Virus record (IMG/VR): IMGVR_UViG_3300036835_000416
Location: 1-24,203 of that record
Origin: a virus
DNA length: 24,203 bases
Direction: 5' to 3' (one strand)
Position numbers and translations under genes: made by a program. The notes beneath the pieces are model-generated. The model saw only the letters and a list, made by a program, of their open reading frames with translations. It made no database searches and was not told the DNA's origin. This document shows, one piece after another, positions 1 to 24,203 of this stretch. Every line of letters starts with the position of its first letter. Within the stretch, counting starts at the first letter, position 1.

Positions 1-21
1 CCAGGGCTGCCGCCGCCTCGG

Positions 22-999
22 TCAGGTGGCGATGAGGCCGAACGGGAAGCGCTGCTCGATCGTCTTGGTCTTCTGCATGATCGTGACCGGGTTGGCCACG
101 GCGAAGGCCAGCCGCATCGTCATGCGCAGCGCGATCGAGTCCTGCTGCATCAGGTTCAGCACGACGTTGCCGCTGTTGTCCGAGATCACGCCCTCGGTGA
201 AGATCTTGGTCGAGATGTCGGACCGGATGCCCAGGATGGCCTTCGTCCAGTCGCCGCAGATGACCTGCGCCTTGGTGGCGTCCCAGCTCCCGTTGTCCAC
301 CTCGGGCAGCGGGAAGCCGTACAGGTTGCTGGCGCCGCCCTCCTGCATGTTCGACTGGTAGATCGGCACACCCTGCGCCGACCGCAGGCCGCGCAGGCGC
401 CACTGCAAGCCCGGCCGGGCCGCGAAGCCGTTGACGGTGTAGCCGGTCTGGGACATGTAGTCGCCCAGCGACGCGATCGACTGGCCGAAGTCGTCGGCCG
501 GCTGCGTGGTGCCGCCCCCGTTGTCGAGGTAGCCGTCCTTGACCACGTTGCCCGAGCCAGTGGCCGCGGTGAACAGGTCCACGCCCCAGGTACTCGGCCG
601 GTTGACGCCCCAGAACACGGCGGCATCCACCAGGGCGCCCGCCGCCTCGGTCAGCCGCGGGCGCACCTCGTCCCAGATCGGGACGTCGGCGTCGGCCATG
701 TAGCTCTCGGGGATGGGAACGATGGTCGCGACCTCCTCGACGACCAGGTTGACGTTCTTCCATGCCTGCTGGGCCGTCTGCTTGAGGCCGCTGTCCACGC
801 CGGTCGCCACGAAGTAGGCGACGGGCAGGACGTCCAGCACGGGGAGGCGCTGGGTCTTCGAGCTCAGCGGCATGTGCCGCATGAGCTGCATTGCTGCGGA
901 GTGCTTGGGCATCTCCTGGATGATCTCGGCGGACAGCGGCTCCGGCACGAGGGCATCGGAACCCCCGGAGGTCCGCTGAATCATGTCGCTGTAAGTCAC
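22..999 (-). CDS. Major capsid protein (HK97-fold)
   Basis: This 325-residue protein looks like an HK97-type major capsid protein of the short kind without a fused protease domain. It would self-assemble into the icosahedral head. The first 90 residues, including DALVPEPLSAEIIQ and LPVLDVLPVAYFV, read like the N-arm and E-loop. The middle (VPIPESYMADADVPIWDEVRPRL) is the typical spine-helix segment, and the C-terminal half with IVSDNSG-like, RMTMRLAFAVANP and FPFGLIAT stretches resembles the A/P domain. The start is GTG at 999, six bases after AAGGA. The scaffold gene lies 54 bp upstream on the same strand, giving the usual portal, minor head protein, scaffold, capsid order. The start codon is buried in a predicted hairpin (997-1042). 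Family assignment rests on sequence style and synteny. Confidence 0.88.
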   Translation of the reverse strand: MTYSDMIQRTSGGSDALVPEPLSAEIIQEMPKHSAAMQLMRHMPLSSKTQRLPVLDVLPVAYFVATGVDSGLKQTAQQAWKNVNLVVEEVATIVPIPESYMADADVPIWDEVRPRLTEAAGALVDAAVFWGVNRPSTWGVDLFTAATGSGNVVKDGYLDNGGGTTQPADDFGQSIASLGDYMSQTGYTVNGFAARPGLQWRLRGLRSAQGVPIYQSNMQEGGASNLYGFPLPEVDNGSWDATKAQVICGDWTKAILGIRSDISTKIFTEGVISDNSGNVVLNLMQQDSIALRMTMRLAFAVANPVTIMQKTKTIEQRFPFGLIAT

Positions 1000-1042
1000 G
1001 AGGGGTCCTTCCCTGTGCTAGAGCACAGCCAGGCCCCTCGTG
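997..1042 (-). promoter_or_regulatory. Two-tier hairpin over the capsid gene start
   Basis: CACGAGGGG at 997-1005 is the exact inverted complement of CCCCTCGTG at 1034-1042. Inside it, CTGTGCT (1013-1019) pairs with AGCACAG (1022-1028). In the leftward mRNA the capsid GTG start lies in the outer stem and the GGAAGGA ribosome binding site in the internal loop. The structure fills most of the 54-bp gap between scaffold and capsid genes and has no U-tract. It may set capsid translation relative to scaffold, or act as an RNA-processing site; this is inference. Confidence 0.6.
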
Positions 1043-1053
1043 GGCTGACCGCG

Positions 1054-1686
1054 CTACTGCCTGCCGGTTGCGCGGGCGACTGCCTCGCGGAACAGGACGT
1101 TCTTGTCCTGCGGGGCGGTACTCCCGGCCGGAGCCGCCCCGGGCCGGAGCGCCTCCACGGGCCGCCGCTGGCTCAGGCCGTTGCCGGCCGGTGCCTGCTG
1201 CTGCGCCGTCTGCTGTGCAGCGGCGACCCGCTCGTTGATCACGCGGGCCAGCGTTTCGGCCGACTCCGTGATCGCTGCCTCGTTGTCACCTGCGAGGTAC
1301 GGGATGAGGTCGGGATGCAGCTCGAACCGCGCCGCCGCGAGCGTGCGGTGATGCAGCCGCTCTGCCTCCACTGCGCGCTGAGTGGCCGCCTGCGCCGCCG
1401 CCTGCGCCTTCTGGAGCTCGGTCATGTTCGCCTGCTCCAGCTCGGCAACCCTGGCCGCTGCGCTCGCATTTTCCCGGGCGCGCGTCTCGTTCTTCCGGCT
1501 CAGGCCCTTCCACTTATCGCGTTCTGCGGTGAGCCGCGCGACAGCCTGCTCCGGGGTTTCACCCTCCGGTGGCTGCCCGTCGCCCGATACCGCATCGGCG
1601 AGCATTTCTGCGGGGTCCTGGCCGGTCGTTCCCGTAGCGGTCTGCGCACCTTCCGTGCTGCCAGCTCCGCTTCCCTCTTCTGGCAT
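1054..1686 (-). CDS. Capsid scaffolding protein
   Basis: A 210-residue, charged, Ala/Glu/Gln-rich protein. An acidic Gly-rich N-terminus is followed by a long predicted coiled coil from about residue 50 to 115 (ARLTAERDKWKGLSRKNETR, then AAARVAELEQANMTELQKAQ). Next comes a segment with FELHPDLIPYLAGDNE and a disordered Gln/Ala/Pro-rich stretch, then a short basic C-terminus (NVLFREAVARATGRQ) of the kind that binds the capsid protein. This layout is characteristic of actinophage scaffolds, which occupy the inside of the prohead and are later expelled or degraded. ATG at 1686 follows GGGAGAGAG. It lies immediately upstream of the major capsid gene. Confidence 0.85.
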   Translation of the reverse strand: MPEEGSGAGSTEGAQTATGTTGQDPAEMLADAVSGDGQPPEGETPEQAVARLTAERDKWKGLSRKNETRARENASAAARVAELEQANMTELQKAQAAAQAATQRAVEAERLHHRTLAAARFELHPDLIPYLAGDNEAAITESAETLARVINERVAAAQQTAQQQAPAGNGLSQRRPVEALRPGAAPAGSTAPQDKNVLFREAVARATGRQ

Positions 1687-1743
1687 TTCTGCTCTCTCCC
1701 GTTTCGGGACAGGTGTGGCTCCTGTTGCAGGTGATGTTACACC

Positions 1744-2070
1744 TTAACCCTGCGGATTCGAGACTCCTGCTTCCGCGTCCACGACGATCGTGCCGCTGCC
1801 CGCATAGGCTGTCAGCTCGGCCCGCAGATAGCGGTAGGCGGGGAACATCCGGACCGTGACAGAACCCTTGAGCACCTTGCTCAGGACGACGATCGGCACA
1901 TCGGATGTGTCGAAGTTGTCGGTCGATCCGGCGATCGTGATGGTTGCCGCCGTCACGGTGGCAGGCATGTCCATCTCGATGTTGATCTTGTCATAGTCAG
2001 CCCCCGCGCCCAGGTCAATGGTTGTCCCGTCGCCGTTGGCAGCCGCGCTGAGCAGCCTATTTACCGTCAT
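1744..2070 (-). CDS. Small beta-rich structural protein, possible head decoration
   Basis: 108 residues, rich in Thr, Val, Ala and Gly with alternating hydrophobic residues, suggesting a beta-sandwich. Motifs include TIDLGAGADYDKINIEM, ITIAGSTDNFD and AYRYLRAELTAYAGSGTIVV. The YRYLRA...T...G segment resembles YFRAVTGTITG in the protein at 21748-22119, so both may share a fold. ATG at 2070 follows AGGAGAAG. Position between the minor head protein and the scaffold suggests a capsid decoration or stabilising protein, but no named family is recognised. Confidence 0.62.
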   Translation of the reverse strand: MTVNRLLSAAANGDGTTIDLGAGADYDKINIEMDMPATVTAATITIAGSTDNFDTSDVPIVVLSKVLKGSVTVRMFPAYRYLRAELTAYAGSGTIVVDAEAGVSNPQG

Positions 2071-2083
2071 CTCGCATCTTCTC

Positions 2084-2362
2084 CTAGCTGGCAGGCCCGC
2101 TCTTGAGGCTGCCGTCGCTGTTCCACGTGTCGGGGATGCGCGAGCTCAGCCCGAGCGCCTTGGCGCGGCCGATAACGTACTTGCGCACCGTGGCCCGCGC
2201 CGCCTCGGTGCTGGGCCGGACGCGGCCGATCGCACGGATGGCGTTGTCGAGGTCATCAGCATTCTGGATGTTGAACCGCGGCCGGCCACCGGGCTTATTC
2301 GGGGGCATCGCCTTGCCCTGCTTCTGGAGCCTCCGCATGGTCGCGACGTCAGGCTGCGACAT
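2084..2362 (-). CDS. Small conserved phage protein (RAKALG...IPDTW type)
   Basis: 92 residues. The start at 2362 is chosen over an upstream ATG because AGGAGG lies five to six bases before it. The last 14 bases of the minor head gene overlap this start, suggesting translational coupling. The sequence contains DDLDNAIRAIGRVRPS, ATVRKYVIGRAKALGLSSRI and PDTW, a helical pattern recurring in small proteins near phage portal and head genes of actinobacteria. It is basic and Gly/Pro-rich at the N-terminus (PPNKPGGRPRFN). Its function is unknown; a role in head morphogenesis is inferred from position only. Confidence 0.68.
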   Translation of the reverse strand: MSQPDVATMRRLQKQGKAMPPNKPGGRPRFNIQNADDLDNAIRAIGRVRPSTEAARATVRKYVIGRAKALGLSSRIPDTWNSDGSLKSGPAS

Positions 2363-3152
2363 TGATTCCTCCTGGCTCACGGTTGTCCCAGTAACGGCGC
2401 CATGCACGACGCGCGTCAGCGCCGGAGAGGCCCTTTGTTACCTGCTTCCACTGTGCAGCCAGTGCAGGAAATCCGGTGTTATTCGCTTGCTCTTTCGTCC
2501 AGACCGGCATAGCGACGCACATGCAGTGGTTGTGCGCCTCGAAACCGGCCGATTCCCGGCTCTTGTAGACCGGCCCCCGGCTGGCGAGCATCGCGCAGAA
2601 CGCGCAGGGGTTCCCGGAGGTCACCCGCTGCCAGCCGAGCACTTCCTTGTCGTTGCGGACGGCAGTCAGGACGGCCTGCCGGCCGCCGGCCAGCGCGAGC
2701 CGGGAAGCTGCCCCTGACAGGCTCACCGCGGCGCTGTCGGCCGCCCGGGCGGGCGTCTGGCCGCCCTTGATGGCGTGCAGCATGGCGCCCGGCCCGGTCG
2801 AGTCGAGCGTCTGCCGGATCAGGCCAGAAGGCAGTGCAGGAGGAACTGCCGGCAGCTCCGGTGGAAGGCCCAGGGCTGCCGACAGGCTCCTCGCAGCGCG
2901 GTAGTACGCCACGCCCTCCTTCCAGAGCGAGACATACCGGCTAACGACCAGGGCGGTGATCAGGTCGCGCAGGGGCGGCCATGACCGCTTGACCGCGGTG
3001 AAGTCGATCTGCCGCCATGGGCCGATGACGGCAGCAGTCAGGATGGCTGCTGAAAGAGCCTGGCTGGCCCGGAACTCGCCGGCGAGGACCGCAGCAGCCT
3101 GATCGTTAGGCTGGCGGCCGGACAGCGGCCCTGAAGCCACGGGAAAGGTCAT
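2349..3152 (-). CDS. Minor head protein, VG15/MuF-like
   Basis: 267 residues. The helical N-terminal two-thirds (to about residue 175) is followed by a Cys/His-rich module: NPCAFCAMLASRGPVYKS (181-198) then FEAHNHCMC (204-212). This paired Cys-x-x-Cys plus AHNHCxC signature is typical of VG15/MuF-like minor head proteins, which sit at the portal vertex and may be injected with the DNA. In some actinophages the region is annotated as a capsid maturation protein, but no protease motif is clear here. ATG at 3152 overlaps the preceding stop as ATGA, with no strong ribosome binding site, so it is probably translated by coupling. Confidence 0.8.
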   Translation of the reverse strand: MTFPVASGPLSGRQPNDQAAAVLAGEFRASQALSAAILTAAVIGPWRQIDFTAVKRSWPPLRDLITALVVSRYVSLWKEGVAYYRAARSLSAALGLPPELPAVPPALPSGLIRQTLDSTGPGAMLHAIKGGQTPARAADSAAVSLSGAASRLALAGGRQAVLTAVRNDKEVLGWQRVTSGNPCAFCAMLASRGPVYKSRESAGFEAHNHCMCVAMPVWTKEQANNTGFPALAAQWKQVTKGLSGADARRAWRRYWDNREPGGINVAA

Positions 3153-3718
3153 GCGTCCACCAGTTCCCCGTTGCGGATGAAACCGTGCCAGCCGTTTGGC
3201 TGGTCATGCCAGATCGACGGGCTGACCGTAATCAGCGGCGGCGTGCCGCTCACCGTCCAGAAGCCGCCGCCGCTCGCTCTTTGCGAGGTGACCCACTCAC
3301 CACCGTCAGGCAGGATCACGAGCCACGACTCGATGCGCTCAGGATGCTGGCTGAACTCGTCGTAATGCGGGATGCGGATCATCGTGCCGGCCGGGACGTT
3401 CTTCATCGATCCCCAGTGGGCGAACTCGGTCCCGTCCGGCAGCCGGTAGAGCCGGTTGTCATTGCGCTGCCACTCGTCATCATCGGCGAACTCGTAGCCG
3501 CAGGCAGTGCACGTCTTCGGCCATGCCAGGTCGTCGTGCGGCCAGTTGTCGCCATGCACGGCCTGCTCCGCTTCGGGCACCTCCCCAATGGTCACCATGG
3601 CGTCATGGCCCCACGGGTTAGCGAGGCACCGGGGGACCTTGACCGTGAAGGTGAACCGGCGCAGGTCCCGGCGGCAGCGGCCGGTGGGCTCGGCGATCTG
3701 GAGCGCGATGCCGGTCAT
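3149..3718 (-). CDS. Unknown protein, DUF6527-like C-terminus
   Basis: 189 residues. The frame stays open upstream inside the portal gene, but the start is placed at 3718, where the portal stop and the ATG share TGATG. The N-terminal half contains PRCLANPWGHDAMVTIGEV and one CTACGYEF pair (possible metal site). The C-terminal half has LYRLPDGTEFAHWGS, ILPDGGEWVTS and TVSGTPPLITVSPSIWH, ending GWHGFIRNGELVDA. The final PSI-x-H...GWHGFIRNGELV pattern resembles the DUF6527 phage family, often mislabelled ammonia monooxygenase; this is recalled similarity only. It lies between portal and minor head genes and is probably co-translated with both. The function is unknown. Confidence 0.62.
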   Translation of the reverse strand: MTGIALQIAEPTGRCRRDLRRFTFTVKVPRCLANPWGHDAMVTIGEVPEAEQAVHGDNWPHDDLAWPKTCTACGYEFADDDEWQRNDNRLYRLPDGTEFAHWGSMKNVPAGTMIRIPHYDEFSQHPERIESWLVILPDGGEWVTSQRASGGGFWTVSGTPPLITVSPSIWHDQPNGWHGFIRNGELVDA

Positions 3719-5250
3719 CACACGCCTCCCGGCCGGATGCCCGCGTACGCCTGGAAAGGCTCGTCCGGCGTCGGCATCTGCGCCGGAGCGCCGTTCTGGC
3801 CGGCCGGCTGCTGGCCCTTGGTAAGCGCCCGCTCGACGATCTCGTTGAGCTCGGCCAGGGCGTCCTGCTTCTCGGCCGCCTTCTGCCACGCCTGGACTTC
3901 CTCGATGGAGACGCCCGGGACGCGCTTCCAGAGCTCGGTCACCGGCACACCGAGCATCGAGGCCATCTTGCTGAGAGCATCGACGGTGGCCGCGAAGGCC
4001 CTGGCCCCAGTGTCGCGCCAGATGACGCGGCCAGCATCGTCGTTCCAGCTGGCGGTGTCACCTGCCGCCTTGCTGCCCAGCCGGAAGAGCTGCTTGTAGG
4101 GCTCGTTGAGCGTGCCCTGAAGCTCCTCCACCTTGCGGTCAAGACCGTCGCGGGCCGCCGCCAGGGCCTCGGCCGACAGGTTCGCGACCTGGCCGAGCAG
4201 GTGATATGGAGGGACCTGGGCCACGGTGGACATGTGCCGGATCGAGGCTTCCCGTGAGTTCAGGATGTCGTCCAGGCTGGTCTGGCCGAACTCGCCAAAC
4301 CTCGTATCCGGGCTCTCTGAGACAAAGAGCCGGTCCACGCCCGACCGGAATGGCTGCTTGGCGCGGCCCTTCTCGTCGGTCGGGACCATGCCGGTGACCC
4401 AGCGCTGCCGGAAGGCCGCGTACTGCATGGCCATCAGCAGGTTGAAAGTGGTCGTGTTGAGCTGGTCCTGGAGCGGGATGAGCGGCTCTACCTCGCCGCT
4501 GACGTCGAGCTCGCCGTCGAGGTCGATCTGGTAGGCGAAGCGCACGACAGGGCAGATCCCCATGTCGTGCTCGGCGACGACCGGATCGCCACTGGGCACG
4601 AGCGGGTCGTCATACTCTGGCCAGACCGGCTTCTCGGAGTTCTCCTTGGTGACGAGCGTGTACCGGGCCTGCTCATCGTAAAGCTTGATGACGCGCCGCC
4701 AGCCCTTCGGCGAGGCGATGTTGCGCACCTCGACGGCGTACAGCGGCCAGTCGTCGTCAACATCGTCCTCGTAAAGCGCAGTGAGCCGCCGCGGGCTGAC
4801 CGGGCGCATCACAGCACTCGGGATGGCCGCCGCCGGGTTCGAGTCGCTCTGGTCCTTGCCCGCAATCTGCCCTGGCAGCGCTACCGCATAGGAGACGCCG
4901 TACTTGGCCAGGCTGCGGTGCAGGCCGTGCTGCTTCGAGGGCCAGCGGTTAGCGTGCCAGAGCTGCCACGGCCCCTGTGCCGGGTCCGGGTTGCCGTCCT
5001 CGTCGCCCGAAGGCACGTAGCCATCAACGTGGAGGTTCTGCGAGACCACGCTGACGATGAGCGGCAGGAAGTTGACGACTGATCGCTCCAGCAGCCACTT
5101 GTACTCCGTCTTGGCGCCACGGGGGACGTAGACCGAGGAGTGGCGCCCGCGCACATACAGCCCGATACGTTCCAGCCGTTGCTGCTCGCCCTGCCGCAGG
5201 TGCATGATCTGCCCCGCGATCTGCGGCACCTGATCAAGAGGCAGCGTCAA
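3718..5250 (-). CDS. Portal protein, SPP1 gp6-like
   Basis: A 510-residue portal protein that would form the dodecameric ring through which DNA enters the head and to which the terminase docks. Typical features are the N-terminal LERIGLYVRG and VPRGAKTEYKWLLERSVVN segments, the central PLIPLQDQLNTTTFNLLMAMQYAAFRQRWVTG (start of the long helix region) and the clip/tunnel region around VPPYHLLGQVANLSAEALAAARDGLDRKVEE. The C-terminus is Gln/Pro-rich. The start is TTG at 5250, with GGAG seven bases before it. Length and layout fit the Gp6-like portal family. The 60-bp gap upstream holds two copies of the 14-bp repeat motif. Confidence 0.92.
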   Translation of the reverse strand: MTLPLDQVPQIAGQIMHLRQGEQQRLERIGLYVRGRHSSVYVPRGAKTEYKWLLERSVVNFLPLIVSVVSQNLHVDGYVPSGDEDGNPDPAQGPWQLWHANRWPSKQHGLHRSLAKYGVSYAVALPGQIAGKDQSDSNPAAAIPSAVMRPVSPRRLTALYEDDVDDDWPLYAVEVRNIASPKGWRRVIKLYDEQARYTLVTKENSEKPVWPEYDDPLVPSGDPVVAEHDMGICPVVRFAYQIDLDGELDVSGEVEPLIPLQDQLNTTTFNLLMAMQYAAFRQRWVTGMVPTDEKGRAKQPFRSGVDRLFVSESPDTRFGEFGQTSLDDILNSREASIRHMSTVAQVPPYHLLGQVANLSAEALAAARDGLDRKVEELQGTLNEPYKQLFRLGSKAAGDTASWNDDAGRVIWRDTGARAFAATVDALSKMASMLGVPVTELWKRVPGVSIEEVQAWQKAAEKQDALAELNEIVERALTKGQQPAGQNGAPAQMPTPDEPFQAYAGIRPGGV

Positions 5251-5260
5251 CGAGCGCTCC

Positions 5261-5314
5261 GTGACGGGAGTGACGGCTGTGGCATCAGAAGACTACAGCA
5301 GTCACACCTGTCAA
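5261..5314 (-). promoter_or_regulatory. Paired 14-bp operator-like motifs before the portal gene
   Basis: GTGACGGGAGTGAC lies at 5261-5274 and, inverted, GTCACACCTGTCAA at 5301-5314; the second overlaps the terL stop. They occupy the gap between terL and portal. On the leftward strand the second copy reads TTGACAGGTGTGAC, so a -35-like TTGACA is embedded, although no good -10 follows at standard spacing. The same motif recurs at 8353, 12071, 22466 and 23340. Confidence 0.5.
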
Positions 5315-7044
5315 TCGAAGCCCCACACCCGGCCAGCATGCTTGCCGCGGTCCTCGTTCTGCGCCTTCCAGGCGAGGTAGAGCCGGCGCACCATCCGGGC
5401 GCCGATCACGCACACGCCGGCGTCGATCTTCTTCGAGCTGGTCCGCGACTCCTTGCTGACGGAGACGCCCCACTTGTTCGGCGCGCGCCGCATGTTGACG
5501 ACGTGCCGCGAGGTCCGCGAGTCGCCGTCCTGCGTGAACTTGCGGTCCTCGATCTCAGCCAGGGTGAGCTCAGCGGCTTTCGTGAAGTCGTGGATGTGGT
5601 TACCCGACCTCATGTCCCAGGCGATCGGCTGCGGCTCGTTGCCGCCTGGCACCGCCCAGATCTTCAGCCTGTCCTGGTATCTCTTCGGCCACTCGATACG
5701 GGTAAACGACTCCCATTCGCGGACATCCCCGAAGAAGGCACACACGTTCCATTTCCTGAACATGAAATCGACAACTGCGTCAACCTCCTCGACCGGGACC
5801 GGCTGTGCCGGGGAGTATCTGGTCGCCTGTACCGGCTCCCAGACGTCAATGGTGAAAACGTGCCCGGTCTCTACATGGCACCCGATCAGGGCGGTGGCAT
5901 CCTGAGTCCGGGAGCCATCGAAGAACGCCACGATCTCATCCCCCACCTTGACGATGCTTTCGCGGCGGTCGGCCAGAAGCGCCCACTCCTGCTGGGTCGT
6001 CCATGCTCTCTGGTCAGATTCCGGCCAGTTAAGATAGAAGCGCTTAGCCATCTCGGGACGGGTGCGCAAATTAAGAATTTTCCCTTTGATATTACGCTGG
6101 TCTATCCAGAAACAATCTCCGTAAACGAACTCAATCGCCCGTTCAAGGCTGTCCTCAATATCTAGTTTAGTTCCCGGGGGAGCCAGGCGCGCATCGTAAA
6201 GAATTTTGTTTTCCGAGATCGTCCGGCCTTCTTCCTGGGCAACCCAGGCGTCATAATCTTTCTCGGCTACGGAGTCGATACCGGGTTCCCAGGCGTTGCA
6301 GGTGGCGATAGCCCGCGAGCCACTCTTGCCGAGGTTACGGTCGATTACCTCGGCCAGCAGCGGGCCGCCGTTGGAAGGCACCCAGTGCTCCGGCTCGTCG
6401 AGAACCGCGGCAGTGGTCTCAGCGCCCTCAGCTGCGGTGGCCGAAGAGGTGATGTTCTCCAGCTGGCCGCCGCCCGGGGTGTAGATGACGGTCTTGCCCG
6501 GGTCGAGCCCGTACTCCTGCACGACCTTGGACTTCTTGCCAGTCATCGCCCTGACCTGGCGCATCGTGTTGGCAGTCTGGCTCTCGCTGGTTGCCGCGAT
6601 CTGCACCAGCGGCATCATCACCGGGCGCCCGAGCACCCCTCCGAGCTCGTCAGGAACGCCAGGATCGCGGATCAGCTGTCCCTGGTCGTCCAGGGCAGGC
6701 CGGACCGGCCCGCAGAGCTCCAGGATCGACCAGGCCGCCGCGAAGGGGGACTTGCCGCTACCCTTGGCCAGCCTGCGGACGCCGTAGTCGTACTCCCACC
6801 GCGCCTCAGGCGTCAGCGAGTACCACCAGAGCAGGAACCTGACCTGGCTTTCCGTGCTCTGCCAGCGCTGGCCCGCCCGTGGGCCGTTGGCATGCCGGAG
6901 GTAGGTCGTCATCCACCGGATACATCCCCAGCCCAGCGTGAGCGCCGGGAGACCCTGCGGGAGGGTTACCAGGCGGTCCTGCGGCGCGGGCAGGTCCCGG
7001 CCGGGCTTGCGGATGTCAGGAGGGGCGCTCACCGCTTCCGCCAC
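5311..7044 (-). CDS. terL: Terminase large subunit
   Basis: 577 residues, the ATP-driven packaging motor and headful or cos nuclease. Walker A is AKGSGKSP at 93-100, Walker B is AAVLDEPEH at 212-220 with the catalytic Glu after Asp215, and the coupling motif is ATCNA at 247-251. The C-terminal RNase H-like nuclease shows AFFDGSRTQDATALIG (Asp376), FFGDVREW (Asp440) and SKKIDAGVCVIGARMV (Asp541) as likely metal ligands. The start is GTG at 7044, overlapping the small subunit by 29 bp; a GTG at codon 5 is an alternative. The portal gene follows directly. A stretch around 6060-6260 is visibly more AT-rich than the rest of the gene. Confidence 0.95.
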   Translation of the reverse strand: MAEAVSAPPDIRKPGRDLPAPQDRLVTLPQGLPALTLGWGCIRWMTTYLRHANGPRAGQRWQSTESQVRFLLWWYSLTPEARWEYDYGVRRLAKGSGKSPFAAAWSILELCGPVRPALDDQGQLIRDPGVPDELGGVLGRPVMMPLVQIAATSESQTANTMRQVRAMTGKKSKVVQEYGLDPGKTVIYTPGGGQLENITSSATAAEGAETTAAVLDEPEHWVPSNGGPLLAEVIDRNLGKSGSRAIATCNAWEPGIDSVAEKDYDAWVAQEEGRTISENKILYDARLAPPGTKLDIEDSLERAIEFVYGDCFWIDQRNIKGKILNLRTRPEMAKRFYLNWPESDQRAWTTQQEWALLADRRESIVKVGDEIVAFFDGSRTQDATALIGCHVETGHVFTIDVWEPVQATRYSPAQPVPVEEVDAVVDFMFRKWNVCAFFGDVREWESFTRIEWPKRYQDRLKIWAVPGGNEPQPIAWDMRSGNHIHDFTKAAELTLAEIEDRKFTQDGDSRTSRHVVNMRRAPNKWGVSVSKESRTSSKKIDAGVCVIGARMVRRLYLAWKAQNEDRGKHAGRVWGFD

Positions 7045-7456
7045 GCAGCTTCGAGACCCATTCCTGCATCGAGGTCACCCCGGCCTGCACATCGGGGTCG
7101 GCATACGTGCCGGAACGCTCCAGCTCGATCCGGACACGCCGCCGCTGGCCTTCGGTAACGCACAAGTCGCCCATGGCGCCCATGACCGCGCTCAGCTTCA
7201 TGGCGGCCGGGCGCCGGATGTAATCCATGACACCGCGCCCGACCATCTGGGCAGTCAGCCAGTCAGAATCCGTGTAGAAGACCGCCTGGCCACTCGTGCG
7301 CAGACTCTCATACCACTCCAGGGCGAAGCCATCAAGCCAGTCGGGTGCTTCAGGCCCGAGCTTTCCATCAAGCCGGTTGGCCGCCCGGTCGGTTTCCTTC
7401 GTAACGTGCCCATGGCTGGCCTCTGACCGCTTCGGGACAGGTCCGTGCTGGCCCAT
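7016..7456 (-). CDS. terS: Terminase small subunit
   Basis: 146 residues beginning MGQHGPVPKRSEASHGHVTK. The MG-x-x-GPVPKRS opening is a hallmark of actinophage small terminase subunits, which recognise the packaging site and load DNA on the large subunit. The middle (FALEWYESLRTSGQAVFYTD, then SDWLTAQMVGRGVMDYIRRP) matches the helical W-x-x-L/Y-T-x-S-DW pattern of the family. A coiled region rich in Arg/Glu follows (EGQRRRVRIELER). ATG at 7456 follows AAGGGGA. The upstream gene stops at the base directly before this ATG (TAG-ATG). Confidence 0.88.
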   Translation of the reverse strand: MGQHGPVPKRSEASHGHVTKETDRAANRLDGKLGPEAPDWLDGFALEWYESLRTSGQAVFYTDSDWLTAQMVGRGVMDYIRRPAAMKLSAVMGAMGDLCVTEGQRRRVRIELERSGTYADPDVQAGVTSMQEWVSKLRGGSGERPS

Positions 7457-7768
7457 CTATTCCCCTTCCGGGACTGGCCATCCGCGTTGCGCGAGGCCCA
7501 GTGCCTTATCTGCTGTTGCTGCGTGAACGTAGGGCACCCAGAATGCGTCCGTTTCGATATGCAAGCTGGGAATCGCGCCAACTTCGCTACTGCCTGACGC
7601 TGTGACAGCGAAAACATAGCGAGCACCCGGTCCGCGGCTCGCCGGGAACCGGAAATGTTCGATCAGGAGATCGCGGATCGCCTCACCAAGGCCATCTCTT
7701 CCAGTATCGGCCTCAAGAAGCTGCCCAATTACCTGATCAGGAGTTCCTACCGCGCTGAAGCTGAACAC
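7457..7768 (-). CDS. Unknown protein before terS
   Basis: 103 residues starting at GTG 7768, with GAGGACG upstream. Visible segments are GTPDQVIGQLLEADTGRDGL, IRDLLIEHFRFPASRGPGAR, YVFAVTASGSSEVGAIPSLH and WPVPEGE at the end. It reads as a small mixed alpha/beta soluble protein without cysteines or membrane segments. It abuts terS with no gap, so the two are translationally linked. No family is recognised; a packaging or regulatory role is inferred only from position. It is the first gene after the possible terminator at 7789-7822. Confidence 0.6.
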   Translation of the reverse strand: MFSFSAVGTPDQVIGQLLEADTGRDGLGEAIRDLLIEHFRFPASRGPGARYVFAVTASGSSEVGAIPSLHIETDAFWVPYVHAATADKALGLAQRGWPVPEGE

Positions 7769-7781
7769 TTGCCGTCCTCAT

Positions 7782-7822
7782 AAAAGGACCGGCCCAGGGC
7801 GAGCAGAGTTACCCCGGGCCGG
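7782..7822 (-). terminator. Possible leftward intrinsic terminator
   Basis: On the leftward strand CCGGCCC (complement of 7816-7822) pairs with GGGCCGG (complement of 7789-7795) and is followed by TCCTTTTA. The stem is 7 bp with a 20-nt loop, and the T tract is short, so termination may be partial. It separates the FtsK/DUF2637 module from the terminase-head module. Confidence 0.42.
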
Positions 7823-7840
7823 CGGCTGAATCCTACTGGC

Positions 7841-7888
7841 CCGCAGGTTCCAGGCATGGCAGCGGGATACCACACCCGGAACCTGCGG
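7841..7888. repeat. 11-bp perfect inverted repeat
   Basis: CCGCAGGTTCC (7841-7851) and GGAACCTGCGG (7878-7888) flank a 26-nt loop. There is no T tract on either side. The right arm overlaps a run of 9-bp repeats. It lies just upstream of the possible terminator, in the gap between two leftward genes. Confidence 0.5.
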
Positions 7889-7902
7889 AACATCAGGAAC
7901 CT
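7876..7902 (+). repeat. 9-bp tandem repeat, three units
   Basis: The units are CCGGAACCT, GCGGAACAT and CAGGAACCT. This cluster belongs to a dispersed family (consensus NCGGAACNN) seen also at 7997, 8637, 12506 and 17232, with a related array at 18154. It lies in non-coding DNA just past the stop of the gene at 7902-8333. Confidence 0.55.
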
Positions 7903-8333
7903 CAGTCGCCGCCGTCACCTGGGACGGCTGCCTCTTCGGTCTCCCCGGCCGGCGTGTCGGCCGGTCCCGGCCCAGCTGCGGGCTCCTCAGCGGGCTCAGG
8001 AACGCCCGGAACTTCCGGAACCGTCTCCACGGGCGCAGGCGCCCCCGCTGGCTCGGGAGCGGGCTGCTCCGCGGGCGCTGGTGCCGGTTCCGCGGGCGCC
8101 GGGGCGGCAGCCACGTGCAGATCGGAGACCGTGCCGGTATGCCGGCCGTTGAAGAACGTCGAGACGACCCTGAACTTCGGGTTGCTCAGCACCTTGCGCA
8201 GCTCGGCAACGAGCTCGGCCTCTGCCTCGCGGGCAAGCGCGGCCATCTCTTCCCTGGCGGCAGGCTCCAGCGCGGCAGCGGCCTCGCCCAGGACGTCGCC
8301 GACGACGCCGCTGGCAGACAGGCTCCAGCCCAT
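7902..8333 (-). CDS. Unknown protein with Pro/Ala/Glu-rich tail
   Basis: 143 residues. The start is placed at ATG 8333 (GAGGATGG upstream). The N-terminal 75 residues are helical and ordered: GVVGDVLGEAAAALEPAARE, ALAREAEAELVAELRKVL, then NPKFRVVSTFFNGRHTGTVSD. The remaining 65 residues are low-complexity Pro/Ala/Glu (APAPAEPAPAPAEQPAPEP, VPEVPGVPEPAEEP), probably disordered. The VPEVPGVPE stretch is encoded by the 9-bp repeat at 7997-8023. No family is recognised. A 14-bp operator-like motif lies 20 bp upstream of the start, so it may be the first gene of its own unit. Confidence 0.6.
   Translation of the reverse strand: MGWSLSASGVVGDVLGEAAAALEPAAREEMAALAREAEAELVAELRKVLSNPKFRVVSTFFNGRHTGTVSDLHVAAAPAPAEPAPAPAEQPAPEPAGAPAPVETVPEVPGVPEPAEEPAAGPGPADTPAGETEEAAVPGDGGD
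7997..8023 (+). repeat. 9-bp tandem repeat inside a coding region, three units
   Basis: The units are CAGGAACGC, CCGGAACTT and CCGGAACCG. On the opposite, coding strand they give the VPEVPGVPE part of the Pro/Ala-rich protein. The family is the same as at 7876 and 17232. Confidence 0.55.
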
Positions 8334-8352
8334 GTGACCATCCTCTACTCGT

Positions 8353-8366
8353 GTGACGGGAGTGAC
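8353..8366 (-). promoter_or_regulatory. 14-bp operator-like motif
   Basis: GTGACGGGAGTGAC is identical to the copy at 5261-5274 and in the same orientation. It lies 20 bp upstream of the ATG at 8333, in the 83-bp gap before that gene. A binding site for a phage regulator is inferred from its recurrence in gaps. Confidence 0.5.
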
Positions 8367-8416
8367 TACTTGGATGGTACACAAACCAGCAGAACACTGC
8401 ACTCACGCGCTCCGCG

Positions 8417-8887
8417 TCAGGGCAGGCGCGCTCCGCGCAGAATCTCCTCGGCCAGCGCCGCTCCCGCGAGCAGCGCGGGCCGCTCCTCGACGATCGGGTC
8501 GCCCAGATCCTCGTCCGCACCAGTCCAGCCGGGCAAGATACGCGGAGGCGCAGGCTCGATCGCCAGCCTGCCCGGGGCTGCGGGCAGGCGTTCCCTGCCG
8601 GACAGCGCGATCTGCGGGCGCCTGGCCGGGAACTCCTCCCGGACGCTCCGGGCGTGCTGGATGTTCCGGGTGTTCTGCGGCATTGAGCGGTGCACGAGCT
8701 GTGCCCAGTGAGCCCACCACCGGACAGCCAGCACGACCGCCGCGACAGCTACCACGGCGATGACCGTCCCGGCCGCCAGAAGCCACTCGACCTCGCCCAG
8801 GAAGAGCCTCAGGACGCTGGCCACGGCAGCGGCACCCAGCACGATAACCGCCGCAGGCGCGGCGCTGCGGGCCTTAGGAGGGCACAT
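8417..8887 (-). CDS. Two-span membrane protein, unknown
   Basis: 156 residues. The start is placed at ATG 8887, with AGGA ten bases upstream and a 14-bp overlap with the preceding gene; the frame stays open far upstream without coding character. Two hydrophobic segments lie at about residues 10-31 (APAAVIVLGAAAVASVLRLF) and 35-57 (WLLAAGTVIAVVAVAAVVLA), followed by a long cytoplasmic-looking tail with NTRNIQHARSVREEFPARRP and GWTGADEDLGDPIVEERPA. It lies downstream of the FtsK gene with another membrane protein, a setting like the small Spd genes of actinomycete transfer modules. The function is unknown. Confidence 0.62.
   Translation of the reverse strand: MCPPKARSAAPAAVIVLGAAAVASVLRLFLGEVEWLLAAGTVIAVVAVAAVVLAVRWWAHWAQLVHRSMPQNTRNIQHARSVREEFPARRPQIALSGRERLPAAPGRLAIEPAPPRILPGWTGADEDLGDPIVEERPALLAGAALAEEILRGARLP
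8637..8681 (+). repeat. 9-bp tandem repeat inside a coding region, five units
   Basis: The units are TCCCGGACG, CTCCGGGCG, TGCTGGATG, TTCCGGGTG and TTCTGCGGC. On the leftward coding strand this encodes the RNIQHARSVRE part of the membrane protein. It is an imperfect member of the CGGAAC family. Confidence 0.48.
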
Positions 8888-9218
8888 GGTAGCGGCTTCC
8901 TGTGATCCGGGCGACGAGCCGGGCGCCAGGCATCCAGATCCGGCCGCCCTGGCACCCCGGGCACGTCCCAAACTGCGCCCGGGTCGAGCCGTGGTTCCTC
9001 CCTGTACCGCCGCAGGCCGCATGCGGCCGGTGCGGCCAGCGCCACACTGAGAAGGCGACAGCGGCCAGCAGGACAAGCCCTGAGCCGGCCGGGAAGCCGT
9101 CCACCATGCCGGGCCACGCCAGCAGGCTCCAGATGAACAGCCCGAGGAAGACGACGATCGGGAACCTCCAGAGGAGGAACGCTGCGATGGCCGTGATGAC
9201 AATGACCCCTTCGATCAT
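8874..9218 (-). CDS. Membrane protein with DnaJ-like cysteine pair
   Basis: 114 residues. Two hydrophobic segments at about 1-32 (EGVIVITAIAAFLLWRFPIV) and 44-60 (GSGLVLLAAVAFSVWRW) precede a cytoplasmic zinc-finger-like module, CGGTGRN (69-75) and CPGCQGG (86-92), as in a half DnaJ CxxCxGxG finger. ATG at 9218 overlaps the FtsK stop as ATGA, so it is co-translated with the translocase. Small membrane proteins directly after an FtsK/Tra gene are typical of spread (Spd) genes in Streptomyces plasmids and AICEs. That functional reading is inferred from context. Confidence 0.68.
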   Translation of the reverse strand: MIEGVIVITAIAAFLLWRFPIVVFLGLFIWSLLAWPGMVDGFPAGSGLVLLAAVAFSVWRWPHRPHAACGGTGRNHGSTRAQFGTCPGCQGGRIWMPGARLVARITGSRYHVPS

Positions 9219-11008
9219 GCTCTGCTCCTGATCTTGCCGAAGTAGGCCGCGAGCTCCACCGGGTCATACAGGAGCTCAGTACCTCTCTGGTCACGGTAAC
9301 CCGGGAATCCCTCCTTGTCGCGGTGCCGGCGCATGCGCGCCGCCGACAGGGAGACCGGGATGATCTTCTTCTGGACAGCATCGGCCAGGCTGACGAGCCG
9401 CTGTGATGGGTTGATGACTTCACCTGCAACTGTTACATCCGCTGCTCCGGGCACGTTTCCCGCGATCGTGGCTGTTGCTGTTGCACCGATTGCAGGCCAT
9501 TGAGCAACCTTGCCCGCAAGGGCAAGCTCATGCGCGTCCTCGTCCTCGATCCACCCGATCTGGGTCTCGGTAACATCGCCGCCGGAGATGACCTGGACGC
9601 GCCCGGTGTGGCGCGAACGCGGCGGCATCGGGTGCTCGGGCGCCATCATCTTCCAGTTGTTCGCGGTGTACCAGCCGAGGATGCGCGTGCCCATGTTCTC
9701 CCTGGCCTCGCCAGACATCGCCGCCCGCGCCGAGAGCATCTGTCCGAAGCCCATGACGTTGACGCCCAGCTCACGGCCGGCGAACATGCCCTGCTCCATA
9801 CCTGCGATGGCCGGGGAATACTTCTCCTCGTTTGGCAGGCGGGTGCGGTGCCAGTGGCTCCGCAGGAGGCGCGCCGTGGCGTTGAGCTCCTCGCCGCAGA
9901 CGATCAGCCGCGGGCCGACGACATCCTCGGTCCAGACGTGACCGCTCCGGCCGCCGTACTCCATGGCGTGCTTCTTCGCCGCCCTCTTGCGCCGGGTGAT
10001 CTCAGCGGTCAGCCAGCACAAGGCTGCGTGAATCTCCTCGATCTCGCCCGCATACCAGACATTCGGGCAGCGCAGCGCCCAGATATGCGAGAGCAGCTTC
10101 CAGTCGAGGATCAGCACGAGACAGCCCTTGTAGAGCATCTGCGACAGGACCAGGCGCGCCAGCGAGCTCTTCCCGCCGCCCGTGGCCATCGAGACGCCCC
10201 AGTGCGGGCTCTCCAGGGCAAAGCTGGAGGCTACAACCTGGTGCTTCTTCCCCCTGCCCAGGACCGCCGTCTCCGGCGGCGCAGCCATAATGTCGCTGAG
10301 GATGCTCTCGAACGGCACGAGGTCGGCAGGCGGCTTGCTGGCGGTGTAGATGATGTGCGGCGAAGCGCCTCTGAGCTGGTGATTCGCGATCGGGTTCTCC
10401 AGCGCCAGCCGCATGCTCACGATCCGGTCGATCCTGGTCAGCTCGTGCTGGATGCCCTTGAACTCGACCGGCAGGCTGACCCGCACGATGCTGCGATCAG
10501 GGGCGACCAGGAGCCATTCCTTCGCGGGCTTGGCAATAGGCCAGCCGACCTCACCAGAAAGCGCCTGGTGCAGTGGAACGATCCATGCACGGTGATGCTT
10601 ACGCCGCCCCCAGGCGTCCCAGACCCAGACAGAGCCGATAACCAGCACAATCACCGCCAGGACAGCCAGATCGGTCAGCGTCTCTGTACGCCGGTAGAGC
10701 AGCCCGAGAACGCTCAGGACGATCAGCAGCGACATCGTGATGCGGATGGCCATCCGGCGCCGCCCGGTCTGGAACCAGAACCACGAGGCGTGGCCGGTCT
10801 TCGTGAGCGCCAGCTTCCCCTTCCGGCTGTAGCCCGCATCGGTGATCGGCTTGCCGTGCCAGGGCTTGCCGGCGATGAAACGGCCGATCAGGATGATCAG
10901 GCCCTCCTTCTCGACCCGGCCGCGGAAGATCCGCCACATCCCCGCTCCCACCACGAGCGCAGCGAGCAGCGCGATCATCTCTGCGGTCTGCAACGAGGTG
11001 TCCTTCAC
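9215..11008 (-). CDS. FtsK/SpoIIIE-type DNA translocase (TraB-like)
   Basis: 597 residues. There are three hydrophobic segments near the N-terminus (about 10-30, 87-106, 112-131), a linker domain to about residue 265, then a RecA-like motor. Walker A is MATGGGKSSLARLVL (274-288), followed by VLILDWKLLSHIWALRCPNV, the usual D-x-K...SH stretch of actinobacterial FtsKs. Walker B is RLIVCGEELNA (367-377), and GVNVMGFGQMLSA is the later conserved element. The C-terminus (MRRHRDKEGFPGY, then YDPVELAAYFGKI) is helical and could bind DNA. Such proteins move double-stranded DNA through membranes; TraB of Streptomyces plasmids and AICEs is the known case. GTG at 11008 follows GGAGGG and overlaps the HNH stop (GTGA). 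Confidence 0.87.
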   Translation of the reverse strand: MKDTSLQTAEMIALLAALVVGAGMWRIFRGRVEKEGLIILIGRFIAGKPWHGKPITDAGYSRKGKLALTKTGHASWFWFQTGRRRMAIRITMSLLIVLSVLGLLYRRTETLTDLAVLAVIVLVIGSVWVWDAWGRRKHHRAWIVPLHQALSGEVGWPIAKPAKEWLLVAPDRSIVRVSLPVEFKGIQHELTRIDRIVSMRLALENPIANHQLRGASPHIIYTASKPPADLVPFESILSDIMAAPPETAVLGRGKKHQVVASSFALESPHWGVSMATGGGKSSLARLVLSQMLYKGCLVLILDWKLLSHIWALRCPNVWYAGEIEEIHAALCWLTAEITRRKRAAKKHAMEYGGRSGHVWTEDVVGPRLIVCGEELNATARLLRSHWHRTRLPNEEKYSPAIAGMEQGMFAGRELGVNVMGFGQMLSARAAMSGEARENMGTRILGWYTANNWKMMAPEHPMPPRSRHTGRVQVISGGDVTETQIGWIEDEDAHELALAGKVAQWPAIGATATATIAGNVPGAADVTVAGEVINPSQRLVSLADAVQKKIIPVSLSAARMRRHRDKEGFPGYRDQRGTELLYDPVELAAYFGKIRSRA

Positions 11009-11370
11009 GACGCCGCCCTCCGCTTGTCAGCCTCGTTCGCCGCGTGCGTGTCCCAGCGCAGGTTGGACAGCCAGTTGCAGTCCTTGCCGCCCGGGCCATG
11101 GCAGCCCTCCTGGCCGGTCGGCGCCGGGCCGCGGTGAGCTTCTAGCACAAGAACATGCACTCGCACTGTGCGCTTCCTTTTCCCGCGCCGCAGATGAACA
11201 GACCAATAGCCATAACGGTCTTTACGCTGAACGAGAATCTGGCCGCCGCAGATACGGCCATCTGTCAGACGGCGCCTAACACTCCGCACGAGGCCATAAT
11301 CGGATGCTTCGTACCCGGGCCAGCGTGGGATACGGCGCCAGGTCTCAGGCGCCGGCAGGGGAGTCGCCAT
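11005..11370 (-). CDS. NUMOD4/HNH endonuclease
   Basis: 121 codons including the stop. The N-terminal ETWRRIPRWPGYEASDYGLV followed by RSVRRRL is a NUMOD4 DNA-binding motif. The HNH part shows VHVLVLEAHRGPAPTGQEGC, HGPGGKDCNWLSNLRWDT: His of VHVLVLEAH, the GC-HG pair, and N-x-x-x-NLRW. The start is taken at ATG 11370 (GGAG eight bases before) rather than an ATG 30 bp upstream; it overlaps the DUF2637 gene by 26 bp. It is probably a site-specific nicking or homing-type nuclease. Insertion between DUF2637 and FtsK suggests a passenger gene, though the tight overlaps show it is integrated into the operon. Confidence 0.85.
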   Translation of the reverse strand: MATPLPAPETWRRIPRWPGYEASDYGLVRSVRRRLTDGRICGGQILVQRKDRYGYWSVHLRRGKRKRTVRVHVLVLEAHRGPAPTGQEGCHGPGGKDCNWLSNLRWDTHAANEADKRRAAS

Positions 11371-12028
11371 TGGCGTACTCCAGGACCGGCTCGGGCTCAT
11401 CGTCCACGATGCCGAGTTCTCGCTTCACCCGCACGCGAAGTGCGGCGTCCTCTTCCCGCTTGATACCGAACCGGGCGAGGATCTGGCGCTGCGAGTAGGG
11501 GTTCCCGGCCGCCCAGGTGTCCCTGAGGGCACGGTACGCGGCCTCCTGAGCGTCCTGGGCAACTCGCTCGGCGACTGGGCTGACCTCAGCCTTTACGTCT
11601 TCCTTCGCCTTACGCCGGTCCCGGATGTACCACATCAGGCCCTCGACGACAGCGACGAACGACAGGCCGGTGATGACCGAGAGTGTCATGCCCGCAGCCC
11701 GGTGAGCCACACCGTCCGCCGCGTTGGCGACCAGCGTGACGGCAACGCCGACCCAGAGCATCGCGCGGACCCAGAGCGGCACTTCGCGCCCTCTGCGCGA
11801 GCAGTGCAGCATCATGAGCGAGACCGCGAGGATCTCACCGTCGATAGACAATGGCAGGATGCGCGACTCCAGCTCTGTTTGCCCATACCGGAGCGCCAGA
11901 TTATAGATGTGCGAGTAACTTCCTACCGCTGCGAACGCCGCAACAGTCATAACGACTGCTATAACACCCAGGAAGTTAAGGGCGTCTGCTCCAGCGTCCG
12001 CACTCTGCTCAATGCGGAATCTGCTCAT
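11345..12028 (-). CDS. DUF2637 membrane protein
   Basis: 227 residues. Four hydrophobic segments at about 17-37, 58-78, 85-105 and 115-135 include the DUF2637 hallmarks LPLSIDGEILAVSLMM and TLVANAADGVAHRAAG. A charged cytoplasmic tail follows, with SQRQILARFGIKREEDAALR, a helix-turn-helix-like stretch. DUF2637 proteins are common in Streptomyces plasmids, AICEs and actinophages, frequently near FtsK/TraB, and have been linked to plasmid spread. ATG at 12028 has no ribosome binding site but lies six bases after a TACGAT -10, so the mRNA is probably leaderless. It is the first gene of the long leftward operon. Confidence 0.83.
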   Translation of the reverse strand: MSRFRIEQSADAGADALNFLGVIAVVMTVAAFAAVGSYSHIYNLALRYGQTELESRILPLSIDGEILAVSLMMLHCSRRGREVPLWVRAMLWVGVAVTLVANAADGVAHRAAGMTLSVITGLSFVAVVEGLMWYIRDRRKAKEDVKAEVSPVAERVAQDAQEAAYRALRDTWAAGNPYSQRQILARFGIKREEDAALRVRVKRELGIVDDEPEPVLEYANGDSPAGA

Positions 12029-12034
12029 AGGAGC

Positions 12035-12062
12035 ATCGTAGCGTTTTGCTGCGGCGATGCAA
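12035..12062 (-). promoter_or_regulatory. Leftward promoter, leaderless mRNA
   Basis: On the leftward strand TTGCAT (complement of 12057-12062), a 16-bp spacer and TACGAT (complement of 12035-12040) form a good actinobacterial vegetative promoter. The ATG of the DUF2637 gene starts six bases after the -10, where transcription should begin. A 14-bp operator-like motif lies nine bases upstream of the -35. Confidence 0.62.
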
Positions 12063-12070
12063 TCGAAGCT

Positions 12071-12084
12071 GTCACTGCCGTCAC
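12071..12084 (-). promoter_or_regulatory. 14-bp operator-like motif by the main leftward promoter
   Basis: GTCACTGCCGTCAC differs from the inverted 5261 and 8353 copies (GTCACTCCCGTCAC) at one base. It lies just upstream of the -35 of the DUF2637 promoter, a position suited to activation or repression. Confidence 0.5.
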
Positions 12085-12362
12085 CTGACCAGCGGCGATG
12101 CACGCGAAACAGGTGCAGCAGCCGGGCGCGGTCGCGGAGTCGTCGTCCTTCCGTCCTCCTCGCTCCGCTCGATCGTCCTCCGGACTCCTCCCCGCTCCTG
12201 GCCGGCGCCCTGCGGCCAGCCCCTCCCCCGCCCCAAACTGCTCAATTCTGGACATTTCTGCACATTTGAACCCTGGCGAACGGCGAGGCGCTATCACGCC
12301 CCGGCCGGCAGCCGGCCGGCGGGAGGGGTCACCCCCCCACCGTGGGCACTGATTTGCACAGG

Positions 12363-12542
12363 TCAGAGGACCCGCCCGGCCGCATCACCCACGTTGCCGC
12401 TCATGAGCTCCAGCCGATCCAGGCTCGCCGCGCGGCGCGAGCTCCGGCGCGCCCGATGGCACCTCCGGCAGGCAGCTCCCGTGCCGGCCAGGCATCCCTG
12501 TTGTGTGCCGCATGTTCCGCACGTTCCGGTCAGTACGCGCCA
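12363..12542 (-). pseudogene. Zinc-finger-like frame lacking a start codon
   Basis: An open leftward frame of 59 codons bounded by TGA at 12545-12543 and ending TGA at 12363. It reads LTGTCGTCGTQQGCLAG, then TGAACRRCHRARRSSRRAAS and LDRLELMSGNVGDAAGRVL. Two Cys pairs plus CRRCH and the amphipathic end look like a real small zinc-binding protein, but there is no ATG, GTG or TTG between the upstream stop and the first Cys pair; only CTG is available. It could be a decayed gene, use CTG, or need a frameshift from the overlapping frame that starts at ATG 12561. The CGTCGT part is encoded by the 9-bp repeat. Confidence 0.35.
12506..12532 (+). repeat. 9-bp tandem repeat, three units
   Basis: The units are TGCCGCATG, TTCCGCACG and TTCCGGTCA. 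On the other strand they read CGGAACGTG, CGGAACATG, CGGCACACA and belong to the dispersed CGGAAC family. Confidence 0.5.
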
Positions 12543-12612
12543 TCACGAAGGTCACCATCCTGGCCGTGACCTGCTGATCGTTACCGAATCGTGACAGATG
12601 AAAAGTGCAGTT

Positions 12613-12645
12613 TTGTGCATAGAACTACACTCGCGCGGGTACGCT
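12613..12645 (+). promoter_or_regulatory. Candidate rightward promoter
   Basis: TACGCT at 12640-12645 lies exactly six bases before the ATG at 12652, mirroring the leaderless layout of the DUF2637 promoter. A TTGTGC at 12613-12618 is too far (21 bp) for a standard -35, and TACACT at 12626-12631 is a second possible -10. The case is weaker than for the leftward promoter. Confidence 0.35.
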
Positions 12646-12651
12646 CAAGCC

Positions 12652-12753
12652 ATGAGCGCACGGACGGGCCGGACGGCAGGCGGAATGCTTGCGCGCGGGC
12701 ACATCCCGTTTCGGAGCGCACGGCGTGCGGTGACGCGCACGATTGACATCTGA
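12652..12753 (+). CDS. Possible 33-residue leader peptide
   Basis: The frame starts with ATG at 12652, has no ribosome binding site, lies six bases after a TACGCT -10-like box, and ends with TGA at 12753. It is Arg-rich (MSARTGRTAGGMLARGHIPF, then RSARRAVTRTIDI). If transcribed leaderless it would be the first open frame of the rightward block. No homology is recognised, and its short length makes it uncertain. Confidence 0.3.
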   Translation: MSARTGRTAGGMLARGHIPFRSARRAVTRTIDI

Positions 12754-12778
12754 AGATCATTTCGCGCGATGGATGCCC

Positions 12779-12803
12779 GCGCGCCGCGAGGTTCGCGGCG
12801 CGC
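12779..12803 (+). repeat. Perfect 11-bp GC hairpin in the first rightward leader
   Basis: GCGCGCCGCGA (12779-12789) and TCGCGGCGCGC (12793-12803) flank a three-base loop. It follows a GATGCCCGCGCGC element related to the GC-rich boxes upstream of other rightward genes. There is no T tract, so it is unlikely to be a terminator. Its geometry matches the hairpin at 23295-23319. Confidence 0.55.
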
Positions 12804-12866
12804 ATGCTGGCATGGCCATACGACCCTCGGAGGTCACGCGCGAGCGATGCGCGCCGTCTGGCGCGC

Positions 12867-12885
12867 ACGGCAGAGAACACGGAGA
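12867..12885 (+). promoter_or_regulatory. Start-associated leader, copy 1
   Basis: ACGGCAGAGAACACGGAGA ends with the GGAG ribosome binding site of the gene at 12890. It is a member of the two-part leader family; here two extra bases separate the parts. Confidence 0.65.
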
Positions 12886-12889
12886 CACC

Positions 12890-13096
12890 ATGTGCATTCA
12901 CAATCCCGGGATCGTCTGCGCCAACTGCCCGCCCGGGCAGGCAGTGAGACGGCTTGAAATCACTAACAAGATGCGGCGCCGCATGCCGTCCATTCCGCCA
13001 TCCTGCGAACGCTGTGGCGATGATCTGGACATACACGACTGGATCGAAATACGGATATCTGACGGCGCGATAGTCAATTGCGACAGAGCTACCTGA
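12890..13096 (+). CDS. Small cysteine-rich protein
   Basis: 68 residues. ATG at 12890 follows the start-associated leader with GGAG six bases away; the frame is open further upstream but the leader fixes the start. MCIHNPGIVCANCPPGQ gives Cys2, Cys10 and Cys13, and SCERCGDDLDIHDW gives Cys39 and Cys42, with Cys64 near the end. This suggests a zinc ribbon of two Cys pairs. The family is unknown. Small zinc-ribbon proteins in phage accessory regions often bind nucleic acid or host proteins, but nothing more specific can be claimed. Confidence 0.65.
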   Translation: MCIHNPGIVCANCPPGQAVRRLEITNKMRRRMPSIPPSCERCGDDLDIHDWIEIRISDGAIVNCDRAT

Positions 13097-13100
13097 AGCG

Positions 13101-13173
13101 CAGTACCCGCGCACGGGATGCCCGCGCGCGGCTCTGTACGGCAGGCAGAGACCGTACGGCAGAGAACGGAGAA
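13101..13173 (+). promoter_or_regulatory. Start-associated leader, copy 2, with GC-rich element
   Basis: CAGTACCCGCGCACGGG starts at 13101, then GATGCCCGCGCGCGGCTC, and the leader ACGGCAGAGAACGGAGAA is at 13156-13173. The GGAG lies eight bases before ATG 13180. A preceding CGGCAGGCAGAG at 13139-13150 looks like a partial duplicate of the first half of the leader. Confidence 0.65.
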
Positions 13174-13179
13174 AAGACT

Positions 13180-13545
13180 ATGCACCGCACGAAGAAGAAC
13201 GGACGCCACCGCCAGGCCAGGCGCATCACACGCCGCATGATCCTGGCCGGCGCGAGCCTGGCCACGATCGCCGCTAGCCTCATGCTGTGGGCGGCCCTCG
13301 CACAGGCCAGCACCCATCCGCTCCGGAACAATGGCTACCCGATCCCGGACCGCGCCGCGTGCGCACGGGAAGGCAACGCGCGCCCGATGCGCGTCCACGT
13401 GATCGGCAGCTCCGGCCTGACATGGCAGTACGTCACGGCCGGCGAGGCGCGGGAGCTGCGCATCTCCCCTTGCTCGATCGTCATCGTGGGTGAGCAGCAG
13501 AGTGTCGTCATGGCGCCCGGCGCGCGCATCGCGGCCAGGTCATGA
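13180..13545 (+). CDS. Predicted secreted protein with twin-Arg-like signal
   Basis: 121 residues. ATG at 13180 is set by the leader. A strongly basic N-terminus (RRITRR) precedes a hydrophobic core (MILAGASLATIAASLMLWAA) and an ALAQA-S signal-peptidase-like site near residue 43. RR followed by MIL recalls a Tat signal but the full S-R-R-x-F-L-K pattern is not present, so Sec export or a membrane anchor is equally possible. The mature part has NNGYPIPDRAACAREGNARP and GLTWQYVTAGEARELRISP with two Cys, perhaps a disulphide. The function is unknown. The stop overlaps the next ATG (ATGA). Confidence 0.68.
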   Translation: MHRTKKNGRHRQARRITRRMILAGASLATIAASLMLWAALAQASTHPLRNNGYPIPDRAACAREGNARPMRVHVIGSSGLTWQYVTAGEARELRISPCSIVIVGEQQSVVMAPGARIAARS

Positions 13546-13775
13546 TCGCAGCACTCACCATCTGGCAGGCACAGGGATTCACTCCCGGCCCGCTATTCCT
13601 CGCCATCTACTACCTGCGGCAGACCTGGGACGACCTTCCCGGGCCATGGCCGGTCAAGGTGGCGCTGTGCGCCATCTGCCTGGCTATTCCCGGGCCGCAG
13701 GATGAGCTGACACTGATAGCGCTCACGCGGCTCTGCCGCGCGTGGCGAGCGAGACAGGAAAGGAGAACGGCATGA
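13542..13775 (+). CDS. Small membrane-associated protein
   Basis: 77 residues, coupled to the preceding gene by an ATGA overlap and to the next by another. Hydrophobic stretches are FTPGPLFLAIYYLRQTW and WPVKVALCAICLAIPGP, with a basic tail (LTRLCRAWRARQERRTA). No family is recognised. With its neighbours on both sides it forms a tight trio of a secreted protein and two membrane-type proteins, perhaps acting together at the cell envelope. Confidence 0.6.
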   Translation: MIAALTIWQAQGFTPGPLFLAIYYLRQTWDDLPGPWPVKVALCAICLAIPGPQDELTLIALTRLCRAWRARQERRTA

Positions 13776-13846
13776 GGGGACGCGCCGCACTGTGGGCCGT
13801 CATCCTGGCCACGGTGATAACCGTGATCGCTTTCGCAGCGTTCTAG
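13772..13846 (+). CDS. 24-residue single-span membrane microprotein
   Basis: MRGRAALWAVILATVITVIA followed by FAAF and TAG. ATG at 13772 overlaps the previous stop (ATGA) and is preceded by AGGAGAACGG, a good ribosome binding site that matches the second half of the leader family. The peptide is a basic N-terminus plus one hydrophobic helix. The spacing, ribosome binding site and overlap support real translation despite its size. The role is unknown; small single-span phage peptides include holin-like and immunity peptides. Confidence 0.58.
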   Translation: MRGRAALWAVILATVITVIAFAAF

Positions 13847-13850
13847 TCGG

Positions 13851-13935
13851 CAGTACCCGCGCGCGTCTCGCACGTGCGCGGCTCCGCTCACTAGAGCGAA
13901 CCTCACGGCAGAGGACACCTAACAGGAACGGAGAA
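13851..13935 (+). promoter_or_regulatory. Start-associated leader, copy 3 (split), with GC-rich element
   Basis: CAGTACCCGCGCGCGTCTC begins at 13851 and TGCGCGGCTCC follows. The leader is split: ACGGCAGAGGACAC at 13905-13918, then AACGGAGAA ending at 13935. GGAG lies eight bases before the GTG start at 13942. Confidence 0.6.
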
Positions 13936-13941
13936 TGGCAC

Positions 13942-15006
13942 GTGATCACCTACAGCCATGCGAAAAGCATGATGGAAACCGCACGCAACGGACGGCGCAA
14001 GCTGGGGAACAATACCTATCTTGAAACCGTCTGGAACGGGAAAGCCAGCCCAGACTACGGTGTGCGCTATCACGCAACTATCGTCATCACGATCCATGAG
14101 GACGGAACGTTCACTCTCAACACGGGTGGATGGCACACGATCACGACAAAAGCGAGGCTCAACGATTACAGCCCCGCACGCGTTTACAGCGTTGACGGGA
14201 CGCTGTGCGTTGTCTCGTCCGATGACCCGCGCACGCCACCCAAGGTCAAGAAGTGCCGCGCGTGCGCAGGTTCCGGTAAGCAGACCTCGCACGCCTGGAC
14301 GGGATGGGAGGGTACCGTTCACCCGGCAACCGAGCATAATTGCTACCGCTGCGGAGGCTCCGGCCAGAATGACTACGGCAGCAAGCCGCGCCCGGTCATG
14401 TTCTATGACGGCATCAAGGTGGACGCGTGGGGACACGTGATCTCGCCAGACGCACAGCGAATCCATGAGACGGACGAGGAGCGGGAGGCGCGCGAGGCGC
14501 GCATCCTCCGGGAACGGCGTGCGGAGGATCTCGCACAGCGGCGCGTTTTCTTCCGTGAATACGGTCTCGCGCCGAAGCGTGGCAAAGTCGTCATGTTCAA
14601 GGCTGTAAATGACAGCCTCAATTCGCCGCACGGGATGCCCTATCCGATCGGCGAAACGGTGACCGCGAAAGACTGGTCCGCGCGCAGGGCATGCGGGCAA
14701 GGACTGCACTTCGGTCCTTCCGTGGCTGCCGCGCGCCGCTACGCGCCGGAGGCCACGCGGTTCCTCGCGTGCGAGATTGCCGTTAAGGGAATGGTGGTCC
14801 TTGACGACAAGATCAAAGTGAAGTCGGCGCGCGTCCTCTATGAAGTCGATACGGATGGCGCGCGGATTCCCGCGCACAGTGATTACCCGCATGAGCCAGG
14901 CAGGCTGTATGACTGCCCTGCCTGCGAGGCGCGCTGCTACTGCCGTCCGGATTTCACGGAATGTATTTACTCCGGAGAACACAACGGGACGGCAGATCAG
15001 TCCTAG
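13942..15006 (+). CDS. Multidomain unknown protein with DnaJ-like zinc module
   Basis: 354 residues starting at GTG 13942 (GGAG eight bases upstream). Three parts are visible. Residues 1-100 form a beta-rich domain (ATIVITIHEDGTFTLNTGGW). Residues 105-141 hold two DnaJ-like repeats, CRACAGSG and CYRCGGSG. Residues 200-310 form a domain with VVMFKAVNDSLNSP, CGQGLHFGPSVAAARRY and RFLACEIAVKGMVVLDDKIK, VKSARVLYEVD, resembling an uncharacterised phage domain of the DUF7666 kind (recalled, unverified). A second Cys cluster lies near the C-terminus (CPACEARCYCRPDFTEC). A charged helix at 175-200 links the parts. The function is unknown; nucleic-acid or protein binding is plausible. Confidence 0.7.
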   Translation: MITYSHAKSMMETARNGRRKLGNNTYLETVWNGKASPDYGVRYHATIVITIHEDGTFTLNTGGWHTITTKARLNDYSPARVYSVDGTLCVVSSDDPRTPPKVKKCRACAGSGKQTSHAWTGWEGTVHPATEHNCYRCGGSGQNDYGSKPRPVMFYDGIKVDAWGHVISPDAQRIHETDEEREAREARILRERRAEDLAQRRVFFREYGLAPKRGKVVMFKAVNDSLNSPHGMPYPIGETVTAKDWSARRACGQGLHFGPSVAAARRYAPEATRFLACEIAVKGMVVLDDKIKVKSARVLYEVDTDGARIPAHSDYPHEPGRLYDCPACEARCYCRPDFTECIYSGEHNGTADQS

Positions 15007-15010
15007 CCAG

Positions 15011-15120
15011 CAGTACCCGCGCGCGGCTCCCGTGGCGCCAGACGGCGCTGCGCGGCTCCGTGCGCGGCTCTGCCCGCTAGGCCGGACATCGGTAAGGCAG
15101 GCACGGCAGAGAACGGAGAA
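15011..15120 (+). promoter_or_regulatory. Start-associated leader, copy 4, with GC-rich elements
   Basis: CAGTACCCGCGCGCGGCTC at 15011-15029 is the clearest copy of the upstream element. TGCGCGGCTCC and TGCGCGGCTCT follow as further partial copies, and the leader ACGGCAGAGAACGGAGAA sits at 15103-15120, immediately before the ATG at 15124. Confidence 0.68.
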
Positions 15121-15123
15121 CGG

Positions 15124-15327
15124 ATGTACGCCATCACGGCGCAGGTGCTTACCTCGGAGACAGACAGGCACGGCATTGTCTGGCGCGGCTCGCGCCAGAT
15201 ACCCACGTTCTATCTGGACGAGAATGTCCAGGGAATCACGGACGAGTCGCACGCCGTTAAAATCGCGCGAGCGATCATTGATCCTCTGGGCACGCTGAAC
15301 GTCAGTATCTCAGCGGTAAAGCTCTAA
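15124..15327 (+). CDS. Small conserved-type phage protein
   Basis: 67 residues from ATG 15124, directly after leader copy 4. The sequence contains VWRGSRQIPTFYLDENVQGI, then HAVKIARAIIDPLGTLNVSI, ending SAVKL. The FYLDENVQGI...A...IA..I..P pattern is familiar from small unannotated proteins of actinobacterial phages and plasmids, but no function is known. It is probably a compact alpha/beta fold. Confidence 0.68.
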   Translation: MYAITAQVLTSETDRHGIVWRGSRQIPTFYLDENVQGITDESHAVKIARAIIDPLGTLNVSISAVKL

Positions 15328-15332
15328 TCCTC

Positions 15333-15356
15333 ACGGCAGAGAACGAAACGGAGAAC
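15333..15356 (+). promoter_or_regulatory. Start-associated leader, copy 5
   Basis: ACGGCAGAGAACG then AAACGGAGAACGG. It occupies almost the whole 32-bp gap between two genes and lacks the upstream GC-rich element, so the leader alone is the minimal unit. GGAG is six bases before ATG 15360. Confidence 0.65.
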
Positions 15357-15359
15357 GGA

Positions 15360-15965
15360 ATGAGTGCAATGTCAGAGCTGGACGTCATGCGCCAGCGTGC
15401 CGCAGAGTATGCGGCAGAACTTCAGAGGCTTAGTTACGACGTCCAGGTACTCCAGTGGGAGACGGCGCTGGACAATTATGAGCCAGTCGCACGGAGTCAC
15501 GCGCACGGATTCGCTGTGGAGTACAGCGGCACGTTGCACGATCCGGACACGGGCCGGACCGCAGAATACGCGACAGCAGGTATCACGATGTTCTGCGATG
15601 ATATGCAACTGCCACTAGGCAACGTGATTAACAACGGACCGCACGCTATCGCGCTAATGGATGACGGACTGGAGGTCCATCCATACTACTGTGCCGCGTG
15701 GCACCATGACGATTCGCATGTGATCTGGCACACATTCCCGGTAAACGGGATCAATGAAAAGACAGGGCAGTCCTACACAATGGATAACTGGATGCTAGGA
15801 CCGCGCCGCGCGTATCACTTCAAGGTAACCAGGCTGTATCTCCACAGCGGAAACGACTGGCGTCCGGAGGAGCCTGGGACGGAAGCACAAAAGTACGAAC
15901 GGAACGCGCGCGAACTGGACATCATCCGGCGTGCACGTTCCGGAGAATGGAAAGCATCCTCCTAA
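15360..15965 (+). CDS. Unknown protein of 201 residues
   Basis: ATG at 15360 follows leader copy 5. The N-terminal 35 residues form a predicted coiled coil (MRQRAAEYAAELQRLSYDVQ). The body is beta-rich with several His, Trp and Tyr: EYSGTLHDPDTGRTAEYATA, EVHPYYCAAWHHDDSHVIWH, TMDNWMLGPRRAYHFKVTRL. The C-terminal helix is charged. The HPYY...WHHDDSH cluster could bind a metal but no enzyme family is recognised. Codons are visibly less GC-rich than in the head genes, which suggests a different origin. Confidence 0.63.
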   Translation: MSAMSELDVMRQRAAEYAAELQRLSYDVQVLQWETALDNYEPVARSHAHGFAVEYSGTLHDPDTGRTAEYATAGITMFCDDMQLPLGNVINNGPHAIALMDDGLEVHPYYCAAWHHDDSHVIWHTFPVNGINEKTGQSYTMDNWMLGPRRAYHFKVTRLYLHSGNDWRPEEPGTEAQKYERNARELDIIRRARSGEWKASS

Positions 15966-15977
15966 CCATGACGCGAG

Positions 15978-16054
15978 TTTCGCGCGCGGCTCCGGCCGTG
16001 CGCGGCTCCCGTGCCATGGCACGGACGGAAAACGGCAGAGAACAGAACGGAGAA
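15978..16054 (+). promoter_or_regulatory. Start-associated leader, copy 6, with GC-rich element
   Basis: TTTCGCGCGCGGCTCC at about 15979, TGCGCGGCTCCC, then ACGGCAGAGAACAGAACGG at 16032-16050 continuing into AGAA. GGAG is eight bases before the ATG at 16061. The preceding gene ends at 15965. Confidence 0.65.
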
Positions 16055-16060
16055 AACAGA

Positions 16061-17272
16061 ATGGGGAACGAAGAGAAGATCTCCCCGGAGTTGGCCACTA
16101 TCTACGCGCAAGCGGTCGCCTCCGGCGGCCCTGGGCCGGAGGACGGCGCCACGGTGCTGGATGATGTGCGATCGTTCATCCGGCGATTCGCTGTCCTGCC
16201 CGGCCAGGCAGAGCTGGATATCGTGGCGCTGTGGGCAGTTCACACCCACGTTTACGAAGCGTTCTACATCACCCCGCGCCTGGCCGTGCTGGGGAGTGAC
16301 CCCGGGGTAGGCAAGACACGCGTGCTAGACCTGCTGGCCCTGCTGTGCGCCGGCGCGCGGCTGGAGCTGGACCCTACCGGGCCGGCACTTGCCGCGATGA
16401 TCGGCCAGCTGAAACCGACTCTTCTCATAGATGAGACGGATACGATTTTCGGCGCGCGCGGCAGCTCCTCGGCCAAACGGCAGCTGCGGGGAATCCTTAA
16501 CTCCGGGTATAAGGCCGGGGCCAAACTGACGCGGCGTAACAAAAACGATTTCGTGGAAGACATCGTTTTCTGTCCCGTCGCGTTCGCCGGCATCGGTAAC
16601 CTCCCCGACACGCTGATGTCGCGTTCATTCCAGATCCGCATGCGGCGCAGGCGTGCGGGCGAGGAAATAGAATCCTACTTCCCGCGGATGCACGGGCCAG
16701 TCGGCGCAAGCATCGGCGAGGCGGCAGGCCAGTGGGCGCGCACGAAGATTCTCGATCTGGCAACCGCCTGGCCGGCGATGCCGGAGGGGATCGAAGACCG
16801 GCAGGCAGAGATAGCCGAACCTCTGCTGGCACTCGCCGACGCGGCGGGAGGCCACTGGCCGGTCACGGCCAGGGATGCCTGCCGCGCGGTGCTGCTGCGG
16901 CAGACTGCCGAGCCGGCCGAACCGCCGGCAACGCGGCTGCTGGCCGGCATCGCCGCTGTGTGGCCTCTGGATGCCTCTGGCGCGCCGGACCGCAACATCA
17001 CCACAGCGGATCTCGTCTCGCGCCTCTGGAAGCTGGACGGGGCGCCGTGGGCGCACATGTGGGGAGACCGTGCGGCAGCACCGCGCGAGATCTCAGCCCT
17101 GCTGGCTGGCCGTGGCATCGCGCCGCGGAAAGTCCGGGTAGGTGACGCCACACTTCAGGGGTACCGCCTGGCCGACATCGCCAGGCACGTGCCCATCCCG
17201 CCGGCAGAGGTCCCCGATGATCTCTCCGGCGTTCCGGAGGTTCCGGACGTTCCGGAGGACAGCACTACCTAA
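16061..17272 (+). CDS. DUF3631-type AAA+ ATPase
   Basis: 403 residues. The start at 16061 is fixed by leader copy 6; an upstream in-frame ATG would read through the leader. Walker A is GSDPGVGKTRVLDLL (78-92), Walker B is PTLLIDETDTIF (119-130), and sensor/arginine-finger features are FAGIGNLPDTLMSRSF and QIRMRRRR (175-198). LRGILNSGYKAGA between them is a DUF3631 hallmark. DUF3631 ATPases occur in actinobacterial phages and integrative elements, often as helicase-like modules of primases; no primase domain is attached here. The C-terminal third is a winged-helix-like region ending in VPEVPDVPED, encoded by 9-bp repeats. A replication or defence-related motor role is inferred. Confidence 0.85.
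   Translation: MGNEEKISPELATIYAQAVASGGPGPEDGATVLDDVRSFIRRFAVLPGQAELDIVALWAVHTHVYEAFYITPRLAVLGSDPGVGKTRVLDLLALLCAGARLELDPTGPALAAMIGQLKPTLLIDETDTIFGARGSSSAKRQLRGILNSGYKAGAKLTRRNKNDFVEDIVFCPVAFAGIGNLPDTLMSRSFQIRMRRRRAGEEIESYFPRMHGPVGASIGEAAGQWARTKILDLATAWPAMPEGIEDRQAEIAEPLLALADAAGGHWPVTARDACRAVLLRQTAEPAEPPATRLLAGIAAVWPLDASGAPDRNITTADLVSRLWKLDGAPWAHMWGDRAAAPREISALLAGRGIAPRKVRVGDATLQGYRLADIARHVPIPPAEVPDDLSGVPEVPDVPEDSTT
17232..17258 (+). repeat. 9-bp tandem repeat at the end of the DUF3631 gene, three units
   Basis: TTCCGGAGG, TTCCGGACG and TTCCGGAGG, almost perfect. They encode the VPEVPDVPE tail. The opposite strand reads CGGAACGTC-like units matching the dispersed family. Confidence 0.6.
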
Positions 17273-17284
17273 CCCGCATGCGTC

Positions 17285-17323
17285 GGGCAGCTCTGCGGCT
17301 CTGTGAGCCTCCCAGAGCTGCCC
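17285..17323 (+). repeat. Extended hairpin between DUF3631 gene and next gene
   Basis: GGGCAGCTCTG (17285-17295) pairs with CAGAGCTGCCC (17313-17323); inside, GGCTC (17297-17301) pairs with GAGCC (17305-17309). There is no T tract, so it is not a standard terminator. A second palindrome, GGCCCGT-GA-ACGGGCC, follows at 17354-17369. They may stabilise or process the mRNA. Confidence 0.5.
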
Positions 17324-17374
17324 GGCCACGCGCGCTAGGCAGAGACGCGCGGCGGCCCGTGAACGGGCCGGAGG

Positions 17375-17391
17375 ACGGCAGAGAACGGAGA
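17375..17391 (+). promoter_or_regulatory. Start-associated leader, copy 7
   Basis: ACGGCAGAGAACGGAGA, with GGAG eight bases before the ATG at 17399. Identical to the core of copies 2 and 4. Confidence 0.65.
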
Positions 17392-17398
17392 TCAGGGC

Positions 17399-17992
17399 AT
17401 GGCTGACATCATCGAGAGCTGGGAGACCGAAGCGGACGGTATGCGCTACCGCGTGGCTCTCGTGCCCGACTACGAGTCCAGCCCAGACGATTACGACGGT
17501 TACCCGCACGGGACGCGCGAGGCGTTCCGGCGCGGCGAGTGGCAGTTCGTGGGTGTGATCGTGACCCCCATCCTGGACGGGCCAGCGGAGGGCATGGCCG
17601 GCGCCGGGCAGTTCTCCGGCGTGACCGATGCCTCACTATGGTCTGTGGAGTGGGGCACGATGCCCGGATGCGAGACCGATCATGGCGAGTGCAACGCTAC
17701 GGAGGACGTCGTTATCGACCGGGCCTTCATCAACCGCTACCCCGTGCCGGACCTCATAAGCGAGGTGCGCGGGCAGCTCCGGCAGCTCCGGGAGGCTCTG
17801 TCCGGCCTCGCGCTGGATGACTGCCCGGCCAGGCATCTCCGCACGGAGGGCATCCCCGAACCGTTCACAGTCCGCTGTGAACGCGCGGCAGGCCACGCGC
17901 CTCCGCATCGAGTGATGGAGTACGAGTGGGAGACGGCGCCGGACTGCGACGTCTGCCAGACCACGGCAGGTTGCAGGTGCAACGCAGACTGA
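17399..17992 (+). CDS. Unknown protein with C-terminal Cys cluster
   Basis: 197 residues from ATG 17399 after leader copy 7. The N-terminal half (YRVALVPDYESSPDDYDGYP, WQFVGVIVTPILDGPAEG, ASLWSVEWGT) resembles a beta-rich domain. Then MPGCETDHGECNATEDVVID, a helix ISEVRGQLRQLREALSGLAL, and a C-terminal part CPARHL, VRCERAAGHAPPHRVMEYEW, CDVCQTTAGCRCNAD with at least six Cys, likely metal-binding. No family is recognised. It is the last gene of the rightward block; a strong terminator follows 18 bp after the stop. Confidence 0.65.
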   Translation: MADIIESWETEADGMRYRVALVPDYESSPDDYDGYPHGTREAFRRGEWQFVGVIVTPILDGPAEGMAGAGQFSGVTDASLWSVEWGTMPGCETDHGECNATEDVVIDRAFINRYPVPDLISEVRGQLRQLREALSGLALDDCPARHLRTEGIPEPFTVRCERAAGHAPPHRVMEYEWETAPDCDVCQTTAGCRCNAD

Positions 17993-18010
17993 CACGCACG
18001 TGTCACTAGA

Positions 18011-18055
18011 GGCCGGCCGGAGGCTCGCGCCATGCGCCTCCGGGCCGGCCTTTTT
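18011..18055 (+). terminator. Strong intrinsic terminator of the rightward block
   Basis: GGCCGGCCGGAGGC (18011-18024) pairs with GCCTCCGGGCCGGCC (18036-18050) with a single bulged base and an 11-nt loop, followed directly by TTTTTG. This is the best terminator in the window and closes the rightward transcription unit. Confidence 0.85.
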
Positions 18056-18062
18056 GCTGCCC

Positions 18063-18102
18063 GCTGGCAGCTCCTCGCGCCCGTGCTGGCAGCTCCTCGC
18101 GC
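18063..18102 (+). repeat. 18-bp direct repeat pair
   Basis: GCTGGCAGCTCCTCGCGC occurs at 18063-18080 and 18085-18102 (period 22), followed by a degenerate third copy (CTCCGGCAGCTCTGGCG). It lies directly after the terminator. Confidence 0.65.
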
Positions 18103-18153
18103 GCCTCCGGCAGCTCTGGCGTCCACCATGGCCAGCGCACGGAATGTCCGGTT

Positions 18154-18225
18154 TGCCGGGAATGCCAGTTCTGCCGGGAATGCCGGGAATGCCGGGAAGG
18201 CGAGGAATGCCCGGAATACGGGCTT
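18154..18225 (+). repeat. Eight-unit 9-bp tandem array
   Basis: Eight consecutive 9-mers: four perfect TGCCGGGAA units plus TGCCAGTTC, GGCGAGGAA, TGCCCGGAA and TACGGGCTT. Further degenerate units flank it on both sides. It is non-coding and the longest member of the 9-bp period family in the window. It could be an iteron array or protein-binding array. Confidence 0.7.
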
Positions 18226-18462
18226 TGTGTACCTTAGTATTCACATGGGAAGTATGCGCCGTCTGCGAGCTATGTGCAGGTTTGTGCACATCTGAGCACT
18301 TTGTCGGATATGTCCGGCAAGTGCCGGTTTGAGCGCTTTGCCCGGAATGCCCGGGTCAGCCCCGCAAGCACCGGCAATAGAGGTTAACGCGCGCCAGCGG
18401 CGCGCCGGCACGCTGGCCCGTCTGAGCCGCAGCGCTGAGGTCGGCGCAATCCGTTGCACTTA

Positions 18463-18493
18463 ATTTCCTACCACAAGCTAGGAATCTGGCCGC
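18463..18493 (+). repeat. Paired motif, copy 1
   Basis: ATTTCCTAC, CACAAGCTAGG, then AATCTGGCCGC. The TTCCTA and TAGGAA ends form an imperfect palindrome. The second copy is 129 bp downstream. Probably a protein-binding or recombination site; this is inference. Confidence 0.5.
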
Positions 18494-18591
18494 AGCCCTG
18501 ATCGTAACAGCGCACCAGACAACGATCCACCGAAATGCACCATAATGGCCCCTTGCGCGCTTACGATGCTGGGCTTATCCGGAGCCAGTGT

Positions 18592-18621
18592 ATTTCCTAC
18601 AACGAACTAGGACATGGCCGC
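18592..18621 (+). repeat. Paired motif, copy 2
   Basis: ATTTCCTAC, AACGAACTAGG, then ACATGGCCGC; most positions match copy 1, with one base fewer near the right end. Confidence 0.5.
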
Positions 18622-18703
18622 CGCGGGCCAGCTCGCCGCGAGTGCTGGAAGTGCCCCCGTAAGGGGCGTTTCGGCGTTTTCCAGAAATCAATTACAGATC
18701 GCC

Positions 18704-18733
18704 AAAAATCTCACCGGAGGAGGGTAACCCTCC
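18704..18733 (+). repeat. AAAATCTCACCGG hairpin unit, copy 1
   Basis: AAAAATCTCACCGG is followed by GGAGGG (18719-18724), TAA, CCCTCC (18728-18733). The same conserved lead-in and GGAGGG/CCCTCC stem recur at 18781. Confidence 0.5.
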
Positions 18734-18780
18734 CGTAAGGAGCAATCCAGCATTTCCCGGAAACTGATTTGGCGTTTCAG

Positions 18781-18823
18781 AAAATCTCACCGGCTGGAGG
18801 GTGCCCGGTCACCCTCCGGGCAC
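18781..18823 (+). repeat. AAAATCTCACCGG hairpin unit, copy 2, with alternative stems
   Basis: After the same lead-in, GGAGGGTG (18796-18803) can pair with CACCCTCC (18810-18817), or GTGCCCGG (18801-18808) with CCGGGCAC (18816-18823). The two stems are mutually exclusive, as in attenuators and riboswitches, though no downstream gene or T tract is evident. Confidence 0.5.
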
Positions 18824-18907
18824 ACAAAACCCGGCCCACTTCCCGTCCGGAAAGCTGCCGGGTCCTGTGCTGTAGCTCAATGGATGACGCCATGCTAACA
18901 CGCGAAA

Positions 18908-18935
18908 CCGGGCCGGTCCCGGAGGACCGGCCCGG
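18908..18935 (-). terminator. 12-bp hairpin, possible end of the lysis operon
   Basis: CCGGGCCGGTCC (18908-18919) pairs perfectly with GGACCGGCCCGG (18924-18935) across a CGGA loop. In the leftward direction only TTT follows, so termination would be weak. It lies about 100 bp past the stop of the endolysin gene. Confidence 0.4.
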
Positions 18936-18966
18936 CCGGCAGAGAACCAGCCGAACGGAGAGAACG
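18936..18966 (+). promoter_or_regulatory. Orphan start-associated leader, copy 8
   Basis: CCGGCAGAGAAC, CAGCCGA, ACGGAGAGAACGG. Both halves of the leader are present, including GGAG, but no ATG, GTG or TTG lies at a working distance. A GC hairpin (CGCGCGCG at 18987-18994 and 19000-19007) follows. It probably marks a gene lost at the end of the block. Confidence 0.5.
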
Positions 18967-19030
18967 GCTGACTCACACGAGGCTTTCGCGCGCGTTCCCC
19001 GCGCGCGGACCGCCACGCAGGTGCAGGGTA

Positions 19031-19954
19031 TCAGCCCGCGACCACGCAGCCAACGTCTCCCTCGCCGTCGTCCACGCGGTGCAGCACGATCGCATGGATG
19101 CCATCGGGGATGTCCTCGGTGTGCGCGCTGTCGTAGGTAAGCTTGACGTCGGCGGTCTTGCCGCCATTACGCAGGTCGATCCGCACCTCGGCGTTGTTAT
19201 TCGCGAACAGCCTGACCTTCGTCGCGCCGTTCGGAAGCGGGAAGGGCGTCGTCGCGCCAGCACCCTTATTGAGCAGCATGGAGTCCTCCTCGAAGATCAC
19301 AGCGGCCGGCCCGGCCGCGTGCCCGGCCACGAACGCCCGGAGCTCGGCCGCGCTCCCCCTGAACTGGTCGGCGTCCACCTGCTCGCCCGTGCTGGCCTGG
19401 CGGGTGATCCCGTTCTGCCAGATCAGCCAGTCCTTCCAGGCCGCAGGCTTCCACTGCGACGGTTCCGGAGGGACTGGCGAGGGCCAGGCCACCCAGAACG
19501 AGGGGAACTGCCGCGAGGTCTTCACGAGCTGGCTGCCAACCGACAGGTTCGAGTACACCGGGATCATCTCCGGCCGGTGCCCGGACAGCTTCGCGACCGC
19601 GGCGCAGAACGCCAGCGTCCCCTCGTCCAGGCCGGGGTGCTCTTCCTCGCTGTCGCAGACCAGCAGGTCGGCCGCCATCAGCCCGGCCGCCTTCACCTCA
19701 TGCACGAACGCCGCCGCCTGGCTCTCCGGGGACGGGCTTCCCGGCGTCAGCATCAGGTACCAGTACGCGCCGCGGACCAGTCCAGCCGCCCTGAGCTGCT
19801 GCCAGTCCCGGGCGAAGCTCCGGTCAACGCCCATCCCGGAGCTCCAGTCCGAGACGCGCACGATCCCGAAGGACAGCCCCGCCAGGGACGCCTTCGTCAC
19901 CGGCCGCTGGAAGGAGCTCCAGTCCCGGCCGCGGGCGCGCGGCGGCTTAGCCAT
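19031..19954 (-). CDS. Endolysin, GH25 lysozyme
   Basis: 307 residues. The N-terminal domain (to about 215) is glycoside hydrolase family 25, a muramidase that cuts peptidoglycan during lysis. GRDWSSFQ carries Asp11, FGIVRVSDWSSGMGVDRSFA follows, and LLVCDSEEEHPGLDEG (98-113) carries the D-x-E catalytic pair Asp101/Glu103. SFWVAWPSPVPP and DWLIWQNG...DADQFRG fit the last strands of the barrel. The C-terminal 80 residues (LPNGATKVRLFANNNAEVRI and onwards) form a separate beta domain, possibly wall-binding. No signal peptide is seen, so it needs a holin. ATG at 19954 overlaps the previous gene by eight bases (ATGGCTAA). It is the last gene of its operon. Confidence 0.9.
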   Translation of the reverse strand: MAKPPRARGRDWSSFQRPVTKASLAGLSFGIVRVSDWSSGMGVDRSFARDWQQLRAAGLVRGAYWYLMLTPGSPSPESQAAAFVHEVKAAGLMAADLLVCDSEEEHPGLDEGTLAFCAAVAKLSGHRPEMIPVYSNLSVGSQLVKTSRQFPSFWVAWPSPVPPEPSQWKPAAWKDWLIWQNGITRQASTGEQVDADQFRGSAAELRAFVAGHAAGPAAVIFEEDSMLLNKGAGATTPFPLPNGATKVRLFANNNAEVRIDLRNGGKTADVKLTYDSAHTEDIPDGIHAIVLHRVDDGEGDVGCVVAG

Positions 19955-20174
19955 CGTCCCTCACCCGCAAGGGCGCGAGAGCTTTCACATCGACAGTGGG
20001 CTCTGCCCACGGATCATGACAGCCAGGATGTTCCCACCTCATCCAGCCAGTCCGGATGAAGCCTTCACGCTTCAGCTGCCGGGCCTGCCAGGGCCATGTC
20101 AGATACCCCCAGACGTACCAGGCCAGCACGACCGGCCATGGCACCCGGGGCTCAGCCGGGACAGGCTTAGCCAT
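19947..20174 (-). CDS. Small Trp-rich membrane-associated protein
   Basis: 75 residues starting MAKPVPAEPRVPWPVVLAWY. One hydrophobic aromatic segment (WPVVLAWYVWGYLTWPW, about 13-29) is followed by a soluble tail, REGFIRTGWMRWEHPGCHDP. ATG at 20174 is preceded by an in-frame GTG; the start overlaps the upstream stop as ATGGCTAA. Its place directly before the endolysin makes a lysis role (holin or holin regulator) possible, but no holin family is recognised. Confidence 0.6.
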   Translation of the reverse strand: MAKPVPAEPRVPWPVVLAWYVWGYLTWPWQARQLKREGFIRTGWMRWEHPGCHDPWAEPTVDVKALAPLRVRDDG

Positions 20175-20388
20175 CACGCCGCCCGGTCGCCAGCCACAAC
20201 ACGAACTGCTCGGCCAGCCCGATCACCGCGTCGCCGAGCAGCGCATCCGAGCGGTCAGCCCGGTTCATTCCCCGGCCGGAGACGAGCGTGGCCGCCGCCG
20301 ACAGCGCCGCGGACCGCACACCTACCGGATCGCCGCTCATCTGCGCCAGGTCACTGACGGCAGGCGCGTTGGATGAACCCTTAGCCAT
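20167..20388 (-). CDS. Small actinophage-type protein in lysis operon
   Basis: 73 residues starting at ATG 20388, which shares TGATG with the upstream stop. Sequence: GDPVGVRSAALSAAATLVSG, SDALLGDAVIGLAEQF, VLWLATGRRDG. The AALxAAxxLxxG...VxxLAExFxxWL pattern is common in short proteins of Streptomyces-type phages near lysis or tail genes. All-helical; function unknown. Confidence 0.65.
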   Translation of the reverse strand: MAKGSSNAPAVSDLAQMSGDPVGVRSAALSAAATLVSGRGMNRADRSDALLGDAVIGLAEQFVLWLATGRRDG

Positions 20389-20771
20389 CACCGGCCTGCC
20401 TTCCTGCGCGAGGGCGCAGCCGGCGCCTGCTTCGCCGCCTCGTTCTGGGCGGTTGCCGCCGCGAGCTTCGTTGCCTCGTTGCGGATTGCCTGCCAGTTCG
20501 CAGCCAGGATGTCATCGTGGGTCAGCTTGTCATCGGGATGATGCCGCCTGCACACCTTGTGGCCGGCCGCCGTCATGTGCCGGCCGATCCGCCAGCAGCG
20601 GTGCACCTCGCAGGTCCGTGCCCGGTACGAGCTGGCCGCGTGCCCCACGATCGAGGCGGCGATAGCCAGGTAACCCAGGTCAGATCCGGCCCCGGACCAG
20701 AAGAGGTACTGCGGGCTGTTGCTGCTGCCGGGCCAGAAGCCGAAGAGATGCTGCCAGAGGTGCCAGGTCAT
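20388..20771 (-). CDS. Membrane protein with His/Cys motif, holin-region type
   Basis: 127 residues. ATG at 20771 (GAGGTGG upstream, ATGA overlap) is preferred to an upstream start. TWHLWQHLFGFWPGSSNSPQ, YLFWSGAGSDLGYLAIAASI then VGHAASSYRARTCEVHRCWR and IGRHMTAAGHKVCRRHHPDD. The LFWSGxGSDL + single membrane span + CxVHxCWRIGRH...CRRHHPDD layout is widespread in actinophages, usually unannotated or called a membrane protein close to the lysin. Three Cys and several His may bind a metal on the cytoplasmic side. The C-terminal 45 residues are Ala/Lys-rich. Confidence 0.7.
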   Translation of the reverse strand: MTWHLWQHLFGFWPGSSNSPQYLFWSGAGSDLGYLAIAASIVGHAASSYRARTCEVHRCWRIGRHMTAAGHKVCRRHHPDDKLTHDDILAANWQAIRNEATKLAAATAQNEAAKQAPAAPSRRKAGR

Positions 20772-20974
20772 AGCCACCTCACCACCACGCCGAGGCAGAT
20801 CAGTGCGACACCGCACAGCAGCGCTGAGATGAAGTGCAGCGTCAGCGCCGCGCCGAGGCCCTCAGCGGTCACGAGCACGAACAGGATCGCCAGGGCCAGC
20901 ACGGGTGCGCGCCGTGCTGGCCGGGCCGGTGGCGGTCGGCGTACGGCCGGGAGAGGCCGGGTAACCGTGCTCAC
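20768..20974 (-). CDS. Two-span small membrane protein, holin candidate
   Basis: 68 residues from GTG 20974, overlapping the upstream stop (GTGA). A Pro/Arg-rich cytoplasmic start (RPLPAVRRPPPARPARR) precedes two hydrophobic spans, APVLALAILFVLVTAEG and ALTLHFISALLCGVALICLG, joined by a short turn. Size, two spans and a position four genes before the endolysin fit a class II holin, although charge distribution is unusual (basic end at the N-terminus). No family match is claimed. Confidence 0.6.
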   Translation of the reverse strand: MSTVTRPLPAVRRPPPARPARRAPVLALAILFVLVTAEGLGAALTLHFISALLCGVALICLGVVVRWL

Positions 20975-21267
20975 AGCGCCGCCCGCACGAAGCAGTCCTT
21001 CGCCTCCAGCAGCTTGCGCAGGCCGGCCGCGAGCTCGTCCTCGTCGAGCTCCTCGTCCACCATCCGCTGCGCGACCCGGGCGAGGTATGAGGAGATCCTC
21101 CTCGGCCGTCCTGACAGGTGGCTGAAGGCGAACAGCGTGGCGAAGTGCCTGACGTCCGGGTGCCGGTCCAGCTTGATGATCAGCCCGTCAGACAGGTCAT
21201 CCGGCCAGTTCCTCGTGTCGGGCTCGGGGAAGCTGCCAGATGTGGGATAGCCATCGCCGAACGCCAT
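20971..21267 (-). CDS. Small helical protein, possible distant Acb2-like
   Basis: 98 residues. ATG at 21267 overlaps the upstream stop (TGATG). WPDDLSDGLIIKLDRHPDVR, HFATLFAFSHLSGRPRRISS, YLARVAQRMVDEELDEDELA and AGLRKLLEAKDCFVRAAL. The pattern F-x-x-x-HL...A...V...EL...LRKLLEAKD-x-x-VRAA is frequent in short actinophage proteins. Its spacing faintly resembles anti-CBASS Acb2 proteins (F-x-Y-H...R...A...L-x-x-L-x-x-A-x-x-W-A-N-A), but the final aromatic-Asn motif is absent. The family is real-looking; the anti-defence reading is speculative. Confidence 0.65.
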   Translation of the reverse strand: MAFGDGYPTSGSFPEPDTRNWPDDLSDGLIIKLDRHPDVRHFATLFAFSHLSGRPRRISSYLARVAQRMVDEELDEDELAAGLRKLLEAKDCFVRAAL

Positions 21268-21291
21268 CAGACCGCCGCCTTCAGGCCAGGA
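21265..21291 (-). repeat. 27-bp duplicated gene junction, copy 1
   Basis: This sequence is identical to 21405-21431. On the leftward strand each copy encodes the tail PGLKAAV, the stop, a GAAGGCGG ribosome binding site and the ATG of the next gene (TGATG). Confidence 0.85.
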
Positions 21292-21407
21292 GCCGGGACG
21301 TTGCTGACGTCCCGGAAGCGGTACGGGACGAACCTGCCCACACGCCGGTACAGGCCATGCGGAACACGGATGCCAAGCAGCTTGTAGCGGGTGACATACT
21401 CGTGCAT
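21267..21407 (-). CDS. 46-residue basic protein
   Basis: MHEYVTRYKLLGIRVPHG, LYRRVGRFVPYRFRDVSN, VPAPGLKAAV. ATG at 21407 shares TGATG with the HNH stop and the gene's own stop shares TGATG with the next start. The N-terminal 36 residues are basic and aromatic; the last seven are identical to the end of the HNH protein because of the 27-bp duplication. The function is unknown. Being in frame between two coupled starts argues that it is translated. Confidence 0.58.
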   Translation of the reverse strand: MHEYVTRYKLLGIRVPHGLYRRVGRFVPYRFRDVSNVPAPGLKAAV

Positions 21408-21431
21408 CAGACCGCCGCCTTCAGGCCAGGA
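21405..21431 (-). repeat. 27-bp duplicated gene junction, copy 2
   Basis: Identical to 21265-21291, 140 bp away. It contains the end of the HNH gene and the start of the 46-residue gene. Confidence 0.85.
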
Positions 21432-21745
21432 TGCGGCTCACGCGGCCGGAGCTTCAGCGCGGCCCGCCGCTTCGCCTCCGCGCCCGCGGCCAGGGCGCCC
21501 TCGCGGTCAGACTTGATCTTGTGATGCGGGTGGCACAGGCCGCGCAGGTTGGCGTCGTGGTGGCCCTTGCCGCGCTCGATGTGATCGACGTCGGTGGACC
21601 GGGCCGCGCACAGGTAGCCGGGCTCGGCCTCACCGGGCACCAGGCCCCACATGCACATCGGGTCGCGGGCGAGGATGCGCGGCCTGATCTCCCCCTCCCA
21701 GCTGGGCGGGAGCGGCTCAGTACGCCAGGAACCGGGGCCAGCCAT
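21407..21745 (-). CDS. HNH endonuclease
   Basis: 112 residues. The start is placed at ATG 21745; the frame is open upstream inside the neighbouring gene without coding character. SWEGEIRPRILARDPMCMWG (Cys31), YLCAARSTDVDHIERGKGHH with the catalytic DVDHI (His55), ANLRGLCHPHHKIKSDREG (Asn66, Cys71, His75). This is the compact phage HNH fold that cuts one or both DNA strands and in many phages assists terminase at packaging. Here it sits far from terL, in the structural/lysis operon. The C-terminal PGLKAAV is duplicated in the next gene. The ribosome binding site is weak. Confidence 0.88.
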   Translation of the reverse strand: MAGPGSWRTEPLPPSWEGEIRPRILARDPMCMWGLVPGEAEPGYLCAARSTDVDHIERGKGHHDANLRGLCHPHHKIKSDREGALAAGAEAKRRAALKLRPREPHPGLKAAV

Positions 21746-21747
21746 GA

Positions 21748-22119
21748 TTACCCGCGCAGCAGGGCGATCTTCGCGCCCACCGTCGCACCGGTAATTGTCC
21801 CGGTCACAGCACGGAAGTAGCGCCAGGCACCACCTGATCCGTCCAGGACGAAACCGATCACCGCAGCACCCGTATTGGTGGCCACATACGGCTGAGTGAG
21901 TGCGCTCTTGGCGCCCGTTACAGCGTTCAGGGACGACAGCGGGAGAGCGTCCCAGCTGGTCCCGTCTATGCTGCCCTGAAAACTCGCTGACATCGCTGAG
22001 GTCGTCGCCGAGACTGCGAGCTGGATGGTGGCGCGGCTGACGAGTTCCCCCGCATCGATCGCGGCTCCGGTCACCCCCGAGCCGGTCCCCGCGGGCAGAA
22101 GCGTAACGACGTCGCTCAT
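21748..22119 (-). CDS. Beta-rich small structural protein
   Basis: 123 residues. ATG 22119 shares TGATG with the upstream stop. ATIQLAVSATTSAMSASFQG, SIDGTSWDALPLSSLNAVTG, YVATNTGAAVIGFVLDGSGG and AWRYFRAVTGTITGATVGAK. The alternating Thr/Ala/Val pattern, GS-x-DG-x-x-W-x-x-L and RYFRAVTG resemble beta-sandwich phage surface proteins. Similar traits occur in the protein at 1744-2070 next to the scaffold. It is probably a virion surface or decoration protein; no named family. Confidence 0.62.
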   Translation of the reverse strand: MSDVVTLLPAGTGSGVTGAAIDAGELVSRATIQLAVSATTSAMSASFQGSIDGTSWDALPLSSLNAVTGAKSALTQPYVATNTGAAVIGFVLDGSGGAWRYFRAVTGTITGATVGAKIALLRG

Positions 22120-22454
22120 CAGCCCGGCTCAAGGACGGTCAGCAGCAGCGTGGCGCTGTCGCAGGTGATCTTCATCACGCGCCCGAAGACGTCGGGATCG
22201 TAGCCGGAGAACCAGTCAGTCGTGCTCGCGGCGATCGAGTGCGGCCCGTCGTCGGCGATGTCGAGGCCATCGACCTGGCCCGGCGCGACGAACGTGACGT
22301 TATGCGGGTTCGTGTCGGTGTTCTTGACCCGGATGAGCGTAGACCCGGAGTTGGGCACCGTGTTGCCGTTGACGGCATCGGCCGCGCTTCCCGCCGGGTC
22401 AGCCGTGGGCGTGCGGCTCAGGCTTGTCGCGGCGATCGGCGTCGGTGTCGGCAT
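22119..22454 (-). CDS. Actinophage structural protein (head decoration type)
   Basis: 111 residues. AGGAGGG precedes ATG 22454. PTPIAATSLSRTPTADPAGS, AADAVNGNTVPNSGSTLIRV, KNTDTNPHNVTFVAPGQVDG, LDIADDGPHSIAASTTDWFS. The motif order T-x-LSR...G-N-x-x-PN-x-G-x-x-x-x-x-V-K-N...V-T-x-x-x-P-G-x-V-D-G-L...G matches short structural proteins common in actinobacterial phages near head genes. Beta-rich; likely on the virion surface. A 14-bp operator-like motif lies just upstream. Confidence 0.72.
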   Translation of the reverse strand: MPTPTPIAATSLSRTPTADPAGSAADAVNGNTVPNSGSTLIRVKNTDTNPHNVTFVAPGQVDGLDIADDGPHSIAASTTDWFSGYDPDVFGRVMKITCDSATLLLTVLEPG

Positions 22455-22465
22455 CCGGCCCTCCT

Positions 22466-22479
22466 GTCACACCCGTCAC
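22466..22479 (-). promoter_or_regulatory. 14-bp operator-like motif before the structural pair
   Basis: GTCACACCCGTCAC lies 12 bp upstream of ATG 22454, overlapping the ribosome binding site region, in the 39-bp gap to the previous gene. It is inverted relative to the 5261 and 8353 copies. Confidence 0.48.
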
Positions 22480-22493
22480 TCAGGGCTCGCGCG

Positions 22494-23024
22494 TCACCTT
22501 AGCGCACCCGGCGCCGTGCCGCCAGCGCCGCGCTCGCGGATCGCGGCGAACTGCTCGCGGACCGCGGCAAGCGCCGCGTCGTGCCGGGCCGTCAGCCAGT
22601 CACCGGCTGCCCCGCCGCCCTCGCGCACCTGCTCGCGCATCTGGCCCGGGAGCGCCATGACGAGCTTGGCCGGTGCCGCCGCGGCTGCGCGGGCCGGGGC
22701 GGCAGCCCTCACCACTGCCCTGGCAGGCCGGGGCAGTTCCCGGCGGGCCTGCGCCATGGCCAGCACACCGGACAGGGTGTCATCGCGGATGGGCTCGTGC
22801 AGATCCGGCGACGACAGCTCAACCAGGTCGGCGGTCTGCCAGCCGGCCATAGCCTCGTGCGCCTCCTCGCGCCCGCGCTGGCGCGTCTCGGCCCGCGCGA
22901 GCTCAGCCTCGAAGGCTGCTCCCGCGGCCGAGGTGAGCCACAGATACGCGATGCCCACGATCCCGGCTATCCCAGCGATACCAACAGTCCCGATAACTAT
23001 GACTCCCAGGCCGGTCGAGAACAT
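22494..23024 (-). CDS. Membrane-anchored Ala-rich protein
   Basis: 176 residues. ATG 23024 is preferred (GGGAAGGA upstream, the same ribosome binding site as the capsid gene); the frame stays open upstream through non-coding DNA. A single N-terminal span with GI-x repeats (VIVIGTVGIAGIAGIVGIAY) is followed by a helical charged domain (AAFEAELARAETRQRGREEA) and an Ala/Arg-rich C-terminal half (ARAVVRAAAPARAAAAAPAK). The GIAGIVGIA stretch comes from 9-bp-period DNA. Unknown function. It is the first gene of the leftward structural/lysis operon. Confidence 0.6.
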   Translation of the reverse strand: MFSTGLGVIVIGTVGIAGIAGIVGIAYLWLTSAAGAAFEAELARAETRQRGREEAHEAMAGWQTADLVELSSPDLHEPIRDDTLSGVLAMAQARRELPRPARAVVRAAAPARAAAAAPAKLVMALPGQMREQVREGGGAAGDWLTARHDAALAAVREQFAAIRERGAGGTAPGALR

Positions 23025-23059
23025 CAGGGTCCTTCCCTCGCAAGGAGCTCCCGGGAGGC

Positions 23060-23101
23060 GGGCCGGGCGGCGGTCACGGGGGAAGACCAGCCGCCCGGCC
23101 C
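23060..23101. repeat. 12-bp inverted repeat
   Basis: GGGCCGGGCGGC (23060-23071) and GCCGCCCGGCCC (23090-23101) are perfect complements with a GGTC...GACC inner stem. On the plus side CCTTTCCCC follows; on the leftward side there is no T tract. It may be a weak terminator or an RNA structure in the leader of the late operon. Confidence 0.45.
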
Positions 23102-23294
23102 CTTTCCCCGGGGAGCCTGGCAAGTCCACGGTAACCCCGGGCGTCAAGCGTTGTCTCGTGTTCGCTGGAGTTTTCTGCACTGGACAACTGTGCAGAACTC
23201 TGCCGTTCCGGCGGCCCAGAAGATGATCTTGGTGACGGCTTAGTGAAAGTTAGTGTCCGCATGTGCGGGCGCCGGCGCGCGACCTGCGTGCGTG

Positions 23295-23319
23295 CTCGCG
23301 CGCGCGACGCGCGCGCGAG
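23295..23319. repeat. Perfect 11-bp CG hairpin
   Basis: CTCGCGCGCGC (23295-23305), loop GAC, GCGCGCGCGAG (23309-23319). It lies at the edge of the AT-rich iteron region. The geometry equals the hairpin at 12779-12803. Confidence 0.6.
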
Positions 23320-23334
23320 GCTAATATGCACGTA

Positions 23335-23554
23335 AACCCGTCATCCCGTCACCACACATAGCGCTACCTGCGTAACCATAGGTGATGGGTATGATGAAAA
23401 GTAGTCACTAACCCATCACCAACCCATCACTTTTACTGCCTTCCAGCCCGGAACATCCACAAGAGTGCAGGAAGCAGACATCCAGAGCAGAACTATGCAA
23501 CTACATACAGAGTTATGCAGATTGACACGAAAAGTGATGGGATTATGACGGGTT
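23335..23554. other. Iteron cluster, candidate replication origin
   Basis: Copies of CCCRTCA (or TGAYGGG): AACCCGTCAT 23335-23344, CCCGTCAC 23345-23352, GTGATGGGT 23382-23390, AACCCATCAC 23410-23419 and 23421-23430, GTGATGGG 23534-23541, TGACGGGTT 23546-23554. CCCATCACTTTT (23423-23434) and AAAAGTGATGGG (23530-23541) are perfect 12-bp inverted repeats. AT-richness and proximity to a P4-type primase-helicase fit an origin; an operator cluster is the alternative. Confidence 0.55.
23522..23549 (+). promoter_or_regulatory. Candidate rightward promoter inside the iterons
   Basis: TTGACA at 23522-23527, a 16-bp spacer containing the GTGATGGG iteron, and TATGAC at 23544-23549. A transcript would run antisense into the 3' end of the primase gene. 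It could be an iteron-controlled antisense RNA or an origin primer; this is unproven. Confidence 0.35.
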
Positions 23555-23595
23555 GAGGGCACCAGCGTCACTGCGTTTCCGCAGGTCGTTCAAGA

Positions 23596-24203
23596 TCAGT
23601 AAGAGGGCGATTCCTGCATCTTCAGGCCCATCCGGAGCGACCCGCGGTTTGTGTGCTTAGCCGCATAACCGCGGTCGGTGAGTGCCCGGCCGAACGCCGA
23701 ACGGGTCAGGATCTCACCCCTCCGGTGCCCTTCCTTCTCCCACCAGAGCTCGAAGTGCTCATACAGCTCGCCGCCCAGGATGCCTTCTCCGGGCGCCAGC
23801 TCGGTCATGTCAGCGAGGAAGGTGTCCACCGGGGAGAGGGCCTCCCGGAGTTCCTGCGTGGCCTCCGCGACGGCCGGGGGCATCTGCTCGATCCCGCGCT
23901 CGCGGTACAGTTTCCAGCCCGCCACGATCCACGCGAGGACCGCTTCGAGGTCGTGCTCGCTCAGCCGGGTAATCCAGTCGGAGTCGTCGTCGTCGAGCGT
24001 GACCTGCTCGCGGAACGGGAAGGCGATCAGCCGCTTCTTGGTGGCGCTGTCGGCGTGCCGGACCTCGGGCAGCTCGTTGGTCGCGATCCACGGGGTGAAC
24101 GCGGGGATGCGCTCGGTGAAGATGTTGGACCGCATGCCGCGGGCCTCGATCCGGCCGTGCGAGGTGAGCTGCTTGATGTTATCTGCGTGCAAGTTCCACT
24201 CGC
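23596..24203 (-). CDS. P4-type primase/helicase, C-terminal part (truncated by window)
   Basis: About 202 residues remain; the frame continues past the right edge, so the start is outside. IKQLTSHGRIEARGM, IFTERIPAFTPWIATNELPE and ATKKRLIAFPFREQV match the end of the SF3 helicase domain: the sensor region with Asn of ATNELP and the basic RLIAFPF. Then comes a helical section (AVLAWIVAGWKLYRERGIEQ) and a C-terminal winged helix (YEHFELWWEKEGHRRGEI, SAFGRALTDRGYAAKH). Such proteins unwind and prime at a phage or plasmid origin; the N-terminal primase domain, if present, lies outside. The iteron region directly follows its 3' end. Confidence 0.88.
   Translation of the reverse strand, partial: EWNLHADNIKQLTSHGRIEARGMRSNIFTERIPAFTPWIATNELPEVRHADSATKKRLIAFPFREQVTLDDDDSDWITRLSEHDLEAVLAWIVAGWKLYRERGIEQMPPAVAEATQELREALSPVDTFLADMTELAPGEGILGGELYEHFELWWEKEGHRRGEILTRSAFGRALTDRGYAAKHTNRGSLRMGLKMQESPSY

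Follow-up and report, generated by a model that had tools for sequence, protein, structure and literature searches.

What are the short repeats that stand ahead of the rightward genes of an actinobacterial virus, and are they read as DNA or as RNA? The window, i.e. the whole stretch of DNA that was analysed, is the complete IMG/VR virus record IMGVR_UViG_3300036835_000416 (24,203 bases, 66% GC), and the virus apparently has no earlier description. The matches of its TerL and capsid proteins are mostly Actinobacteria phages, every one of them below 60% identity. On the left arm, a leftward block of terminase, portal, protease, scaffold and major capsid genes adjoins an FtsK-like gene, a NUMOD4/HNH endonuclease gene and a DUF2637 gene; on the right side, endolysin, HNH and primase genes also run leftward. 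The leftward arms enclose a single rightward operon at ~12.9-18.0 kb. Its nine genes, which include those for DUF7666 (13942) and DUF3631 (16061) proteins, are:

Start ATG 12890, + strand: 68 aa, Cys-rich
Start ATG 13180, + strand: 121 aa
Starts 13542 and 13772, + strand: two leaderless genes, each starting in an ATGA overlap with the preceding gene
Start GTG 13942, + strand: 354 aa, DUF7666
Start ATG 15124, + strand: 67 aa
Start ATG 15360, + strand: 201 aa
Start ATG 16061, + strand: 403 aa, DUF3631
Start ATG 17399, + strand: 197 aa

The repeated leader has two halves, an upstream box, ACGGCAGAGAAC (half 1), and a downstream element with ACGGAGA (half 2; half-2-anchored consensus GAACGGAGA). 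A preliminary description had listed eight copies on one strand, and all of them were found: between 12867 and 18936, ACGGCAGAGAAC occurs on the + strand six times exactly (12867, 13156, 15103, 15333, 16032 and 17375) and twice with one mismatch (13905 and 18936):

12867..12889, + strand: leader 1, half 1 at 12867-12878, ACGGAGA at 12879-12885; before ATG 12890
13156..13179, + strand: leader 2, AC common to both halves, half 2 at 13166; before ATG 13180
13905..13941, + strand: leader 3, ACGGCAGAGGAC, 11-nt spacer, half 2 at 13928; before GTG 13942
15103..15123, + strand: leader 4, AC common to both halves; before ATG 15124
15333..15359, + strand: leader 5, spacer GAA; before ATG 15360; 32-nt gap, too short for a hairpin
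16032..16060, + strand: leader 6, spacer AGA; before ATG 16061
17375..17398, + strand: leader 7, AC common to both halves; before ATG 17399
18936..18967, + strand: orphan leader 8, CCGGCAGAGAAC, 7-nt spacer, ACGGAGA at 18955; no rightward gene after it

With up to two mismatches, ACGGCAGAGAAC matched 13 times in the window versus 2.43 expected, a number reached in none of 100 shuffles. The pair, ACGGCAGAGAAC followed by ACGGAGA, was found eight times on the + strand, in none of 200 Markov-1 simulations and never on the - strand. The leftward genes indeed lack the leader. ACGGAGA itself occurs nine times on the + strand of the window, eight of them in leaders. An unbiased 9-mer count upstream of mechanically called starts returned the leader as the top motif; the same procedure, run as a positive control on Anaya, a cluster K phage, recovered its start-associated sequence (SAS).

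All seven non-overlapping rightward starts are preceded by a leader, and neither of the two coupled, ATGA-overlapped starts is; "nearly every rightward gene", as the preliminary description put it, thus comes to seven of nine, the exceptions being 13542 and 13772. The gaps ahead of leader-bearing genes measure 83, 95, 117, 32, 95 and 126 nt, to which the first gene of the operon is added. The distances from start codon to leader (23, 24, 37, 21, 27, 29 and 24 nt) include all three frames; as had been noticed earlier, the frame through the leader differs between genes, and we therefore conclude that the leader is not a peptide. The two halves are variably spaced, 10, 10, 10, 12, 15, 15, 19 and 23 nt from start to start, which corresponds to spacers of -2 (AC common to both halves, three copies) to +11 nt rather than the 0 to about 13 given before.

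Half 2 is the Shine-Dalgarno (SD) site, in an imperfect extended form, and all seven gene-linked leaders end, as proposed, in the ribosome binding site (RBS) of the next gene. Half 2 begins 11-14 nt ahead of the start codon, with GGAG at normal SD spacing, and its end lies 4-7 nt from the start codon in 7/7 genes. For the pairing analysis, the actinobacterial 16S tail CUCCUUUCU was taken from a Leifsonia rRNA gene, with an assumed mature end. Against this tail, AGAA-C-GGAG pairing is seen in four leaders and near variants of it elsewhere. The mispaired C (the C of AGAACGGAG, opposite U) is kept in 8/8 copies, and half 2 with this C pairs at about -9.3 kcal/mol, as compared with -13.4 for the perfect AGGAAAGGAGA of the coupled gene 13772. 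Since a weakening C is conserved throughout the leaders while a leaderless gene of the same operon has the perfect sequence, half 2 was not selected simply for SD strength.

Half 1 is a sharply bounded box of 12 positions, ten of them identical in 8/8 copies and two in 7/8, with flanks near background. It begins 21-37 nt before the start codon (21-29 nt in six of the seven genes, 37 nt in one), and its complementarity to 16S or 23S rRNA does not exceed that of shuffled motifs. No sigma70-like site was detected in 12000-19100, no element stands at a fixed distance upstream of half 1, and the half-to-half spacing has no helical period. The cluster A stoperator, which we take to be a 13-bp sequence, GGTGGMTGTCAAG, bound by the phage repressor, is not enriched in the window when searched with this consensus.

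These results bear on whether the leaders are DNA sites, bound by a repressor in the manner of stoperators or by a sigma factor or RNA polymerase specific to the phage. Repeated intergenic elements in one orientation along transcription, one of them an orphan without a gene, are consistent with such sites, and there are precedents in the cluster A stoperators and in the SigA promoters inside the extended start-associated sequences (ESAS) of Adephagia (PMC11373665). The spacing of the halves, however, varies by 13 nt, half 2 coincides with the SD, and coupled starts are skipped; the missing helical period and the missing fixed upstream element, as well as the negative searches for sigma70-like and stoperator sequences, also speak against a promoter and against a DNA operator of rigid geometry, and we regard a DNA-level role as quite unlikely. 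The preliminary description had left the choice between an RNA- and a DNA-binding regulator open. The spacing follows neither the helix nor a fixed promoter geometry. As a target, RNA agrees with the observations better than DNA does.

Hairpins lie before six of the eight leaders, 0-7 nt away or slightly overlapping, and their stems are unrelated in sequence; five of the six have tetraloops, and only the leaders at 15103 and 15333 have no adjacent hairpin. A further hairpin, at 17329, is included below for its loop:

12849..12866, + strand: hairpin GCGCGCC-gtct-GGCGCGC, directly adjoining leader 1
13136..13157, + strand: hairpin GTACGG-CAGGCAGAGA-CCGTAC, whose loop carries an additional GGCAGAGA; shares 2 nt with leader 2
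13885..13898, + strand: hairpin CGCTC-acta-GAGCG before leader 3
16009..16024, + strand: hairpin CCGTGC-catg-GCACGG before leader 6
17329..17351, + strand: hairpin CGCGCG-CTAGGCAGAGA-CGCGCG, whose loop carries an additional GGCAGAGA
17353..17370, + strand: hairpin CGGCCCG-tgaa-CGGGCCG before leader 7
18908..18935, + strand: 12-bp hairpin CCGGGCCGGTCC-cgga-GGACCGGCCCGG, directly adjoining the orphan leader and the strongest of the hairpins

The summed stem score of the leader-side hairpins was 121, versus 48 +- 19 in dinucleotide shuffles, and 0/300 shuffles scored as high. We grade this enrichment as moderate, because the hairpin definition was set after the sequences had been seen, the orphan copy is the largest contributor to the score, and coding tiles of the same genome also fold beyond their shuffles (mean z -0.94). 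Two sub-threshold Rfam matches around 18902-18937, at the strong orphan-side hairpin, were taken as chance. Half 2 of the orphan itself lies within the loop of CAGCCG-aacggagagaa-CGGCTG.

The core of half 1, GGCAGAGA, is present ten times on the + strand and never on the - strand. Seven of these copies are in leaders; of the three outside leaders, two are intergenic, and both occupy the loops of perfect 6-bp hairpins (13136 and 17329 in the list above) whose stems are different and whose loops are near-identical. Of all positions in the window, only 1.2% are the first base of an 8-mer that falls within a loop of this kind. The two cases are suggestive of single-stranded RNA as the recognised form, and they are our main reason to consider such recognition.

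A separate element is associated with stop codons. The preliminary description had placed a CAGTACCCGCGC-type element upstream of most leaders; the element exists, and its exact form is confined to three gaps, in each of which it begins exactly 4 nt past the stop codon of the preceding gene. The layout in these gaps is stop, 4 nt, CAGTACCCGCGC...GCGCGG and CTC, with interiors that differ but pair. GCGCGGCTC, the 3' arm or flank of this hairpin, is present in a fourth gap too:

13101..13134, + strand: stop-associated CAGTACCCGCGC hairpin (13107-13131) with CTC end, 4 nt after stop 13096
13851..13884, + strand: stop-associated CAGTACCCGCGC hairpin (13857-13881) with CTC end, 4 nt after stop 13846
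15011..15070, + strand: stop-associated CAGTACCCGCGC hairpin (15017-15067) with CTC end, 4 nt after stop 15006
15981..16004, + strand: related hairpin CGCGCGCGGC-tccg-GCCGTGCGCG with GCGCGGCTC as 3' flank, without CAGTA

Because of the fixed 4-nt offset, we assign CAGTACCCGCGC to the end of the upstream gene; as a leader component it was rejected, its position being set by the preceding stop codon.

Stop-side and start-side hairpins could flank an endonuclease site, so that cleavage would yield separate stable mRNAs, each bounded by hairpins at both ends and with the leader as the new 5' region. The constant offset of the stop-side hairpin and the direct contact of start-side hairpins with the leader would suit such processing; leader 5, however, stands hairpin-free in its 32-nt gap, and a nuclease that reads structure only would need no conserved half 1 sequence. 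We consider processing as the primary role improbable. The same two elements, one at the stop and one at the start, render each gene a cassette, and the preliminary description had proposed a homology track, in which short repeats at cassette borders allow genes to be gained and lost and the orphan at 18936 is the remnant of a lost gene. An identical 18-bp ACGGCAGAGAACGGAGAA at 13156 and 15103 and the repeat-mediated gene loss in cluster O phages (PMC4351075) agree with this. Homology-driven spread, however, would not be expected to conserve each half on its own while the spacers vary and the flanks are unrelated, and it leaves the exact placement ahead of start codons unexplained. As the whole explanation it is therefore highly improbable; as a by-product it is possible, since recombination and a function in translation are compatible and may coexist.

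Relatives of the leader were sought in several collections. The exact leader gave only single matches per stretch in IMG/VR pattern scans and only single matches among one genome per species of 84,980 species, in both cases about the chance number by our own estimate; two single matches turned up in a set of 395 genomes from the class of G005. None of these scans revealed another carrier of the exact leader. No IMG/VR relatives came up in protein searches with the DUF7666 gene, the genes at 15360 and 17399 and the FtsK-like gene, and actinobacterial DUF3631 relatives (about 29-42% identical) have no such leader upstream of their likely starts. A distantly related phage contig, IMGVR_UViG_3300036790_000049 (G001; 65,151 bases; identities of 65% for capsid, 59% for portal, 49% for DUF3631 and 45% for primase), contains CGGCAGA-N-CGGAGG exactly twice, each time directly before an ATG, with 0.04 expected per strand. 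Both copies are in the early region, upstream of DUF3631, and consist, as here, of CGGCAGA, an A-rich spacer and (A)CGGAGG before the ATG of two early genes. Unlike the present phage, G001 has two copies only; they are near-duplicates, probably of one duplication, and hence count as one independent case. Most other G001 genes have different recurring RBS strings, e.g. GAACAGGGAGG at about 6/92 starts.

Such favoured strings raise the question of whether the leader is simply an enhanced RBS, i.e. a purine-rich, weakly structured sequence that is used by the ribosome alone, was homogenised within one phage and involves no trans-acting factor. Half 2 as the SD and the A/G-rich composition of the leader within a 66% GC genome speak for this. 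An enhanced RBS does not, however, explain twelve fixed positions that include C's, a half 1 without above-shuffle 16S/23S complementarity, a conserved C that weakens the SD or GGCAGAGA in hairpin loops distant from any SD, and we think it unlikely.

The reading that we prefer, with about even confidence, is that the leader is a two-part mRNA translation-initiation module whose half 1 is read sequence-specifically by a putative factor. The module would be repeated ahead of each separately initiated gene of the one rightward operon. Half 2 would act as an imperfect extended SD, and half 1, at the upstream edge of the region that a 30S subunit would occupy, would be retained because a factor of the phage or the host recognises it sequence-specifically as single-stranded RNA and so co-regulates the genes of the operon; the inter-cistron hairpins would separate the leader region from the sequence before it and may indicate where processing occurs. 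We infer recognition as RNA, a trans-acting factor and translation as the controlled step from several observations: leaders at 7/7 non-overlapping and 0/2 coupled starts, half 2 at SD spacing with a conserved weakening C, the sharp bounds of half 1, the variable distance between the halves, hairpins of unrelated sequence, loop-borne GGCAGAGA copies and the G001 pair. The reading is weakened by the orphan, which keeps both halves and the strongest hairpin with no gene following, by the two hairpin-free leaders and the folding of coding tiles, and by the probable origin of the G001 copies in a single duplication.

A more specific version, which we offer tentatively and think unlikely, is that GGCAGAGA is the recognition element of a putative phage-encoded RNA-binding regulator and that the operon forms one translational regulon with docking or decoy loops. 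GGCAGAGA would then be single-stranded before each RBS and again in the hairpin loops upstream of two genes. If true, this would be a phage RNA regulon without a demonstrated counterpart among start-associated sequences.

Reports of start-associated sequences in several actinophage groups go back to 2011, and no function has been demonstrated for them. The present set of copies is unusually informative: two boxes, variable spacing, an SD mismatch, divergent hairpins and a loop-borne core jointly point to single-stranded RNA, and they allow direct tests beyond those possible with a single 13-bp motif. The preliminary description had named the SAS and ESAS of cluster K, defined in PMC3203893 (Pope 2011), as the closest parallel. 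SAS is a single 13-bp motif, GGGATAGGAGCCC, located 3-7 bp ahead of the start (PMC3203893), and the parallel holds for position, strand, gap preference and conservation beyond the SD. Both systems comprise many near-identical copies in one orientation, at the RBS of non-structural genes with wide upstream gaps, and are nearly absent elsewhere. Half 2 lies at the RBS, a few nt before the start, in 7/7 genes; the leader keeps to one orientation in a non-structural region with gaps mostly >50 bp; and the mispaired C and a half 1 without above-chance rRNA complementarity show conservation beyond the needs of 16S pairing. SAS differs in being one motif, whereas here there are two boxes of another sequence with a variable spacer and upstream RNA hairpins. 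Hairpins upstream of SAS were seen at 2/15 Anaya sites examined, both at background level. The SAS consensus GGGATAGGAGCCC had no match in the window at up to two mismatches and eight with three (11.1 expected), in line with the earlier statement that the sequences differ; membership in cluster K thus falls away.

In ESAS, a conserved 17-bp sequence forms an imperfect inverted repeat that contains a SigA-like promoter and for which pairing at the RNA level is improbable (PMC3203893, PMC11373665); later work interpreted ESAS as SigA promoters that carry inverted repeats (PMC11373665). As of 2025 the function of SAS and ESAS had not been settled (PMC12699233). The present leaders resemble ESAS in that many gaps hold a second element ahead of the start motif. 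ESAS has a conserved repeat and a promoter, whereas the stems here vary yet pair, and no promoter-bearing inverted repeat of the ESAS type was seen, with no sigma70-like site in 12000-19100.

Parallels exist outside cluster K as well: Microbacterium phages of clusters EC, EF and EG also bear start-associated repeats, of other sequences (PMC7302621). The EC repeat is an asymmetric 18-bp TAGaCTATaGGTgTaAgC that keeps to one orientation and precedes the RBS, at 21-30 bp from the start codon, which makes it the closest positional match to half 1 (21-29 nt in all but the 37-nt case). It differs in its sequence, and the passages of PMC7302621 consulted report no conserved second half. The same paper gives the EF motif (AnnaSerena; SAS/ESAS-like) as GGGAAAGGACCCC with GTAGAG upstream and the EG inverted repeat as GATCAACCNNGGTTGATC; both are repeated start-associated motifs particular to their phage group, like the leader, and differ from it in sequence. 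In the window, TAGaCTATaGGTgTaAgC had seven matches with three mismatches versus 6.5 expected, and GGGAAAGGACCCC had one match with two mismatches (0.68 expected), which is chance level. Since the K, EC, EF and stoperator consensus sequences are all unenriched, we place the leader outside the named families; judged by its sequence, it is a new representative of the known start-associated kind.

An CAGTACCCGCGC hairpin with CTC at its end was observed after stop codons in the rightward operon, at window positions 13101, 13851 and 15011. The offset from the stop codon to the hairpin was exactly 4 nt at three genes of the window. This stop-associated element may act as a 3'-end stabiliser or as a U-less terminator.

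A stretch of ca. 1 kb (window 17993-19030) contains no clear genes. Tandem-like GGAATGCCGG repeats lie inside it (18141-18221), and the stretch with these repeats may serve as an origin or as a control region. The same non-coding stretch holds two copies of another element, both with a short inverted repeat, TCCTA/TAGGA:
window 18463-18486, TTTCCTAC-N6-CTAGGA
window 18592-18613, second copy of the same element

A sequence at ca. 18869-18908, TGTAGCTCAATGGATGACGCCATGCTAACACG, is similar to the 5' half of a tRNA and is possibly a decayed tRNA; no tRNA was reported by ARAGORN in the window.

The related viral contig G001 repeatedly uses its own RBS strings, GAACAGGGAGG and CGGAGGTAGG; the former stands at ca. 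6 of the 92 starts called there. The same contig carries CTCATCGGCTATA as a tandem array at 5842-6012.

The start-associated sequence consensus of cluster EF Microbacterium phages (AnnaSerena; PMC7302621) matched the window once, which is chance level:
window 1002-1014, minus strand, AGGGAAGGACCCC, cluster EF consensus with two mismatches
The major capsid gene starts directly after this cluster EF-like sequence.
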